From positions 186,001 through 250,000 of the forward strand of contig JAKAGV010000004.1 of NCBI GenBank assembly GCA_021815405.1: a stretch of DNA of 64,000 nucleotides, given 5' to 3'. Position numbers and translations under genes: made by a program. Under the pieces are notes generated by a model. It saw only the letters and a list, made by a program, of their open reading frames with translations, did not search any database and was not told the DNA's origin. This document shows, piece after piece, positions 1 through 64,000 of the stretch; positions within the stretch are counted from its first letter, which is position 1, and the number at the start of each line of letters is the position of its first letter. The stretch comes from Bacteroidota bacterium. GTDB lineage: Bacteria; Bacteroidota; Ignavibacteria; Ignavibacteriales; Ignavibacteriaceae.

Positions 1-206
1 CGGCTTTAATACTTGCAGATGAACCAACCGGCAATCTTGATCCTGAAACCGCAAACGACATAGTTGATTTATTAATGAATATTAACAAAAATGGAACCGC
101 AGTTTTATTTGCAACACATAACTACGAAATTATAAAAAGAATTCCCGCTAAAATTTATAAACTTGAGAATGGCAAAGCCCTTAAAGCTGTAGCTAAACCA
201 AAATGA
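1..206 (+). CDS. ABC transporter ATPase, FtsE-like (3' end only)
   Basis: The gene enters from the left edge and reads in frame from base 3 to a TGA at 204-206, giving about 67 residues. The translation holds a Walker B motif with D-loop (LILADEPTGNLDP) and the H-loop histidine (FATH), so this is the C-terminal part of an ABC ATPase. The ADEPTGNLDP wording is typical of the FtsE/LolD/MacB branch. A short basic tail follows. FtsE would pair with the membrane protein FtsX in septal peptidoglycan remodelling, but the distinguishing N-terminal half and any FtsX gene lie outside the window. The family call is firm and the FtsE call is tentative. Confidence 0.8.
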   Translation, partial: ALILADEPTGNLDPETANDIVDLLMNINKNGTAVLFATHNYEIIKRIPAKIYKLENGKALKAVAKPK

Positions 207-227
207 AATGTATGGAAATTGCATTGT

Positions 228-296
228 GGAACTTTGTGCATCCTTTGTGAGATTAGAAAATGTCAATGCGTTATACAAAGATTTACACAAAGTTCC
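228..296. repeat. Imperfect inverted repeat between ABC gene and adk
   Basis: An 11-bp perfect inverted pair (GGAACTTTGTG at 228-238, CACAAAGTTCC at 286-296) encloses a second shorter pair (CTTTGT at 243-248, ACAAAG at 275-280), so most of this 69-bp stretch can fold into one long hairpin. It lies between two genes that converge on it. It may be a degenerate mobile palindrome or a two-way terminator; no T-tract follows closely. Confidence 0.45.
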
Positions 297-302
297 TCAA
301 AG

Positions 303-944
303 TTATTTTATTGCTGACAATATATATTCTGTAACTTTCTCTACCGGCGAAGAGCCATTTATATAAATTACTTTGTCATTCTTTTCATAATAATCTAATA
401 CCGGCTTAGTAGAACTTCTAAAAACTTCCATTCTTCTTCTAATAACTTCTTCTTTGTCATCATCTCTTTGGTAGAAGCTATTTTCCGCATTACATACGGG
501 GCATACTTTACTGTTTTTTATTTCACTCAATGTGAAGATTGTACCGCATTGCTTACATGCTCTTCGGCTTGTTAATCTTTTTACTAATTCTTCTTCATCT
601 GCAGTAATAGCAAGCAAGAAAACACTATTAATATTTAATTCAGTAAACAAATCTTTAAGTGCAACTACCTGCGGTACTGTTCTTGGAAATCCGTCAAGTA
701 TAAATCCTTGCTTGCATTCAGGCTTCTGCAAAGTATCTTTTATAAGTCCGATCATTATATTATCGGGAACAAGCTCACCTCTATTTAGAATTGCCTGAGC
801 TTGAACGCCTAATGAAGTTTTATCTTTTACTGCTTGGCGTAACATATCTCCAGTTGAAATATGAGGTATATTAAATTTTGTTGATAGGATTTTTGCCTGC
901 GTACCTTTTCCCACCCCTGGTGAGCCAAATAGAATAATCTGCAT
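303..944 (-). CDS. adk: Adenylate kinase
   Basis: It converts ATP and AMP to two ADP in the cytoplasm and sets the adenylate energy charge. The 213-residue length fits the long bacterial form. Visible features are the P-loop GSPGVGKGT near residues 8-16, the AMP-binding STGDMLR, the DGFPRT motif, and the LID segment. The LID carries four cysteines (CKQCG then CPVC), indicating the zinc-binding LID variant. The ATG start is preceded by an AGAGGA-type ribosome site on the minus strand. It lies downstream of tadA in the same direction, with a small hairpin between them. Confidence 0.97.
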   Translation of the reverse strand: MQIILFGSPGVGKGTQAKILSTKFNIPHISTGDMLRQAVKDKTSLGVQAQAILNRGELVPDNIMIGLIKDTLQKPECKQGFILDGFPRTVPQVVALKDLFTELNINSVFLLAITADEEELVKRLTSRRACKQCGTIFTLSEIKNSKVCPVCNAENSFYQRDDDKEEVIRRRMEVFRSSTKPVLDYYEKNDKVIYINGSSPVEKVTEYILSAIK

Positions 945-983
945 TTTTTCCTCTTAGTTTTTTGTGTAAAACTTATTTACCAC

Positions 984-1004
984 TACTGCTTTAATCAAGC
1001 AGTA
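984..1004 (-). terminator. Hairpin between tadA and adk
   Basis: TACTGCTT (984-991) and AAGCAGTA (997-1004) form a perfect 8-bp stem with a 5-base loop. The T-rich run follows on the plus strand only, so for the minus-strand genes it would be a weak or attenuating terminator at best. Confidence 0.3.
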
Positions 1005-1025
1005 ATTATTTTTTGTATCATTTTG

Positions 1026-1508
1026 TTAGTTGGAAATTTTGTTCCCGTTGTTCCGCTTTTTTATAAAAAAGCTTTGCAAAAGATTTTCACTTTCAGCAGA
1101 ATAAATTCCTGAGAAAACATTTATTTTATGATTATATTTTCCTTCCTCAGCAAGATTGTAAATTGAGCCGCAAGCGCCGAATTTCGGATCGTATGCAGCA
1201 AAGTAAATATTGTTTATTCTTGAGGCAAGCATAGCACCTGTACACATTATACACGGCTCAAGTGTTACATAAATATCGCATTCATTTAATCGCCAGTTGG
1301 AAAGGTGGTTTGCAGCTGCGGTAAGCGCTATCATTTCCGCATGGGCTGTTGCATCTTTTAATCTTTCTACCTGATTAAAACCACGCCCTATTATTTTATT
1401 ATCATGAACTACAACAGCGCCTACAGGTACTTCGTCATCAAGCAGGGCTTTCTCCGCCTCTTGCAGCGCGGCAAACATGTATTTGTATGAGTCTTCTGAG
1501 AAAAGCAT
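1026..1508 (-). CDS. tadA: tRNA-specific adenosine deaminase
   Basis: It deaminates the wobble adenosine A34 of tRNA-Arg(ACG) to inosine. The 160-residue protein shows the zinc-dependent deaminase signature: HAE at residues 56-58 (zinc ligand and proton shuttle) and PCIMC at 85-89 (two zinc cysteines). The substrate tRNA, tRNA-Arg(ACG), is encoded about 5.6 kb away at 7155-7228, which supports TadA over a guanine or cytosine deaminase. The ATG start gives a normal N-terminus. Confidence 0.95.
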   Translation of the reverse strand: MLFSEDSYKYMFAALQEAEKALLDDEVPVGAVVVHDNKIIGRGFNQVERLKDATAHAEMIALTAAANHLSNWRLNECDIYVTLEPCIMCTGAMLASRINNIYFAAYDPKFGACGSIYNLAEEGKYNHKINVFSGIYSAESENLLQSFFIKKRNNGNKISN

Positions 1509-1627
1509 TATGTTTTATACAATTTCCGCTAAAGGCAGATCAGCCTTCGGCTGAAAAAATTAGAAATTAAAAATTATCTGTTTGACCAAATTATTAGTGT
1601 CTTCAATTTTTAATTTTGAATTGTTTT

Positions 1628-1704
1628 TGGTACGCCCGGAGGGACTTGAACCCCCAACCCTTAGTTCCGAAGACTAATGCTCTATCCAATTGAGCTACGG
1701 GCGC
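1628..1704 (-). tRNA. tRNA-Arg (anticodon UCG)
   Basis: Read on the minus strand, the sequence folds into a standard cloverleaf: 7-bp acceptor, D stem GCTC/GAGC, anticodon stem TTAGT/ACTAA around loop CTTCGGA (anticodon TCG), and T stem GGGGG/CCCTC with TTCAAGT loop. The 3' CCA is encoded (1628-1630), unlike the other two tRNAs in the window. The first acceptor pair is G-U rather than G-C. The apparent protein reading of this locus, containing APVAQLDRA, is the usual artefact of translating a tRNA. Confidence 0.95.
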
Positions 1705-1836
1705 ATTAAAAAACTTTCTAAGCAAAAATAAGTAAGCGGAAAATGATTTACTAATTTTGTCCCGGCAACTTAATTGAAAAAAAATATTTATTATCTTGCT
1801 TTCAACGCAGTTCATTGAATAAAAATACAATACTGT

Positions 1837-1905
1837 AAAAACTGTTGAAACAGTTTCCAAAACGGTTTTGAAGTTTCATTAACACACGGATTACTCCGTG
1901 GGTTA
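1837..1905. repeat. Two short palindromes downstream of the small secreted protein gene
   Basis: AAACTGTT and AACAGTTT form an 8-bp stem with a 2-base loop near 1837-1855. A second hairpin at 1880-1905 (TAACACACGGA, loop TTAC, TCCGTGGGTTA) is an 11-bp stem with one mismatch. They lie between tRNA-Arg and the 110-residue gene, which is transcribed toward them, so one could act as its terminator. The second resembles a REP-like intergenic palindrome. Confidence 0.4.
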
Positions 1906-1949
1906 TTATCAAATTGAATTTTTGAGTCAGACTGATTTGAATTATTTTT

Positions 1950-2282
1950 TTATTGAAGCGATGTAAAAAATGCTTCGGGACTTTTTGGATTGGAAGATTT
2001 GTTGTTATTCTTTGGTGTGCCGGTTGCAAATTCAATCATTTTCTTTTTGGCAATCCAGTCTGCATTAAAAATATTATACAGCATGTTGTAAGTTCTCTTA
2101 TCCATTTTGTTTGGATTAAGAGCCAGAGATTTTATCAAATAGTGCCTTTGATTTATCATCTTCTCAAAGTCTTGCTTATTGGAAATTTTTGCAACGTCAT
2201 TAGTAAGCCAGCTAACAGTATCGAATGGATTAAATAGAGCTATTATTAATAGCATCATAACAAGAAGTAATAGTTTTTTCAT
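1950..2282 (-). CDS. Small exported or membrane-anchored protein of unknown function
   Basis: A 110-residue protein starts at an ATG with a clear GAGAGG ribosome site 6-7 bases upstream. The N-terminus (MKKLLLLVMMLLIIALF) is a basic and hydrophobic signal peptide or anchor with no lipobox. The mature part is polar, lysine- and asparagine-rich, probably helical in the middle, with a low-complexity KNNNKSSNPKSPE tail. I do not recognise a family. The good start signal and signal sequence argue that it is real. Confidence 0.6.
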   Translation of the reverse strand: MKKLLLLVMMLLIIALFNPFDTVSWLTNDVAKISNKQDFEKMINQRHYLIKSLALNPNKMDKRTYNMLYNIFNADWIAKKKMIEFATGTPKNNNKSSNPKSPEAFFTSLQ

Positions 2283-2453
2283 TTTAATCCTCTCAGCAAA
2301 ATCATATCAGTAAAAAGCAAAAGCAGTACCAGGATTTTCTCTTTTAATTATGCGAAAAATTGACGCTGCGAAACTGTGGCTACGAAATTTATACACTTTA
2401 TACGAATAATATATTCAATTTACCTGACTTTACAATAACTGGTCAATTTTAAA

Positions 2454-2587
2454 TCACTAACTCACGTTACGCACATGTCATGCTGAACTTGATTCAGCAT
2501 CCCAAAATGCTGAAAAATGAGATTCCGAATCAAGTTCGGAATGACAAAGTAAATTAGATCCTTAATTGTGCGTACGTAAGTCACTAA
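2454..2587. mobile_element. MITE-like element, copy 1, with 7-bp target duplication
   Basis: The element itself spans 2461-2580 (120 bp) and is flanked by identical TCACTAA heptamers at 2454-2460 and 2581-2587. Its ends are imperfect inverted repeats (CTCACGTTACGCACA, and the right end reversed CTTACGTACGCACA). The interior has two arms, each a hairpin built on GCTGAACTTG...CAGC or TCCGAA...TTCGGA, and the arms are near reverse complements. No coding capacity. It is the more divergent relative of copies 2 and 3. Confidence 0.8.
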
Positions 2588-2896
2588 TTTATTTTTGTTT
2601 TTATTTATCAAGAATTTATTTAAGTTTAACCAAGTAAAACTGAGGGAAATAGGTGCTTTTAAGTTTTAAGTGTTATAAAAAATTTGTTTTACCGGCAAAT
2701 GATTTTGGCTTAGCTTTCATTTGCTTTGATACAAAAAATATCCACAACGACTTATACGCTGCCGGTAAGGGTGAATCCAACATCTCATTTCCACTTTATA
2801 AAAAAAGAAAAATTAATTTCGACAAAGATTAAAATTTGTTTGCTAAATTTTGATTGAATGTATCTTCATTTAATCGGCATATATAAAAGAGATGGG

Positions 2897-3000
2897 TCTA
2901 AAAAGCCTAACATCTTCAATGTCATTTCCGCGGAAGTGGGAATCTTTTCCAAATACTTAACTCTTTAGATTCCCGTTTTCACAAGAATGACCTTTTTAGA
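2897..3000. repeat. Second family of palindromic intergenic repeat
   Basis: A 9-bp terminal inverted repeat (TCTAAAAAG at 2897-2905, CTTTTTAGA at 2992-3000) encloses two arms that are imperfect reverse complements, the left starting GTCATTTCCGCGGAAG and the right ending CACAAGAATGAC. This is the widely seen CCGCGAAAGCGGG type of bacterial repeat. I see no flanking duplication. It is distinct in ends and core from the CTGAAGTTACGC family nearby. Confidence 0.65.
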
Positions 3001-3258
3001 TTGGACTTATAAAATAAAATCGTTCTTTCGAACCTAAATTGATCGAATCTTAAAATGAAATTACTTATTTAACAGAAATAAATAGATCTTTTTAGAATTT
3101 GATTTGTTCTTTTGAAAATTATACTTGTGGATTGCAAATATATCTTGGCAAGTTTATGAATTTACCTTACTATTTTATAATGCCGATTAACAAGAATAAA
3201 ACTCAACCTTGTGACATTTACACATAACTATGTAAGAATTTATTGCAAGTATAAGAGA

Positions 3259-3440
3259 ATTAATCGCAAAAGCCAAAGAATAAAGTGCAAACAAGGTAAA
3301 ATTAATCGCAAAAGCCAAAGAATAAAATGCAAACAAGGTAAAATTAATTGCAAAAGCCCAGGAATAAAGTGCAAACAAGGTAAAATTAATTGCAAAAGCC
3401 CAAGAATAAAGTGCAAACAAGGTAAAATTAATCGCAAAAG
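3259..3440. repeat. 42-bp tandem repeat (minisatellite), about 4.3 copies
   Basis: Four full units start at 3259, 3301, 3343 and 3385, and a partial one at 3427. Each begins ATTAATYGCAAAAGCC and continues through GAATAAARTGCAAACAAGG. Units differ at a few positions only. Because 42 is a multiple of three, reading frames stay open on both strands and give repetitive translations such as KINRKSQRIKCKQG. No convincing start signal precedes these frames, so I treat the array as non-coding. It ends about 130 bp before the gene at 3571. Confidence 0.85.
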
Positions 3441-3570
3441 CGTCAGAATTACAATTAACTATGACAAAATGCCGGTTGAAGGAAGAAAAATTGAAGCCAA
3501 AAGCATCGAAATTGAAATTACCTAATAGTAAATCAAAATACAATGAATTAACTAACAATAGGAGGTTCTT

Positions 3571-4301
3571 ATGTCTTCGCAGCAATCTTTTGCATCAAAA
3601 CTCGGTAAATTCGAAAACGGGAATACCACTTTAAAAGGATTTACAAATTATAATCCAACAAACGTAAAGATTCAAATAAACAGCCTTGTTCAAAAAGATA
3701 CAGATGTAATAGCTTTGAACGACTCAGTTACTGCATCGGAAGAGGTTCTTAAAAAACTGCAGAAAGAGAGGAAGTTTTTGGCTTACTCTTTTAAAGGCGG
3801 AAATGATAACAACATTCAGGGTAATATGAAAGCAATTGAATATAATTTAAGATCAGAGCTTGGTGCAAGCAGCCCTGAATACTTAAAGGTAAAGTCGATT
3901 AATCAAAAAATTCAGCCGCCATCGGAAAAGAAAAAACTTCCTAAAGAAGGTGAGACTCCAAAAAAGAGTAATTCAAAAAGCGAAAAAACATATCAGTCGC
4001 TTGTCGGTTTTGGAAATGATGTATGCACAATAATTACAAACCTTGGAACAAATTATAATCCTTCAAATCAAAATATAACAGTTGAAAATTTTAAGGCACA
4101 GGTTGATCGTTTAAAAGAATTGAATGCACAAATAACAACAGCAGAAGGAGATATTCCACAGCAGTAAAGAATCGTGAAAAAGCTTATGACGGCGAAGATG
4201 GAATTTCTTCACTTATAACAACTGTAAAGGATTATCTTGCAAGTCTTGAAGGCGGCAAGAAAAATCCCAATTATGTTGCGTATGCAAATGCAGTGAAATA
4301 A
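3571..4301 (+). pseudogene. Two-repeat protein of unknown function, frameshifted in repeat 2
   Basis: The gene starts at an ATG behind a strong AGGAGG site. The first frame runs 198 residues to a TAA at 4165-4167. The reading continues in the -1 frame from about 4158 to a TAA at 4299-4301 with protein-like sequence. The two frames together make two internal repeats of about 90-95 residues. Each opens with TNYNP(T/S)N, passes a helical linker, reaches a K(E/N)R(K/E)..AY motif, and ends in a (S/N)P(E/N)Y signature. Repeat 1 is intact. Repeat 2 is split, its first half in the upstream frame and its second half (from AVKNREKAYDGEDG) in the other. So a one-base loss near 4155-4165 is likely, or a sequencing error. 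No signal peptide, and no function known to me. Confidence 0.7.
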
Positions 4302-5030
4302 GGAAATAGTAATTCAACAAAGTTTTTTTTATTAATAAGGTAATAAGGTAAATATTGAGAGAAGTTGGAAGTGCTATTAAGGTTTAATAAAAACTTTAAG
4401 GTTTGTGTTTATAAAATATTATGTGTGAAATATTATTTACCATACAATGCAGAATCTAAAATGTAAATAAACCTTAATAGCAAAGGAATCCGAAACCAAG
4501 GAAATAGTAATTCAACAAAGTTTTTTTTATTAATAAGGTAATAAGGTCAAATTAAGTTTTGGAGAAATTTATTCTATTAAGGTTTTGTAATAAAATTAAG
4601 GTAGAGTTTTATTCAATTGAAGAAAATAAGTATTAAACGATGGCAAGCAAAATCTTAAATATGAAAATAACCTTAATAGCAAAGGAATCCGAAACCAAGG
4701 AAATAGTAATTCAACAAAGTTTTTTTTAATTAATAACTGAAGTTACGCAATTGTCATGCTGAACTTGTTTCAGCATCTAAAAACAGCTTAAAAATAAAGA
4801 TTCCGAAACAAGTTCGGAATGACAAATGGATCATTTTATTCATTTTGCGTAACTTCAGTTAATAAGGTAATAAGGTCAAATTAAGTTTTGGAGAAATTTA
4901 TTCTATTAAGGTTTTGTAATAAAATTAAGGTAGAGTTTTATTCAATTGAAGAAAATAAGTATTAAACGATGGCAAGCAAAACCTTAAATATGAAAATAAC
5001 CTTAATAGCAAAGGAATCCGAAACCAAGGA
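4300..5030 (+). repeat. About 199-bp direct tandem array with inverted-repeat cores
   Basis: The marker AAGGAAATAGTAATTCAAC starts at 4300, 4498 and 4697, and its first part (AAGGAAAT) recurs at 5026; after removing the inserted element the spacing is 198-200 bp each time. Each unit carries two TAAGGTAA-type direct steps and then an inverted-repeat core. In unit 1 the core is TGCTATTAAGGTTTA (4372-4386) against TAAACCTTAATAGCA (4468-4482). In units 2 and 3 it is CTATTAAGGTT at 4574 and 4903 against AACCTTAATAG at 4669 and 4998. Units 2 and 3 are nearly identical to each other; unit 1 has a different core interior. The array begins at the stop codon of the preceding gene and ends before the transposase gene. 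Confidence 0.85.
4730..4865. mobile_element. MITE-like element, copy 2, inserted in the tandem array
   Basis: The element is 4737-4858 (122 bp) between TTAATAA heptamers at 4730-4736 and 4859-4865. Its ends are a perfect inverted repeat (CTGAAGTTACGCAA and TTGCGTAACTTCAG). The neighbouring array unit at about 4528-4547 shows the same sequence with a single TTAATAA and no insertion. That directly gives the empty site and confirms the 7-bp duplication. Non-coding, with two-arm palindromic interior as in copy 3. Confidence 0.9.
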
Positions 5031-5067
5031 AATGACCTTATTAGCTTATTTAAAGGTAAAATAAAAA

Positions 5068-5507
5068 ATGAAAATTCAATATTATAATTTATATACACAT
5101 TTCATTTTTTCAACCTTAAATAGAACGCCTGCGATTATAGAAGAGAACAGACAAAGGATTGAAAAATACATTACCGGAATTGTAAACAATAATGCGTCAA
5201 AATTATATTCGATATTTGCTAATCCTGAACATGTTCACTTTATTGTGTCCCGTTCGCCAAAAATATCGGAAGAGACGTTAGCGATAATTGTAGCATCAAG
5301 TTCAGAGAAATTTATCAATGAAAATAAATTATGTCTTGGAAAGTTTAGATGGCAGGACTCGGCATCTGCATTTTCCGTGTCTAAATCAGAAGTAGATAAA
5401 GTATGCATATTAAATCAGCCGAACCATCATAAGAGAGTAACATTTGCTGAAGAATATGAAAATTCATGAAACATTATCAAATGACCTTGAATAAGGTAAT
5501 AAGGTAA
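5068..5507 (+). pseudogene. Degenerate IS200-like / RAYT (Y1) transposase
   Basis: The open frame is 133 residues (to 5469). Domain features of the Y1 HUH transposase family are visible: an N-terminal LYTHFIFST strand, the HUH metal motif HVHFIV near residues 56-61, the GKFRWQD segment, and a C-terminal NQPNHHKR.TF.EEY motif. The catalytic tyrosine normally found just before I.NQ..HH appears as cysteine here (KVCILNQ). After EEYE the frame is broken; the expected tail KFMKHYQMTLNK is readable in the -1 frame, ending at 5505-5507. Loss of the nucleophile and the frameshift both argue for inactivity. It sits between copies of the array repeat, as a REP-associated transposase would. Confidence 0.8.
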
Positions 5508-5637
5508 ATTTTGAGAGAGGTTGGAAGTGCTATTAAGATTTAATAAAAACTTTAAGGTTTGTCTTTAAAAAATATTATGTGTGAAATATTATTTACCATG
5601 CAATGCGAACCTAAAATGTAAATAAACCTTAATAGCA
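5493..5637 (+). repeat. Isolated copy of the array unit downstream of the transposase gene
   Basis: The stretch matches unit 1 of the array (4340-4482) almost base for base, including the doubled TAAGGTAA step and the inverted pair TGCTATTAAGATTTA (5528-5542) and TAAACCTTAATAGCA (5623-5637). Thus the transposase gene is bracketed by copies in the same orientation. Confidence 0.85.
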
Positions 5638-5763
5638 AGAATAATCAGAGCCTAAAGAAGCAACCTTATTAAATTCTATAGGTGAATGGTGATTGGATTA
5701 AACGTTTTTCATATAAAATAATATACAATTAAAATCATTTTTTTTATAATTTTCGGAGTTAGT

Positions 5764-6006
5764 ATGGACAACGAAGAAAAAACACAAAGTAATTACCCGG
5801 AAGAAAAAGAAAAGAAGCGTGCTTATCCGGTACCAAATAATAAAGGCGGAGTAGCCAGCGGTGTTTACGGTTTAGCTTTTATTGGCGCCGCAGTTTATTA
5901 TATAGGTCATGCAGCCACTTTTTGGATGGGCGTATTAGGTTTTATAAAAGCACTGGTATGGCCGGCAATACTTGTATATAATGTAATGAAATTCTTAAAG
6001 ATGTAA
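5764..6006 (+). CDS. Small membrane protein of unknown function
   Basis: An 80-residue protein begins at an ATG with GGAG eight bases upstream. The first 30 residues are highly charged (many E and K). The rest is hydrophobic and forms two likely membrane segments, about residues 36-52 and 54-75, joined through a GHAATFWMG turn. No family recognised. Start signal and composition suggest a genuine gene rather than chance frame. It follows the repeat region and precedes an outer-membrane-type protein. Confidence 0.6.
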   Translation: MDNEEKTQSNYPEEKEKKRAYPVPNNKGGVASGVYGLAFIGAAVYYIGHAATFWMGVLGFIKALVWPAILVYNVMKFLKM

Positions 6007-6087
6007 TTTGTTACAATAACTCAAAAATACAAGACTCAAGTTGTAACAGTTCACTTTAACAATCTAATATAATTTTAGGGAGGTACT

Positions 6088-6720
6088 ATGAAAACTATGC
6101 TTTTCATTTCTGCGGTTATTCTAATTATGGTCTCAAACTTATATCCGCAGAATAAAATGTCGATCCAACTGAGCGGGGGTATTATATCACCGGTTAATGC
6201 TCAGCAAGGCTTATCCGGTTTGGTTCAATTCAACTATTCTACTTCAAAGAACAATTCTGTTTATGCATCCTTATTTACTTCATCATGGGATTTTAATAGA
6301 ATCAATTTTAATGAAGATAATGTACCGCTGCCGATTAAATCCCACGATGAAGAAAATCATATTCTAAATTCAATATATATCGGAGATAGGATTATATTTA
6401 ACCGCAATAAGTTTTTTAATGCTTATGTTGACCTTGAATTAGGATATACTCATCTTAATTACTTGCATGTCTTTTTGGAAAGGCAGGTTAATCCAGACGG
6501 GTCAATTCAATATTTGCCCAATTACGCTTTATCAAACGAAGTACATGAAAGCATGTTAGGTGCAGGCGCCGGGGTGGGAATACAACATCATATGGTCGGC
6601 AGATTTGATCTTATGCTAAATATAAAGCTGAATACATTTAATGATTTCAGCAGCGGAATATTTAATTTCCAAAGGACTTATTTAGTTTATATGTTTGGAT
6701 TCGGATATAATATAAACTAA
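6088..6720 (+). CDS. Exported protein, probably a small outer-membrane beta-barrel
   Basis: A 210-residue protein with a strong GGGAGG site six bases before the ATG. Residues 1-21 (ending in SNLYPQ) form a Sec signal peptide. The mature part alternates polar and hydrophobic residues in strand-like runs, with glycine- and aromatic-rich segments (YVDLELGYTHLNY, GAGAGVGIQHH) and ends in a strand finishing VYMFGFGYNIN, as beta-barrels do. The specific family and ligand are not recognisable. It is followed directly by MITE copy 3. Confidence 0.7.
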   Translation: MKTMLFISAVILIMVSNLYPQNKMSIQLSGGIISPVNAQQGLSGLVQFNYSTSKNNSVYASLFTSSWDFNRINFNEDNVPLPIKSHDEENHILNSIYIGDRIIFNRNKFFNAYVDLELGYTHLNYLHVFLERQVNPDGSIQYLPNYALSNEVHESMLGAGAGVGIQHHMVGRFDLMLNIKLNTFNDFSSGIFNFQRTYLVYMFGFGYNIN

Positions 6721-6725
6721 AAGAC

Positions 6726-6861
6726 TTAATTACTGAAGTTGCGCAATTGTCATGCTGAACTTGTTTTAGCATCTAAAAACAGCCTAAAGATAAAGATTCC
6801 GAAACTAATTTGGAATGACAAATTAACCATTTCTTCCATTTTGCGTAACTTCAGTTAATTA
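6726..6861. mobile_element. MITE-like element, copy 3
   Basis: The element is 6733-6854 (122 bp) flanked by TTAATTA at 6726-6732 and 6855-6861. Ends are CTGAAGTTGCGCAA and TTGCGTAACTTCAG, with one mismatch in the terminal inverted repeat. It is the same length as copy 2 and about 90% alike by eye. It carries more arm mutations (GAAACTAATTTGGAAT on the right arm), so it is probably older. It inserted just after the stop codon of the barrel gene. Confidence 0.88.
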
Positions 6862-7154
6862 TTTTTGTGGAAATTGAAATAGAAAAAAATATAATTTAAG
6901 AAGGTTGAGATACTGGCTGAATTACAGCCTCTCGACCTTTGCATTATTTATATTAGGATTCCTTACCCAGTAATAAAGATTAAAAGTTACAGATTGGCTA
7001 AAATAATTAAGGATTTTAACCATGAATAAATATATTGAAAGAAATACAAACTGAAATGTTTTGGCGTATTTGTAAGGAGGCAATATATTACTATGAGGAA
7101 AAAGAATATTTGGAGTTAAACTAAGCAATATTAGAAAAGTGAAGAGAAATAGAG

Positions 7155-7228
7155 TGCGCCTGCAGGGATTCGAACCCCGAACCTTCTGATCCGTAGTCAG
7201 ATGCTCTATCCAATTAAGCTACAGGCGC
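7155..7228 (-). tRNA. tRNA-Arg (anticodon ACG)
   Basis: On the minus strand it folds as acceptor GCGCCTG/CAGGCGC, D stem GCTT/GAGC, anticodon stem TCTGA/TCAGA with loop CTACGGA (anticodon ACG), and T arm CGGGG TTCGAAT CCCTG. The discriminator is A at 7155 and CCA is not encoded. The A34 of this tRNA is the expected substrate of TadA (1026-1508). Confidence 0.96.
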
Positions 7229-7408
7229 AAAAGAACGCGTGCAAATATAAAGAAGGCGGGAAAATTTTCCAATCTTTGGAGAAGTAATATTCAAATTAAA
7301 GCAATTAAATATTTAGAGGAAGTAACAATTCAGTTCCGGTTGCATTTCCACATTAAAGAGTTTATTTTTTGCCATCATTTTTAATCAATTATCCTTAAGG
7401 AGTCAGTA

Positions 7409-8290
7409 ATGTTTACAGGTGTTGGAACAGCACTAATAACACCGTTTGATAAAGATTTAAATGTCGATTATAAAGCTTTAAGAAAAATATGCAAGCATCA
7501 AGTTGAAGGTAAGGTTGATGCAATAATTGTTCTGGGCACAACCGGCGAAGCTGCTGTTATAAATGTTGAAGAACGCAAGAAAATTACTGAAACTATACTT
7601 GAAGAAATTGACGGGAAAGCAAAAATAATTTTAGGCACCGGTACCAACGATACAAGAAAAGTTGTTGAGCTAAACAAAATTGCAGAAGAACAAAAAGCAG
7701 ACGGCGTTTTGATTGTTAACCCGTATTATAACAAAGGAACTCAGGACAGCATTGTAGAACATTACAAATACATCTCTGAAAGAACATCACTCCCAATTAT
7801 TCTTTATAACGTTCCTTCCAGGACTGGAATGAATATGCTGCCAGAAACTATTGTAAAAGTTTCTGATGCTTGTAAAAATGTTGTTGGAGTAAAAGAAGCT
7901 TGTGGAAATATTTCTCAGATTGCGCATCTATTCTCAATCAAACAAGATAACCTTTCCATATTTTCAGGCAATGATGACCAGACTTTGCCGATTATGGCTT
8001 TGGGAGGTGCGGGTATCATTTCAGTATTCTCAAATTCATATCCGAAAGAACTGAAGAAACTTACTAATGCAATATTTGGAAATGATTATAAATCGGCTCA
8101 AACATTAAGCAATAAGTATCTAAGCATGATGAATATATTATTTATAGAGACAAGTCCATCACCAATAAAATATGTTATGCACAAGCTTGGACTTTGCGAG
8201 AACATATTAAGGCTTCCATTAGCACCTGTTTCAAAGAAAGCTGAAGCTCTTCTTGATAATGCAATTGAGAATTTTTCTAAATTAAATTGA
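7409..8290 (+). CDS. dapA: 4-hydroxy-tetrahydrodipicolinate synthase
   Basis: It condenses pyruvate with aspartate semialdehyde, the first committed step to diaminopimelate (DAP) and lysine. The 293-residue TIM barrel shows the GTTGE motif (43-47), Tyr133 and the Schiff-base Lys162 in VVGVKEA, at the positions expected from the E. coli enzyme. An AAGGAG site precedes the ATG. It opens the DAP operon and its stop touches the start region of dapB. Confidence 0.97.
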   Translation: MFTGVGTALITPFDKDLNVDYKALRKICKHQVEGKVDAIIVLGTTGEAAVINVEERKKITETILEEIDGKAKIILGTGTNDTRKVVELNKIAEEQKADGVLIVNPYYNKGTQDSIVEHYKYISERTSLPIILYNVPSRTGMNMLPETIVKVSDACKNVVGVKEACGNISQIAHLFSIKQDNLSIFSGNDDQTLPIMALGGAGIISVFSNSYPKELKKLTNAIFGNDYKSAQTLSNKYLSMMNILFIETSPSPIKYVMHKLGLCENILRLPLAPVSKKAEALLDNAIENFSKLN

Positions 8291-8292
8291 AG

Positions 8293-8955
8293 ATGGCAAA
8301 GAAAATAAAATACGGATTAATTGGTGCTTCAGGCAGATTGGGAAGTGAAGTAAAAAATGTATTCAAAGATGCCGGACATGAATTGGTATTTCAGCTTGAC
8401 ATTGACGGCGAAAAACTAACCGCAAATCCCGAATTACTTATTGATTGCTCTCTACCCGAAGTATTTGAAAAAAGTCTAGGCTATCAAAAGAAATTTCAAA
8501 CTCCGATGGTTGTGGCTACTACAGGATTATCTTCAGGACAATTGAATCAATTAAAAGAATTAGGCAAAAATTATCCGGTTGTACAAAGCTATAATTATTC
8601 ACTGGGCATTCAGGTATTGTTAAAACTTGCTGAAGTTGCATACGATAAGCTTAAAGGCTGGGATATTGAAATTACGGAGACTCATCACCGGTTTAAGAAA
8701 GACAAGCCTTCCGGTACTGCAAAGATGATACAGGAAGTTGTAAAGGATAAAAATGTTAATCCGGTTTCTCTAAGGCTAGGAAATGTCGCAGGCGATCATA
8801 CAATTTATTTTGGCGGCTTAGGAGAAGTATTATCAATAACTCACAGTGCTACTTCCAGAAGAACTTTCGCTGAGGGAATTCTAAAGTCAGCCGAGTTTGC
8901 TTTAGAAAAGGAGTATGGTTTTTATTCCTTCCATGATGTTGTTTTCGAAAAATAA
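8293..8955 (+). CDS. dapB: 4-hydroxy-tetrahydrodipicolinate reductase
   Basis: It reduces the DapA product with NAD(P)H. The N-terminal nucleotide fold starts with GLIGASGRLG (8-17), and the catalytic segment HHRFKKDKPSGTAK lies at 131-144. At about 220 residues it is the short form found outside the Proteobacteria. I choose the ATG at 8293, three bases after the dapA stop. A TTG at 8287 overlapping that stop is an alternative that adds two residues. No strong ribosome site is visible, so translational coupling to dapA is likely. Confidence 0.95.
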   Translation: MAKKIKYGLIGASGRLGSEVKNVFKDAGHELVFQLDIDGEKLTANPELLIDCSLPEVFEKSLGYQKKFQTPMVVATTGLSSGQLNQLKELGKNYPVVQSYNYSLGIQVLLKLAEVAYDKLKGWDIEITETHHRFKKDKPSGTAKMIQEVVKDKNVNPVSLRLGNVAGDHTIYFGGLGEVLSITHSATSRRTFAEGILKSAEFALEKEYGFYSFHDVVFEK

Positions 8956-8991
8956 AATAAGAAATTAATTATTTTGACATAAAAGGTTTAA

Positions 8992-9690
8992 ATGGATTCA
9001 TACGAGATTATAAACTATATCGCAAATTCAGTAAAGAAAACGCCGGCAAGAGTATACCTAAAAGGTGAACTGGACAAAGTAAATTTTGAATCGCTCGAAT
9101 TTTTCGGAGATGATAAGTTTGGAATACTATTCTGCGAACACAGTGAATTCCAATCATTTTACGAAAAGAATAAGCAATATATAAAAAGTTTTAAAGCAGA
9201 AATTGACCGCAGAAATTCCGCAATTCCACTTGTCGATTTGACTAAATTCAAAGCACGCATTGAACCCGGTGCCATAATCAGAGATTTAGTTGAGATTGGC
9301 GATAACTGTGTAATAATGATGGGTGCTGTAATAAATATTGGTGCGGTTATCGGTGAGAAAACCATGATTGATATGAATGTCGTCGTTGGTGGAAGGGTAA
9401 TAGTCGGAAAAAATTGCCACATAGGCGCAGGCGCTGTATTAGCCGGCGTGGTTGAGCCTCCCAGTGCTACTCCTGTAATAATTGACGACGATGTTTTAAT
9501 TGGTGCAAATGCAGTTGTTCTCGAAGGCGTTCATGTTGGGAAAGGCTCTGTAATAGCTGCCGGTTCTGTAGTGGTAAAAGATGTTGAGCCATATTCTGTA
9601 ATGGCAGGTGTTCCTGCAAAGCTGATCAAAAAAGTTGATGAGAAAACAAAAAGCAAGACGCAGCTCCTGGATGAATTAAGAAAATTATAA
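8992..9690 (+). CDS. dapH: Tetrahydrodipicolinate N-acetyltransferase
   Basis: It acetylates tetrahydrodipicolinate using acetyl-CoA, the defining step of the acetylase branch of DAP synthesis. The 232-residue protein has the DapH-type N-terminal domain (about 1-85) followed by left-handed beta-helix hexapeptide repeats (about 88-205, e.g. [20 protein letters not shown]) and a short helical tail. Length and the N-terminal domain favour DapH over the succinyl-transferring DapD. The M20 hydrolase at the end of this operon supplies the matching deacetylase. Confidence 0.93.
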
Positions 9691-9709
9691 TTATGTTGAA
9701 TGAATTGTA

Positions 9710-10912
9710 ATGTCGATTATAGTTCAAAAATATGGCGGAAGCAGCGTTGCAGACACTGACAAAATTAAGAAAATTGCAAAGCTAATATCTGAAGTAAAGC
9801 ACAACGGATATGATGTCGCCGTTGTAGTTTCTGCTATGGGGAAGACGACAGATTCACTTATCGAATTATCCAAGCAAATTTCAAATGAACCGCCGAAGCG
9901 TGAAATGGATATGCTGCTTAGCACTGGTGAGAGAATAACCATGTCCCTTCTTTGTATGGCTCTAAATAATTTTGGAGTTGAGGCTTTATCACTAACGGGT
10001 TCTCAAGCCGGTATTATTACAAACGACCGACATAACGATGCACGTGTAATTGAAGTACGCCCTTTTCGTGTTCTTGATGAACTGGAGAATGGTAAGGTAG
10101 TAGTAGTCGGTGGATTTCAAGGAGTAAGTTATAAGAGAGATATTACAACATTAGGCAGAGGTGGATCTGATACAACTGCTGTTGCTCTTGCTGCCGCACT
10201 TAATGCGGAAAGATGTGAAATTTATTCTGATGTTGACGGAGTCTATTCAACAGACCCGGCAATTGTAAAAGAAGCCAGGCATCTTCCTGAAATTTCTTAC
10301 GAGCAAATGCAGGAAATGAGCGAAGCTGGAGCTAAAGTTTTAAATGCGCAGGCAGTTCAATTCGCAAAAGAAAAGCAAATTGCAATTTATGCAAGAAGTA
10401 CTTTCCAATTAGGAAAAGAAACCGTTGTAAGGAAATACCCTGAAGGAATTTCTAAAGGTGTAAAAGCCGTTGTTTATGAAAATGAAATTGCAAGAATAGT
10501 ACTTCAGAACCAGAATAAATCAAAAATAAATTCATTGCTTAACTTCCTCGAAAAAAATCAAATTCAATTAAAAGAATTGAATTATGCTGAGAACGGAAAT
10601 CAAAATAAAATATCATTTGTTGTCTCAGAAAAAAATATTTTTAACTGGAAAAAAGTCAAAGATGAATTGACAGAACAGTTTTTGAATGACATTAAAATTG
10701 AACAAGGTTTCGGAACTATCTCCCTCATCGGCGATGGAATAAATAAAAATAACAGCATTCTAATAGAATCAATCTCACTTCTTGAATCCCACCAGGTTCA
10801 AGTTTATGGAATAGCCACCACATCATTCCGTATTTCATTCCTCATAGACCAAAATCTCATTAAGGAAACAGTTAAGTTGTGTCATAGACGTTGGATAGAA
10901 GAAAAAGTTTAG
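9710..10912 (+). CDS. lysC: Aspartate kinase (first of two in tandem)
   Basis: It phosphorylates aspartate, feeding DAP, lysine, methionine and threonine synthesis. The 400-residue protein has KYGGSS at 7-12, the substrate segment [11 protein letters not shown], the [12 protein letters not shown] motif, and a C-terminal regulatory region (about 265-400) with ACT-type folds. The ACT region is more diverged than in its neighbour (10962-12149), so feedback control may differ. Both are expected to be catalytically competent because the kinase motifs are intact. Confidence 0.93.
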
Positions 10913-10922
10913 CTTATCTTTG
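10891..10922 (+). promoter_or_regulatory. Possible promoter for the second aspartokinase
   Basis: TATCTTTG at 10915-10922 fits the Bacteroidota -7 consensus TANNTTTG. A TTGG at 10891-10894 lies 20 bases upstream, close to the -33 TTTG element. It would start transcription in the 49-bp gap before the second aspartokinase. Chance occurrence in AT-rich DNA is possible. Confidence 0.25.
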
Positions 10923-10961
10923 CTAATCAAAATTTAGAACCTAAAATCAACTAAAACTAGA

Positions 10962-12149
10962 ATGAAAATTATTGTTCAAAAATATGGAGGCAGCTCTGTA
11001 GCTGACGCTGATAAAATTAAAGGCGTTGCCAAGAGAATAGCAAAAAAATGTAAAGAAAAAGTAAAGCTGGTTGTTGTTGTTTCAGCAATGGGAAAAACAA
11101 CTGACAACTTGATAAAACTTTCTAAAGAAGTCGCAAAAAAAATTATTCTCCGCGAACTTGATATGCTGTTAACTACAGGTGAACAGGTTTCTGCTTCGCT
11201 ATTGGCAATGGCTTTGAATGACATCGGAATCAAAAGTAAATCATTAAATGCCTTTCAAGCAGAAATAATGACGACCGGAGATTATACACAGGCAAGGATA
11301 AAAAATCTTAAAACAAAAAAAATTAAAAAGCTTCTTGAAGAAAACGATGCTATAATAGTAACCGGATTCCAGGGAATTACAGAAGAAGGCGAAATTACAA
11401 CGTTAGGGAGAGGCGGCTCAGATACATCTGCGGTTGCACTTGCAGCTGCCCTTGATGCGAAGTGTGAAATTTACAGCGATGTTGCTGGAATTTATACTAC
11501 AGACCCAAGAATTCATCCTCAGGCAAAAAAAATTAAAACTATTACTTATGATGAAATGCTTGAGATGTCGAGTCTCGGCGCAAAGGTACTGCACAGCAGG
11601 TCTGTAGAAATAGCAAAGAAATTTGGAATAACAATTTACTGCGGTTCAACATTTTCCGATGAGGAGGGAAGTTACGTAATGAAAAAAAATATTGAAGAGC
11701 CGGTTGTAACCGGATTAAGTGTAATGGACAATCAAACTCAAGTAACTCTTTCAAATCTTTCGCTGGATTATAATCTTGTGCAGAAGATTTTTAACAGAGT
11801 AGCAAAAGAAGGCTTGAATATCGATATGATATCCGTTATTAGCAACGAAGGATTAAACATTTCATTTACAATTGTTGAGGAAAAGAAATCACATGTTGAA
11901 AAAGCTTTATCCCAAATTCTGAAAGACATGAAAGGATTTAATATTAGTTATCATTCTGGTTTTACAAAGATTTCTATTGTAGGAATCGGAATGAAATCAA
12001 GCAGCGGTGTTGCATCAAAATTCTTTAAATCCCTTGAAAGTATACCGATAAAGCTTGTTACCACTTCAGAAATAAAAATTTCTTGTCTGGTTGAAGAAAA
12101 ATACAAAGATAAAGCCGTAAAAGCTCTGGTAAATACATTTGAACTTTAA
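10962..12149 (+). CDS. Aspartate kinase (second of two in tandem)
   Basis: A 395-residue paralogue of the upstream lysC with intact kinase motifs: KYGGSS at 6-11, [23 protein letters not shown], and EMSSLGAKVLHSR. The C-terminal third carries two recognisable ACT domains (VIS.EGLNISF and KISIVGIGM segments), the usual sites for lysine or threonine feedback. Only 49 bp separate the pair. The most likely explanation is an old tandem duplication giving differently regulated isoenzymes. Which effector binds which copy cannot be told from sequence. Confidence 0.93.
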   Translation: MKIIVQKYGGSSVADADKIKGVAKRIAKKCKEKVKLVVVVSAMGKTTDNLIKLSKEVAKKIILRELDMLLTTGEQVSASLLAMALNDIGIKSKSLNAFQAEIMTTGDYTQARIKNLKTKKIKKLLEENDAIIVTGFQGITEEGEITTLGRGGSDTSAVALAAALDAKCEIYSDVAGIYTTDPRIHPQAKKIKTITYDEMLEMSSLGAKVLHSRSVEIAKKFGITIYCGSTFSDEEGSYVMKKNIEEPVVTGLSVMDNQTQVTLSNLSLDYNLVQKIFNRVAKEGLNIDMISVISNEGLNISFTIVEEKKSHVEKALSQILKDMKGFNISYHSGFTKISIVGIGMKSSSGVASKFFKSLESIPIKLVTTSEIKISCLVEEKYKDKAVKALVNTFEL

Positions 12150-12152
12150 TTT

Positions 12153-13259
12153 ATGAAATTAAGCCCGTTAGAGTTAAGACATAAGCTGCATCAAAATCCG
12201 GAATTGTCATTCCATGAATTTGAAACTACTAAACTTTTAATCAATAGCATTAAAAGCCTACACAACTCTTCAAAAATAAAAATTTACACGCCATATAAAA
12301 CTGGATTGCTGGTTGAATATTCAGTTAATTCCGGCGATTATCTTTTATTTCGAGCTGATATTGATGCTCTTCCGATAAAAGAAGAAAACAGAATTGCATT
12401 CAAATCAAAAAATGAGTTTATGCATGCTTGTGGACATGACGTTCACACCTCCATTCTATTCAGCTTCCTTCAAAAGGTATTAGAAGAAAGGTTTGACAAA
12501 AATATTTTATTTCTATTCCAGCCCGCTGAAGAAAGCGGCGGTGGTGCGATGGAATTTTTTGAAACCAAGATCTTTGATAAGTTCAATATCTCAAATGCAT
12601 TTGCACTGCATGTAACAGATGAATATCAGGAAGGAACAATTGCAAGTACTAAAGGAGTTTTATTTGCATCTTCGCTTGAAGTTAATATTGACTTCCATGG
12701 CGTAAGTGCACACGTTGCTTTCCCTTCAAAAGGGATGAATGCATTCAATGCATTAAGAACATTTCTTGATTATGTCGATAAACTACCCAAAGATATTTCT
12801 CAGCCGCTGATTTTTGGCGCTGGGAAAATACATTCCGGTGAAGTGAGGAACATAGTACCAGGTTATGCAAGACTTGAAGGAACCATTCGGGGATTAAGCG
12901 AAAAAAATGTTTCTGAATTTTATGTTCAGTTTAAAAAAATATTATTAGGAATCGAAAAGACTACCGGAGTGAAAATTAAAATTGAAAAAGGCTCAAACTA
13001 TCCGGAAGTTATTGTCGATAAGAAATTGTTTGAAAAACTTTTTCCCGTTTTATCAAAGAAGTTTAAATTTATAGATTGCGGTTATAAAATGACGGGTGAA
13101 GACTTTGGATTTATTTCACATAAGTTCCCTTCATTCATGTTTTGGCTCGGTACTTCGAGAGGAGAAAAGCACGGATTGCATAATCCAAAGTTTTTACCGA
13201 ACGACGATGTTATAAAAATTGGTCAATCTGTTTTTAAAGAAATATTAAATCAATTTTAA
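12153..13259 (+). CDS. M20 amidohydrolase, probable N-acetyl-diaminopimelate deacetylase
   Basis: A 368-residue metallohydrolase with the dinuclear metal ligands of the M20D group: HACGHDVH at 91-98 and AEE at 125-127, plus the insert dimerisation domain (about 175-285). Family members cleave N-acetyl, hippurate or indole-acetyl amides. Its place three bases after an aspartokinase in an operon with dapH points to removal of the acetyl group from N-acetyl-LL-DAP. The aminotransferase that should act between DapH and this enzyme is not in the window. Its last four bases overlap the convergent neighbour. Confidence 0.85.
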   Translation: MKLSPLELRHKLHQNPELSFHEFETTKLLINSIKSLHNSSKIKIYTPYKTGLLVEYSVNSGDYLLFRADIDALPIKEENRIAFKSKNEFMHACGHDVHTSILFSFLQKVLEERFDKNILFLFQPAEESGGGAMEFFETKIFDKFNISNAFALHVTDEYQEGTIASTKGVLFASSLEVNIDFHGVSAHVAFPSKGMNAFNALRTFLDYVDKLPKDISQPLIFGAGKIHSGEVRNIVPGYARLEGTIRGLSEKNVSEFYVQFKKILLGIEKTTGVKIKIEKGSNYPEVIVDKKLFEKLFPVLSKKFKFIDCGYKMTGEDFGFISHKFPSFMFWLGTSRGEKHGLHNPKFLPNDDVIKIGQSVFKEILNQF

Positions 13260-14890
13260 TCATTACTCATAAATTCACATCCAGCAGGAATTTCTGGTTT
13301 GACCAGCAGGATATCTTCTTTTAGCATAGCGACTTTCCCAGGTTCCATTCCTTTTTTCTTAACAACGTATTTCTTAAATGCAAAGGAGACTGGGGCAAGA
13401 CTGCTTGTTTTTGCCTTACTGTGGTAGGCAGCAATTGCCGCAGCTTTTTTTAAAATATTTTTTGGAATCGCTTCTTTGCTATTCTCAACGCGCAAAACTG
13501 CATGCGAACCGGAAACACTTCTTGCATGAAACCAATAATCATTTTGCTTTGCAAACCTCGTTGTTAAAAGGTCATTGTTTTGACTATCCTTTCCGATATA
13601 TAAGTTATATTTACCATCGATTATATAATGCTTAAACTTTGTCTGAAGATCATCCTGTTTGGATGTTGGTGTGTGTTCTTTAATTTTTAATTCTTTCATT
13701 ATGTCCACGTAATCTTCTATTTTATTTGCGGATGAGAAGCTTTCTTCCACTGATTTTAGCTTCTTAAACTGTACTTCAACATTCTTGTAAAGCTCTTTTG
13801 CTTTTTCAAATTTAATTTTATCATCTTTTGCTCTATCAAAATATCTATCAACATTTTTTTTAGGAGATAGGGAGGCGTCAAGCTTTATTTTAACTGAAAG
13901 ATTCTCGGAATAAATATCCGGGACTTCGATTTCTTTCATTCCAGACTTGATGTTTTTGATATTTATAAGCAAAAGATTTCCGAGCTTCTGATATTCATCT
14001 TCTCGGCTTCCTCTTTCAATTAGTCCTTTTAAGTTATTCAGCTTGTTTGATAACTTACTGAGTTCGTTTTCCAAATGCTTCTGGATTTTCTTTCTTTTCT
14101 CCAAAGCATCTTCAAGATGATGTTTCTTTCCAATAAAATAATTTAATGCCGAAATAGCATTGTCAAAGATTTCTTTTATATCTTCTTTATTTAATTGAAA
14201 TGAAATAAAGGACAAAACCGGTTGATTGGATTTCCAATCAAAACCTACAACCGGTTTTTCAGAGCCAACTTCCATAATGATTTTTTTTATAATCAGAATA
14301 ATTTTCTCGGATGTTTCTTCATCCAATCTTGATTTACATTCATTAATAATTTCTTTACCGAGGAATGGATACCTCGATTGCAGATTTTCTATATTTATTT
14401 TGTCGGATGGCAAATCAAATACAGGATTATTCAAGTCCGAAATAAATTTAGTTTGGCTGATTTCATTCTTGAAAGAATCTTCAGAAAAATCTTCCGGCAT
14501 ATTTTTGAAGAATTTGATTTTCCCGAGCTTATCAATTAAAATTAAATTTGTGTACTTGCCACGAATTATAAAATACAAATCACCCTTATCAAAATTGAAC
14601 TTTATTATCCTGTCCGAAACTGCTATTTCGAGACAAATTAAATCAGCCGGCAAAATATTTTCGAAAACATCAATTGTGTTTTTCTTAGCCCGGTTGTATG
14701 AATCTTTAATTGTAAAATAAGGAAATCCCGGATTTACGGAGATCTCAATGAATTTATTGAAATCATTCTTTCTTACTTCAATAATCAGTTTATCTTTTTC
14801 TTGAGAAAATATTGAAATTATTTTCGAAACCTTCAGAACCGTATTAGCTTCAATTATTAATCTGTTTAGAAAAAAATAGTTCTTGAACAT
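13256..14890 (-). CDS. rqcH: NFACT-family ribosome rescue factor (RqcH/Rqc2-like)
   Basis: The protein (544 residues) has NFACT-N domain at about 1-200, a helix-hairpin region, a coiled coil (about 270-420, rich in E, K and L), and a C-terminal NFACT-R domain (about 440-540) with YWFHARSVSGSHAVLR. Asp93-Arg94 (in VSDRIIKF) corresponds to the DR pair that RqcH needs for tRNA binding. Such proteins bind obstructed 50S subunits and direct alanine tailing of stalled chains. Older databases call the family fibronectin-binding protein. The start ATG overlaps the transporter stop by one base (TAATG), so both are likely co-translated. Confidence 0.9.
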   Translation of the reverse strand: MFKNYFFLNRLIIEANTVLKVSKIISIFSQEKDKLIIEVRKNDFNKFIEISVNPGFPYFTIKDSYNRAKKNTIDVFENILPADLICLEIAVSDRIIKFNFDKGDLYFIIRGKYTNLILIDKLGKIKFFKNMPEDFSEDSFKNEISQTKFISDLNNPVFDLPSDKINIENLQSRYPFLGKEIINECKSRLDEETSEKIILIIKKIIMEVGSEKPVVGFDWKSNQPVLSFISFQLNKEDIKEIFDNAISALNYFIGKKHHLEDALEKRKKIQKHLENELSKLSNKLNNLKGLIERGSREDEYQKLGNLLLINIKNIKSGMKEIEVPDIYSENLSVKIKLDASLSPKKNVDRYFDRAKDDKIKFEKAKELYKNVEVQFKKLKSVEESFSSANKIEDYVDIMKELKIKEHTPTSKQDDLQTKFKHYIIDGKYNLYIGKDSQNNDLLTTRFAKQNDYWFHARSVSGSHAVLRVENSKEAIPKNILKKAAAIAAYHSKAKTSSLAPVSFAFKKYVVKKKGMEPGKVAMLKEDILLVKPEIPAGCEFMSND

Positions 14891-16383
14891 TACTCGGAAA
14901 CACGTTTTAATTTCTTTAAAAATAATAAAACAAGTCCGGCTGCGAAGAGCGAGCTAATTAATAGAAGAAGGAAGAACTGCCAAAGCTGCCAATGCTCATA
15001 AAACCTGCCGACAAAACCTGAGAGATAGCTTCCTGCAGCTGTTGCAACAAACCAGCCGCCCATCATTAAACCTCTCATTCGCGGCGGCGCTACTTTGGAA
15101 ACGTAAGATAATCCCATCGGACTCAAGAATAACTCTGCAATAGTGATTACGAAGTAAGTTGATATTAGCCAATAAGGGGTAACCAGCACAGAGCTAGTTC
15201 CATTGGTTGCTTTTGGCAAACCAAATGCAGCTAATATCATAACCAAATTTGCAAATGCAGTTACAACCATAGCTAATCCGATTTTACCTGGAGTTGATGG
15301 TTCCTTTTTCCTTTTATTTAACCATGCAAACATCCCAACAAGTACCGGCGTTAAGAATACAATGAACATTGGATCAAATATCTGAAATAGTTCAGGCGCG
15401 ATTACGTTAGTTGCAGGTAATGTGTTCAATTTAATTACCACAATTATTGCAGCTGCAACTACAACAAAGGAACTCCAAAGCTTAGTTTTTTTGCCAGTCT
15501 GTTTATTGAGAACACCTGCTAAGCCTAGGATGAATGCTATAATTGAAAAAAGTGAAACCGGATCGAAAAATAAAAAGGTTACAGGACTAACATTTAACTG
15601 CGTATAATTTTTCGCAAATAAAGAGAGTGTGAATCCGTTCTGATAGAAAACCATCCAGAAAAATATTACGATAATGAAGATTGTTATCAGAGCAAAAATT
15701 CTATCTTTTTCCTGCTGTTTTGTCAAAACCACATCACGGTTTTCATTTACTTTATCTTTTGAACGATAGTCGGCATCTTTATAATGTTTTCTAAAAGAAG
15801 TAAATATTAATATCGATAAGAGCATGCCGACAGATGCTAATCCGAAAGCCGCATTGTAGCCTTCGGCAAGAGTTGAATGAAAATTATTCATAAAATAATT
15901 TTTAATTCCATCAGCAGCGTAAGGTGCAAAGAAGGCACCAATGTTTATTCCCATGTAAAAAATATTGTATGCTGCATCTTTCATTGAACCATTAGCGTGC
16001 GAGTAAAGATTACCTACAAGAACAGATATATTAGCTTTAAATAATCCATTTCCTAAAACAACTACTACTAAAGCGAAATAAAGAAATGCCGCATCCTTTG
16101 TGGGAACCGCCATCAAGGCATATCCGATAGCTAGCGTTAATGCACCGATAATTATAGTTTTACTGTAACCTAAAACATTGTCAGCAAGCCAACCGCCGAT
16201 CAAAGGAGTAAAGTACACTCCGCCGAGAAACAAGCCGTAAATATTTCCTGTTGTTGTGTCATTCCAATGGAAATTTTCTCCAAGATAAAAAACAAAAATT
16301 GCCATTACTGTATAAAATCCGAATCGTTCCCACATTTCAGTAAAAAATAATACGTATAATCCTTTGGGATGATTTTTGAACAT
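14890..16383 (-). CDS. POT-family proton-coupled di/tripeptide transporter
   Basis: A 497-residue inner-membrane protein with about 14 hydrophobic segments. The ExxER proton-coupling motif is present at the start of the first helix (EMWERFGFY, residues 16-24), as is the family signature in helix 5 (IFYMGINIGAFFAPY). It imports di- and tripeptides with protons. A charged linker around residues 200-220 separates the two six-helix bundles. The start is preceded by an ACGAGG-type site. Confidence 0.95.
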   Translation of the reverse strand: MFKNHPKGLYVLFFTEMWERFGFYTVMAIFVFYLGENFHWNDTTTGNIYGLFLGGVYFTPLIGGWLADNVLGYSKTIIIGALTLAIGYALMAVPTKDAAFLYFALVVVVLGNGLFKANISVLVGNLYSHANGSMKDAAYNIFYMGINIGAFFAPYAADGIKNYFMNNFHSTLAEGYNAAFGLASVGMLLSILIFTSFRKHYKDADYRSKDKVNENRDVVLTKQQEKDRIFALITIFIIVIFFWMVFYQNGFTLSLFAKNYTQLNVSPVTFLFFDPVSLFSIIAFILGLAGVLNKQTGKKTKLWSSFVVVAAAIIVVIKLNTLPATNVIAPELFQIFDPMFIVFLTPVLVGMFAWLNKRKKEPSTPGKIGLAMVVTAFANLVMILAAFGLPKATNGTSSVLVTPYWLISTYFVITIAELFLSPMGLSYVSKVAPPRMRGLMMGGWFVATAAGSYLSGFVGRFYEHWQLWQFFLLLLISSLFAAGLVLLFLKKLKRVSE

Positions 16384-16550
16384 TAAATACCTCGTTAATT
16401 AATTTCGGAATGAGTTAAATATTTTATGGAAAGGTTAATTGACTTCTGCAAATTTATACTGGAGTATACTTTTAATTATCTGTTTAATTTGCGTCAAATA
16501 TAAATCAATTTAGTTTTTTTTCATAATGAAGATTTAATATATTTGAATCC

Positions 16551-17315
16551 ATGAAAAATATTCTCAAAAAGCCTTTTATACGGAAAAGTTTAATAGCATT
16601 TGGCGCTTTTGTAGTCTTTGTGGTGGTAATGAATTACATCGTTATGCCTTGGTACGTAAGCGAACCAGAATTTAAAGTACCTAAAGTTTTAGGTATGAAG
16701 GAATCAGATGCTGTAAATGTTTTAAAAGACAGTAACTTGACTCCGGTTATTAGTGACACTACTTTCGACGAAAGATTTCCCCGCGGTTCTATTATTTATC
16801 AACGACCAAATGCTGGGGAGACCGTAAAGAAAGGAAGAAATATTTATCTTTTTATAAGCGGCGGTGAGCCCGTAGTTTCAGTTCCTTCTTTAAAAGGGAA
16901 ATCAATTATTGATGCCAGGTTTGCTCTTGAAAGAATTGGATTGAATTTAGGAAGGATAGATTCAATTACATCCGATTATCCTCAAAATGTAATTTTTGAT
17001 CAGCAATTTGCTGTCGGTACCCCATTAAAGAAAGGTGACTCTGTCGGAGTTTCTCTTAGCATTGGTCAAAGTATTGGGTCAATAACGGTTCCAAATTTGA
17101 TTGGCAAATCACTCGCAGATGCTGAAAAAATACTTGCCGACAGTACGCTTAAAGTTGGGAAAATAAATTACCAGCAATCGGTGTCGCTTCTCCCAAATAC
17201 TGTTTTAGACCAATATCCAAGCCAGGGAAATAAGGCTAACCCTGGCGATGCGATTGATTTGTTTGTAACTAAACCTGCGGATATGAATAATCAAAATCCA
17301 AATATGGGAAACTAA
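16551..17315 (+). CDS. Membrane-anchored triple PASTA-domain protein
   Basis: Residues 15-33 form one membrane segment and the rest is extracytoplasmic. Three PASTA domains follow at about 38-105, 107-175 and 178-245, each opening with a VP..(L/V).G motif and closing with a G..V/I.LF/VS element. PASTA domains bind unlinked peptidoglycan stems, usually as the sensor part of Ser/Thr kinases or PBPs. Here there is no kinase or transpeptidase domain, so it may be a free-standing wall-binding protein. Its TAA overlaps the rpe ATG by one base. Confidence 0.9.
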   Translation: MKNILKKPFIRKSLIAFGAFVVFVVVMNYIVMPWYVSEPEFKVPKVLGMKESDAVNVLKDSNLTPVISDTTFDERFPRGSIIYQRPNAGETVKKGRNIYLFISGGEPVVSVPSLKGKSIIDARFALERIGLNLGRIDSITSDYPQNVIFDQQFAVGTPLKKGDSVGVSLSIGQSIGSITVPNLIGKSLADAEKILADSTLKVGKINYQQSVSLLPNTVLDQYPSQGNKANPGDAIDLFVTKPADMNNQNPNMGN

Positions 17316-17974
17316 TGGCACAACTTGCACCATCAATTTTAGCTGCTGATTTTAGAAACCTCTCTCAACAAATCCGTCTTGTTGAAATGGCTGGAGCTGA
17401 TTTGATACATTGCGATATTATGGACGGACACTTTGTTCCTAATCTTACTTTTGGTCCGTTAATTATTAATGCTGCAAGACGTGCGACGGAACTTCCTCTG
17501 GATGTGCATTTAATGATCACCAATCCTGATAATTATTTGGAGGACTTTGTAAATGCAGGTGCTAACTCGATTATTGTTCATCAGGAAGCGGTAATTCATC
17601 TTAACAGAACAGTCCAGAGAATTAAAGAATTAGGAGTGAAAGCCGGTGTTGCCATAAATCCCTCGACTCCGGTAGATGTTTTAAAAGATATAGCAGAGTA
17701 TATTGATCAAGTGTTGATTATGTCTGTTAATCCAGGCTTTGGAGGTCAAAACTTCATTCCAAATTCAATTAGAAAAATTAAAGAAACTGTTCAATTACGA
17801 AAATCACTTAACGTAAATTTCTTAATTGAAGTTGACGGAGGCATCGATAACCGGACTGCAAAACCGATTCTCGAAGCAGGATGTGATATTTTTATTTCGG
17901 GCTCGGCAATATTTAAAGCAGATAATATAACGGCTGCTGCGACCGAGCTTTTAAACATTATTAAGAGGCGCTGA
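17315..17974 (+). CDS. rpe: Ribulose-phosphate 3-epimerase
   Basis: It interconverts ribulose-5-phosphate and xylulose-5-phosphate in the pentose phosphate pathway. The 219-residue TIM barrel shows the N-terminal APSILAAD, the metal-binding CDIMDG.FVPNLTFG, HLM, MSVNPGFGGQ and the closing phosphate-binding GSAIF motif. The start overlaps the upstream stop (TAATG), which indicates coupling. A hairpin follows the stop. Confidence 0.97.
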   Translation: MAQLAPSILAADFRNLSQQIRLVEMAGADLIHCDIMDGHFVPNLTFGPLIINAARRATELPLDVHLMITNPDNYLEDFVNAGANSIIVHQEAVIHLNRTVQRIKELGVKAGVAINPSTPVDVLKDIAEYIDQVLIMSVNPGFGGQNFIPNSIRKIKETVQLRKSLNVNFLIEVDGGIDNRTAKPILEAGCDIFISGSAIFKADNITAAATELLNIIKRR

Positions 17975-17975
17975 C

Positions 17976-18018
17976 AAAATCAATCTCAGTTTGAGGATTG
18001 ATTTTAATTTTCATTTTT
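17976..18018 (+). terminator. Terminator-like hairpin after rpe
   Basis: AAAATCAATC (17976-17985) pairs with GATTGATTTT (17996-18005), and the loop folds further (TCA with TGA), followed by TTTT-rich sequence to 18018. It lies in the 84-bp gap between rpe and folP. Confidence 0.6.
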
Positions 18019-18058
18019 TGCATTTGCTGAAAAACTAAAATATGCTTCGGGAGAGAAA

Positions 18059-19216
18059 TTGGTAATACAAATCGTTAATCTTTCTTATGCAGATGTTTTC
18101 AAAAGATACAGTTCGAACTACAATATCTATCGTGATGTTTTTCAGATCGGTTTGCTTGGATTAGAAATTAGAGAAGTTCCTGTAAGTCTTGCCGAGAATA
18201 TTCAGAAAGTCGTCCTAAGAGAAAAAGAGATTTGCTATAAATCAGAATTGAAGAATAAAAAATCGGTCAACCTTTTAATCCCGGGTTCTTTATGGGACAT
18301 AAAAGATATTTCAAAAAGAATATTAAAAAAAGGAGATGAGGATCTCGGTTATAAAATCATAAATGTGATAAAAAATTTTGAAGAGTACGGGACAGGATGT
18401 TTTAAAATAGGAGGCAAAGATTTTTGCTTTAGTAAATCCTATACTATGGGAATATTAAATGTTACCCCGGATTCTTTCTCCGATGGCGGTTTATATATCA
18501 GCACTGCTGATGCAATTAAGCACGGAATTGGAATGATAAAGCAGGGAGCGGATATAATTGATGTCGGAGGCGAATCAACCAGACCTGGTTCCGAAAATGT
18601 TTCTTCGGAAGAAGAACTAAAAAGAGTATTGCCGGTTATTGATGGAATTCTATCAATCAGACCTGAAGCCATTATTTCTGTAGATACTACAAAAAAGATA
18701 GTTGCAGAAAATGCCTTGGCACACGGTGCAAAAATTATTAACGATATCAGTGCTTTAACTAATGAGCCTGATATGGGTGAAGTAATAAAAAAACACAAAG
18801 CGGCTCTAGTTATTATGCATATGAAGGGAACACCAAAGGATATGCAGATAAATCCATATTACGATGATCCGGTAAAAGAAATTTATGATTTTCTTTTCGA
18901 ACGGCTACAAAAAATAAGTAAGTTTGGAATAAAAGAAATTTTCATTGATCCCGGTATAGGCTTTGGTAAACGTGTCGAAGATAATTTTGAACTAATAAGA
19001 AGATTGGATGATTTCAAAAGCCTTGGATATCCTATTCTTATTGGTGTATCAAGAAAATCTTTTATAGGAAAGACTTTAGATTTGCAGATTAATGAGCGAG
19101 ACACTGCAACTTCTTTAATGGAAGCATTAGCAATAAAGAGCGGTGCGCGAATAATTAGAACTCATAATATTGCAAATGGTGTTCAGGTTACTAGATTATT
19201 AAATCATCTAAGCTAA
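18059..19216 (+). CDS. folP: Dihydropteroate synthase with N-terminal extension
   Basis: It joins p-aminobenzoate to hydroxymethyl-dihydropterin pyrophosphate in folate synthesis. The C-terminal 260 residues form the TIM barrel, with GILNVTPDSFSDGG, DVGGESTRPG, DINDISAL-type and GVSRKSF motifs. About 125 residues precede this core and match no domain I recognise, making the protein 385 residues against the usual 260-290. The TTG start is chosen because a GGGAGA site lies 5-6 bases upstream; the next ATG would fall deep inside. It is followed six bases later by cdaA. Confidence 0.92.
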   Translation: MVIQIVNLSYADVFKRYSSNYNIYRDVFQIGLLGLEIREVPVSLAENIQKVVLREKEICYKSELKNKKSVNLLIPGSLWDIKDISKRILKKGDEDLGYKIINVIKNFEEYGTGCFKIGGKDFCFSKSYTMGILNVTPDSFSDGGLYISTADAIKHGIGMIKQGADIIDVGGESTRPGSENVSSEEELKRVLPVIDGILSIRPEAIISVDTTKKIVAENALAHGAKIINDISALTNEPDMGEVIKKHKAALVIMHMKGTPKDMQINPYYDDPVKEIYDFLFERLQKISKFGIKEIFIDPGIGFGKRVEDNFELIRRLDDFKSLGYPILIGVSRKSFIGKTLDLQINERDTATSLMEALAIKSGARIIRTHNIANGVQVTRLLNHLS

Positions 19217-19222
19217 AAGTAA

Positions 19223-20041
19223 ATGATTGAACTTTTTAAAATCGGATTCCTTACTGTAACCTTTACGGATATAATCGACATTGCAATTGTTACGTTCATC
19301 GTATACAAGCTTTATACTTTGTTGAAAGGAACAATTGCCGCTCAAGTATTTATCGGCTTAATGCTAGTTATATTTTTATCGTTTGTTGCAAATGCGATAA
19401 ATCTTAAAGTTCTATCCTGGATGTTGAAATTAGTTTCAGATATCTGGGTAATCACCTTCATAATTTTATTTCAACCTGAAATTCGAAGACTTTTAGTTAT
19501 CGTTGCAAAAAATCCATTCTTCAGATTATTTGTAAAATCAGAGTCTGCTCATCCAGCACAGATAATTGCTGATGCAGCCTTTGAGCTATCACAAAAGCAG
19601 CATGGCGCACTTATAATCGTTATTAAATCAACCGGCATTCGAGGTTATACGGAAACAGGAGAGATTTTAAATGCAAAACTAAGCATTCCTTTGCTTGGTA
19701 CTATCTTTTTCCCGCGTTCGCCTCTGCATGATGGAGCTGTTATTATAAAAGAAGAAACTATTGAAGCTGCACGATGTACTTTACCTTTATCAACATCAAC
19801 TTCTTTGAATGGCGAACCTCTCGGTATGCGGCACAGAGCCGGTTTGGGAATATCAGAACAAGCCGATGTTATAAGTGTAATAGTTTCGGAAGAGACTGGC
19901 AGCATTTCGGTTGCAGAGAACGGTCAATTAAATAGAGGATTATCAAGAGAAGGCTTACGGCTAAGACTTTCAAAGGCATATAAGAGCCCTGTTTTGAAAG
20001 GATGGAGAGGTTTAATTGAACAATATGTTAAAGAAAAATAA
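19223..20041 (+). CDS. cdaA: Diadenylate cyclase (c-di-AMP synthase)
   Basis: It makes cyclic di-AMP from two ATP at the inner membrane; the nucleotide controls potassium and osmotic balance in many bacteria. The 272-residue protein has three N-terminal membrane segments (about 12-82) and a DAC domain (about 105-240). The domain carries the catalytic DGA (in SPLHDGAVI) and the RHR motif (GMRHRAG). Following folP is an arrangement I recall from Bacteroidota and Chlorobiota. Its last 26 bases overlap the next gene. Confidence 0.96.
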   Translation: MIELFKIGFLTVTFTDIIDIAIVTFIVYKLYTLLKGTIAAQVFIGLMLVIFLSFVANAINLKVLSWMLKLVSDIWVITFIILFQPEIRRLLVIVAKNPFFRLFVKSESAHPAQIIADAAFELSQKQHGALIIVIKSTGIRGYTETGEILNAKLSIPLLGTIFFPRSPLHDGAVIIKEETIEAARCTLPLSTSTSLNGEPLGMRHRAGLGISEQADVISVIVSEETGSISVAENGQLNRGLSREGLRLRLSKAYKSPVLKGWRGLIEQYVKEK

Positions 20042-20681
20042 TGTTTGTGCAGTTATCCCTTTTTACAATGAAGCAGAAACAATTCAAGAAGTAGTCGATC
20101 GGTCATTAAATTTTGTAGATTGCGTTATTGCAGTAAATGATGGTTCTACGGATGGCTTTGCTCAATTAAAAAATTTCCAAAGAGTGATAGTAATTTCAAA
20201 TCAGAAAAATTCTGGCAAAGGATTCTCTTTAAACACTGGATTCCGAGAGAGCATAAAAAATAATTTTGATATTACAATAACACTTGACGCAGACCTCCAG
20301 CATGAACCTGAACAAATTCCCAAATTGATTAAAGAGATTGGCTCTTTTGATATAGTAATTGGAAATAGACTTGACGATTTAACAAAAATGCCGTTACTCA
20401 GAATTGCAAGTAATAAATTAACTTCATTTTTTTTAAGTTTAAAGACAGGACAAAAACTACTTGACACCCAATGCGGTTTCAGAGCATATAAAACAAAAAT
20501 TCTTACTGATATTCTTTCATCTTCCCATGGATTTGAAGCAGAAAGCGAAATACTCGTTAATGCCGCAAGAAAAAATTATAAAATTGGTTTTGTTCCAATC
20601 CCAACTATTTACGCCAATGAGAAAAGTAAAATGAAGACTTTCCAGGCAATAAGCGGATTTATTAAAGTATTATTGAGTTAG
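20016..20681 (+). CDS. Family 2 glycosyltransferase, DPM1-like
   Basis: A 221-residue cytoplasmic GT-A enzyme with VIPFYNEAETI near the start, NDGSTD, and the metal-binding LDADLQH, followed by TQCGFRAYK and FEAESE segments seen in dolichyl- or polyprenyl-phosphate sugar transferases. The TTG at 20016 is chosen because GGAGAGG lies five bases upstream; the ATG at 20025 would leave 14 bases. No membrane segments are present, so the acceptor lipid partner is unknown. It overlaps cdaA by 26 bases. Confidence 0.88.
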   Translation: MNNMLKKNNVCAVIPFYNEAETIQEVVDRSLNFVDCVIAVNDGSTDGFAQLKNFQRVIVISNQKNSGKGFSLNTGFRESIKNNFDITITLDADLQHEPEQIPKLIKEIGSFDIVIGNRLDDLTKMPLLRIASNKLTSFFLSLKTGQKLLDTQCGFRAYKTKILTDILSSSHGFEAESEILVNAARKNYKIGFVPIPTIYANEKSKMKTFQAISGFIKVLLS

Positions 20682-20685
20682 GCAT

Positions 20686-21147
20686 ATGCCGAAGGTGAAG
20701 TGGGAAATAAAAAACCTTTCTTCGGATTTATCATTAAAAGATGCATCCCGAAAAGTACTATCTAAAAAAATAAACAAATTAAAGTCTACAATTAAAGATT
20801 ATCTGAAAGATGAGACCCCTGAAAATCTACATCAAATCAGAATTGATGTAAGGCGTTTGCGTTACAACATGGAGTTGTTCATCTCATGTTTTGTTAGAAA
20901 GAAATTTTTAATATTTTATGATGTGGTTGCTAAATTACAGGATGCCACCGGTAAAATCAGAGATACCGATGTTTTATTATCAAATTTGCAATCTATCGAT
21001 TTGCCAGAAACATCAAGATCAAAAGATTCTATCACTAAAAGAATTGAAAGCGGCAATATTAAATTGAGAGAAGAATTGAAATTGTCCCTAAATGAATTTC
21101 TTCAGAGTAAAAGCTTAAAAGATTTTTTAAAAATGTTAAAGAAATGA
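20686..21147 (+). CDS. Short CHAD-domain protein
   Basis: The 153-residue all-helical protein contains the CHAD signature ENLHQIRIDVRRLRYNMELF and a second half-motif KLQDATGKIRDTDV. CHAD domains bind inorganic polyphosphate through these basic helices. At about half the usual CHAD length it covers mainly one helical bundle. A CYTH triphosphatase domain, the frequent partner, is absent here. A Ppx/GppA-type phosphatase at 26610-27533 hints at polyphosphate metabolism in the region, though not in the same operon. Confidence 0.85.
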   Translation: MPKVKWEIKNLSSDLSLKDASRKVLSKKINKLKSTIKDYLKDETPENLHQIRIDVRRLRYNMELFISCFVRKKFLIFYDVVAKLQDATGKIRDTDVLLSNLQSIDLPETSRSKDSITKRIESGNIKLREELKLSLNEFLQSKSLKDFLKMLKK

Positions 21148-21159
21148 AAGGAACTTAAA

Positions 21160-21837
21160 ATGAAACTAAGATATTTTTCCCACTCCGCATTCCAGTTTAC
21201 AGCAGATAACGGCAAAACTATTTTAATCGACCCGTTTCTTGACGGCAATCCGAATTCACCTGTAAAGTCCGATGATGTAAAAGCTGACTATATAATTTTG
21301 ACTCACGCGCACGGAGACCACATTGGAGATGCATTTAAAATAGGTAAGCGCTGCAACTCAACTTTTATTTGCGTAAATGAGCTGGCAAACTATTGTGCGT
21401 CAAAAGGATTTAACGCACACAACATGCATATCGGGGGTGGATTTAATTTTGATTTCGGCAGAGTAAAGTTTACAATTGCTCACCACGGCTCAATGACACC
21501 CGATAATCAATATGCCGGGGAACCTGCCGGAGTAATAATTTCTTCAGGCGGAAAAAACATTTATCATACCGGTGACACGGCATTATTTTATGATATGAAA
21601 CTCATCGGCGAGATGACTCCGATTGACTATATGCTTCTACCGATCGGTGATAATTTTACTATGGGAATTTCTGATGCATTAAAAGCTGTCGAACTGGTAA
21701 ATCCCAAAATTGCAATTCCAATTCATTACAATACATTCCCTGTTATAAAAGCAGATCCGAACGAATTTAAATCCAAATTGGAAGCAAATGGTAAGAAATG
21801 CCTCGTTATGAATTTCGGTGAAGAGATTCAATTATAA
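21160..21837 (+). CDS. UPF0173-type metallo-beta-lactamase fold hydrolase
   Basis: A 225-residue MBL-fold enzyme with the metal motif THAHGDHIGD at about 47-56, later ligands in IAHHGSM and YHTGDTALF, and a C-terminal IPIHYNTFP histidine. This combination and length match the UPF0173 group (B. subtilis YtkL). The natural substrate of the group is not established. AAAGGAAC precedes the ATG. Confidence 0.9.
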   Translation: MKLRYFSHSAFQFTADNGKTILIDPFLDGNPNSPVKSDDVKADYIILTHAHGDHIGDAFKIGKRCNSTFICVNELANYCASKGFNAHNMHIGGGFNFDFGRVKFTIAHHGSMTPDNQYAGEPAGVIISSGGKNIYHTGDTALFYDMKLIGEMTPIDYMLLPIGDNFTMGISDALKAVELVNPKIAIPIHYNTFPVIKADPNEFKSKLEANGKKCLVMNFGEEIQL

Positions 21838-21881
21838 ACTATTCGGTTTTTTAATTAACTTTACGACGTTTATTGTAAAAT

Positions 21882-21910
21882 ATTATTTTCAAAATCCTTA
21901 TGAAAATAAT
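21882..21910. other. 10-bp inverted repeat upstream of parA
   Basis: ATTATTTTCA (21882-21891) and TGAAAATAAT (21901-21910) are perfect inverted repeats in the 155-bp region before parA. It may be an operator or the terminator of the upstream gene. It does not resemble the parS consensus. Confidence 0.3.
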
Positions 21911-21992
21911 TTTAGAATAAGTATTTTAAAATGAATATTTAAAATTCATCTACGGTGAGTTGAAACCTTTTATTGTTTAATTAAAAAATTTA

Positions 21993-22769
21993 ATGGCGAA
22001 AATTATTTCAATAGCAAATCAGAAAGGCGGAGTAGGAAAGACTACCACTGCGATTAACTTATCTTCTTCGCTTGCTGCTGCAGAAAAAAAAACATTACTA
22101 ATTGATATTGATCCACAATCTAATTCATCCTCTGGCTTAAGTATAACAAACCATTCTCCTTCAGTGTATGAAGTGTTAATTGGAGTAGAGAATATTAACA
22201 AAGTTATTCTCAATAGTTATATGCCATTCCTGGATATCCTTCCCTCCAATATAAATCTTGTTGGCGCTGAAATTGAAATGGTTGACATGCCCAACAGAGA
22301 AAGTTTGCTTGGTCAGGCAGTTTCGAACTTGCAAACTAATTATGAATATATTATTATTGATTGTCCTCCTTCACTTGGTTTGCTTACATTAAATTCTTTA
22401 TCCGCATCGGACTCGGTTTTGATTCCGGTACAGTGCGAATACTTTGCTTTAGAAGGTCTAGGACAATTGCTTAATACTATTAATATCGTAAAGCAGCACT
22501 TCAATAAAAATCTGACAATTGAAGGTGTACTGCTAACAATGTTTGACAATCGCCTCAGGCTTTCTCAACAAGTCGCTGAAGAGGTAAAAAAATATTTTGG
22601 TGACAAAGTATTTAGAACAATTATTCACAGGAATGTAAGAATTTCTGAAGCGCCAAGTTACGGCAAACCGGTAATTTTATACGATGCAGTTTCAACCGGA
22701 TCGCAGAATTATATTGCCCTTGCCGCAGAACTGCTTGAAAGAAATTCGCAAGGGAATAATCTGAATTAA
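21993..22769 (+). CDS. parA: Chromosome partitioning ATPase ParA (Soj)
   Basis: A Walker-type ATPase (258 residues) that forms nucleoid-bound dimers and moves ParB-parS complexes. Features are the deviant Walker A KGGVGKTT (10-17), [11 protein letters not shown], and [12 protein letters not shown]. It lacks an N-terminal DNA-binding extension, as expected for chromosomal Soj rather than plasmid ParA. parB starts two bases after its stop. Confidence 0.97.
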
Positions 22770-22771
22770 TT

Positions 22772-23713
22772 ATGACAAAATTAAAAACAGGCTTAGGTAG
22801 AGGGCTCGACGCTTTAATTAACCAGCAAAGCGTACAAGAGGCAAATAGTCAAATTAATTTTGCCGAGATTAAGCGAGATGACGGAAAGCAATACGATATT
22901 CTTGCCAAAATTCCAATCCAATCAATCTCATCAAACCCATTTCAGCCTAGAATGTATTTTGATCCGGAAGCGTTTGAAGAGTTAAAAAAATCAATCCTAT
23001 CGAATGGACTAATTCAGCCAATTACAGTACGACGTTTTAATAATTCATATCAATTAATTTCCGGCGAGCGACGACTAAAAGCATGCAGTGAAATTGGACA
23101 TAAAGAAATTCCTGCCTATATCATAAAGGTTGATTCCGATGAAACCATGCTTGCCATGGCTTTAATCGAAAATATCCAGAGAGAGAAATTAAATCCAATT
23201 GAAATTGGACTTGCATACAAACGGCTTATGGATGAATGCCATCTAACTCAGGAAGATATCGCGGACACTATTGGAAAAGATAGAACAACAATTGCCAACT
23301 CAATTCGTTTGCTAAAACTTCCTAAGCAAATTCAGGACAGTTTAATCAAAGGTGATATTTCTTCCGGTCATGCAAGGGCAATAATTAACTTACCTTCTGA
23401 AGCAGCTCAACTTGAAGTGCTTACTAAAATTCTTGAAGGAAGCCTTTCTGTAAGGAAGGTTGAGCAGTTGGTCCGGAAATATATGAAAGCGCAGGACCCG
23501 CAAAAAAAATCAATAACGGTTACGCCGAAAAATTCGATTTACACTGCAAGTGTAAATGATATTGAAGACAAGCTCAGGAAGTTATTCGGAACAAAGGTAA
23601 TCTGTAAACAAAAACAAGACGGTTCCGGTGAAATTACTATTGAATTTTATTCCAATGATGAGCTGGAACGTTTATTTGAACTCTTTGAAATTATTGACAA
23701 GACATATAGTTAA
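22772..23713 (+). CDS. parB: Chromosome partitioning protein ParB (Spo0J)
   Basis: A CTP-dependent DNA clamp that loads at parS. The 313-residue protein opens with the conserved GLGRGLDALI box, which stimulates ParA. The CTPase/ParB-N domain (about 45-140) has NPFQPR, SGERRLKA and ALIENIQREKLNPIE. The HTH domain (about 150-215) reads LTQEDIADTIGKDRTTIANSIRLLKLP. A C-terminal dimer domain follows. No parS site is evident in the window. Confidence 0.97.
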   Translation: MTKLKTGLGRGLDALINQQSVQEANSQINFAEIKRDDGKQYDILAKIPIQSISSNPFQPRMYFDPEAFEELKKSILSNGLIQPITVRRFNNSYQLISGERRLKACSEIGHKEIPAYIIKVDSDETMLAMALIENIQREKLNPIEIGLAYKRLMDECHLTQEDIADTIGKDRTTIANSIRLLKLPKQIQDSLIKGDISSGHARAIINLPSEAAQLEVLTKILEGSLSVRKVEQLVRKYMKAQDPQKKSITVTPKNSIYTASVNDIEDKLRKLFGTKVICKQKQDGSGEITIEFYSNDELERLFELFEIIDKTYS

Positions 23714-24179
23714 AACAGCACTTGTTTTGCTGCTGCTTTCTGGTTCTATTTTCGCTCAAGAGGATAAAATAGAAAGTAAACCCGAACCTTTAAGCGACTC
23801 TATATTTGTTATGCAAAAATCGCCTTGGGGTGCCGTCCTTCGAAGTGCTATTATTCCCGGCTGGGGACAGTTTTACACGAAGTCTTACTGGAAAATACCA
23901 GTTATTTGGGGTGTAGGTGTCTGGCTTATTTATGAATGGAACCAAAGCAATAAAAACATTAAATATTATAAAGAAATATATTATTCCACTAACAATAGTA
24001 ATTATTTAGGACTTAGTAGCGACTACCAAGATCAGAGGGACTTGTTTTCAATTTATATAGGGTTAACTTATTTATTAAATTTGGTTGATGCATACGTAGA
24101 TGCTCAGTTATTTGATTTCTCGATCAGCCCGGATATTTCAACTAAATCTCTCATGTTTAACATGAGGATGAATTTTTAA
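23694..24179 (+). CDS. DUF5683-like exported protein
   Basis: The product is about 161 residues if started at the TTG at 23694, which gives a compact signal peptide ending GSIFAQ. An ATG at 23628 would overlap parB by 86 bases and place a charged stretch before the signal. After a polar spacer comes SPWGAVLRSAIIPGWGQFYTKSYWKIP, the typical DUF5683 core, with hydrophobic segments around it. The function of the family is unknown; it is common in Bacteroidota and neighbours, often near parB or lysM genes. Its stop overlaps the next ATG by one base (TAATG). Confidence 0.75.
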   Translation: MTRHIVKTALVLLLLSGSIFAQEDKIESKPEPLSDSIFVMQKSPWGAVLRSAIIPGWGQFYTKSYWKIPVIWGVGVWLIYEWNQSNKNIKYYKEIYYSTNNSNYLGLSSDYQDQRDLFSIYIGLTYLLNLVDAYVDAQLFDFSISPDISTKSLMFNMRMNF

Positions 24180-24886
24180 TGAAGAATGTAATTGTCTGTA
24201 AAAACTGCGGGACGGAAAATCCTTTTTATGGTTTAATTTGTACTGATTGCAAATCATACATAAGAGATAGGATTTACAACGTAGACCTCTGGAAAGTTTT
24301 GGGACTTTTGATAGAAGATCCTCGAAAAGGTTTTCAGCTTATCATTCAATCAGAACACAAGAATTTTATTTTTTTCATTTTAATTTTTGCCGGGATTAAA
24401 TTTTTTATAGATTCTATTTACTTTACCCACTTGTCAATAAAGCTAGAACCTGATTTGGAACACTTCGTTAGAAATTATTTAATCGTGCTTACTGGAATTT
24501 CAATACTTCCTCTCATATTTGGAATCATAATGAAGACGATTGACAGATTATATGGTATCGCTACAAGAATCCTTGACAATTTTTCAATTCTAGTATATTC
24601 TTTTGTTCCCCAAGTTTTCGCACTGATCCTTTTATTTACGGTAGAAGCCACGGTATTTGGAGGAAATTTATTTTCAAAAAATCCTTCTCCATTCAATCTT
24701 AAAGAATTTCTTGCTTACACACTTTTAGGATTTGAAATTCTGATTCTTGTTTGGGGAGTCTATCTTTCAGTTATGGCTTTGTATACTCAAGCTAGAAATA
24801 TTATTTATTCGATTGTTGTTGGATTAGTCTTTAACATTTCGATTTATTTTTTCCTTTATCTTATCTCACTAAACTTCTATAATTAA
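24179..24886 (+). CDS. Zinc-ribbon plus Yip1-like multi-pass membrane protein
   Basis: A 235-residue protein starting with a zinc ribbon (CKNCG at 7-11 and CTDC at 21-24), a short linker and about five membrane segments with the EDPRKGFQLII entry typical of Yip1-type domains. Such proteins are often seen in Bacteroidota without assigned function. It is co-oriented with and overlaps the DUF5683 gene, so the two may act together in the envelope. A role in chromosome partitioning is not implied by adjacency alone. Confidence 0.75.
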   Translation: MKNVIVCKNCGTENPFYGLICTDCKSYIRDRIYNVDLWKVLGLLIEDPRKGFQLIIQSEHKNFIFFILIFAGIKFFIDSIYFTHLSIKLEPDLEHFVRNYLIVLTGISILPLIFGIIMKTIDRLYGIATRILDNFSILVYSFVPQVFALILLFTVEATVFGGNLFSKNPSPFNLKEFLAYTLLGFEILILVWGVYLSVMALYTQARNIIYSIVVGLVFNISIYFFLYLISLNFYN

Positions 24887-24933
24887 ATTAGTATTTTTAA
24901 GTCATTATTATTTTTTAACTCGTTACAAATCTC

Positions 24934-26553
24934 ATGGACATTAAAACTGACGTATTAGTTATTGGCAGCGGCATTGCCGGTCTTTTTGCAGCGCTAAGAA
25001 TTTCAGAATATGCCGAAGTTGTTTTAATTACAAAAAAAGAAAAGAATGAATCCAATACAAATTATGCACAAGGTGGCATTGCTTCAGTAATCGATCCAAG
25101 CGATACATTTGAAAAACATATTGAAGATACCCTAATTGCCGGTGCAGGCTTATGCCATCGAAATACAGTTGAGATAATCGTTAAAGAAGGTCCAAAGCGA
25201 ATTTATGATTTAATAAATCTCGGAACAGAATTTACAAAGAAGAATGGCAAACTTGATCTTGCAAAAGAAGGCGGTCACTCGATGCCGAGAATTGTTCATG
25301 CAAAAGATTTGACCGGCAGAGAAGTTGAGCGGGCTTTAGTGCAGCAAGTTATTGAAAATAAAAATATCAGGCTTATTGAAAATACAATTGCGATAGATCT
25401 GATTACCGAACATAACGTTCAGCAGCTTAAGAACTCTCCGCTAAACAATCGAAACTGCTGGGGCGCATATGCACTTAATTGCGATACTAATCAGGTTTTA
25501 AAAATTTCTTCCAAAGCAACTGTACTCGCAACAGGCGGATTAGGACAAGTTTATCTTCATACAACAAATCCCCAAATTGCAACCGGTGATGGATATGCTA
25601 TGGCATATAGAGCAGGTGCAAAAATTGGCAATATGGAGTTTGTTCAATTCCATCCAACATCTTTTTATTCTCCAAAAAGAAACAACAATTCACCGGCATT
25701 CTTAATTTCAGAGGCTGTCCGCGGCTTTGGCGGAATTCTAAGGACAAGAGACGGTGAGGCTTTTATGCCAAAGTATGATTCAAGAAAGGATCTGGCACCT
25801 AGAGATATTGTTGCAAGGGCAATTGATAATGAGCTTAAAAAACGCGGCGATGAATTCGTTTATCTAGATATAACTCATCGTAAGAAAGATGAAATCATCG
25901 ATCATTTTCCAAATATTTTCCAGCATTGTTTTGATAACGGAATAGATATTTCGAAAGAGTTTATCCCTGTGGTTCCGGCTGCTCATTATTCTTGCGGCGG
26001 TGTTGTTGTAGATGAATATTCAAGAGCGTCATTAAAAGGACTATATGCCTGCGGTGAAGTTAGTATGACAGGCGTTCATGGTGCCAATCGTCTTGCAAGT
26101 AATTCCTTGCTTGAAGCTGTCGTATTTGCACAACGTGCAGCAGAAAATATAAAACAGTTTATTAAGAAGGAAACTTCTGAAATATCCGGCATTCCGGATT
26201 GGGATGATTCGGGTACTCTATCGCCAGACGAAAAAATCTTAATAACTCACAGTTCAAAAGAAGTAAAGCAGGTTATGTGGGATTACGTCGGAATCGTCCG
26301 CTCAAATCTTCGTCTTGAAAGAGCAGAGAGGAGAATTCACAATATCTTCACCGAGACTGAAGAATTTTATAAACGTACTAAAGTCTTTGAAGATATATTA
26401 GAGCTTCGGAATATAAGTGCATGCGCTCATATGATAATCAAGTCAGCCAAGAAAAGAAAAGAGAGCAGAGGATTGCATTACACGCTTGATTACCCGGCTT
26501 CGTCGCCTGCAAACAAATTTGGTGATTCTATTTTGCAAAACTTGCACCCATGA
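24934..26553 (+). CDS. nadB: L-aspartate oxidase
   Basis: It oxidises aspartate to iminoaspartate for de novo NAD synthesis. The 539-residue flavoprotein has the FAD-binding [12 protein letters not shown] (10-21), the NYAQGGIAS box, [15 protein letters not shown] and the [15 protein letters not shown] signature that separates it from succinate dehydrogenase together with its length. A C-terminal helical domain ends in [10 protein letters not shown]. nadA and nadC are not in the window. Confidence 0.96.
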
Positions 26554-26609
26554 ATTCATCCAATTTAAATCCTTACTCCGAACTCACTTTATAGAGTTGA
26601 ATATTAACA

Positions 26610-27533
26610 TTAGGAATGAAGTTGAATATAATGTACAATCGCTCCATATCTAATTCCTTTAGTACTTACCAATACTTCGTCAATATTAAAATATTCAAGT
26701 ATTGAATGAAGAATTATTGTCCCTGCCAATAAAACATCAGCTCTTCCTTCAACAATACTTTTATAAGTTGATTTAATTTCAATCAAAGAAAGTTTGGAAA
26801 GCTGTTTAATAAAATCAGAAAGCTCGTCTTTAGTTAAAGTTGATCCTTCAATAGCAAATTCATCATAATGATCAAGACCAATCTTCATGCAAGCTAAAGT
26901 TGTCGGCGTGCCGGCAATAGCTATCGTTCTTTTGGGTAAAAATAAATTCTTACCAATTTTGTTTAAAGTGTTATTTATGAAATTCTTGAATTTTTCCATG
27001 TCTTCAGCGAATGGTGGTTGATGCTTTAAATATTTTTCCGTTCCGCTGACAACTCCTACCTGGTAGCTTTCATTAAAATTAATTCTTCCGTCTTGTCCTA
27101 AAATAATTTCTGTACTTCCGCCGCCGATATCAATAACCATGGTTTTATTTTCGTCAAGGTAATCTCCAACAACGCCAAGAAAAGATAACTTTGCTTCTTC
27201 TTTACCAGTAACAACTTGAATATCAAAACCGAATTTATTTTTTACCTCATTGATGATTTTATTTGCATTTGACGCAATTCTAAAAGCATTTGTTGCGGTT
27301 AATATATTATGCTCTGAATTATTTGCTAAAATTATTTTCTTGAATTCGCCTAGTACATGGTATAAGGACTGAATCTTGTCTTTGCTTATAGGCTGATTTG
27401 GAAGTAATCCTTTTCCAATTCGAGGTACGCGATATTCATTTAAGAGTGATTTTATTTTTTTTGTAACTGGATCTACTTCGGCAATAAGCAAAAGTATTGT
27501 ATTTGTTCCGATGTCGATAGAAGAAATAATCAT
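26610..27533 (-). CDS. Ppx/GppA family phosphatase
   Basis: An ASKHA-fold enzyme that removes phosphate from polyphosphate or the gamma position of pppGpp. Visible motifs are SSIDIGTNTILLLIAE (phosphate-1 loop), VIDIGGGSTEII (phosphate-2) and AIAGTPTTLA (adenosine-type loop). At about 307 residues it is the single-module short form, lacking the C-terminal HD-like domain. I start at the ATG at 27533, which gives the typical MIISSIDIGTN beginning; a TTG at 27560 adds nine residues. It converges with nadB and diverges from the gene at 27573. Confidence 0.9.
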   Translation of the reverse strand: MIISSIDIGTNTILLLIAEVDPVTKKIKSLLNEYRVPRIGKGLLPNQPISKDKIQSLYHVLGEFKKIILANNSEHNILTATNAFRIASNANKIINEVKNKFGFDIQVVTGKEEAKLSFLGVVGDYLDENKTMVIDIGGGSTEIILGQDGRINFNESYQVGVVSGTEKYLKHQPPFAEDMEKFKNFINNTLNKIGKNLFLPKRTIAIAGTPTTLACMKIGLDHYDEFAIEGSTLTKDELSDFIKQLSKLSLIEIKSTYKSIVEGRADVLLAGTIILHSILEYFNIDEVLVSTKGIRYGAIVHYIQLHS

Positions 27534-27572
27534 AATTTTTTCATATTTTAATTTTGTCAATTAAACAAATTT

Positions 27573-28094
27573 ATGAAGAATCTAAATACATTTTCCAAAA
27601 TATTTCTATATTTTGCCACAGTTTCCGGCATTGTTTGGTTCGGAAGCTATATCACAAAACTGGCTCTTTCTTACCAGCTATTCCAAGGGCATGAGTTCGC
27701 TCTTAACTATTACCTAAATAGCCAAAATTTGACTGCTGTATTTTTGACTTTAAATGCTAATATGATTTTAACTGCAATCTCTTATATTGTTTTTATTGTA
27801 TCATTCATAATATTTTTAACTTCATCTCGATTAAGCTTGAAAGTAAACGGCTGGTTATTAATTGTCTCACTTATAATTATAATAACTCTGCCTTTCGAAA
27901 TTTACTTAATGACAATTGATTATAAGGTCTATCAGATGCTTCAAAGCGGATTTAATTCAATGGACATTTTAAATCTTTACATTAAACGTTTTAAAGTTCT
28001 CGGAAGTTTCCCGATAATTGAGGTGCTTTCATATTTTGCAGTAATATTTTTAATCATTTTCAGACCGCTTCAAGCAGCAAAAATTAAATCATGA
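27573..28094 (+). CDS. Four-helix membrane protein of unknown function
   Basis: A 173-residue integral membrane protein with four hydrophobic segments at about 8-30, 58-80, 90-112 and 142-165. No motif recognised. It starts only about 40 bases from the divergent ppx start, and its last four bases overlap the next gene (ATGA), so it heads a compact run of four genes. Confidence 0.65.
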   Translation: MKNLNTFSKIFLYFATVSGIVWFGSYITKLALSYQLFQGHEFALNYYLNSQNLTAVFLTLNANMILTAISYIVFIVSFIIFLTSSRLSLKVNGWLLIVSLIIIITLPFEIYLMTIDYKVYQMLQSGFNSMDILNLYIKRFKVLGSFPIIEVLSYFAVIFLIIFRPLQAAKIKS

Positions 28095-28363
28095 AGATTA
28101 AAGAGAAAGAATTTGAAGAAATAATTCAGGAGCTTAAAGCGCTTGCTGCGCAGCTTGGTGCCGAAGTTCGCTTTGAAAAAGGTGACTTCAAAGGCGGTTA
28201 CTGCATCCTAAAGGAAAACAAAGTCATCGTAATAAATAAAATGGCAAACCTGCAAAGGAAAATGGTCATTCTTTCAATGGCGTTAAAAGAACTTGGTATT
28301 GATCAGCTTTATCTGACGCCGAGAATGAGAGAAATTATTGATGAAATGGCTGAAGTAAAATGA
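28091..28363 (+). CDS. Small conserved-looking soluble protein
   Basis: A 90-residue acidic and helical protein (MKIKEKEFEEIIQELKALAAQ start) with a central KGGYCILKE and a helix NLQRKMVILSMALKELGID. It overlaps both neighbours by four bases (ATGA), upstream with the membrane protein and downstream with aroQ, so translation is coupled. I do not recognise a named family. Its tight coupling makes it very probably real. Confidence 0.7.
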   Translation: MKIKEKEFEEIIQELKALAAQLGAEVRFEKGDFKGGYCILKENKVIVINKMANLQRKMVILSMALKELGIDQLYLTPRMREIIDEMAEVK

Positions 28364-28800
28364 AAATCTTAGTGTTGAACGGTCCAAATTTAAATTTGCT
28401 CGGGGCAAGAGATAAAAAATATTATGGCAGCTTAACTCTGCGAAAAATTGAGGAGAAGCTTTGTCTAGAATATCCTAAAATTAAATTTACATTTTTCCAA
28501 TCCAACCTTGAAGGAGAATTAATTAACCAGATCCAGAATATTAGGAAAAAATTCAACGGTTTGATTATAAATCCCGGCGGTTATGCCCACACCTCAGTTG
28601 CTTTAAGAGATGCATTAGCTGAATGTAAAGTACCCAAAGTTGAAGTACATTTGTCTCATTTAGTCAATAGGGAAAACTTTAGGCAAAATCTAATAACCGC
28701 ATCAGGTTGCGATGGTTACATTTCCGGTTTTAAAGAACTTGGATATCTTGCAGCGGTTCTTCTTATCGAAAAATTATTTGAAAGTAGGAAAGAAAATTGA
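28360..28800 (+). CDS. aroQ: Type II 3-dehydroquinate dehydratase
   Basis: It dehydrates 3-dehydroquinate in the shikimate pathway. The 146-residue protein shows the type II hallmarks: N-terminal LNGPNLNLLG, catalytic Tyr in the flexible loop (KKYYGSLT), NPGGYAHTSVALRDAL, and EVHLSHL.NRE.FR. Type II enzymes form dodecamers. Its TGA is overlapped by the TTG of the next gene. Confidence 0.96.
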   Translation: MKILVLNGPNLNLLGARDKKYYGSLTLRKIEEKLCLEYPKIKFTFFQSNLEGELINQIQNIRKKFNGLIINPGGYAHTSVALRDALAECKVPKVEVHLSHLVNRENFRQNLITASGCDGYISGFKELGYLAAVLLIEKLFESRKEN

Positions 28801-29486
28801 TTAAAGCTGTTATTTTTGATCTTGATAATACTCTGGTTGATTTCATGAAAATGAAGCGGCGTGCAATTGAAGAAGCAATCCCCGCAATGATTGATTCCGG
28901 ATTATCAATCAGTTTTGAGGATGCCGATAAAATAATTGATGAGATTTATAAAGAGCAGGGGATTGAATATCAGCAGGTATTTGATGTTTTTCTTCAGCGT
29001 GTACTAAAAAAAATAGATTATAAAATTCTTTCCGCAGGAATTGTGGCATATAGAAAAGCAAGAGAAGCTGCTTTAATTCCATATCCTCATGTATATCCAA
29101 CACTTCACAAATTGATGAAGATGGGTATAAAAATGGGCATTCTATCTGATGCTCCGGTTAAAGAAGCTTGGTTAAGATTGGCGTATTTAAACTTGCACCA
29201 TATTTTTGATGCAGTAATAACCTTTGAGGATACCGGTGTTAGGAAACCAAATCCTGCTCCCTTTTTAGCTGTTTTAGGAAAGCTAAATTTAAAAGCAGAT
29301 GAAGCTTTAATGGTTGGTGATTGGGCAGAACGAGATATTGTTGGAGCTAAAAATATTGGTATGAAAACAGCCTTTGCACGTTACGGCGATACCTTCAATA
29401 CACTTAAACATAATGCTGATTATGAACTAAACGATATCAGCGAGCTCATAGATATTATCATAAAAGAAAATTATTTAGAAAGTTGA
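28797..29486 (+). CDS. HAD-superfamily phosphatase
   Basis: A 229-residue HAD hydrolase with motif I FDLDNTLVDF (8-17), motif II ILSDAPVK, motif III lysine in RKPNP, and motif IV VGDWAERDIVGA. A helical cap lies at about 18-95, the arrangement of phosphoglycolate phosphatase and haloacid dehalogenase relatives. Substrate cannot be assigned. The TTG start overlaps the aroQ stop, which supports this start. Confidence 0.85.
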   Translation: MIKAVIFDLDNTLVDFMKMKRRAIEEAIPAMIDSGLSISFEDADKIIDEIYKEQGIEYQQVFDVFLQRVLKKIDYKILSAGIVAYRKAREAALIPYPHVYPTLHKLMKMGIKMGILSDAPVKEAWLRLAYLNLHHIFDAVITFEDTGVRKPNPAPFLAVLGKLNLKADEALMVGDWAERDIVGAKNIGMKTAFARYGDTFNTLKHNADYELNDISELIDIIIKENYLES

Positions 29487-29572
29487 GTTAAACCTTTTTT
29501 GCAGGAAAGCCTATTATTGTTGAAATTCAATAGACTATTAGTTATTTTTCTTTCAAATATTTTTAAGGAATA

Positions 29573-29968
29573 ATGAAAAACCTTTCAATGAAAAAGCTTT
29601 ATTATTCGATTAGTGAGGTTAGTAAGATAACTGAGGTCGAACAATATGTACTTCGTTACTGGGAAACTGAATTTGAAGGTCTCAAACCTCAAAAAAATAG
29701 AGCGGGAAACAGAATTTACACAAATAAAGATATCCAATTAATTATGCAGATTAAAAGTCTGCTGAGAGATAAAAAATATACTATTATCGGTGCTAAAAAA
29801 ATTTTAGAAAATTATTCTCCGGAAAATACTTCTTCGATTTCGGAAACTGAAATTAAAAATAATGGTCAAATTGAAATTCACAATGAAGTAAAAAAAGGCA
29901 ATAATGAATTGAAAAAAGACCTTGCGGAAATCAAGACAATTTTGGAACTTTTATTTAACAAATTATAA
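29573..29968 (+). CDS. MerR-family transcriptional regulator
   Basis: A 131-residue protein with a MerR winged helix: YYSISEVSKITEVEQYVLRYWETEF.GL.P.KN..GNR.Y spans about 11-48. A coiled-coil tail follows (about 90-130) and is short and polar, with no effector domain. The RYWE wording matches the small MerR proteins common in Bacteroidota and Chlorobiota. AAGGA lies five bases before the ATG. tRNA-Pro follows five bases after its stop. Confidence 0.9.
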   Translation: MKNLSMKKLYYSISEVSKITEVEQYVLRYWETEFEGLKPQKNRAGNRIYTNKDIQLIMQIKSLLRDKKYTIIGAKKILENYSPENTSSISETEIKNNGQIEIHNEVKKGNNELKKDLAEIKTILELLFNKL

Positions 29969-29973
29969 AGATT

Positions 29974-30047
29974 CGGAACGTGGCGCAGCCCGGTAGCGTA
30001 CCTGAATGGGGTTCAGGTGGTCGTGGGTTCAAATCCCACCGTTCCGA
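29974..30047 (+). tRNA. tRNA-Pro (anticodon GGG)
   Basis: Acceptor CGGAACG/CGTTCCG, D stem GCGC/GCGT, anticodon stem CCTGA/TCAGG with loop ATGGGGT (anticodon GGG), and T arm GTGGG TTCAAAT CCCAC. Discriminator A at 30047, followed by CTA, so CCA is not encoded. A C1-G72 pair, as expected for proline tRNA, is present. Confidence 0.96.
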
Positions 30048-30050
30048 CTA

Positions 30051-30077
30051 AAAGGTACATATATTGTACCTTTTTTG
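30051..30077 (+). terminator. Rho-independent terminator of tRNA-Pro
   Basis: AAAGGTACA (30051-30059), loop TATAT, TGTACCTTT (30065-30073), running into a T-tract to 30076. It begins four bases after the tRNA and fits a classic intrinsic terminator. Confidence 0.8.
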
Positions 30078-30097
30078 TTTTATTAGATATAATTGAA

Positions 30098-30448
30098 ATG
30101 TACGAACATAAAAATTATCCATTGCTTTCAAAACAAAAGTATTTTTTAAGACTTCTGAAACATTTTTTGTTAGCTACAGGAGTGATCGCTTTTTCTCTTG
30201 GGATAGGAGTAATTGGTTACCACATAACAGAGGGCTTGAATTGGATAGATTCCATTCTTAATGCTTCAATGATTTTAGGAGGTATGGGACCGGTTGATGT
30301 TATTCATTCTGTGTCGGGGAAATTATTTGCGTCTGCCTATGCGCTTTTTTCAGGAATTATTTTTCTCGTAATTGTCGGCATTATTTTCGCGCCTATCTAT
30401 CACCGGTTCTTACATAAGTTTCATTTGGAGATTAAAGAAAAAAAATAA
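30098..30448 (+). CDS. Small membrane protein with ion-channel-like layout
   Basis: The real start is the ATG at 30098 (MYEHKNYP); a longer reading would run back through the tRNA. The 116-residue product has two membrane segments (about 25-45 and 73-98) joined by a re-entrant-looking loop, HITEGLNWIDSILNASMILGGMGPVD. This resembles the two-helix pore of potassium channels, but the filter TVGYG is absent (GGMGP in its place). Whether it is a channel relative or a chance likeness is open. Confidence 0.65.
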   Translation: MYEHKNYPLLSKQKYFLRLLKHFLLATGVIAFSLGIGVIGYHITEGLNWIDSILNASMILGGMGPVDVIHSVSGKLFASAYALFSGIIFLVIVGIIFAPIYHRFLHKFHLEIKEKK

Positions 30449-30525
30449 ACACTTTATGTTCGTGCCTGCCTAGCAGCAGATATTTGAAGCAACCGGATTT
30501 ATTTATTAAACTAAAAGGTGAAATA

Positions 30526-30978
30526 ATGAAATACACTCTCATAACTTTCTTGTTAATGATAATCTTTGTTGGCTGTACAGACCCAGTCAGAATTGATATT
30601 AAAAATTATAACAATCAATTAAAATACATAACTCCCATTGAAGACAAAGCTCTTGACAGATGGAATTCAGTTTCGGGTAAAAACTTTGTGAACGACAATT
30701 ATATGTATGAAGCACTTGACAGTTTTATAATTACCACTTTCGGAGATTTTATTGATAAATTGAAAGCCATACAGCTTCATACAAACGAAGTAAAGGAATT
30801 AAATAATCTATACATCCAAGCGGCAGAAAAACAGCTTGATGGATTTAACATGATGAAGGAAAGCCTCGAAAAGCATAACAGAGATTTGATGAATAATGCT
30901 TACAAGATGCTGCAAGATGGAAGAGATGCTGAAAAGAATTGGGCGTCAAAACTAGATGAATTAACCAAAGCGCACTAA
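30526..30978 (+). CDS. Lipoprotein of unknown function
   Basis: The ATG at 30526 sits behind AAGGTGAAATA and gives a lipoprotein signal peptide with a lipobox at residues 12-16 (IIFVGC). The mature part, about 134 residues, is charged and helical (probably a coiled-coil bundle: SFIITTFGDFIDKLKAIQ, QAAEKQLDGFNMMKESLEKH). No family recognised. It stands alone before the purF promoter region. Confidence 0.7.
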   Translation: MKYTLITFLLMIIFVGCTDPVRIDIKNYNNQLKYITPIEDKALDRWNSVSGKNFVNDNYMYEALDSFIITTFGDFIDKLKAIQLHTNEVKELNNLYIQAAEKQLDGFNMMKESLEKHNRDLMNNAYKMLQDGRDAEKNWASKLDELTKAH

Positions 30979-31242
30979 ATATTACCTGAATATAGATTCT
31001 TATTAGTAATTGGAAATGCTTGAAGTTTTGCAGATGTAAATCTAATTTTCTGCTCAATAGCGGGTAGTATTTTAAACATTTGATAAATTTATATTTACGG
31101 AAGTTTTCCCTGAAATTAAAAAGTTTTTTGAAATTTATAATATTCTAAAGGTATGTCAAAAAGGATAACTTTCAATCATTGGGGGAAAAATGAACTTCAA
31201 ATATTGTGATTGCGCAATATTTTTAATCCATAAATTTATTGT

Positions 31243-31250
31243 TAATTTTG
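31243..31250 (+). promoter_or_regulatory. Possible purF promoter -7 box
   Basis: TAATTTTG matches the Bacteroidota TANNTTTG box and lies 38 bases before the chosen purF ATG. A T-rich stretch lies 19 bases upstream, though not a perfect TTTG. Supported by position only. Confidence 0.25.
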
Positions 31251-31280
31251 CCGTTACTTTTTCAAATAATGTTAGATACG

Positions 31281-32762
31281 ATGATTACAAAATCTGATAA
31301 ACCTAAATGTCATTGCGGGGTATTTGGAATATTCGATAATGATACTGCGGCAATAAATACATATTATGGTCTGCTTGCATTACAGCATAGAGGACAAGAA
31401 GCAAGCGGAATAGTTACGCAAGACATCAACCAAAAGAAAAATTCAATTTTCAACGTACATAAAGGAGAAGGATTAGTCTCAGAAGTTTTTGCTAATCCCA
31501 AAATTATTAAAGAGACGCTTACAGGTCGTGCTGCAATAGGGCATAACAGGTATTCCACAACGGGATCTTCAAATTCAAAGAAGAACATTCAACCTTTCGT
31601 AGTTAATTACAGGATGGGAAATCTTGCAGTTGCTCATAATGGAAACCTTACCAATGCAAGGGAGCTTAGGGAAGAACTTGTTAATGAAGGTGCAATTTTT
31701 CAAACTTCGAGCGATACAGAAGTAATACTTCATCTTATTGCGAGAAGTAAATTAAAAAATCAAATAGATCAGATAAAAGAAGCATTATCCCGGTTAGAAG
31801 GCGCTTTCTGCCTTACCATTTTAACAGATGATAAGCTAATTGCTGCTAGAGATAACTATGGTTTTCGCCCATTATCAATCGGGAAGGTCAACGGTTCATT
31901 TGTTATAGCTTCTGAGACTTGTGCATTCGACATAATCGCCGCTAAGTTCGTTCGTGAAGTTGAGCCCGGGGAAATTGTTGTCATCGATAAAGATGTTACT
32001 GATGAATCAAAGATTAAATCAATTAGAATTAGTGATAATAAATTTCCTAAAAAGAATTGCATATTTGAGTACATTTATTTTTCAAGACCTGATAGCTTTA
32101 TCTTCGGACATAATGTAGACAAGATGAGAAGACGGTTGGGGAAAATTCTTGCCAGAAAATATCCTGTGCATGATAAGGACGGCGAAAAGGTTATTGTAAT
32201 CAGTGTTCCCGATAGTTCCAATACTATCGCTCTTGGATATCAGACAGAGTTGGAAAAGGAAGGAATAAATTCCAAACTTGAAATTGGTTTAATTAGAAGT
32301 CACTATATCGGAAGAACCTTTATACAGCCTGGACAGGCAAACAGAGAGATTGGTGTCCGTATAAAATTCAATATCGTAAAAGGTGTAATAGAAGGTAGAA
32401 CCGTAGTTGTTGTGGACGATTCTATTGTAAGAGGTACTACTTCAAGACAGCTTGTTAATTTAATTAAAGAAGCAAAGCCAAAAGAAATTCACTTGAGAAT
32501 TTCTTCGGCACCGATTACGCATCCCTGCTACTATGGAATGGACTTCCCGAGTAAGGAAGAATTAATTGCGTGCCAGATGAACGGAGATGTATCTGCAATT
32601 GAAAAATATCTTGGTGTTGACAGTTTGCGGTACTTAACGGTTGATGAAATGCTTGAAGCAGTGTCTGAAGCGGGAATAAACAATTTCTGTGTTGCTTGTT
32701 TCTCCGGTTCATATCCAACTAACATTGATACCGGATTTAAAAAGGACATCTATGAATTATAA
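31281..32762 (+). CDS. purF: Amidophosphoribosyltransferase
   Basis: It makes phosphoribosylamine from PRPP and glutamine, the first step of purine synthesis. The ATG at 31281 leaves an 11-residue propeptide before the Ntn nucleophile cysteine of CGVFGI, the same spacing as the B. subtilis enzyme; an ATG at 31269 is possible. The glutaminase domain shows LQHRGQEASGI and GHNRYSTTG. The PRPP site is VVVVDDSIVRGTTSR. Late cysteines (PCYYGMDFPS, NNFCVACFSG) match the iron-sulfur type. Its end overlaps the subtilase start by 11 bases. Confidence 0.96.
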   Translation: MITKSDKPKCHCGVFGIFDNDTAAINTYYGLLALQHRGQEASGIVTQDINQKKNSIFNVHKGEGLVSEVFANPKIIKETLTGRAAIGHNRYSTTGSSNSKKNIQPFVVNYRMGNLAVAHNGNLTNARELREELVNEGAIFQTSSDTEVILHLIARSKLKNQIDQIKEALSRLEGAFCLTILTDDKLIAARDNYGFRPLSIGKVNGSFVIASETCAFDIIAAKFVREVEPGEIVVIDKDVTDESKIKSIRISDNKFPKKNCIFEYIYFSRPDSFIFGHNVDKMRRRLGKILARKYPVHDKDGEKVIVISVPDSSNTIALGYQTELEKEGINSKLEIGLIRSHYIGRTFIQPGQANREIGVRIKFNIVKGVIEGRTVVVVDDSIVRGTTSRQLVNLIKEAKPKEIHLRISSAPITHPCYYGMDFPSKEELIACQMNGDVSAIEKYLGVDSLRYLTVDEMLEAVSEAGINNFCVACFSGSYPTNIDTGFKKDIYEL

Positions 32763-35700
32763 AGCAGCCATTGCTTTTTTAATTTCATTGCTTTTCTTTA
32801 CTTCTTCTTATTCACAAGTAACTTATTTTATAAAATATAAAAATTACGTAAGCCAATCTTCAATATCGGAAAAGATTAAGACCAAACAATTCTTTCAGAC
32901 ATCGGCATTGCCTGTATTAAATAAAGCAAATTTTTCCGCAAGTTATTTTGCCAGAAACTTAGGTGCCGACGACTCAAATTTATCCAGAATTGTTAAGTTG
33001 ACTTTTACTGATAATAGCTCAGCTCAGAATTTCATCAAACAGATTAAAAACGATCAATCAGTTGAATATGTTCAGGCTTCTAATGTTTATAAGATTGATT
33101 CTGTACCGAACGACAGTCTCGTTTCTGAGCAATGGGCATTGAAGAAAATTCAAGCCTTCAATGCCTGGAATATAACAGAGGGTTCAGATTCAATAATCAT
33201 CGGTTTGATAGATACGGGAGTTGATTATCTTCATCCTGATTTAAAGAATAAAATTTATTATAACCCTGGCGAAATGGGAACCGATAAAAACGGAAATAAT
33301 AAAGAGTCCAACAGCATAGATGATGACGGCAACGGTTTCATTGATGATTATATGGGCTGGGATTTTACAGATAGATCCGGCTTTCCATTTGACTCTAATA
33401 GCGGGGATTATTTGAATTGGGACAATAATCCAATGGATGAAAACGGTCATGGTACTTACATTGCCGGAATAATTGCCGCAGAGACAAACAATTTGATCGG
33501 TATTGCCGGCGCAGCACCAAAAGTCAGAATTTTAAATCTTCGCGCCTTTGATCCTTCCGGCTACGGAGAAGAAGATGATGTTGCCGCTGCAATCCTTTAT
33601 GCAGTTAAGATGGGCGCTAAGGTAATTAACATGAGTTTTGGTGATACCCAATTTTCCTATGTACTTAGAGATGTAATTAGATATGCTTATAGTAAAGGTG
33701 TAGTACTTGTCGCAAGCTCCGGCAATTCCGGGAATGATGAACCGCATTATCCATCTGGATATTCCGAAGTGATTTGTGTCGGTAATTCTACTGAAAATGA
33801 TGATGTTAATCCAACTTCGAATTATGGTTCGACAATTGATTTAGTAGCTCCGGGAACTGATATCCTTACTACAGCTAAAGGCGGTGGATACGCGGTTGTC
33901 AGTGGTACATCTGCTTCAGCACCATTTGTTTCTGCAACTGCTGGATTAATTTTATCGCTTGGAAATTTTTCTAATGAAGAAGTAAAGCAGATTCTAAAAT
34001 CCACGGCAGATGATATTGATCAGCCGGGATGGGATATTTATAGCGGAGCCGGTCGTTTGAATATGTTTAAAGCCGTTAGTGCTACTGCACCGTCAGTTAT
34101 TAAGTTTGATTATCCATACAAAAACTTCTCAACCAAATATGATACTCTATCAATTACTGCAACCATTCTGTCTGCATATTTTAAGAGTTACAGCCTTTAT
34201 GTAGGCACTGGTCTAACTCCACAAACATGGACTACTCTTATCTCTAATGGGCAGTATCAATTTGAAGATAAAAAAATTTTCAATCTGGATATTTCTACTT
34301 TTCAAGACTCGGTTTATTGCCTGCGATTAGTTGTTAATTTGGATAACGGAATGATAACCGAAGAGAGATTAAACTTCAATATAATACGAAAGCCTCCGGA
34401 TGTTGATTTGGTTTTTGCCGGCTCTGCATATTATGGTGACAAAGCGACCATCTTAGCTTCAATGTTTACTGATCAGCCCTGTATTGTGAAAATGTTTTAC
34501 AAGAAAGCCGGAGACTCCAATTACAATTTTGTTACGCTTGATGGTTTTTCAACAAATACCGAAATGGTAAATAACCTCCACTATGGTTTTATTCCAAAAA
34601 ATTTAGCTGGACAAAACATTACCTACAATGTTTATTTTGAAGCTGATAATATGGTCGGCCTGGATACTATCGTTAATGATAATGGCAAAGATTTTCAATT
34701 TAATACTAATTTCCCTCTAAATCCGTCGTATACAACCAAAGAGCCGTTTGCACTTCCTGCTGGTGAGATTTATAAGAATCCAGTCAGCTTTACTTCGAAT
34801 GATTCAAACGAAGTTATCTTAAGAGAAAATTCGAATCCGACAACTTCATACTTTTATAAATTAGAAGGGGACACCTTTGTTAAATTCGATTCTCTTCAAA
34901 ATCAAATCGTGAAGACAGTCGGAGATTTTAATAATAATGGGGAGAAGGACATTCTTTCTTATTTCATTTACAGTGGATATATCTACGAACAGGATGGAAT
35001 AAATTCAAAAATTTTCGTGCAGAAATTTGCCGATACCACTGGAAAATTTTGGCCGGTTTTTGCTAAGGATATCGATAATGATGGGACAACCGAACTTGTT
35101 GACCTTAATAGTGATACTTCTTTTGTAATTTGGAAAGTGATGAATAATTTAAGTTTAACAAATCCAGTGCAGTTAAGTAATTTCACCAAACTCGGAGATG
35201 GACAAAATATTTTAGAAGCACCTCACGCAGTAATTACAGATTTAAACGGAAAAAAAGAAATCTGGATGGTTGATGAAGATGGAGATATTTTCAGTTACAA
35301 TATATTAGGTTCTGGGAATTACCAAAAGGGAAGAGTAATCTCTACAGGATTTCAAGGATCGACTTCGCTTTTAGCAGAAGGTCATTATATAGGCGATGGA
35401 AGTACTGAGATGGCAGTGATGCTTCATTCAATTTCAAATTTTGATATTGCACCATATTACCGTCTTCTAATACTTAAACTTACGGCAGATTCAGTAAACA
35501 TAATTTTCAACCAGGCGATTATTGATCCGACTACCGAATTCAATTTTCAATTCCAGAAGGTAGAAACTTCATTAAGGTTCGCAGATATTGATAACGATGG
35601 TAAGGATGAACTTATAGTTTTTGATTATCCATATTCATACATCTTAAAATTTGTAAACGGACAAAATGAAATTATTAGCTACAAAGAAAATATAAATTCC

Positions 35701-36963
35701 AGTTCAATATTCGTTGGAGATCTTAATAAGGATGGGGTTCCGGAAGTTGCGTTCCCAACCAGCAGTGGAATTAATTTTTATGAATTTGCACCATCAAATC
35801 ATGCTAGCACACCATTCAATTTATTAGGTTATAGTATTGATTCAACCTTGATTAAATTGAATTGGACGGGTAATTCCGGAAAATATTTAATTTTCCGGGG
35901 AACTTCGCAAGATAGTTTGGTATTGTACGATTCTACTTCAATAACATCCTACTTTGATTCAAAAGTAAAAACAGGAGTAAATTATTTTTATGGAGTTCGT
36001 GCTTACGATCAGACAAAACAAAATCCTCTTTCAAATCTGAGTCAAACAATTGATGTTTATTCGCACAACCCGGCAAAAATCATTAACGTAAAATATGTTT
36101 CACCAAACAATCTTCTTGTAACTTTTTCAAATAGGATAAATAACAAGATAGATAATTTGAATTCATTCCAAGTATTGAATTGTGGATTCGCAAATTCAAT
36201 TTCCTCTGCGAGTCAATATTCCTATCTTCTTTCATTCACCAGCAATTTTGCCGTTGGTAAAAATATCTTATTTGAAAATAATCTTAATGACTTTTTCGGC
36301 TCCCCAATATTGCCGGATACTATTGAATTTTATGTTGACACTTCAAGTTCAGTTAGTAATTTTTATATAACTAATTTTGAAATATTAACCTCTCGTGAGG
36401 TAGCAATTTCATTCAATCTAGATGTTGATTCAGTTTCAGCATTAAACTTGAATAATTATATTTTGACACCGAACAATAAAGTTTCAAGGGTTAATATCGA
36501 CGAAAAAGACAAAAATATTATTTATCTACACTTCAATGGAGAAAAACCCATTGGTTCAATTGGAATTGAATATACTCTGCAAATTCAGAATCTAGTTTCC
36601 TCAAATGAAAGTGGTAATGTGAAAATTCGTTCTGGAGCTGGAAGCTACATAGTTCTTACAAGTTATTCACAAAATTTATCAGACGTTTATGTCTATCCTA
36701 ATCCGGAAAGAATTCTCAATGGCGAAAGTAAAATTACATTTGCCAATCTGCCAAAGAGAGCTAGAATAACGATCTTCAATCTTTCCGGTAGACGTATAAA
36801 TCAACTAGAAGAAATAAATGGAGATGGCGGATTGGATTATAATTTAAAAGATGAAAGTGGTAATTTAATACCAACTGGAATTTATATTTTCAGAGTTGTT
36901 CGCCTTGATGATTCTAATAATGATGTTGAAGAAAAAATGGGTAAATTTGCAGTAATCAGATGA
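32752..36963 (+). CDS. Secreted subtilisin-like protease with T9SS sorting tail
   Basis: A 1403-residue multidomain exoprotein. The ATG at 32752 has AAGGA upstream and begins a signal peptide (ends SSYSQ). An inhibitor-like prodomain (about 22-115) precedes an S8 catalytic domain with Asp154 (LIDTG), His233 (NGHGT) and Ser387 (GTSASAP). A beta-rich middle holds several FG-GAP/VCBS-like calcium loops (DFNNNGEKD, DIDNDGTTE, DIDNDGKDE, DLNKDGVPE), then a fibronectin III-like part. The C-terminus (VYPNPE start, IPTGIYIFRV) is a type IX secretion signal. It should be exported and attached or released for extracellular protein degradation. Confidence 0.93.
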   Translation: MNYKAAIAFLISLLFFTSSYSQVTYFIKYKNYVSQSSISEKIKTKQFFQTSALPVLNKANFSASYFARNLGADDSNLSRIVKLTFTDNSSAQNFIKQIKNDQSVEYVQASNVYKIDSVPNDSLVSEQWALKKIQAFNAWNITEGSDSIIIGLIDTGVDYLHPDLKNKIYYNPGEMGTDKNGNNKESNSIDDDGNGFIDDYMGWDFTDRSGFPFDSNSGDYLNWDNNPMDENGHGTYIAGIIAAETNNLIGIAGAAPKVRILNLRAFDPSGYGEEDDVAAAILYAVKMGAKVINMSFGDTQFSYVLRDVIRYAYSKGVVLVASSGNSGNDEPHYPSGYSEVICVGNSTENDDVNPTSNYGSTIDLVAPGTDILTTAKGGGYAVVSGTSASAPFVSATAGLILSLGNFSNEEVKQILKSTADDIDQPGWDIYSGAGRLNMFKAVSATAPSVIKFDYPYKNFSTKYDTLSITATILSAYFKSYSLYVGTGLTPQTWTTLISNGQYQFEDKKIFNLDISTFQDSVYCLRLVVNLDNGMITEERLNFNIIRKPPDVDLVFAGSAYYGDKATILASMFTDQPCIVKMFYKKAGDSNYNFVTLDGFSTNTEMVNNLHYGFIPKNLAGQNITYNVYFEADNMVGLDTIVNDNGKDFQFNTNFPLNPSYTTKEPFALPAGEIYKNPVSFTSNDSNEVILRENSNPTTSYFYKLEGDTFVKFDSLQNQIVKTVGDFNNNGEKDILSYFIYSGYIYEQDGINSKIFVQKFADTTGKFWPVFAKDIDNDGTTELVDLNSDTSFVIWKVMNNLSLTNPVQLSNFTKLGDGQNILEAPHAVITDLNGKKEIWMVDEDGDIFSYNILGSGNYQKGRVISTGFQGSTSLLAEGHYIGDGSTEMAVMLHSISNFDIAPYYRLLILKLTADSVNIIFNQAIIDPTTEFNFQFQKVETSLRFADIDNDGKDELIVFDYPYSYILKFVNGQNEIISYKENINSSSIFVGDLNKDGVPEVAFPTSSGINFYEFAPSNHASTPFNLLGYSIDSTLIKLNWTGNSGKYLIFRGTSQDSLVLYDSTSITSYFDSKVKTGVNYFYGVRAYDQTKQNPLSNLSQTIDVYSHNPAKIINVKYVSPNNLLVTFSNRINNKIDNLNSFQVLNCGFANSISSASQYSYLLSFTSNFAVGKNILFENNLNDFFGSPILPDTIEFYVDTSSSVSNFYITNFEILTSREVAISFNLDVDSVSALNLNNYILTPNNKVSRVNIDEKDKNIIYLHFNGEKPIGSIGIEYTLQIQNLVSSNESGNVKIRSGAGSYIVLTSYSQNLSDVYVYPNPERILNGESKITFANLPKRARITIFNLSGRRINQLEEINGDGGLDYNLKDESGNLIPTGIYIFRVVRLDDSNNDVEEKMGKFAVIR

Positions 36964-37532
36964 TAATTAAAATTGAAGAAATAAAAACTAAATCAAATCT
37001 ACTAAGTTTCCTTAGACTGTTACTTGCCATACCACTATGGTTTTTATTTGATGATTTTCTGTCAGGAAATACAAGACTTATTATTGTGGTAATTTGTCTG
37101 GTAGCAGCATTGACCGATATGTTGGATGGATATTTAGCAAGGAAATATCATGAAGTTACAGAGCTAGGAAAGGTTATTGACCCATTTGCGGATAAAATTG
37201 TAATTGGTGCGGTAATAATCAAATTATTTATTATCGGAAAAGTTAACGGAATATATTTGCTATTAATTCTTAGCCGTGACCTATTGATATTTATAGGAGG
37301 GATTTTTGTAGCGCAAAAAATAAAAAAGATTTTACCCTCAAACTTGCTCGGCAAAATTACAGTTACTAACATCGGATTGGTTATATTTCTTATAATCATA
37401 AACGTGAATAAGGGGAATATTGTTTTTGAGTTCTTCTATAACCTAAGTATAGCGTTAATAATTATTTCAATAATCGGCTACGCCTACAGAGCAATTGAGT
37501 TCATTAAGAAGAAAGACTATGGGAATATTTAA
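36960..37532 (+). CDS. CDP-alcohol phosphatidyltransferase, PgsA-like
   Basis: A 190-residue membrane enzyme that attaches an alcohol (probably glycerol-3-phosphate) to CDP-diacylglycerol. The family motif DG..AR........G...D...D is complete in LDGYLARKYHEVTELGKVIDPFAD (about 52-75, written with gaps here by position). Five to six hydrophobic segments surround it. The start overlaps the protease stop (ATGA) and its end overlaps ftsY by 14 bases. PGP synthase is most likely; phosphatidylserine synthase or another alcohol cannot be excluded. Confidence 0.88.
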   Translation: MIIKIEEIKTKSNLLSFLRLLLAIPLWFLFDDFLSGNTRLIIVVICLVAALTDMLDGYLARKYHEVTELGKVIDPFADKIVIGAVIIKLFIIGKVNGIYLLLILSRDLLIFIGGIFVAQKIKKILPSNLLGKITVTNIGLVIFLIIINVNKGNIVFEFFYNLSIALIIISIIGYAYRAIEFIKKKDYGNI

Positions 37533-38469
37533 TAATATAAATTTTGATAAATTAAAATCCGGTTTAACTAAAACAAGAGAAAAACTTTTTAATAAAATAA
37601 CTGAAACCATTACCGGTAAGGCAGTTATAGATGAAACAACAATCGATGAAATTGAAGAAATACTAATTTCTTCAGATATAGGCTTTGATACATCTGAAAA
37701 AATTATTCAGAATGTCCGTTCACTTTTAAAAAATGAAAAAGATCGATCGAGTCTGAATATCATTCAAATTGTAAAAAATGAATTAACCTCAATTGTGGAT
37801 TTATATGCGGGAAACGATTTCAAAAATAATATTGAAAACAATAAACCGTATGTAATTTTAATCGTCGGTGTTAATGGCGCAGGGAAAACAACTACTATCG
37901 GAAAACTTGCTTATAATTATCGTAATGCCGGCTTAAAGGTAATTGTCGGCGCTGCCGATACATTTCGTGCAGCAGCTAATGAGCAGTTGGAAATCTGGGC
38001 AAAAAGAGCCGATGTAGAAATCATTCAGAGACAGCAAGGTGCAGATCCATCTTCGGTTGCTTTCGATACATTAAATCATGCTATCAAAGGTCACTTTGAT
38101 ATCGCTTTGATTGATACTGCCGGTCGACTCCATACAAAATCAAACCTGATGGAAGAATTAGATAAATTAAAACGAACTATGAAGAAAGTTATACCAGATG
38201 CTCCAGATGAAACATTACTCGTAATAGACGGGACAACTGGACAGAACGCTATTTTTCAGGTAGAAGAATTTTTAAAAGTTTCTAATATTACAGGACTAGT
38301 CGTTACAAAGTTAGATGGAACCGCGAAAGGTGGCGTAATTTTTCAAATTTGTAATAAATTGAAAATGCCAGTAAAATATATTGGCGTAGGTGAAGGTATT
38401 GATGATTTACAAACTTTTAATCCGAATTTGTTTGTCAATGCTATTTTCGATGGTGGCATTTCAAAATAG
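37519..38469 (+). CDS. ftsY: Signal recognition particle receptor FtsY
   Basis: It docks SRP-ribosome complexes at the membrane for co-translational insertion. The 316-residue protein has the N domain (helical, 1-95) and the G domain with GVNGAGKTTTIGKLA, DTFRAAANEQL, DTAGRLHTKSNLMEEL, TKLDGTAKGG and a terminal GVGEGIDDLQTFNP. The acidic A domain is missing, so this is the short NG form. I start at the ATG at 37519 (MGIFNN), preceded by AAGAAAG; the upstream TTG at 37495 lies inside pgsA. Confidence 0.96.
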   Translation: MGIFNNINFDKLKSGLTKTREKLFNKITETITGKAVIDETTIDEIEEILISSDIGFDTSEKIIQNVRSLLKNEKDRSSLNIIQIVKNELTSIVDLYAGNDFKNNIENNKPYVILIVGVNGAGKTTTIGKLAYNYRNAGLKVIVGAADTFRAAANEQLEIWAKRADVEIIQRQQGADPSSVAFDTLNHAIKGHFDIALIDTAGRLHTKSNLMEELDKLKRTMKKVIPDAPDETLLVIDGTTGQNAIFQVEEFLKVSNITGLVVTKLDGTAKGGVIFQICNKLKMPVKYIGVGEGIDDLQTFNPNLFVNAIFDGGISK

Positions 38470-38529
38470 GGTGCAAATAAGTTTACATAATATACATTAT
38501 CGGACACTTTTCTATCCAAGTACATTCTT

Positions 38530-39090
38530 ATGAAAAAGCTATCTTTTATACTTATTTCTACAATAACTTTAATTAATTCTGTTTTTATTTCTTCTAATCT
38601 CATTGCTCAAAATTCTAATCGGAACTATTTAACTGTTCTGGATTCAGTGAAAATGTTTTATGGAGACACTTGTTCGATTGGTGTCAATAGCTATTTAATT
38701 GAAGAGTTAAATCAATATAAAAATTATCCTAAGGTTTCCATATATCTTGATAAATTTAAAATGGTCAAAAGTGAAATCAATAATTTCAGAAAAAAATTTT
38801 TTACTTCAATAGAAAAAGAAAATGTTATACTCTTGAGTCTTCCTAGAATATTTAAGAACAAAAAAGAATGGAACATAGTTAATGTTGCTGGTATTTATTT
38901 CGGAGCAGATAGTGTAACTAATATTGCCCTAAGTTACTTTATAATAAAAAATAATATTACAAAATATGACTTATCATTAATACAAATCGGAAACATAGAC
39001 CCTGCTTTTAAGAAGGAACTGACAATTTATGGTAAAGATTGGTATTATTCTTTAAAGTTAAAACAAATTCAAAGTGATCCTCGAAACTGA
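38530..39090 (+). CDS. Exported protein of unknown function
   Basis: A 186-residue protein with a Sec signal peptide (MKKLSFILISTITL start, cleavage near LIAQ, residue 27). The mature part is mixed alpha/beta, rich in K, N and Y, with a single cysteine. No family recognised. It is the last plus-strand gene before a 23-kb minus-strand block and converges with the dehydrogenase gene. Confidence 0.6.
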   Translation: MKKLSFILISTITLINSVFISSNLIAQNSNRNYLTVLDSVKMFYGDTCSIGVNSYLIEELNQYKNYPKVSIYLDKFKMVKSEINNFRKKFFTSIEKENVILLSLPRIFKNKKEWNIVNVAGIYFGADSVTNIALSYFIIKNNITKYDLSLIQIGNIDPAFKKELTIYGKDWYYSLKLKQIQSDPRN

Positions 39091-39143
39091 ATTAAAACAA
39101 ATATGTTAGCCAATTTCATTAACTTTATTTCAATTAAATCCTG

Positions 39144-39995
39144 TTATTGATATTTGAAAAATCCTTCTCCAGTTTTTTTCCCTAATTTTTTGGCGGCAAC
39201 CATTTTCTTTAACAATGGGCATGGTCGATATTTCGAATCATTAAATCCATTGTATAAAACTTCCATTATTGCCAAGCATACATCTAGCCCAATAAAATCC
39301 GCAAGTGTTAAGGGTCCCATAGGATGATTCATTCCGAGTTTCATTACAGTATCAATATCCTGTGCCGAAGCTACACCTTCCATTAAAGCAAAAATCGCTT
39401 CATTAATCATTGGCATTAAAATTCTATTTGAAATAAAACCCGGGTAATCAAATACTTCTACCGGTGTCTTATCAAGTTGTATTGCTAAAGATTTAATAGT
39501 TTCAAATGTTTCATTGCTCGTTGAATATCCACGAATTATTTCCACGAGTTGCATCATGGGTACAGGATTCATGAAGTGCATTCCAATGAATTGCTCAGGT
39601 CTTGTTTGAGCAGCTAATTCGGTAATCGAAATTGATGATGTATTAGATGCAAATATAGAGTTATTCTTAACTCTATTCTGTAATTCCTTGAATATATCCA
39701 TTTTAGCTTCTTTATTCTCATAGATAGCTTCAATTACTAAATCAGAATCAGATGGAGTATTATTTACTCCAATAACTTTTTTAATATTAGAAAAAGCCCT
39801 AGATTTTTCTGTTTCGCTTATTGTTCCCTTTTTTACTTGGCGGTCCAGATTTTTCGAAATGGTGGCAAGAGCTTTATCGGCTAGGTCAGAAGTCATTTCG
39901 ACAAGGTTAACATTAAAATCTTTTAAAGCAAAAACATGAGCTATTCCATTTCCCATTGTTCCCCCACCAATTACGGATACATTTTTTATTTCCAT
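39144..39995 (-). CDS. 3-hydroxybutyryl-CoA dehydrogenase
   Basis: It oxidises or reduces (S)-3-hydroxyacyl-CoA with NAD. The 283-residue protein has the Rossmann motif GGGTMGNGIAH (10-20), ASNTSS, the catalytic HFMNP (His near 139), and the family signature DYPGFISNRILMPMINEAI. Stand-alone short form (Hbd/PaaH type). Located directly downstream of a thiolase, with 12 bp between, it likely works in acetoacetyl-CoA formation or short-chain beta-oxidation. Confidence 0.95.
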   Translation of the reverse strand: MEIKNVSVIGGGTMGNGIAHVFALKDFNVNLVEMTSDLADKALATISKNLDRQVKKGTISETEKSRAFSNIKKVIGVNNTPSDSDLVIEAIYENKEAKMDIFKELQNRVKNNSIFASNTSSISITELAAQTRPEQFIGMHFMNPVPMMQLVEIIRGYSTSNETFETIKSLAIQLDKTPVEVFDYPGFISNRILMPMINEAIFALMEGVASAQDIDTVMKLGMNHPMGPLTLADFIGLDVCLAIMEVLYNGFNDSKYRPCPLLKKMVAAKKLGKKTGEGFFKYQ

Positions 39996-40007
39996 ATTTA
40001 CCTCCTG

Positions 40008-41192
40008 CTATTTTATTGAATAATTTTTAACGATGAGAGCTGATGCTTCGCCTCCACCTATACAAAGTGCTGCTAGACCATACCTCAAATTCTGTTTCTT
40101 CATTTCGTAAATCAAAGTAGTAAGAATTCTTGCACCACTTGCACCGATTGGATGCCCCAAAGCAATTGCACCTCCATTAACATTTACTTTGGATGAATCG
40201 AGTTCGAGTATTTTATTAACTGCAAGCGAGACAACGGCAAAAGCCTCATTAATTTCAAACAAGTCAATATCTTTCAAATTCAGTTTAGCTCTTTTTAGAA
40301 CTTTAGTTATTGCATCAGCCGGAGCTGTTGTAAATTCAATCGGTGCTTTTGCCGCCGAGCTTTGAGCTACAATTTCTACCAATGGAGTTAAACCAAGTTC
40401 ATTTGCTTTTTCTTCGCTCATAATTAAAAGTGCTGCAGCTCCATCATTTATGCTCGATGCATTTGCAGCAGTAACTACCCCATCCTTCTCAAATACAGGT
40501 TTTAGTTTTGGAATTTTTTCAAAGTTAACTTTAGTAGGTTCTTCGTCTGTTTCTACAAAACTTTCTACTCCTTTTTGAACTACTGGAACTTTTATTATTT
40601 CCTCGTTAAACTTTCCTAATTTTTGAGCGTCGATAGCTCTGCGATAAGATTGAATAGCAAATTCATCAAGCTGTTCGCGGGTAAACTTAAAGTCTTTTGC
40701 GCATGATTCTGCACAACTTCCCATGTGAATATTATTATAAACATCCCACAGTCCATCTTTAACCATAGAATCAGTAATCTCACCATTACCAAGCCGATAA
40801 CCATTTCTTGCATTCATTAAAAGATACGGCGCATTGCTCATACTCTCTTGTCCGCCTGCAATTATGATATCAGCATCCTGGCATTGAATAGCCTGATGTG
40901 CTAGCATTACAGCCTTCAAACCGCTACCACACATTTTGTTTATTGTCATACATTCAATTTTATTTGGCAAGCCGGCAAACAAAGCTGCCTGCCTTGCCGG
41001 AGCTTGTCCTTGCCCCGCTGTTAAAACATTTCCCATTATAACTTCGTCTATCAGATTAGGACCAAATTTTGCTTCATCAACAACAGCTTTTATTGCTATA
41101 CTTCCAAGCTTTGCTGCACTAAAAGATGAGAATGAACCATTAAATGAACCGATAGGTGTCCGTTTTGCGTTTGTAATTACTACCTTCTTCAT
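40008..41192 (-). CDS. Acetyl-CoA C-acetyltransferase (thiolase)
   Basis: A 394-residue thiolase with nucleophile Cys88 (KMCGSGLKA), the NGGAIALGHPIGASGAR histidine loop near 348 and Cys in LCIGGGEAS near 378. It interconverts two acetyl-CoA and acetoacetyl-CoA or cleaves 3-ketoacyl-CoA. The biosynthetic (AtoB/ThlA) subtype is favoured by length and the downstream 3-hydroxybutyryl-CoA dehydrogenase. Direction of the pathway cannot be read from two genes. Confidence 0.95.
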   Translation of the reverse strand: MKKVVITNAKRTPIGSFNGSFSSFSAAKLGSIAIKAVVDEAKFGPNLIDEVIMGNVLTAGQGQAPARQAALFAGLPNKIECMTINKMCGSGLKAVMLAHQAIQCQDADIIIAGGQESMSNAPYLLMNARNGYRLGNGEITDSMVKDGLWDVYNNIHMGSCAESCAKDFKFTREQLDEFAIQSYRRAIDAQKLGKFNEEIIKVPVVQKGVESFVETDEEPTKVNFEKIPKLKPVFEKDGVVTAANASSINDGAAALLIMSEEKANELGLTPLVEIVAQSSAAKAPIEFTTAPADAITKVLKRAKLNLKDIDLFEINEAFAVVSLAVNKILELDSSKVNVNGGAIALGHPIGASGARILTTLIYEMKKQNLRYGLAALCIGGGEASALIVKNYSIK

Positions 41193-41206
41193 TTTTCCGC
41201 CTTCCG

Positions 41207-42322
41207 TTATTTTGATGTTAACGCCGATAGCTCATAAATTATGTTTAAAGCTATCAAATTTAGATTAATATTGTTTTGAATAATCGACGACAAATATTCC
41301 AGTTTGTAAATAATGTTGGTTAAGGAGATATCCGGAAACTTATTGTTGAATTTCTCTAGAGTTTCTAAGTAATCTAAGAAATAAATATCTTTAACTCCAA
41401 GTCTAAATTTATGAATGTCATTTAACCAAATAATTATCATGCTAATTAATAACTTCAATGTTTCGGAATCATTATCCGAGAGTATTTGATTAAATTGTTC
41501 TAATGCAGAATGGAACTTTCTCCCAAAAGAATATCGCAATACAAAAATCGTTTTTTCAAGTAATTCTTCGAAGTCATTTGCAATTAGATTAATAGCATTT
41601 GTAATTGAACCGGAGGCAAAAGGAGAAATCTTTTCAGCTAACTTTGATTCTACTTTGAAATAATCGACTAAAATATTTTTTATATTCTGATTATTTAACG
41701 GCTGAAAATTGATCATGCTGCAACGAGAGCGAATTGTCTCCCTAAGCATTGAAGGAAATGCCGTTGTGAGAATAAAAATAACTCCATTTGGCGGCTCTTC
41801 TAATGATTTTAATAATGCATTCTGGGCTTCTTCATTCATTAAATGAGCTTGAGAAATAAGGACTATGCGGTAGGCAATATCAGAATAATTATACGATAAG
41901 AATTTCTTTATATCGCGTATACTATTAATTTTTATATTATTAGCTTTTGGAATTGAAATCTTATAATAAGGATTTTCAGATTTATGTTTTAGCTCTTCTT
42001 GAAGTAGTTGGATTTCATCAGAGTTTAGCTTTTCTGTAGGATTGCTACCGTCGTTTTCATTCTTTCCTCTTGGCAACGGAATAATATATTTAATATATGG
42101 TTCAGAAAAGCTGGCAATTAAATTAGTTATTTGTTCAACTTTTTCCGAAGCAGTAAATTTTAAGTTTAGCGCCTCAGTAAATTTTAAGGCAGCAAAATCT
42201 TTTCCTACACCTTCATTCCCAATAAATAAAAAAGAGTGCGGAATTTTATTTGAGTCGATTATGCGATCAAGAGCTTGTTTTGCAGATTCTTGACCGTATA
42301 TCCCTTTCCAAATATTTTGCAT
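41207..42322 (-). CDS. holB: DNA polymerase III delta' subunit (clamp loader)
   Basis: A 371-residue AAA+ protein of the clamp loader. The P-loop reads GNEGVGKD; the sensor region ALLKSLEEPP, FILTT and SRC (IRSRCSMINF) are present. The four-cysteine zinc module of DnaX/HolB is absent and an insertion rich in charged residues (about 85-125) takes the region instead. HolB is normally inactive as an ATPase, consistent with the altered P-loop. A terminator lies immediately upstream of its start. Confidence 0.88.
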   Translation of the reverse strand: MQNIWKGIYGQESAKQALDRIIDSNKIPHSFLFIGNEGVGKDFAALKFTEALNLKFTASEKVEQITNLIASFSEPYIKYIIPLPRGKNENDGSNPTEKLNSDEIQLLQEELKHKSENPYYKISIPKANNIKINSIRDIKKFLSYNYSDIAYRIVLISQAHLMNEEAQNALLKSLEEPPNGVIFILTTAFPSMLRETIRSRCSMINFQPLNNQNIKNILVDYFKVESKLAEKISPFASGSITNAINLIANDFEELLEKTIFVLRYSFGRKFHSALEQFNQILSDNDSETLKLLISMIIIWLNDIHKFRLGVKDIYFLDYLETLEKFNNKFPDISLTNIIYKLEYLSSIIQNNINLNLIALNIIYELSALTSK

Positions 42323-42327
42323 AAATC

Positions 42328-42347
42328 AAAAAGGCGCCGTAGCGCCT
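42328..42347 (-). terminator. Strong intrinsic terminator between DUF2795 gene and holB
   Basis: On the minus strand AGGCGC, loop TACG, GCGCCT followed by TTTT. It is a GC-rich six-pair stem in an AT-rich genome, placed right after the 73-residue gene and just before holB, so it ends that transcript. Confidence 0.75.
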
Positions 42348-42351
42348 CAAT

Positions 42352-42573
42352 TTAATAATCATCTTCATTATAGAAGAAATCTTCGTCCGATGGATAGTCT
42401 GGCCAGATATCTTCAATAGATTCGTATGGTTCATCCGAATCTTCTAATTCAATTAAGTTTTCAACAACTTCATATGGAGCCCCAATTCTCTCGGCATAAT
42501 CAATCAACTCTTCCTTTGTCGCTGGCCAAGGTGCATCATCCAAATATGAAGCCAGTTCAACAGTCCAAATCAT
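42352..42573 (-). CDS. DUF2795-type small acidic protein
   Basis: A 73-residue, strongly acidic protein. The stretch SYLDDAPWPATKEELIDYAERIGAP with VVENLIEL matches the DUF2795 pattern (a short helical domain of unknown function, also seen in pairs in actinobacteria). The tail is almost all D, E, Y and F. A GGGAGA site precedes the ATG. It is the last gene before the terminator at 42328-42347. Confidence 0.8.
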   Translation of the reverse strand: MIWTVELASYLDDAPWPATKEELIDYAERIGAPYEVVENLIELEDSDEPYESIEDIWPDYPSDEDFFYNEDDY

Positions 42574-42587
42574 AAGTAAAATCTCCC

Positions 42588-43520
42588 TTAATTATTTGTT
42601 CTTTTTGTTAATTCAAAGAATCCTAAGTTACCAAAGAAAAATTCTTGCGGATCTAGCGCAACTCCATCATGATGAACTTCATAATGCAAATGTGGACCCG
42701 TGGATAATCCGGTATCGCCTGTAAGAGCAATTTCCTGTCCTCGCTTAACTTTTTGCCCATCTTTAACAAGTATTTTTGACAAATGAGCATAAACTGTGGT
42801 GTAGCCAAATCCATGATTTACTTCCACCACAATTCCAAAGCCTTCTTTTACCCCTGTAAAATCAACTGTTCCATCACCAGTAACATAAACTGGAGTTCCT
42901 TCATTTGTAACAAAGTCTATCCCGTCATGCATTCTTTCAATATGTAAAATTGGATGCATCCTCATACCGAAACCATCTCCAATTGTTCCGTTGCATGGTT
43001 CAATAGCAGGTATATCTTCATATAACTTTTTATTTTCTTTTAATTTATTTGATATTTCTATGAATTGATTCTTTTCAAAATCAATTTTTCTTGATATTTC
43101 ATCAACGAATGAAATGGCAGATTTTAATTTCTCTTCATCTGGATTCGTTAAAAAATCCATTGAGTTATCAAATGAACCGCCACCAATACCTACTTGACTT
43201 ACATCTCCTGAAACAGGATCCAAGTTGGCAGCTAATCTTAGAACGTTATTTGATTTAGCCAACTTGTTAAGTTCGATATTTAGTTTTTTATATTGCCCTA
43301 TCATCTTATCTAAATTCGATTTCAATTCCTTATTTTCGGCTTTAAGGGCAGTATATGATTGTGAAGAATTTACCACGGAGTTAATCACGTAAAAGGAACC
43401 AAAAATAATGGAACTAATTACTAAAACAGACGCGGCGAAATAAATTACCAGTTTACTTTTGTAATTTGTTATTTCAACAAACTGTAATTTTGGCTTAGAA
43501 AAGTAGTACAATTTTTTCAT
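42588..43520 (-). CDS. M23 (LytM-type) peptidoglycan endopeptidase
   Basis: A 310-residue membrane-anchored protein: a transmembrane segment at about 25-47, a periplasmic coiled coil (about 55-95 and 135-165), and a C-terminal M23 domain. Metal ligands are H and D of RMHDGIDF and the HLHYEVHHDG pair. It would cut peptide cross-links or, if partnered, regulate another hydrolase. The complete ligand set suggests an active enzyme rather than an EnvC-like scaffold. Confidence 0.92.
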   Translation of the reverse strand: MKKLYYFSKPKLQFVEITNYKSKLVIYFAASVLVISSIIFGSFYVINSVVNSSQSYTALKAENKELKSNLDKMIGQYKKLNIELNKLAKSNNVLRLAANLDPVSGDVSQVGIGGGSFDNSMDFLTNPDEEKLKSAISFVDEISRKIDFEKNQFIEISNKLKENKKLYEDIPAIEPCNGTIGDGFGMRMHPILHIERMHDGIDFVTNEGTPVYVTGDGTVDFTGVKEGFGIVVEVNHGFGYTTVYAHLSKILVKDGQKVKRGQEIALTGDTGLSTGPHLHYEVHHDGVALDPQEFFFGNLGFFELTKRTNN

Positions 43521-43549
43521 AATCAGTGGGCGGAATCTAAATAATTAAG

Positions 43550-43572
43550 TCCTATTTGTCAATAGGAATTTC
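43550..43572 (-). terminator. Hairpin downstream of hprK region
   Basis: TCCTATT (43550-43556), loop TGTC, AATAGGA (43561-43567) in the 61-bp gap between hprK and the M23 gene. On the minus strand it is followed by CTTAATTATTT rather than a clean T-run, so it is a weak terminator candidate. Confidence 0.35.
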
Positions 43573-43581
43573 TATTAATCT

Positions 43582-44598
43582 TCATTCAAAATCATGTTCA
43601 AAATAATCAACACCCCGAACGCTGTCTTTTTCTTTGGTCTTGCTTATTAACCTTTTGTTTAGCTTTTGCTGAAAATGACTTGCTGCATCATATCCATAAT
43701 GTTTTAAAAGATAATTTAAGCAAATTACTTCTGAGATGACAGTAATATTTTTGCCAGGTAAAATTGGCAATTTTATATATGGAATTTCGACGTCGGAAAT
43801 AGTTAAATAGTTCCCGTCGAGACCAGTTCTTGTATAGTCAGCTTGGTCATCCCATACTTCAAGTTCAACTATTATCTCCAAACGTTTTTGATAACGTATT
43901 GCTCTAATACCGAACATCCTTTCAACATCAATTAAGCCCAGACCGCGAATTTCCATAAAATGTTTTACAAGATTTGTTCCTGAACCAATTAGAATTCCTT
44001 CGCCTTTTTTTGTAAGAATAATTATATCGTCAGCAACTAATCTATGACCTCGTTCAATTAAGTCCAACGCAACTTCACTTTTCCCTATCCCGGATTTACC
44101 AACGAAAAGCATTCCAACTCCGTATACATCCACAAAAGAACCATGGACAGAAATTCTAGGTGCAAACTGATCGTCAAGAAAATCACCTACTAGATAAATC
44201 AATTTCGTGGTTGCAAATTCAGAGCTAAAAAGCGGAATGTGATGAGAATTAGCTAGTTCAATTAATAAAGGAAAAGGCGCATTGTTATCTGTTAGAATAA
44301 TGCACGGAATATTAAATGAGAACAGCCTGTCAAGTGTTTCGCGTTGAGCTGCATCGTTTAATTGAGCCAGATACCGCATCTCGGTGTTTCCAAAAACCTG
44401 CACGCGCGAATAAGTGAAAAGATCAACGAAGCCGGCTAAAGCAAGTCCGGGACGATAAAGATTCTGATCATGAATTTTTTTTTCGAAACCGGATTTATCA
44501 GAGTGGAGTTTTATTTTAAACTTATCTTTAATAGAATCATAAAGAAACTCCACCGTGATATATTCTTTTCTTGAAATTGATTTTTGATCAATTTTCAT
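43582..44598 (-). CDS. hprK: HPr kinase/phosphorylase
   Basis: It phosphorylates or dephosphorylates Ser46 of HPr. The 338-residue protein has the N-terminal domain (1-135), the P-loop VGKSGIGKSEVAL (about 158-170), and the HprK signature EIRGLGLIDVERMFG. No HPr or PTS genes are in the window; in non-PTS bacteria HprK often sits with hpf or rpoN and its role is less clear. It overlaps hpf by four bases (ATGA). Confidence 0.95.
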   Translation of the reverse strand: MKIDQKSISRKEYITVEFLYDSIKDKFKIKLHSDKSGFEKKIHDQNLYRPGLALAGFVDLFTYSRVQVFGNTEMRYLAQLNDAAQRETLDRLFSFNIPCIILTDNNAPFPLLIELANSHHIPLFSSEFATTKLIYLVGDFLDDQFAPRISVHGSFVDVYGVGMLFVGKSGIGKSEVALDLIERGHRLVADDIIILTKKGEGILIGSGTNLVKHFMEIRGLGLIDVERMFGIRAIRYQKRLEIIVELEVWDDQADYTRTGLDGNYLTISDVEIPYIKLPILPGKNITVISEVICLNYLLKHYGYDAASHFQQKLNKRLISKTKEKDSVRGVDYFEHDFE

Positions 44599-44903
44599 TT
44601 TTTAGTCCGAGTAGTTGTCTTTTTTGATTTCAATTTCTTTAACTGACTTGCCAATTTTTCAACTGAGGAACTAACAGATTTCTTAAAATCATCACTAGAT
44701 TCTGTAGCAGTTAAGGTTTGTCCCGGAACTTTCAGAATTATTTCAGCACTCTTTGTGCTTATATTTGAATTCAAGTAACTTAGTATTACATCTACGTCCA
44801 AAATATTATCGTAAAATTTATTTAGCGAATCAACTTCCGCATTGATAAATTCCTTCAAAGTATCGTGTGCTTTGAATTTCCTAGCTGTTATAGTTACGTT
44901 CAT
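44595..44903 (-). CDS. hpf: Ribosome hibernation promoting factor, short form
   Basis: A 102-residue protein of the HPF/YfiA family. The pattern MNVTITARKFKAHDTLKEFI..E...L.KFYD, then VDVILSYLN and AEIILKVPGQTLTA, is typical. It binds the 30S decoding region in stationary phase. The lysine-rich tail (LKSKKTTTRTKK) is short and the long-form dimerisation domain is absent. Flanked by xerC and hprK, with a GGGAGG site before the ATG. Confidence 0.95.
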   Translation of the reverse strand: MNVTITARKFKAHDTLKEFINAEVDSLNKFYDNILDVDVILSYLNSNISTKSAEIILKVPGQTLTATESSDDFKKSVSSSVEKLASQLKKLKSKKTTTRTKK

Positions 44904-44918
44904 AGTTACCTCCCTTAA

Positions 44919-45800
44919 TCAAGATTTAGGATGTGCTTTTTTATATGTTTGTTTAAGTCGCTCAATACTTACATGCGTATAAATTTGAGTTGTAGAAAGA
45001 TTTTCATGACCAAGTATTTCCTTAACTGCCCGCAAATCTGCTCCTTTATCCAGCATATGAGTTGCTGCACTATGCCGTAATATATGCGGACTCTTTTTCT
45101 TAATGTCTGTTACCTTTGATAAATATTTGAAAACAATTCTGTGAACGAAACGGGTATAAAGCCTCTTTCCTACCTTATCGGTAAGAAGCGCTGAGTTAGC
45201 ACTCGGCTTTGGCTTTCCTTTCAAATAATCCAAAATTATCGGTAAGGATTTATCTCCAACCGGGACAATTCGCATCTTATTCCCTTTACCTGTTATCCGA
45301 ACAATCTTCTCGTTCAAATCTAAATCAATAAAATTTAAACTGCAAAGTTCGGATACACGCAAGGCACAACCATAAAGAAGTTCAAAAATGATTTTGACTA
45401 GTGCCGGATATTTGTCTTCTTTGTCAGCAAGTTCATAAATTTTAAGGATTAAATCTGTAGAAACAATTTCAGGCAGTTTCCTTTTGGATTTTGGATTAGA
45501 TATAATTGCCACTGGATTTGCTTCAATATAATTCCGCTGGTAAGAAAATTTGAACAATCCTCGCAGTGTGGAAAGCTTTCTTGATATTGATTTTTTATCG
45601 AGACGTTTCTCACTTAATGTCATCATAAAAATTTTTATGAACTTTTCTGTTACAGCAGTAATTTCGAGTTTTGAATTGTCTTCGCAATATTTAATAAACT
45701 CATTTAAATCTTCAGAATAAGATTTTACAGTGTTCAGCGAGTAACGCTTAACATTCTTCAATTCTTCCAGATATTCTTCTGCAGTTTGGTCGATATTCAT
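44919..45800 (-). CDS. xerC: Tyrosine recombinase, XerC/XerD type
   Basis: A 293-residue recombinase with an N-terminal SAM-like DNA-binding domain (1-95) and a catalytic domain holding Arg (GCALRVSEL), HILRHSAATHML (His, Arg), the LGHENLSTTQIYTH block and its Tyr. It resolves chromosome dimers at dif. Location beside topA, smg and hpf, not next to any integrated element, supports a housekeeping Xer protein. XerC or XerD cannot be separated by sequence alone. Its ATG overlaps the topA stop by one base. Confidence 0.92.
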   Translation of the reverse strand: MNIDQTAEEYLEELKNVKRYSLNTVKSYSEDLNEFIKYCEDNSKLEITAVTEKFIKIFMMTLSEKRLDKKSISRKLSTLRGLFKFSYQRNYIEANPVAIISNPKSKRKLPEIVSTDLILKIYELADKEDKYPALVKIIFELLYGCALRVSELCSLNFIDLDLNEKIVRITGKGNKMRIVPVGDKSLPIILDYLKGKPKPSANSALLTDKVGKRLYTRFVHRIVFKYLSKVTDIKKKSPHILRHSAATHMLDKGADLRAVKEILGHENLSTTQIYTHVSIERLKQTYKKAHPKS

Positions 45801-48130
45801 TAATCTTCTTCTACTTGTTCTACTTCTTCAACTAATGATTCTTCGCCGCACTTCGGACATTTCAGATAATTACCTTTTTTAACCGAATACCTTTGTTCCA
45901 TATAGACCGAGTCTCCATTGACGCAGGCTTGCGGAACAGGCTTGTACCAGCTTACAAAATCGCAATCCGGGAATCTTGAACATCCATAAAATAGTTTTCC
46001 TCGTTTTGATTTTCTTTCAACGATTTCGCCTTCGACACATTTGGGACACTTAACACCAAGCGTAATATTTTTTACATAATCGCAGTCGGGATATCTTTCG
46101 CATCCAATAAACCTGCCAAATTTTCCATTGCGATAAACAAGTCTTGAACCACATTTTTCGCAGGTCTCGCCAGTATATTCGGGTTCCTGGTTTTGTGCAA
46201 ATACATCTTTGAATGATTTGATATTTTTGCATTCCGGGTAATTACTGCAAGCTAAATATCTTCCGAATCTTCCGACTTTGATTATCATTTCACCACCGCA
46301 TTGATCGCAAATAATCTTCTCCACATTGTTCTCAACTTTTTTGAGAGATTCAGAAAACGGCACATAAAAATCATTCAATACTTTTACATAATCATTTTCG
46401 CCTTGTGCTATTTGGTCAAGTTCATTTTCCATCGATGCAGTGAAATCTTCATTAATTATTCTCGGGAAATTTTTAACCAAAATAACATTTACTTCCCTGC
46501 CTAGTTTTGTAGGAAATAACTTTCTGTCTTCCAAATTTACATATTTTCTATCCTGTATGGTTCCAACGATAAGTGAATACGTGCTAGGTCTGCCAATGCC
46601 ACGGCTTTCTAATTCCTTTATCAAGGAGCTTTCTGTGAATCTTGCAGGTGGCTTTGTAAAGTGTTGCGTCTTCTGCAAGTCCTGTAAGCTCAGTGCATTT
46701 CCTTTTTCAAGACCAATTGGAATACTATCATTCCTGTATTCTTCTTTCTCCTCGGCATTTTCTTTCTTTTCTACAATTTCTTCATAAATTTTTAGGAAAC
46801 CATTAAATTTAACAGCAGTACCGAATGCTTTGAATAAAAATTCATCCGCAGAAATTTCAATTACGGTAGTCTCCATTAGTGCGGGATTCATTTGCGAAGC
46901 AATAAACCGGTTCCAGATTAATTCATACAGTTTGAGTGATTTATTATCCAGATATTGCTTAACAAACTGCGGAGTATATTTCAAAGAAGTTGGTCTAATC
47001 GCTTCGTGCGCATCCTGAACATTTGTTTTGTCTTTTTTTTCATGGTTGTTCGGAACATTAGGTAAATATTCTTTCCCGAAAGAATCGCCGATAAAATCTC
47101 TAACTGCAGAAATCATTTCTTCGCTGATTCTAGTTGAGTCTGTTCTCATGTAAGTAATCAAACCAACCAGGCCTTCTTTACCAAGCTCAATTCCTTCATA
47201 AAGTTTCTGTGCAATCATCATGGTTTGTTTAGGACGCATTTTTAATCGTTTAGATGCTTCAGCTTGAAGTGCGCTAGTAATAAATGGTGCGGGAGGATTT
47301 CTTTTAGTATTTCGCTTTGAAATGTTTGAAATTATAAAATGTTCTTTTGCCTTTATACTATCAAAGAATTCGGTTGCCTGTTTTTCATTGGCTAAAGGAA
47401 TAAATTGTTCTAAAAATTCTTTCCAATCTTCTTCAGTCATTACCGGTTTAGGCTGCACTTTTATATCTTTTCCATTTACACTGAAAAGCTTCGCTCGGAA
47501 AGTTTCTCCTTTGTCAGTCTTAAACTCAGCCCAGATTGACCAGTACTCTGTCGGAATAAATTTTTCAATCTCAACTTCTCTATCACAAATTAATTTCAGT
47601 GCTACAGATTGAACTCTTCCAGCTGAAAGTGCACTGCTGCCTGACATTTCAATAATCGCTTTCCAGAGAAAAGGACTAATCTTATATCCGATAATTCTAT
47701 CCATAACTCTACGTGCCCGTTGAGAGCTTACAAGATACCCATCAATGCTTCGAGGTTCCTTCATCGCTCTTTCAACACCGGTTTTTGTAATTTCATTAAA
47801 GAGAACTCTGGATATTTTCGAGCTTGAGTCTGAATTCAAAATGTCGGCAATATCTTGTGCAATTGCCTCTCCTTCACGGTCAGGGTCAGTCGCGATATAA
47901 ATTTTTTTACTTTTTGCAGCCAGCGTCTTAATCTTTTTTATTATATCGCCTTTACCGCGTATTGTTACAAATTGAGGCTCAAAATCCTTATCTACTTCAA
48001 CGCCAAGTTTAGTCTTAGGTAAATTCCTAACATGACCAACTGTTGCTTCAACAATAAAATCTTTACCTAAGTATTTATTTATGGTTTTTGCCTTTGCAGG
48101 TGATTCCACCAAAACTAGATTCTTACTCAT
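45800..48130 (-). CDS. topA: DNA topoisomerase I
   Basis: A 776-residue type IA topoisomerase that relaxes negative supercoils. It has the Toprim domain (LVLVESPAKAKTI at 4-16, TDPDREGEAIA near 80), the active-site tyrosine in GLITYMRTDSTRIS, and three full C-terminal four-cysteine zinc modules: CDQCGG.., CEKCGS.. and CPKCVE... A fourth, truncated CPKCGEE module closes the protein. Neighbours smg and xerC are frequent partners of topA. Confidence 0.97.
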   Translation of the reverse strand: MSKNLVLVESPAKAKTINKYLGKDFIVEATVGHVRNLPKTKLGVEVDKDFEPQFVTIRGKGDIIKKIKTLAAKSKKIYIATDPDREGEAIAQDIADILNSDSSSKISRVLFNEITKTGVERAMKEPRSIDGYLVSSQRARRVMDRIIGYKISPFLWKAIIEMSGSSALSAGRVQSVALKLICDREVEIEKFIPTEYWSIWAEFKTDKGETFRAKLFSVNGKDIKVQPKPVMTEEDWKEFLEQFIPLANEKQATEFFDSIKAKEHFIISNISKRNTKRNPPAPFITSALQAEASKRLKMRPKQTMMIAQKLYEGIELGKEGLVGLITYMRTDSTRISEEMISAVRDFIGDSFGKEYLPNVPNNHEKKDKTNVQDAHEAIRPTSLKYTPQFVKQYLDNKSLKLYELIWNRFIASQMNPALMETTVIEISADEFLFKAFGTAVKFNGFLKIYEEIVEKKENAEEKEEYRNDSIPIGLEKGNALSLQDLQKTQHFTKPPARFTESSLIKELESRGIGRPSTYSLIVGTIQDRKYVNLEDRKLFPTKLGREVNVILVKNFPRIINEDFTASMENELDQIAQGENDYVKVLNDFYVPFSESLKKVENNVEKIICDQCGGEMIIKVGRFGRYLACSNYPECKNIKSFKDVFAQNQEPEYTGETCEKCGSRLVYRNGKFGRFIGCERYPDCDYVKNITLGVKCPKCVEGEIVERKSKRGKLFYGCSRFPDCDFVSWYKPVPQACVNGDSVYMEQRYSVKKGNYLKCPKCGEESLVEEVEQVEED

Positions 48131-48148
48131 CCTTAATTTCCGTTTTTC

Positions 48149-48607
48149 TTAATTAATAGTGTCGGACGAATATAACAAATATCTGCTTCCCGGAGTCGTT
48201 GTTCTATCAAGGTCGAGAAATATTGACAGAACAAATAGATTTATATTATCTATCGTTCTTTCATCTTCCGGAAACATATTTATTTGGTCGATTATCAATT
48301 CAAGTTCACTGTTATCCAGCAAACCGATATTCCGCAAATGTAAAAGATAATTGTAATTATTCAATCCTATAGTTGATACCTCATCTTCGGAAAAAATTCT
48401 TATTCCTTTGCTTCTTTCCGGCTCCATTTCTTTGAGGCGGTACATTTCCCGTAATTTTTTTTCATATATCCAGCTGTATGCAGCTGCTAAAGTGTTGCGT
48501 CCAAGTTTGTTCCCTTTTTGAATAAATTTTTCAACTTCTTCAAATGTATATTCTTTGTCTATTGCTTGCGCTATATTTTCTAATACTTTAACAATTTCCG
48601 ACGACAT
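48149..48607 (-). CDS. smg: Smg-like protein (DUF494)
   Basis: A 152-residue protein close in length to E. coli Smg (157). It has EVVEKFIQKG, a middle RIFS.DE...I...NYLLHL.NIGLLD block, and an MFPEDE..DN...FVLSIFLDL segment typical of DUF494. Function is unknown; the gene neighbours topA in many bacteria, as it does here. It overlaps the ybeY stop by one base. Confidence 0.9.
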   Translation of the reverse strand: MSSEIVKVLENIAQAIDKEYTFEEVEKFIQKGNKLGRNTLAAAYSWIYEKKLREMYRLKEMEPERSKGIRIFSEDEVSTIGLNNYNYLLHLRNIGLLDNSELELIIDQINMFPEDERTIDNINLFVLSIFLDLDRTTTPGSRYLLYSSDTIN

Positions 48608-49053
48608 TAAATTTTCCGAATCCTATAATGTTGAGAAGTAAATTTTTTTAAGAGACTATTCTCCTTCCGTTTCATCTCTTTTTTATCTTTTTTATCCTGA
48701 TCATCATAATCCATCAAATGTAAAAAACCATGAATAACAAGACGAAAATATTCATCATTTTCTGAAACTCCAAATTTTCTTGCATTTAAGACGGCTTCTT
48801 CATAAGAAATAAAGATTTCCCCATCTAAATTTTTATTATCGCCGGAATAATTGAAGGTGATTATGTCAGTCTCAAAATTGTGATTTAAATATTTTCTGTT
48901 AATTTCTAGCATGTAAGATGCATTTACAAAATTAACAACCAGCGAAATTAATTCGCAGTCTAGTTCCTTCTTTAGGAAAAGAATTAGTCTATGAATCAAT
49001 TCCTTTTGAAATTTAAAATTTTTGTCAAAATTTACTTGTAAGTTTTTAACCAC
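48607..49053 (-). CDS. ybeY: Endoribonuclease YbeY
   Basis: A 148-residue metal-dependent RNase involved in 16S rRNA 3'-end maturation. The motif is HGFLHLMDYDDQ; in E. coli it reads HG.LHL.GYDH, so the third histidine is replaced by Asp and Gly by Asp. Bacteroidota versions I recall also have Asp at that third position. The start is a GTG at 49053 because no ATG is available upstream of the conserved FINDLY-like region. It follows the MBL hydrolase with 35 bp between. Confidence 0.88.
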   Translation of the reverse strand: MVKNLQVNFDKNFKFQKELIHRLILFLKKELDCELISLVVNFVNASYMLEINRKYLNHNFETDIITFNYSGDNKNLDGEIFISYEEAVLNARKFGVSENDEYFRLVIHGFLHLMDYDDQDKKDKKEMKRKENSLLKKFTSQHYRIRKI

Positions 49054-49088
49054 GGTGTAAATATATCAATTCATGGAAAACTAACAAA

Positions 49089-49955
49089 CTAAAAATTAAT
49101 GCTTAATCCTTCATAGGAAGCAATGCAGTTTATGCTGGATTTTTCCTTTTTAAATACTGCGAGTGTATCCTTTAGCTGCTCATCCACTTTGGAATCAATA
49201 AAGTCCGGATTATAATGGAATAAAATTATATTCTTTACTTTAGCAATAATGCTGAAATACGCCAGCGTAACATTGCATGAGTGCCCCCAGCCTTTCTTTT
49301 CTATAACGGAAGTTTCATCGTACATTGAATCATGAATCAAGTAATCGCAGCCTGAGACAAATTCAACCAGGTCTTTGTTCAATTCTAGAATATCATCTGC
49401 TGAATTATGACCGGAATCGTTAAGTTTCAATTCGTTGTCGGTCATATAAACAAGGCATTTATTCCCTTCTGTTATTTTAAATGAAATTGTTGGTGAAGAA
49501 TGGTTTGCACGGAATGTTTCAATTTTAATATTATCTATCTCATAAGTGCAATCAGGATTTATTTCCTTAAAAGTAGTATGGGCGCTCATTTCTCCAATCT
49601 TAACTGGGAAATAGTTGAATGCCATCTGATCACTTAGTATCTGTTCTACTCTTTTGCCGTCGCTGGTTTCACCATAAAAAGTAATCTCATTGCCTTTTTT
49701 ATAAAGCGGTAAGAAGAATGGAATGCCCTGGATGTGATCCCAATGATAATGGCTGACAAAAATATCAATCTTCTTATCCTTATCGGTTTTTGCTAATACT
49801 TTTCCTAACTCGCGCAGACCGCTGCCTGCATCAAGAATAATTAAATTATCGTTTGAAGTCCTCAATTCGATACAAGGAGTGTTACCGCCATATTTAATGG
49901 TATTCTTACCCGGAACAGGTATGGAACCTCTTGTACCCCAAAACCTAAAATACAT
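49089..49955 (-). CDS. Metallo-beta-lactamase fold hydrolase, PDE-like
   Basis: A 288-residue MBL-fold protein opening with FWGTRGSIPVPG...KYGGNT, the motif of a group annotated as cyclic-nucleotide phosphodiesterase or PhnP-like. Metal ligands are HYHWDHIQG (about 79-87), an ANHSS loop, and a C-terminal LFHYNP. The substrate is not established for this group. Its first 11 bases overlap the end of the carbonic anhydrase gene. Confidence 0.88.
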   Translation of the reverse strand: MYFRFWGTRGSIPVPGKNTIKYGGNTPCIELRTSNDNLIILDAGSGLRELGKVLAKTDKDKKIDIFVSHYHWDHIQGIPFFLPLYKKGNEITFYGETSDGKRVEQILSDQMAFNYFPVKIGEMSAHTTFKEINPDCTYEIDNIKIETFRANHSSPTISFKITEGNKCLVYMTDNELKLNDSGHNSADDILELNKDLVEFVSGCDYLIHDSMYDETSVIEKKGWGHSCNVTLAYFSIIAKVKNIILFHYNPDFIDSKVDEQLKDTLAVFKKEKSSINCIASYEGLSINF

Positions 49956-50526
49956 CTTTCAATTTAAATTTATTTAGTGATTCAATAGTTAATTCTGTGT
50001 ACTTAACATACCTCTGCGCAGATTTTTCAAACTCTTCCATTTCTTGAGCATTAAGTTCTCTTACGATTTTTGCAGGAACCCCCGCAGCAAGAGTACCTGT
50101 AGGTACAATGAAGTTCGGTTTAACTACAGAACCGGCAGCAACCATAGATTTCTCTTCGACTACAGCACCGTCAAGAATTACGGCTCCCATGCCGATAAGA
50201 CTTAAATCTTTTATAGTGCATCCGTGTAATGTAACCGAGTGTCCGATTGTTACCTTACTCCCAATATTTAGTGGGAATTTTCCGTTTGTAACATGCAGCA
50301 TGGAACAATCCTGCACATTAGTCATTTTACCAATTCTAATATAGTGAACATCGCCGCGAATTACTGTGTTGTACCAAACACTTGAGGTCTCTCCAATTTC
50401 AACATCACCGATTATTTTAACTCCGGAAGCTAGAAAAACGCTTGAGTGAAGCTTAGGAAATGCATCCAGGTAAGGAAAAAGTTTTATTTCTTCATCTAAC
50501 TTTTGTTGTATCTTGGCGGTATCCAT
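49945..50526 (-). CDS. Gamma-class carbonic anhydrase family protein
   Basis: A left-handed beta-helix (hexapeptide repeats, about 30-150) of about 193 residues. Zinc histidines appear in MLHVTNGK and IGHSVTLHGC, matching the Cam/YrdA family; the acidic loop of active Cam is not evident, so activity is uncertain. I choose the ATG at 50526 because GGAAGAG lies six bases before it; an ATG at 50541 adds five residues. The start lies inside the end of the DUF3108 gene. Confidence 0.88.
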   Translation of the reverse strand: MDTAKIQQKLDEEIKLFPYLDAFPKLHSSVFLASGVKIIGDVEIGETSSVWYNTVIRGDVHYIRIGKMTNVQDCSMLHVTNGKFPLNIGSKVTIGHSVTLHGCTIKDLSLIGMGAVILDGAVVEEKSMVAAGSVVKPNFIVPTGTLAAGVPAKIVRELNAQEMEEFEKSAQRYVKYTELTIESLNKFKLKDVF

Positions 50527-51323
50527 CCGGGTCTCTTCCATGATTTTAATTCAATCCTAACATTGCCAATTATTACTTTCATTTTTGCTACAATAGGAAC
50601 CGAGGCTGTATCGTCTGAAAACCAACCCTCAAAATAACCGGTTAAACCAAAAACGCTTATAAAATTCATTTCACCGTCAATACGTTGGCATGCAATGTCA
50701 TATTTTACAGCATCGATTGAAACACCTGTTACTTGTTTGTAAGAGTTAATTGTGGTAAGTGATTTTTTTTCATTTACAAAGCAAGGAATGGTTATAGATT
50801 TTCCGCTTCCACTGAACATTCTTGCGAAATATAAAATTGATAGCCCGTCTTCATATTCATGATTTGCCGTACCTGTCGAGTCAGTCCATAATTGATAAGG
50901 CTCTAATTTCCCTTTTTTAATCTGAATGATTTTTTTATTGTAATTAAATTTATACTCCGTAAAGGTTGTGTATTCTTCCTTCTTAACAATTCCTCTGAAG
51001 AAATCGGAGTAATAATCCGGATTTAATGTTGATTGATAAATCATATGGAGGTTAACGAAAGGAATTCCGGAATATGAATCCATGTAAGCAATTGTATTGT
51101 AGTAAGTTTTCCCGTCAATTTCTTTTTTATTTCGGACGATGATTTTTATTTCACCAAGCTTTATAAATGTGAAGCTGACAACGTAAGTAAGTTCTTCTCC
51201 AACTTCTAATTGCTTGTCTGATGAAAAATTAATTTCATAAGATTTAACGGGCTGCCTGTCAAATGCAAGAAGCAGTAAAATCGTTGTCGATATGAATAGT
51301 AATATAATTACCCGTTTGATCAT
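50496..51323 (-). CDS. DUF3108 exported protein
   Basis: A 275-residue protein with an N-terminal hydrophobic segment (signal peptide, about 4-21). The GEELTYVVSFTFIKLGEIKI segment, an EDGLSILYFAR block and a strand-rich C-terminus are typical of DUF3108, a beta-sandwich seen near cell-envelope genes. Function unknown. It overlaps ctpA by four bases and ends inside the carbonic anhydrase gene. Confidence 0.85.
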   Translation of the reverse strand: MIKRVIILLFISTTILLLLAFDRQPVKSYEINFSSDKQLEVGEELTYVVSFTFIKLGEIKIIVRNKKEIDGKTYYNTIAYMDSYSGIPFVNLHMIYQSTLNPDYYSDFFRGIVKKEEYTTFTEYKFNYNKKIIQIKKGKLEPYQLWTDSTGTANHEYEDGLSILYFARMFSGSGKSITIPCFVNEKKSLTTINSYKQVTGVSIDAVKYDIACQRIDGEMNFISVFGLTGYFEGWFSDDTASVPIVAKMKVIIGNVRIELKSWKRPGWIPPRYNKS

Positions 51324-52939
51324 TTAAGCTTAGCCAAGTCTTTGGCTTCGCCGAACAAAGTAACAGCTTTTTGAAATTGATTATCTTCTTTAAGCATAAC
51401 TTTGTACCAACCATCATTATTCCAAAACGTCCTTGCAATTTCAGCTTTCAATCTATCGGCAATGTAATCTTTATCTTTGTTATAATCTTTTTCAACAAAC
51501 TTAACGCCCTTTGCATCGGCAAAGTTTATAAAATTCTTCATCTCTTGATCAGTAAATGAAAATTCGGTATTAAATTTATTTAAATCGTTTCCGAATTTTT
51601 CTTCAATTCTTTTTTTATTAGCATCAAGATAATTCAAAATGAATTGATAGAAAAGATTCTTCTTGAGCAAATCCATACTGTATTCAGTTAAATTCACAGA
51701 AGGTATAATATAATCAGGAGTGATTCCACCGCCGCCGTAAACAGTCCGTCCATCTGCAGTTTTAAATTTTGGAAGTGCAGAATCTTTCTCGGCAGTGTGT
51801 TCAAGATTATTTCCTGTCGGTTCATCGTTCTTTCCGGCATCAGCGTAATATTCATTCCAATTCTTCAAGCCTTTATAGCTACGCTGAATCAATCTGCCCG
51901 AAGGAGTATAGTATCGTGCAATTGTTAAACGAAGTGCGGAATTATCCGGCAAAGTAAATTGTCTTTGCACTAAGCCTTTTCCAAAAGTTGTCTCACCTAC
52001 AATCAAAGCCCTGTCCCAATCTTGCATTGCTCCTGAAACAATCTCACTTGCCGATGCACTTCCTTTATTAACAAGAATTATCAACGGAAGATCTTTGTAT
52101 GGTGCCGGTTCTGAGGCATCATATTCTTCATCAAATTCCGAACGCCTTCCTTTAGTATAAACAATTTTTTTACCACTTCCGATAAAAAGATTTGCAACTT
52201 TAACTGCCTGGTCTAACAAACCTCCAGGATTCCCTCTCAAATCCAGAATAAGCTGCTGCATTCCTTGTTTTTTCAGATTTGCTAAAGCTCTGCTCATTTC
52301 ATTGTAAGAAGTTTCGGAAAATCTAGAAAGACTTATGTATCCGGTATTCGAATTGTACATAACGGAAGCATCAACAGAATAAAGAGGAATTTTTGCGCGT
52401 GTAATTTCATAGTTAATTGGATTCTTAATTCCATATCTAACAATTGAAATATTAACTTTGGTACCTGCTCTGCCTCGAAGCTTTGCACGTACCAGATCAT
52501 CTGTAATGCCGATAGCACTTGAATCGTTTATAGCAACAATTTTATCTCCAGGCTGAATGCCAAGTTTTGCACTAGGTCCGCCGATGATGGGTGAAACCAC
52601 GGTAAGTGTATCATTTATTATTTGAAATTCAATTCCGATTCCTTCAAAGTCACCTTTGAAAGATTCTTCAATGTCCTGCATTTGTTTAGCGGGGATGTAA
52701 ACAGAGTGAGGATCCAGCTTGTCCAGCATTCCATTGATCGCAGCCGAAACAAGCTTTTGTGTATCAACTTTGTCGACATAATATTTTTCTGTGTAGTTTA
52801 ATACATCGCCAAACTTGAGAATTCCCTCCTGAACGCTATCATCTGAAAATACTTTTTCAATTTGAGTTCCCAGAACTATTCCGAGAACAAGTATAAGAAT
52901 TACGAACGATATTTTTATTTTACCGGATTTCATATTCAA
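51320..52939 (-). CDS. ctpA: C-terminal processing protease (S41)
   Basis: A 539-residue periplasmic protease. It has an N-terminal signal or anchor (about 8-24), a PDZ domain (about 92-180), and the S41 core with LRGNPGGLLDQAV, the catalytic Ser in NKGSASASEIVSG and Lys in GETTFGKGLVQ. A C-terminal alpha-helical domain of about 130 residues is present. It trims C-termini of exported proteins. Downstream overlap with the DUF3108 gene suggests one transcript. Confidence 0.95.
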   Translation of the reverse strand: MNMKSGKIKISFVILILVLGIVLGTQIEKVFSDDSVQEGILKFGDVLNYTEKYYVDKVDTQKLVSAAINGMLDKLDPHSVYIPAKQMQDIEESFKGDFEGIGIEFQIINDTLTVVSPIIGGPSAKLGIQPGDKIVAINDSSAIGITDDLVRAKLRGRAGTKVNISIVRYGIKNPINYEITRAKIPLYSVDASVMYNSNTGYISLSRFSETSYNEMSRALANLKKQGMQQLILDLRGNPGGLLDQAVKVANLFIGSGKKIVYTKGRRSEFDEEYDASEPAPYKDLPLIILVNKGSASASEIVSGAMQDWDRALIVGETTFGKGLVQRQFTLPDNSALRLTIARYYTPSGRLIQRSYKGLKNWNEYYADAGKNDEPTGNNLEHTAEKDSALPKFKTADGRTVYGGGGITPDYIIPSVNLTEYSMDLLKKNLFYQFILNYLDANKKRIEEKFGNDLNKFNTEFSFTDQEMKNFINFADAKGVKFVEKDYNKDKDYIADRLKAEIARTFWNNDGWYKVMLKEDNQFQKAVTLFGEAKDLAKLK

Positions 52940-52947
52940 TCCCGCAA

Positions 52948-54600
52948 TTAAAATTTAACGGAAACAGTGAAGAAACTTTGAAGCTGATTTATCTTTACCG
53001 AATTCTGCAGCGACTCATTCAAATAACTTAAATTCAATGTAACAAAATATTGTTTTATTGGTTCATAAGTTATTAACAAGCTTGTAATTCTTGAGTATTC
53101 CAAATCACCCTCAAGCAAGCGTGCAAAGTTAGAATCAAAAGTGCGGTGACCAAGTGCCTCATCACCGCCGACATTTATAATAGTTCCGTTCGGTAAAACC
53201 GGATTAGCACCGTGAATAATATACTGGAAGCGGGCGTTAATAGAAAGTCTGTAATTCAATCTGTAATCAATTTCTCCAAGTAACAATACGCTGTTTGGCT
53301 GTAATCCCGAACCAAGATCGTATCCGTTATTTGTGAAGTTTGTATTGCCGGTCCTATGAGTATGGACGTAAGGATCGATTGTGGTAAACTCCAATTTTAA
53401 ATCAGCAGGAATTATTTTATAAAGATTTGATGAGAAGATCCCAAGATCAAACAAAGTTTCATTTGCATACCAGCCGGTCCCAAGCTTAGAGAAATCCATG
53501 TCGTCTATTAATAATGTGCTGTATATTTTTAATCCTTCAATTGACTTATTGGCAAAATCGAAAAATAAAAATGAATTGTCTCTATCTTGATTTGCATGCT
53601 CGACTGATTTATAAAATGCAAATGGATTTAAGTATGATAAATCCAATCCTCTGTCGCCATAGATTATCATTTCGCCAACACCAAAATTTACTGCATCAGA
53701 AATATCAAAACCAATTCTATGATAACCGATATATTTTTCGTGCACATAATTTATTCCACCGTTTATGGAATCAGGCTGGAATTCAGTATCACCTAACAGT
53801 TTACCGTGAAAATATGAGAAATCAAAAAACTTATAATGAATATCGAATGAAAGGAAATCAAAAGGCGGAGCGTTATCGTCAATTATAGAACGGCGCGGAC
53901 CGTATCCAATCCGCATTCTATCCCTTCCAAACTTTAATCTGAACATATCATAATCAGCAGTTAAATATCCGGAAGTCTCATCAAAAAATGCGGCAGAAGT
54001 ATCGAGATTATATTTAAAATTATCACGAATGTCAGTGCGCAGCCTTGCAACTTCTTTGTTGCCCATTACAAGCCCGTCGGTACCGGTAAGTGAAAATCCG
54101 AAATGATCAAGGAATGTTCCTCTAATCTGTCCGCCGATTACACCAACAGTGGTTGATAGATTACTTTTATTTTGAAAATCATTTTCACCAATGATCTGTC
54201 CTTGCCCAAGAAGGTTTACAAAAAGGTTTGCCTTGTGCGGTTCATTGTAGTAATAAAGATATTTCCCTTCCTGCGAAAATAAATTATATCCATTCCCGCC
54301 AATCATCGACTGCTGGTGTTTAAGAGTGCCGTATAAATCGAATTCAAATTCAACTTCTAAGTCTTTTAATATTTTCTTATCAATTTTATCCAGCTTATCT
54401 TGATTGGCGATTACTTGCTTTATATATCCAGCAATGTCTTTTCTCGGCTTTGGAATTTCAAATGAATTATATCCCTTTATTATGTGAAGCACCTCCATTC
54501 GCTGAAGAAAATTATAGACCTGATTATCAACGCTTACATAATCATCTTGAGCGAACGCTGCAACAGAAAGAAGAAAGAGTAGTACCGCAAGCTTTTTCAA
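52948..54600 (-). CDS. Outer-membrane barrel, capsule-assembly Wzi-like
   Basis: A 550-residue protein with signal peptide (ends AAFAQ) and a short N-terminal helical part (about 25-90) that contacts the periplasm. About 14-18 beta strands follow, typically glycine- and aromatic-rich, ending in a terminal strand SFFTVSVKF. The segment GRDRMRIGYGPRRSII resembles Wzi-type capsule-surface proteins. It stands next to a glycosyltransferase and lysS, and no other capsule genes are in the window. The barrel is well supported; Wzi identity is moderate. Confidence 0.75.
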   Translation of the reverse strand: MKKLAVLLFLLSVAAFAQDDYVSVDNQVYNFLQRMEVLHIIKGYNSFEIPKPRKDIAGYIKQVIANQDKLDKIDKKILKDLEVEFEFDLYGTLKHQQSMIGGNGYNLFSQEGKYLYYYNEPHKANLFVNLLGQGQIIGENDFQNKSNLSTTVGVIGGQIRGTFLDHFGFSLTGTDGLVMGNKEVARLRTDIRDNFKYNLDTSAAFFDETSGYLTADYDMFRLKFGRDRMRIGYGPRRSIIDDNAPPFDFLSFDIHYKFFDFSYFHGKLLGDTEFQPDSINGGINYVHEKYIGYHRIGFDISDAVNFGVGEMIIYGDRGLDLSYLNPFAFYKSVEHANQDRDNSFLFFDFANKSIEGLKIYSTLLIDDMDFSKLGTGWYANETLFDLGIFSSNLYKIIPADLKLEFTTIDPYVHTHRTGNTNFTNNGYDLGSGLQPNSVLLLGEIDYRLNYRLSINARFQYIIHGANPVLPNGTIINVGGDEALGHRTFDSNFARLLEGDLEYSRITSLLITYEPIKQYFVTLNLSYLNESLQNSVKINQLQSFFTVSVKF

Positions 54601-54601
54601 A

Positions 54602-55336
54602 TTACCTCACTTGTTCCCATTCTTTCGAAATGGATTTATTTCTTATAAAGACCGAAATCCCGTTCCGCAGCCAGGATAACGATACTCCGGAATATCCGAG
54701 CTTTCTAAATCGACGCGGCGATTCATAAACACAGATGTCAGTAGTAAACAATATTTTTCCCTGCCTTCTTATTTTTCTAAACAAATCAAAATCTTCGCCG
54801 GCAGCAAGAGATTCGTTGTACCCGCCGGCTTGCTTGAAAATTTCTTTTCGAATTACCTGGCACTCGCCTCTTCCCATCCCGACTCCAAGATTGTTGAGCA
54901 GCCTGAAATAAGTATTATAGAATCCGTGAAAAAGTTTATCAGAAAAAATTTCTTCTTCCGGAAAGACTTTCACTTTGCAAGTCATCGCAAGGTAATTGCT
55001 GTTTATAAATTTTGAATTTAGATAATTAAAGAAATCATTAATATCAGGAATTCTAACATCACCGTTCATAAAAATTAGTATGTCTCCTGAGGCTTGTTTT
55101 GCGCCAAGATTTCTTCCGCCTGCGATATTCTGTTTGAGCTTTTTATCATGAATCTTAATTTTATCGGTAAACTTGCACGCAATATCGATCGTTTTATCGC
55201 AGCTTCCGCCGTCCGAGATTACAATTTCAAAATCAAATTTGTTTTTATAATTGTTCTCTGTTAAAGATTTAAGAAGTCCCGGAAGAAGTTTCTCTTCATT
55301 TAGCGTTGGGATAATAACGCTGTATCTCAAAACCAA
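54602..55336 (-). CDS. Family 2 glycosyltransferase
   Basis: A 244-residue GT-A enzyme with VIIPTLNEE (8-16), a DGGSCD nucleotide motif, IFMNGDV in place of the usual DxD, and a GEDFDL.RK acceptor-site motif. The pattern matches the GT2 group acting on polyprenyl-linked or surface glycans. The likely role is envelope polysaccharide synthesis together with the Wzi-like neighbour. Five bases separate it from lysS. Confidence 0.88.
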   Translation of the reverse strand: MVLRYSVIIPTLNEEKLLPGLLKSLTENNYKNKFDFEIVISDGGSCDKTIDIACKFTDKIKIHDKKLKQNIAGGRNLGAKQASGDILIFMNGDVRIPDINDFFNYLNSKFINSNYLAMTCKVKVFPEEEIFSDKLFHGFYNTYFRLLNNLGVGMGRGECQVIRKEIFKQAGGYNESLAAGEDFDLFRKIRRQGKILFTTDICVYESPRRFRKLGYSGVSLSWLRNGISVFIRNKSISKEWEQVR

Positions 55337-55340
55337 GACC

Positions 55341-56849
55341 TCACTTCACTTCAGGTTTCATCTGAGGGAAGAAAATAACATCACGAATTGAAGATTGATT
55401 CGTCAGCAGCATTACAAGTCTGTCGATTCCAATTCCTAACCCGGCAGTCGGCGGCATGCCATATTCAAGCGCTCTGATAAAATCTTCGTCAATTTGGTGA
55501 GCTTCTTCATCACCTGCTTCCCTAGCTTTAACTTGTCCTTCAAATCTTTCTCTTTGATCGATCGGGTCATTCAATTCCGAAAAAGCATTGCATATTTCTC
55601 TGCCGGCAACATAACCTTCAAACCGCTCAACCAATCCCGGCTTTGAGCGGTGTTTTTTTGCAAGCGGAGAAAGCTCAAGCGGATAATCAATTACAAACGT
55701 AGGTTGAATTAATTCCGGCTGTACAACCGCGCTGAATATCTCATCAATTAATTTCCCTTTTGCTTCAAGACCTTTGATATCAATACCTAATCTTTTAGCG
55801 GTCGATTTAAGATCATCAACCGATACTTCCAAAATATCGAGACCAGTCTTTTCTTTCAGCGCATCAACCATTGAGACTCTTTTCCAAGGCGGATTAAAGT
55901 TGATTTGCCTTTCTTCATATTCAAAATCAACCTTATTAAAAACCTTTGTACAAATTTGATGAATCATCTTTTCCACGAACTGCATCATCCATTCATAATC
56001 CTTATAAGGCACGTAAAGTTCCATCATAGTAAATTCAGGATTATGAGTTCTATCCATTCCTTCATTTCTAAAATCTTTTGAGATTTCGTAAACTCCGTTA
56101 AATCCGCCAACAATTAATCTTTTAAGATAAAGCTCATCTGCAATTCTAAGATACAAAGTCGTATCCAGCGCATTATGATGTGTTGTGAATGGCTTTGCAG
56201 CAGCACCGCCGTATAGCGGTTGAAGTATCGGTGTCTCAACTTCAAGATAGCCGTTTGAATCTAGGAAGCTTCTCATGGTTGAAACTATTTTGCTTCGTTT
56301 AATGAAGGTAGCTTGGATTTCCGAATTCACAACTAGATCGACATATCTTTGACGGTAACGGAGCTCTTTATCTGTAAATTGATCATGGACTATTTTGTTG
56401 CCTTGCTCATCAACGGTTTCTTTTGCAATCGGAAGTGGACGCAATGTTTTGGAAAGCAGAGACATTGAAGTTGTATGAACAGAAATCTCACCAGACTTTG
56501 TCTTGAAAACAAAACCTTCAATGCCAATTATGTCGCCAATATCAAGTAATTTAAATGCATCATAAGAATCTCCTATGTCATCCTTACGGAGATAAATTTG
56601 AATTCTACCGGTATGGTCTTGAAGATGTGCAAATGAAGCTTTGCCCATTCTTCTTATTGCCATTATCCTTCCGGCAATTCTAACAACTCGCTTTTCATCT
56701 TCTTTAAAATTTTTCTTTACATCTTCCGCACTTGAATTAACATCATAAGAATATGCAAACGGCTCAAAGCCTTTTGCCTTTAATTCATTTAATTCTTCAA
56801 AGCGTCTTTTAATCAGAACATTTATATCCTGCTGAAAATTCTCTTCCAC
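55341..56849 (-). CDS. lysS: Lysyl-tRNA synthetase, class II
   Basis: A 502-residue class IIb enzyme with an OB-fold anticodon domain (about 60-155), motif 2 ([20 protein letters not shown]), and motif 3 ([16 protein letters not shown]). [23 protein letters not shown] starts the OB fold. Attaches lysine to tRNA-Lys. The gene is within a tight minus-strand run between a glycosyltransferase and dacB. Confidence 0.97.
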
Positions 56850-56860
56850 TAATCCTCCGG

Positions 56861-58366
56861 TTATTTTCTCTTAAAATTTGCGAGACGCAAACATACTAAA
56901 TCTTGAATATTTTCCGCCAGCTTTACCGGCACGTTATAATTGTTAACAATAATTGAAAAAGCGACTGGTTCGTTGTCTCCGGTATAAGCATATCCGGAAA
57001 GACTTCTTACTCCTTCTAGAAATCCGGGCTTTGCACGAATTCTTCCCTGAGCTTTAGTATTCTGCATCCTATCCCCGAGTGAGCCGTCAACTCCTGCAAT
57101 TGGAAGCGAATTAAAGAAAGGAATAAAATCCTTACTTTTATACATATAACTCAAAAGAGTAACTACCTGCCTTGGAGTAACTAAATCCAATCTAGATAAA
57201 CCGCTGCCATCAACTATATTCATCCCTTCAGGATTTATTCCCATATCCTTGAATAATTTGTACTCGGCGCTTATTCCGTTTGCAGCCGTTCCATAGCCTT
57301 TAAGTTCTAATCCAATAGTTTTCAAAAGCTGCTCTGCATATAGATTGATGCTAAGCTTATTAATTGCTTTAACAATTTCTTTCAACGGCGGTGAATATTG
57401 AGTAAATAAAAATTTCATTTTAGAATAATCCAGCGTCGTTGTCATATCGTTTACATCAATCGGGTAACCGTCAATTACAATTCCTTTTCTTCTCAAAACA
57501 TCTTTAAGAACAACCATTGCATATTGAGTTGGATTATTTACCGTTACATAAGTCTTAACAGAATCAGAATTGTCGCGGATAGTTCCGAAGACAGTAATTA
57601 CATTGGTACCTAGTTCACGGTATGCTTGAATCGAAGTTGAAGAATCTTTAGGAACGGTCATCACTTTGTTCAATACAATAATGTACTTTGTATCCGGCAT
57701 GACTGAAATGACAGGTTGGTGATTCTTCTTATTTACAGTTACGGTTATATTAACGCAGTTATCATTAAAGCATATCGCACTTGTTGGAGCTGCAAACCAG
57801 CTGCTCTCATAATCCCATGCCCAGCCGGCACCTAATCCAACTCCATCAAAAGCATTGTCATCGCCTATTATATTTCCGGTAATTTCATCAATGCCCATAT
57901 CAAGAAGCGAATCTGCCCAGTTCTCATAGACCTTGAACATATTGCCGTCGTAAAATCTGCTGGAAATAGTCGGATCACCTCTGCCTTGAATAACGAGGTC
58001 GCCTTTTAGTACGGAACCGTCAATTGTTCCGTTCATATAAACATTTGTTTTAAATTTGTAATCACTACCAAGTAAAATTAAACCCGCTGAAGTTGTAAAA
58101 AGTTTTAAATTGGAGGCGGGCATAAAAAGTTTGTCTTCGTTTCTCTTATAAAAATACTCTCCTGTTTCAAGCGATTGGATAACTACACCCCACTGCGCAT
58201 TACTGAAATTAGGATCATTAAATATGTCGTTCATCTGAGACCAGAATTCCGGTATCGTCGAGTACGCATATCTAGGTATAGTTGTATCCCGCTGGATTTC
58301 CTGTGAGAAATCTACTGTTGTTAATAAAAGGATTAATGAAATAATAACTGAGAATTTAATTGCCAT
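56861..58366 (-). CDS. dacB: D-Ala-D-Ala carboxypeptidase/endopeptidase (PBP4, S13)
   Basis: A 501-residue periplasmic penicillin-binding protein with signal peptide. SxxK is SNLK (in [14 protein letters not shown]), SxN is SIN (in [12 protein letters not shown]), and the third motif reads KPG ([15 protein letters not shown]) instead of the usual KTG. The large insertion domain of S13 enzymes is present (about 100-310). It trims pentapeptides or cuts cross-links. The KPG variant could affect turnover or drug binding. Confidence 0.93.
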
Positions 58367-59060
58367 AATTTTGAATTACTCCGGAAATTTCCTCTCTTGT
58401 TAAAACTCTATGCATCCCTACCGGAATGTTGCAAACAATGCCTGCAAAACTTTTTCTATTAAGAGCAATCACTGTATAACTTAAAGCGCCAAACATGTTT
58501 TTAACAAAATGATTTCTGCCTTCAACCGCAGTAACTATAACGTGTTTTTTATCTTTCTTATTTGAAAAAACTGCTTTGATGAACTTTCCTTTCTTTCCTT
58601 TAATATATACTCCTGTGCAAAGCTTTTCTTTATCATCATCAGTTAATGGTTTGTCAAGCTTGACTTCATATTCTCTTGGAATATTATTTTTAGGATGTGT
58701 TAACATATTTGAAAATTCGCCGTCATTAGTTAAAATCAATACTCCGGTAGTATCGTAATCAAGTCTGCCTACAGGGAATATTTTTTCTTTCGTCTTAATT
58801 AAATCGATGACCGTCTTCCGGTTTTTCTCATCATCAGTTGTGGTTACAACGCCTTTCGGCTTGTTTAGAAGAAAATAAACATGCCGTTTCGGTCTAAGCT
58901 TTTCACCATCTAGCAGGACAATGTCTTTTTCCGTGTCAATCTTTTGCGAAAGCTCCATGACAATCTTATCATTTACACTTAATCTTCCTTGCAGTATTAA
59001 CTCTTCAGCTTTTCTTCTTGAGGTTACTCCGCAATCCGAAATAAATTTATTCAATCTCAT
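58356..59060 (-). CDS. rluB: Pseudouridine synthase RluB/RsuA family
   Basis: An S4 domain (MRLNKFISDCGVTSRRKAEELI, 1-22) and a catalytic domain with GRLDYDTTGVLILTNDG, whose Asp is the nucleophile, identify an rRNA uridine isomerase. The ATG at 59060 is preferred because it begins the S4 domain; an upstream ATG at 59069 and a longer one at 59108 exist. It overlaps the scpB end and clusters with scpA-scpB, as in many genomes, where the RluB homologue acts on 23S rRNA. Confidence 0.92.
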   Translation of the reverse strand: MRLNKFISDCGVTSRRKAEELILQGRLSVNDKIVMELSQKIDTEKDIVLLDGEKLRPKRHVYFLLNKPKGVVTTTDDEKNRKTVIDLIKTKEKIFPVGRLDYDTTGVLILTNDGEFSNMLTHPKNNIPREYEVKLDKPLTDDDKEKLCTGVYIKGKKGKFIKAVFSNKKDKKHVIVTAVEGRNHFVKNMFGALSYTVIALNRKSFAGIVCNIPVGMHRVLTREEISGVIQNYGN

Positions 59061-59700
59061 CGTTGCCATTAGATTCTGTTTCCGTTTCCTTCTCGACATT
59101 TTCTTCAATCATGTTCATCATGATTTTCTGTTTTTGCTCTAGAAAATCTTCATCCTTCATTATCTCTTCTATTTCACGCGGCTTGGGCAAATCATTTATT
59201 TGATTTAATCCAAAATATTTCAGAAACTCGGTTGTAGTGTTGTAGAGCAGCGGTCTGCCGATTGTTTCTGCCCTTCCGGAAATAGCGATTAAATTCTTTT
59301 CAAGAAGAGTTTGAAGAATATAATCGGAATTAACTCCTCTTATCGTTTCAAGCTCGGGCTTAGTAATAGGCTGCTTGTAAGCAATAATAGCCAATGTTTC
59401 AAGCGCTGCCTGGCTTAGCCGCCGCTTACTCTTTTCAGACGATAAGAAGCCGACGTACTTTGCATATTCAGGTTTAGTTGCAAAAAGATATCCGCCTGCT
59501 ATTTTAACAATTTGGAATGCTATTCCTTTTTCAATATAAGATGCATTAAGTTCGTTAACGCAGTTCTCTATCTCTTCCTCAGAAATTTGAACATCCTCAC
59601 CGTCAATTCCTTTGATTGCCTTAGTCAATTCTGATGATGAAATTGGCTCATCGGACGAAAATATTAATGCTTCTATTACCGAGTTATATATATTATCCAT
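59047..59700 (-). CDS. scpB: Condensin subunit ScpB
   Basis: A 217-residue winged-helix protein that with ScpA bridges the SMC heads in chromosome condensation. Features are EALIFSSDEPISSSEL near the start, LSQAALETLAIIAYKQPITKPELE..RG, and GRAETIGRPLLY.TT.EFL..FGL. The acidic C-terminal tail (VEKETETESNGNDE) is typical. It overlaps scpA by eight bases. Confidence 0.96.
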   Translation of the reverse strand: MDNIYNSVIEALIFSSDEPISSSELTKAIKGIDGEDVQISEEEIENCVNELNASYIEKGIAFQIVKIAGGYLFATKPEYAKYVGFLSSEKSKRRLSQAALETLAIIAYKQPITKPELETIRGVNSDYILQTLLEKNLIAISGRAETIGRPLLYNTTTEFLKYFGLNQINDLPKPREIEEIMKDEDFLEQKQKIMMNMIEENVEKETETESNGNDEIE

Positions 59701-60412
59701 TACTCAATTTGTAAATTACAAAATCATTAAATTCCGGTGATTCTTTTATGCCAATCATCCCCGACTTGGTTAGTTCAAGTAATGCTATAAATGTAATCAC
59801 TATTCTAATCTTTTCATGCATACTTTCTACTAGAATTAGAAATGACAGTTCATTCATCTCTTCAAGCTTTTGTAATATGTAAGCTATCTGCTCATCAATT
59901 GTAATATTAATCTTTTTAACTTCATGAAAGACTTCCGGCTTTATTTTATCCAATGCCTTCTTAAAAGCCTTTGCAAGATCGTAAATAGTAACATTCCTTA
60001 GAAGTGTTTCATATTCCGGTGGAGCTATCTTAGTGTCTTCTGAAAAATTTCCTCTAAAGTTAAGTTTCCTCTGGCTTGATTCAAAGAAAGCAAGCTCTTC
60101 CGACATCTCTTTGTACTTCTTATACTCCAGCAAAGCTTGAATAAGTTCAGCGCGGGGATCAATCTCTTCGCCTTTTTCATCAACTTCTCTAGGCAAAAGC
60201 ATCCTGGCTTTTATATGCATGAGTGTCGATGCCATTAATATAAAATCACCGGCTACTTCAAGGTCGAGAAGTTTTATCAAATTAACGTAATCTAAAAACT
60301 CTTTAGTTATTTTAGAAATCGGAATGTCATAAATATTCAGTTCATCCCGCTTAATAAAAAACAGGAGAAGATCTAATGGTCCTTCAAACTGATCTAACTT
60401 TATCTTGTACAA
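59693..60412 (-). CDS. scpA: Condensin subunit ScpA
   Basis: A 239-residue kleisin that closes the SMC ring. It starts YKIKLDQFEGPLDLLLFFIK, followed by a middle MLLPREVDE and a C-terminal winged-helix (FLILVESMHEKIRIVITFIALLEL by region). scpB overlaps downstream. Smc itself is not in the window. A gap of about 160 bp separates it from trpS. Confidence 0.96.
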   Translation of the reverse strand: MYKIKLDQFEGPLDLLLFFIKRDELNIYDIPISKITKEFLDYVNLIKLLDLEVAGDFILMASTLMHIKARMLLPREVDEKGEEIDPRAELIQALLEYKKYKEMSEELAFFESSQRKLNFRGNFSEDTKIAPPEYETLLRNVTIYDLAKAFKKALDKIKPEVFHEVKKINITIDEQIAYILQKLEEMNELSFLILVESMHEKIRIVITFIALLELTKSGMIGIKESPEFNDFVIYKLSNG

Positions 60413-60570
60413 TTCTAATCTAACTTTTACTTATATATGGCGTTCTTAATATTAATAATCTTAATTTGAAATATCATAAAAAGATGCTGGATGCTCGATC
60501 CATGATTCTGAATATCTTATCTAATACATAGTATACAATATCCAATATTTTACATCAACTTTCCAAATTA

Positions 60571-61551
60571 TCAACCAAGGTTCATCTTCTTTCTCACTTC
60601 GCTCATTGTTGCTTCAGCCGTGGCTTTAGCTCTTTTTTCACCGTCGTTCAGAATATCTGTTATTTCATTGAGTCTCTGCTCATAATATTTTCTTTTTTCT
60701 ATTATTGGTGCAAGAACTTCAGAGATTTTGGATGCACATCTCATTTTACAATCAACACAGCCAAGAGCGCCTGAACGACAGTTAGTATCTATTTCGGGTA
60801 CTTCATTAAGATTAAATTTTTTATGATATGCAAATACCAAACAAATGTCCGGATTTCCCGGATCGCCTTTCCTAATTTTATTCGGATCGGTTACAGCCTT
60901 CTTTAATTTTGCTTTTACTGTTTCAGGATTATCAGAAAGAAGTATCGTGTTATTTAACGACTTACTCATCTTGGCGCCGCCATCCAAACCGGGAAGTCTG
61001 GCAAAATTTGTTAGTAATGGTTCAGGTTCGGGGAAAACCTCTCCGTACTGATTGTTAAACTTGCGGGCTATTTCTCTTGATATTTCAACATGAGGAACCT
61101 GGTCCTCACCAACAGGAACAGCGTTTCCTTTGTATAGAAGAATATCTGCTGCCTGCAATACCGGATAACCCAGATGTCCGTATATTACCTGTTCAATATT
61201 CAGATCACGCATCTGATCTTTTAAAGTCGGATTTCTTTCAAGACGATTTACAGTAATCAGCATGCTGAAAAGTAAATGCAGTTCGGTGTGTTCTTTAATC
61301 TGCGACTGACGGAACATCGGGCTTTTAACCGGATCCAGCCCGCACGCCAGCCAATCGATAAGCATATCTATTGAGTCTTGATAAATCTCTCCCGTTTCCA
61401 ATTTTGTTGTTAAAACATGGTAATCAGCAATTAAATGGTAGCTTTCATATTCATTTTGAAGCTTTATCCAGTTTTCCAGAGCGCCTACATAGTGACCGAT
61501 ATGCAGCTTGCCTGTAGGTCTCATTCCGCTAAGTATTCTTTTTTTCGGCAT
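60571..61551 (-). CDS. trpS: Tryptophanyl-tRNA synthetase
   Basis: A 326-residue class I synthetase with HIGH-like GKLHIGHYVG (13-22) and KMSKSLNN. The AGALRPTG-type start reads SGMRPTG. A C-terminal block CRSGALGCVDCKMRC contains several cysteines, typical of one TrpRS subgroup. Length and motifs are ordinary. It is separated from its neighbours on both sides, so probably has its own promoter. Confidence 0.97.
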   Translation of the reverse strand: MPKKRILSGMRPTGKLHIGHYVGALENWIKLQNEYESYHLIADYHVLTTKLETGEIYQDSIDMLIDWLACGLDPVKSPMFRQSQIKEHTELHLLFSMLITVNRLERNPTLKDQMRDLNIEQVIYGHLGYPVLQAADILLYKGNAVPVGEDQVPHVEISREIARKFNNQYGEVFPEPEPLLTNFARLPGLDGGAKMSKSLNNTILLSDNPETVKAKLKKAVTDPNKIRKGDPGNPDICLVFAYHKKFNLNEVPEIDTNCRSGALGCVDCKMRCASKISEVLAPIIEKRKYYEQRLNEITDILNDGEKRAKATAEATMSEVRKKMNLG

Positions 61552-61778
61552 GAAGTAAGATATTGTTTTTAATAATGAGTTGAAAAATAATAATAATACC
61601 GTTAATTATCTTGACAATTCAAATGAAAATTTAAGATTTGAAATTTATTTTGATCTGGCTTAACGTTCAATTTACAAATTGTAAAATTGCTTGATTGTTA
61701 AATAGTTTTAAAACGAGGTAACAATTTGACAATTTTTCTTTTTATACAGTAAAATTTTCAAAAGTTATATCATATACC

Positions 61779-62270
61779 CTACGACAGATACAAGTACGGC
61801 TTCCAATTATCATCCAGTTTACCAACAACATGCTTAATAAACATTATATGGCTCGGTTTGAAAGGTCGGTTAAGAAGCTGCATCTTTGCTTCCTCAGGTG
61901 TGCGGTCGCCTTTTTTATTATTGCAGAAAGTGCAGGCACAAACTAAGTTTTCCCATGAATCGCTCCCGCCTTTAGACTTTGGGACAATATGGTCTATTGT
62001 TAATGGTAAATCGCTTCTGCCGCAGTAAGAACACTTGTAAGCGTCTCTCCTCAATATATTCTTACGTGTTAATACTACCTTCTTGTACGGTACGTTAATA
62101 AAGTGGTTAAGCCTTATTATGCTGGGCCATGGAATCCTGGCAGTTACACTCCGGACTTCCTTCCTATTGTCATTCAACACCAATTCGGCTTTACCGAGGT
62201 AAATTAAAATTACCGCTTTCTTTATGTTGCAGACTGTTAACGGCTCGTAACTCTGATTTAGAATTAGCAC
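61779..62270 (-). CDS. HNH endonuclease domain protein
   Basis: A 163-residue protein with LNQSYEPLTVCN(I/V)KKAVIL near the start, CSYCG, DHIVPKSKGG (HNH His), N and CTFCNNKKG with zinc cysteines. This short family, widespread in Bacteroidota and Cyanobacteria, is not part of a restriction locus and its role is unclear. The GTG at 62270 is the only usable start codon in frame. An in-frame extension upstream without start codon suggests that a few N-terminal residues might be missing or use another codon. Confidence 0.88.
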   Translation of the reverse strand: MLILNQSYEPLTVCNIKKAVILIYLGKAELVLNDNRKEVRSVTARIPWPSIIRLNHFINVPYKKVVLTRKNILRRDAYKCSYCGRSDLPLTIDHIVPKSKGGSDSWENLVCACTFCNNKKGDRTPEEAKMQLLNRPFKPSHIMFIKHVVGKLDDNWKPYLYLS

Positions 62271-62313
62271 TTTAGCGTTTAATTTGCCGTTAACTCTCTT
62301 CGCAGTTTCGAAG

Positions 62314-62520
62314 TCAGCCTCCGTTATCTATTTTTCTATTCTGTTTATAATAAAATATTCTGATAAATATTCTAGATACAAAAAGTAAAATTGTAACAAC
62401 TGCAAAATAAATGAATGACTCTTCGGGCGCAATGCGTGTAATAATCAACAAAACAAATAATATCACAAGAATCAATGAGCCGTAATTAAATACATTGAAA
62501 TATGTTTTAGATATAGACAA
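62314..62520 (-). CDS. Small two-helix membrane protein
   Basis: The 68-residue reading uses a TTG at 62520 with AAGGAT about eight bases upstream; an ATG at 62598 gives a less membrane-like, aromatic-rich extension of 26 residues. Two hydrophobic segments (about 12-30 and 38-55) and a basic tail are visible. No family recognised. Real gene status is moderate. Confidence 0.5.
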   Translation of the reverse strand: MSISKTYFNVFNYGSLILVILFVLLIITRIAPEESFIYFAVVTILLFVSRIFIRIFYYKQNRKIDNGG

Positions 62521-62646
62521 CGAGCCAATCCTTATATAAAAACAAAAATGAAAATTTTTTGTTGGATTAATATAAATAAAGGAATGAGGATTTACCAATG
62601 TGAAATGCCTCTTCTTCTTGAAACTTGTTCCATCCCCTTTGTCCTT

Positions 62647-62684
62647 GGCTTTAGCCGCATTGACTTTCTTAAGCGGCTGAAGCC
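62647..62684. repeat. Hairpin with 12-bp stem between two minus-strand genes
   Basis: GGCTTTAGCCGC (62647-62658) pairs with GCGGCTGAAGCC (62673-62684), with one mismatch. The T-run follows on the plus strand, opposite to the flanking genes, so it looks more like a REP-type palindrome than a terminator for them. Confidence 0.45.
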
Positions 62685-62784
62685 TTAATCATTTTTTTCA
62701 GCTTCATTTCGAAGAATATGGTATGCAAGCATAATAAATATTACAAGCACTGCAACTTTATACCTTATACCATATTCCCAAATT

Positions 62785-64000
62785 TCATTTCAGCAGCAAA
62801 AGCTTTTTAGTTTCAATAAATTCTCCAGCACTTCCCCCATTTTGCGGTACTGCCTTTAGCTGATAGAAATAAACTCCGCTCGAAAGCTTTGATGCATCGA
62901 ATTCAACTTTATAAGTTCCCGCTGGCTTTGCATCATTAACTAATTCGGCAACCTCCCTTCCAAGTACATCATAAACTTTTAGTTTAACATGGCTAAGCGC
63001 CGAAAGCTGATAACTGATTACTGTGCTTGGATTGAACGGATTGGGATAGTTCTGAAAGAGATTAAAATTCTTTATTTGATTATTTGAAGATTCAACAGCT
63101 CCGACTAGAGGATTGAAAACAGTCTTTGCCATCCAGATATCTTTTTTTCCGTTTTCGTCATGTATCCATAGTATAGCTATATACATTGTGTCTGCTGGTT
63201 TTTCAAAACAAATACGCGGATAATAGTTATCACTCGAAGAATCCGAAAGCGTAATTGATGTATCCGGTACGAATGCAAGTGTTTTTAAATAAATTTGTCT
63301 GTTGCTGCCTAAAGAATCTGAATCATAAACAATAAAATATGGAGTCCATCGCCAAGAGGTTTCCTTTTTACCTAAAACCATATACGAATATGACTCAGAG
63401 TATTCACAATTATACGATTGATTATCGGTAGTGTCCAGCTTGCCGAAATTCTGATATACCGTATGCCACTTGCCGTTTATTAATGTCTGGAAAGTTAAAG
63501 CTGGCTCACCGCTTAGAGAAAAATGCGGATTTATATTATCCGATCCATTCGATATTTTTTGAATTGACCATTGGGGAGAGTTATATGAATTATAACTAAC
63601 TTCATAGATTTGTCTTTCCGGCTGCTGTCCTTTTTCATAAGCAATACTTATAAAATTATAAGAAGAAAATTTTACGATATCCGGATTTGAACAATCTGCG
63701 CTATCTAATAACTTAGGCGGTGTGGATAATGTATCAAAACTTTTATAGTATAAATTTCCGTTATTAATCCATACAACATTATATTGACTTATTGCAGGAG
63801 TGATGTTATCGCTTAAAGAATCAGTAATATCGGTTATATCGGATAGTGAATCGCCAATTAATTCTCTGGATAAAATTTGCCAATGATTGTTTACCATCAT
63901 CTGCCAGACTATTCTCATATTAGGAGTATTTCCGGCAACTGCAATTTTAGGTTTTGATATCTGTTCTGTACTAGAATATATAAGAATATTTTTTGAAGAG
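62785..64000 (-). CDS. Secreted protein with T9SS sorting tail (5' end beyond window)
   Basis: The frame stays open from 63918 through the right edge, so the gene continues beyond 64000. About 405 residues are visible. The beta-rich part has repeated WQILSRELI, NVVWINNGNLYY and KWHTVYQNF patterns like a beta-propeller or Kelch-type repeat. The C-terminal domain starts at FNLFQNYPNPFNPST and continues KLKVYDVLGREVAELV... to SSGVYFYQLKA: a textbook type A sorting signal for type IX secretion. The protein should be exported to the cell surface or medium. Substrate or function is not identifiable. Confidence 0.85.
   Translation of the reverse strand, partial: SSKNILIYSSTEQISKPKIAVAGNTPNMRIVWQMMVNNHWQILSRELIGDSLSDITDITDSLSDNITPAISQYNVVWINNGNLYYKSFDTLSTPPKLLDSADCSNPDIVKFSSYNFISIAYEKGQQPERQIYEVSYNSYNSPQWSIQKISNGSDNINPHFSLSGEPALTFQTLINGKWHTVYQNFGKLDTTDNQSYNCEYSESYSYMVLGKKETSWRWTPYFIVYDSDSLGSNRQIYLKTLAFVPDTSITLSDSSSDNYYPRICFEKPADTMYIAILWIHDENGKKDIWMAKTVFNPLVGAVESSNNQIKNFNLFQNYPNPFNPSTVISYQLSALSHVKLKVYDVLGREVAELVNDAKPAGTYKVEFDASKLSSGVYFYQLKAVPQNGGSAGEFIETKKLLLLK

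What the first reader, a model, noticed from the sequence alone, without database searches (positions are those of the whole stretch)
4300..5637. Tandem 199-bp palindromic units around a RAYT-like gene: candidate REP system
Three direct units plus one isolated unit downstream of the transposase gene, each with an inverted GCTATTAAGG...CCTTAATAGC core, flank an IS200/RAYT-type gene in the same orientation. RAYTs are known to cleave and mobilise REP palindromes, but here the units are long (cores about 105-111 bp) and tandem. They begin exactly at the stop of an unnamed repeat protein. A conserved linkage of this repeat protein, array and RAYT in other genomes would be a new mobile or structural system.
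Basis: partly seen in the sequence, partly recalled or inferred. Interest (0 to 1): 0.6.

Follow-up and report, generated by a model that had tools for sequence, protein, structure and literature searches.

The report
Transposase gene with AAGGTT-box inverted ends
The palindromic repeats beside a broken jumping-gene enzyme are local copies of a little-described kind of mobile DNA whose ends are long mirror-image runs of AAGGTT boxes instead of the small hairpins that such enzymes are known to recognise.

Summary
The repeats are real: three tandem units and one isolated unit around an IS200-like (Y1) transposase gene. In relatives of this transposase (65-80% identical; mostly Bacteroidota, Ignavibacteriota, Calditrichota) the gene sits in one frame: AACCTTAGTA-N~24-AACCTTATTACCTTATT on the left, the mirror image AATAAGGTAATAAGGTT-N~24-TACTAAGGTT on the right (both in place in 63 of 73 testable loci). 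The window's GCTATTAAGG is the second box. One end has no hairpin of its own, but the two ends can pair; more distant Y1 genes of the same bacterial family mostly carry short hairpins (17 of 24). Ends are also dispersed, mostly as inverted pairs. So this is a Y1 element with terminal inverted repeats and REPIN-like derivatives, not a canonical hairpin REP system. The window copy looks dead (catalytic Tyr deleted, C-terminus frameshifted). The 199-bp tandem fits duplication at an 8-bp microhomology that overlaps a stop codon. The upstream protein is not part of it: its seven other loci lack both ends and transposase, and a congener has the two neighbouring genes side by side. Closest known: TIRtrons/TIRYTs (other transposase subclass, other repeats) and TnpA-Y1 subclass 1.2 (described as generally without terminal structures).

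The parts
4300..4307 (+). Octamer AAGGAAAT at the joint between host DNA and unit 1; repeated at 4498, 4697 and 5026. Proposed joint of the tandem duplication; overlaps a stop codon at 4299-4301
4334..4486 (+). Unit 1: right-type end a-b (4334-4384) ... left-type box b' (around 4472-4481); outer box a' missing
4532..4685 (+). Unit 2: a-b (4532-4584) ... b' (around 4671-4680); outer box a' missing
4737..4858 (.). MITE inserted in the linker before unit 3, between direct repeats TTAATAA (4730-4736, 4859-4865)
4861..5055 (+). Unit 3: complete a-b (4861-4913) ... b'-a' (4998-5050); its b'-a' is the left end of the transposase element
5068..5469 (+). Y1 (HUH/Tyr) transposase gene, probably dead: Lys-Tyr with the catalytic Tyr deleted, C-terminus frameshifted
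5490..5676 (+). Unit 4: a-b (5490-5536, right end of the transposase element) ... b'-a' (5625-5671, a' decayed)

Best explanation
The locus is a decayed copy of a Y1 (HUH/tyrosine) transposase element bounded by long terminal inverted repeats made of AAGGTT boxes, together with REPIN-like derivatives. Frame: b' - ~24 nt - a' - transposase - a - ~24 nt - b, with a = AATAAGGTAATAAGGTT and b = TACTAAGGTT, and in many copies a further box AATAAGGTTTT outside b. Shown: the frame is conserved around the clade; one end has no local hairpin while left and right ends can pair; ends occur elsewhere mostly as inverted pairs; genomes with a clade gene are much richer in ends; the window transposase lacks its catalytic Tyr. 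Inferred: an intact enzyme binds the boxes at their fixed spacing, in duplex DNA or on annealed single-stranded ends, nicks with its Tyr, and moves both the transposase element and pairs of ends. Inferred for the window: a unit-transposase-unit element lay between the 3571 and 5764 genes; recombination or slippage between two AAGGAAAT octamers multiplied the upstream unit; a core was exchanged between units 1 and 4 (or unit 1 kept the older core and units 2 and 3 were replaced), with joints in boxes a and b'; a MITE then entered the linker before unit 3.
For: Right and left ends: 64 of 80 and 64 of 80 loci match both boxes, 53 on both sides; 63 of 73 loci with enough flank have both ends in place; 293 profile hits in 170 kb near the genes against 9 in 276 kb beyond. 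Single ends mean z +0.4 to +0.6, joined ends -7.4. Hairpins near 17 of 24 outgroup genes against 2 of 50 clade genes. The clade is one branch with 100/100 support. Exact a-b pattern 116 times in 15 of 80 genomes, reversed control 3 times. Five or more ends in 9 of 12 genomes with a full-length clade gene and in 6 of 152 without. Of 60 dispersed places 49 are inverted pairs. Tyr in 78 of 78 other clade rows, missing in the window. Neighbouring genes directly adjacent in a congener. Octamers at all joints.
Against: No movement was observed; element borders and a target-site rule were not found. Ten of 73 loci lack one or both ends in the expected place. 22 of 34 genomes with ends have no full-length clade gene. 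Units 2 and 4 of the window fold no better than shuffles. The exact a-b pattern is absent from the window's own genome. In the congener the short interval could also be a deletion.
Confidence: 0.78

Rival explanations
1. A canonical REPtron: the transposase recognises short REP hairpins and the units are ordinary REPs or REPINs that happen to be long.
For: Same protein superfamily; palindromic units in inverted pairs and clusters beside the gene; two of eight clade members touch the REP-transposase model; outgroup genes of the same bacterial family mostly have hairpins.
Against: Single ends have no hairpin (mean z +0.4 to +0.6, 64 per side); 2 of 50 clade loci have a flank with local-fold z below -2; the conserved boxes cannot pair within one end.
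Confidence: 0.1
2. The units are regulatory or structural palindromes (for example terminators or protein-binding sites) that were never moved by the transposase, which is a chance neighbour.
For: Many genomes keep ends without the gene (22 of 34); units lie between genes; six copies in G060 share sequence outside the unit and may carry a promoter.
Against: The boxes stand at fixed places on both sides of the gene in 63 of 73 loci of several phyla; gene-deleted copies between ends (G078); enrichment of ends in genomes with the gene.
Confidence: 0.08
3. A three-part system of the 3571 protein, the array and the transposase.
For: Adjacency in the window only.
Against: The protein was found in 7 of 80 family genomes including the own one; its seven other loci (four of them weak, 25-30% identity) show no end (best 7.1 bits) and no transposase; of the seven other genomes with a close transposase only G010 has the protein, on other contigs; the congener's locus lacks the element.
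Confidence: 0.02

Closest known systems
[quoted passage not shown]
   Same: Y1 transposase genes flanked by long terminal inverted repeats instead of REP hairpins; repeats also found as single, dimeric or grouped copies in some genomes
   Different: Their shared motif is GGGGWSAS, and 20 of 26 examples fall in subclass 2.1 (passage of PMC6006769); here the boxes are AAGGTT iterons, the protein has the subclass 1.2 Y motif, and the bacteria are mainly of the Bacteroidota-Ignavibacteriota-Calditrichota kind. The sequences in their figures were not available to me
TnpA-Y1 subclass 1.2 (PMC6006769: abstract, passages and section 18 seen)
   Same: Y motif Y---Q--HH; short protein; Bacteroidetes among the hosts; few gene copies per genome
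   Different: Described as generally without typical terminal structures and listed with no REP; here a clade with that motif has conserved inverted ends and dispersed copies, and outgroup genes with the same motif mostly have hairpins. HUH motif EH[VL]H in the clade against DH[IV]H in the paper's table
REPINs / REPtrons of TnpA-REP (RAYT) genes (search listing of PMC3116915; passages of PMC6006769 and PMC3733652)
   Same: Dispersed inverted pairs and clusters of an end-like repeat, tied to a single-copy Y1 gene, with orphan families
   Different: No tetranucleotide-plus-hairpin at each end; pairs are 150-200 nt long with fixed ~24-nt spacers
IS200/IS605 insertion sequences (knowledge of the family, and passages of PMC6006769)
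   Same: HUH and Tyr residues; best NCBIfam model is IS200/IS605 transposase; solved chains 2xm3, 2xma, 2f4f match weakly (E 2e-4 to 9e-4)
   Different: Those have subterminal hairpins and no terminal inverted repeats; here the reverse

Membership tests
Y1/HUH transposase superfamily | HUH motif and catalytic Tyr in a Y1_Tnp domain | tested here: met
   PF01797 52.4 bits; H, H and Tyr in 78 of 78 other clade rows; the window copy has both H but lacks the Tyr
IS200/IS605 insertion sequence | Subterminal hairpins recognised in single strands, no terminal inverted repeats | tested here: not met
   No local folding of ends; inverted ends in place in 63 of 73 loci
[quoted passage not shown]
   Hairpin part not met. 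GTAG does occur in many b' boxes by eye, without a hairpin
TIRtron / TIRYT | Y1 gene flanked by long terminal inverted repeats | tested here: met
TIRtron / TIRYT | Descent from the described TIRYT proteins (mostly subclass 2.1, Y motif YIELNP or alike) | tested here: inconclusive
   Y motif is YILNQxxHH as in subclass 1.2; no tree with the published TIRYT proteins was built
TnpA-Y1 subclass 1.2 | Y---Q--HH motif | tested here: met
TnpA-Y1 subclass 1.2 | Subclass HMM / C-terminal domain of the paper | not tested
   the paper's profiles were not available
REPIN | Dispersed inverted pairs of the repeat that flanks the gene | tested here: met
   49 of 60 fetched places are inverted pairs, 11 single
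Mobile element | Observed excision, insertion or presence/absence of single copies | tested here: inconclusive
   One congener has the neighbouring genes side by side without the element; direction of change not known

The most novel reading that the evidence does not exclude
One lineage of Y1 transposases gave up recognition of small hairpins, which sister lineages in the same bacteria still carry, and instead recognises non-palindromic ends of iterated AAGGTT boxes at fixed spacing, in duplex DNA or as one long stem formed by the two ends: a Y1 element with classical-looking terminal inverted repeats, spread over several phyla together with its own REPIN-like families.
Probability: 0.4. Interest if true: 0.7.

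Novelty: new variant of a known kind. Interest (0 to 1): 0.52.

Why it matters
Y1 transposases are the textbook case of recognition of hairpins in single-stranded DNA. A clade that keeps the catalytic residues but has no hairpin at its ends, beside sister genes that mostly have them, is a natural experiment on how such recognition changes; six positions separate the two groups nearly cleanly. It also supplies conserved flanking repeats for proteins with the motif of a published subclass described as generally lacking them.

Tried and rejected
Own-genome search with the whole array was swamped by the MITE and was repeated with unit 4 alone. DNA search of unit 2 in 13 genus genomes gave outside the own genome only weak matches of 18-56 bases (best E 0.003): the cores are not conserved in letters, only the boxes. 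A local-alignment test for inverted repeats between upstream and downstream flanks was weak in this AT-rich DNA (clade median 41 against 32 for mismatched pairs) and used only 9 of 22 outgroup loci because of a strict motif filter; profile and folding tests replaced it. Rfam at gathering threshold in 3000-7500: only the tRNA at 7155-7228. Plasmids: 2 records, at most 43% identity. The idea that AAGGAAAT is a target duplication was set aside because the letters between the octamers do not begin or end with boxes. No structure prediction was run.

Limits of the counts. The 80 loci are the best 80 of 228 relatives and were found with two peptide patterns typical of the clade. So ends at the genes themselves are found partly by construction: that 12 of 12 genomes with a full-length gene have ends (p = 1e-9) is nearly circular, and the count of five or more ends (9 of 12 against 6 of 152, Fisher p = 5e-9; without the own genome 8 of 11, p = 4e-8; ten or more 5 of 12 against 5 of 152, p = 2e-4) is the fairer one, though arrays at the gene add to it. 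In one search the p of 2e-6 leaves out the own genome, an eighth with a close gene, where the exact pattern is absent. Counts are capped at 35 scored candidates per genome. The limit of 258 bits for a full-length clade gene was set after seeing the gap (next: 164, a fragment, and 152). Genomes are related, so p-values overstate. One search used 50 clade loci drawn from those with enough flank, and 24 outgroup loci; one of these (L095) is really a broken gene of the clade with a misplaced reading frame, kept in the count. 'hairpin' is a label for outgroup rows. My note says 4 control matches; the table shows 3.

Full report
What is there. The window is G000:C14:186001-250000 of a 4.97-Mb genome in 31 contigs. 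Between a host gene opening at 3571 and a small gene at 5764 lie three tandem units, a Y1 transposase gene and a fourth unit. The gene product matches PF01797 with 52.4 bits.

The transposase is broken. Aligned with seven relatives of 72-80% identity, the window protein lacks two residues, Lys-Tyr, in KVCKYILNQ and ends early; downstream letters resemble the relatives' C-terminus in another frame (by eye). The Tyr is present in 78 of 78 other clade rows and 23 of 23 outgroup rows; the two His of the HUH motif are present in all, the window included.

A conserved frame. The flanks of relatives show the same series of boxes. In 80 relatives from named genomes (the best 80 of 228), 64 right and 64 left ends match a (at most 4 of 17 mismatches) and b (at most 2 of 10), and 53 loci do so on both sides; single-letter shuffles reach 4 mismatches for a once in 158 and 2 for b in 8 of 152. 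A profile of the ends (cut at 11 bits) has a hit within 900 bp of the gene in 80 of 80 loci; 293 hits lie in the 170 kb near genes and 9 in the 276 kb beyond. As these loci made the profile, this tests position, not independent discovery. With at least 200 bp on both sides, 63 of 73 loci have both ends in place, 64 the left and 69 the right one. The exceptions are L172, L173, L175, L178, L187, L191, L204, L218, L228 and L233; most of them have ends nearby in another order.

What the ends are. Box a is AATAAGGTAATAAGGTT, box b TACTAAGGTT. The stretch between them varies freely in letters but is 21-26 nt long in 56 of 64 right ends and 57 of 64 left ends. A third box like AATAAGGTTTT follows b in many copies (by eye). 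The AAGG motifs of one end lie on one strand, so one end cannot fold on them: mean z +0.4 to +0.6 on either strand, 64 ends per side; left and right ends together form a stem, mean z -7.4, 53 loci.

Contrast with other Y1 genes. Y1 genes of 37-46% identity to the window protein in the same bacterial family, mostly with the same Y---Q--HH motif, often carry short hairpins: 17 of 24 loci have a flank with local-fold z below -2, against 2 of 50 in the clade (Mann-Whitney p = 2e-8). Examples are seen (CCCGCTTCGGGGG) and, in the own genome, around L041 (GCATCACGAAGTGATGC, AACTACGAAGTAGTT). Seven of the 24 have no such hairpin signal. The clade is one side of a branch with 100/100 support and length 1.61 in a tree of 102 rows; the bootstrap had not fully settled.

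Dispersal. An exact a-b pattern occurs 116 times in 15 of 80 genomes of the family and its reversed control 3 times in 3 genomes (some a boxes count twice). The 7 other genomes with a close transposase are among the 15; the own genome is not. A sequence-only model of the end finds ends in 34 of 164 genomes of the order; 12 genomes have a full-length clade gene, all among the 34, which is nearly circular because ends sit at the gene. Five or more ends are found in 9 of these 12 and in 6 of the other 152 (p = 5e-9 ignoring kinship). The six are G006, G008, G022, G063, G119 and G153; G063 has a gene remnant with five stops and at least 35 ends. Of 60 fetched places, 32 show a-b...b'-a' pairs, 17 b'-a'...a-b pairs and 11 single ends. 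In G078 a b'-a'...a-b copy retains letters of the end of the transposase gene between its ends (by eye), which marks it as a gene-deleted copy. Six copies in G060 align over their whole length while part of them differ outside. The own genome has a complete pair at C3:17071-17258; whether a transposase lies near it on C3 was answered only through the family search, which lists none on that contig.

History of the window locus. In the congener G010 the 3571 homologue (49% identical) is followed after 137 bp by the 5764 homologue (58%), with no end in between. In the window the interval is 1,462 bp. The octamer AAGGAAAT stands at the joint with host DNA (4300), at both unit joints (4498, 4697) and on the element side (5026). 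A single unit bounded by two octamers was therefore probably multiplied by recombination or slippage between them. This explains the 199-bp period, the missing a' of units 1 and 2, and the start at the stop codon. Units 1 and 4 share their core, whereas units 1 and 2 share mainly the flanks; the joints fall in a and b'. Gene conversion and exchange made by an enzyme cannot be told apart here.

The upstream protein. It was found in 7 of 80 genomes including the own. The three close homologues are open over 248-251 aa, and the window frame is shifted near 4160. None of its seven other loci shows an end (best 7.1 bits) or a transposase within about 1.5 kb.

Mechanism. Shown: linkage, geometry, lack of hairpins, dispersal, loss of the Tyr in this copy. 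Inferred: that intact members act on the boxes and move the pairs. The fixed a-b spacing with free letters suggests two protein contacts at a set distance; pairing of the two ends in single strands would also be possible. Sequence alone does not decide.

Comparison with the literature. TIRtrons and TIRYTs (PMC3733652; section 16 and passages seen) are the closest known organisation; their figures were not available to me. Of 26 TIRYT examples 20 belong to subclass 2.1 (passage of PMC6006769), while this clade has the Y motif of subclass 1.2, described as generally without typical terminal structures (section 18). Nine searches of the held library (RAYT with REPIN; REP-associated tyrosine transposase with Bacteroidetes; Y1 transposase with terminal inverted repeats and IS200; TIRYT; transposase with TAAGGTAATAAGGT; REPtron; TnpAREP with inverted repeats; Ignavibacteri with IS200; AACCTTATTACCTTATT) listed no paper whose title or abstract start describes these ends. 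The library holds open-licence papers only and most listed papers were not opened, so this is no proof of absence.

Noticed in passing
4737-4858 and about 6733-6858: A 122-bp MITE with ends CTGAAGTTACGCAA/TTGCGTAACTTCAG; two copies here (90% alike) and 39 further places in the genome at 87% identity or more. The copy at 4737 has direct repeats TTAATAA on both sides. Its transposase was not sought.
   Followed up: partly
about 2461-2583, and L308 about 1270-1435: A second, similar-looking inverted-repeat element (ACTCACGTTACGCACATGTCATGCTGAACTTGATTCAGC...), beside the dispersed pair of ends on C3 as well.
   Followed up: no
3258-3441: A 42-bp tandem repeat, 4.4 copies, 95% matches, just upstream of the 3571 gene; open in one frame as a 14-residue repeat.
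   Followed up: no
L041 (G000:C19, around 164766-165110): Another Y1 gene of the same genome surrounded by tandem units of about 164 bp with short palindromes such as GCATCACGAAGTGATGC and AACTACGAAGTAGTTCAACAA, a hairpin-type REP system.
   Followed up: partly
4160-4170: The 3571 gene is frameshifted relative to homologues of about 250 aa.
   Followed up: partly
L310-L316, L320 (G134): Hairpin-like repeats (TTCACCACTTCGTGG... and alike) sit inside or beside several units of this genome, as if one repeat family had entered another.
   Followed up: no
L269, L271-L274, L279 (G060): Six copies of one unit family share GATAAAATTATTTT just outside a', followed by diverging letters with ATG close by in several; possibly a promoter carried by the unit.
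   Followed up: no
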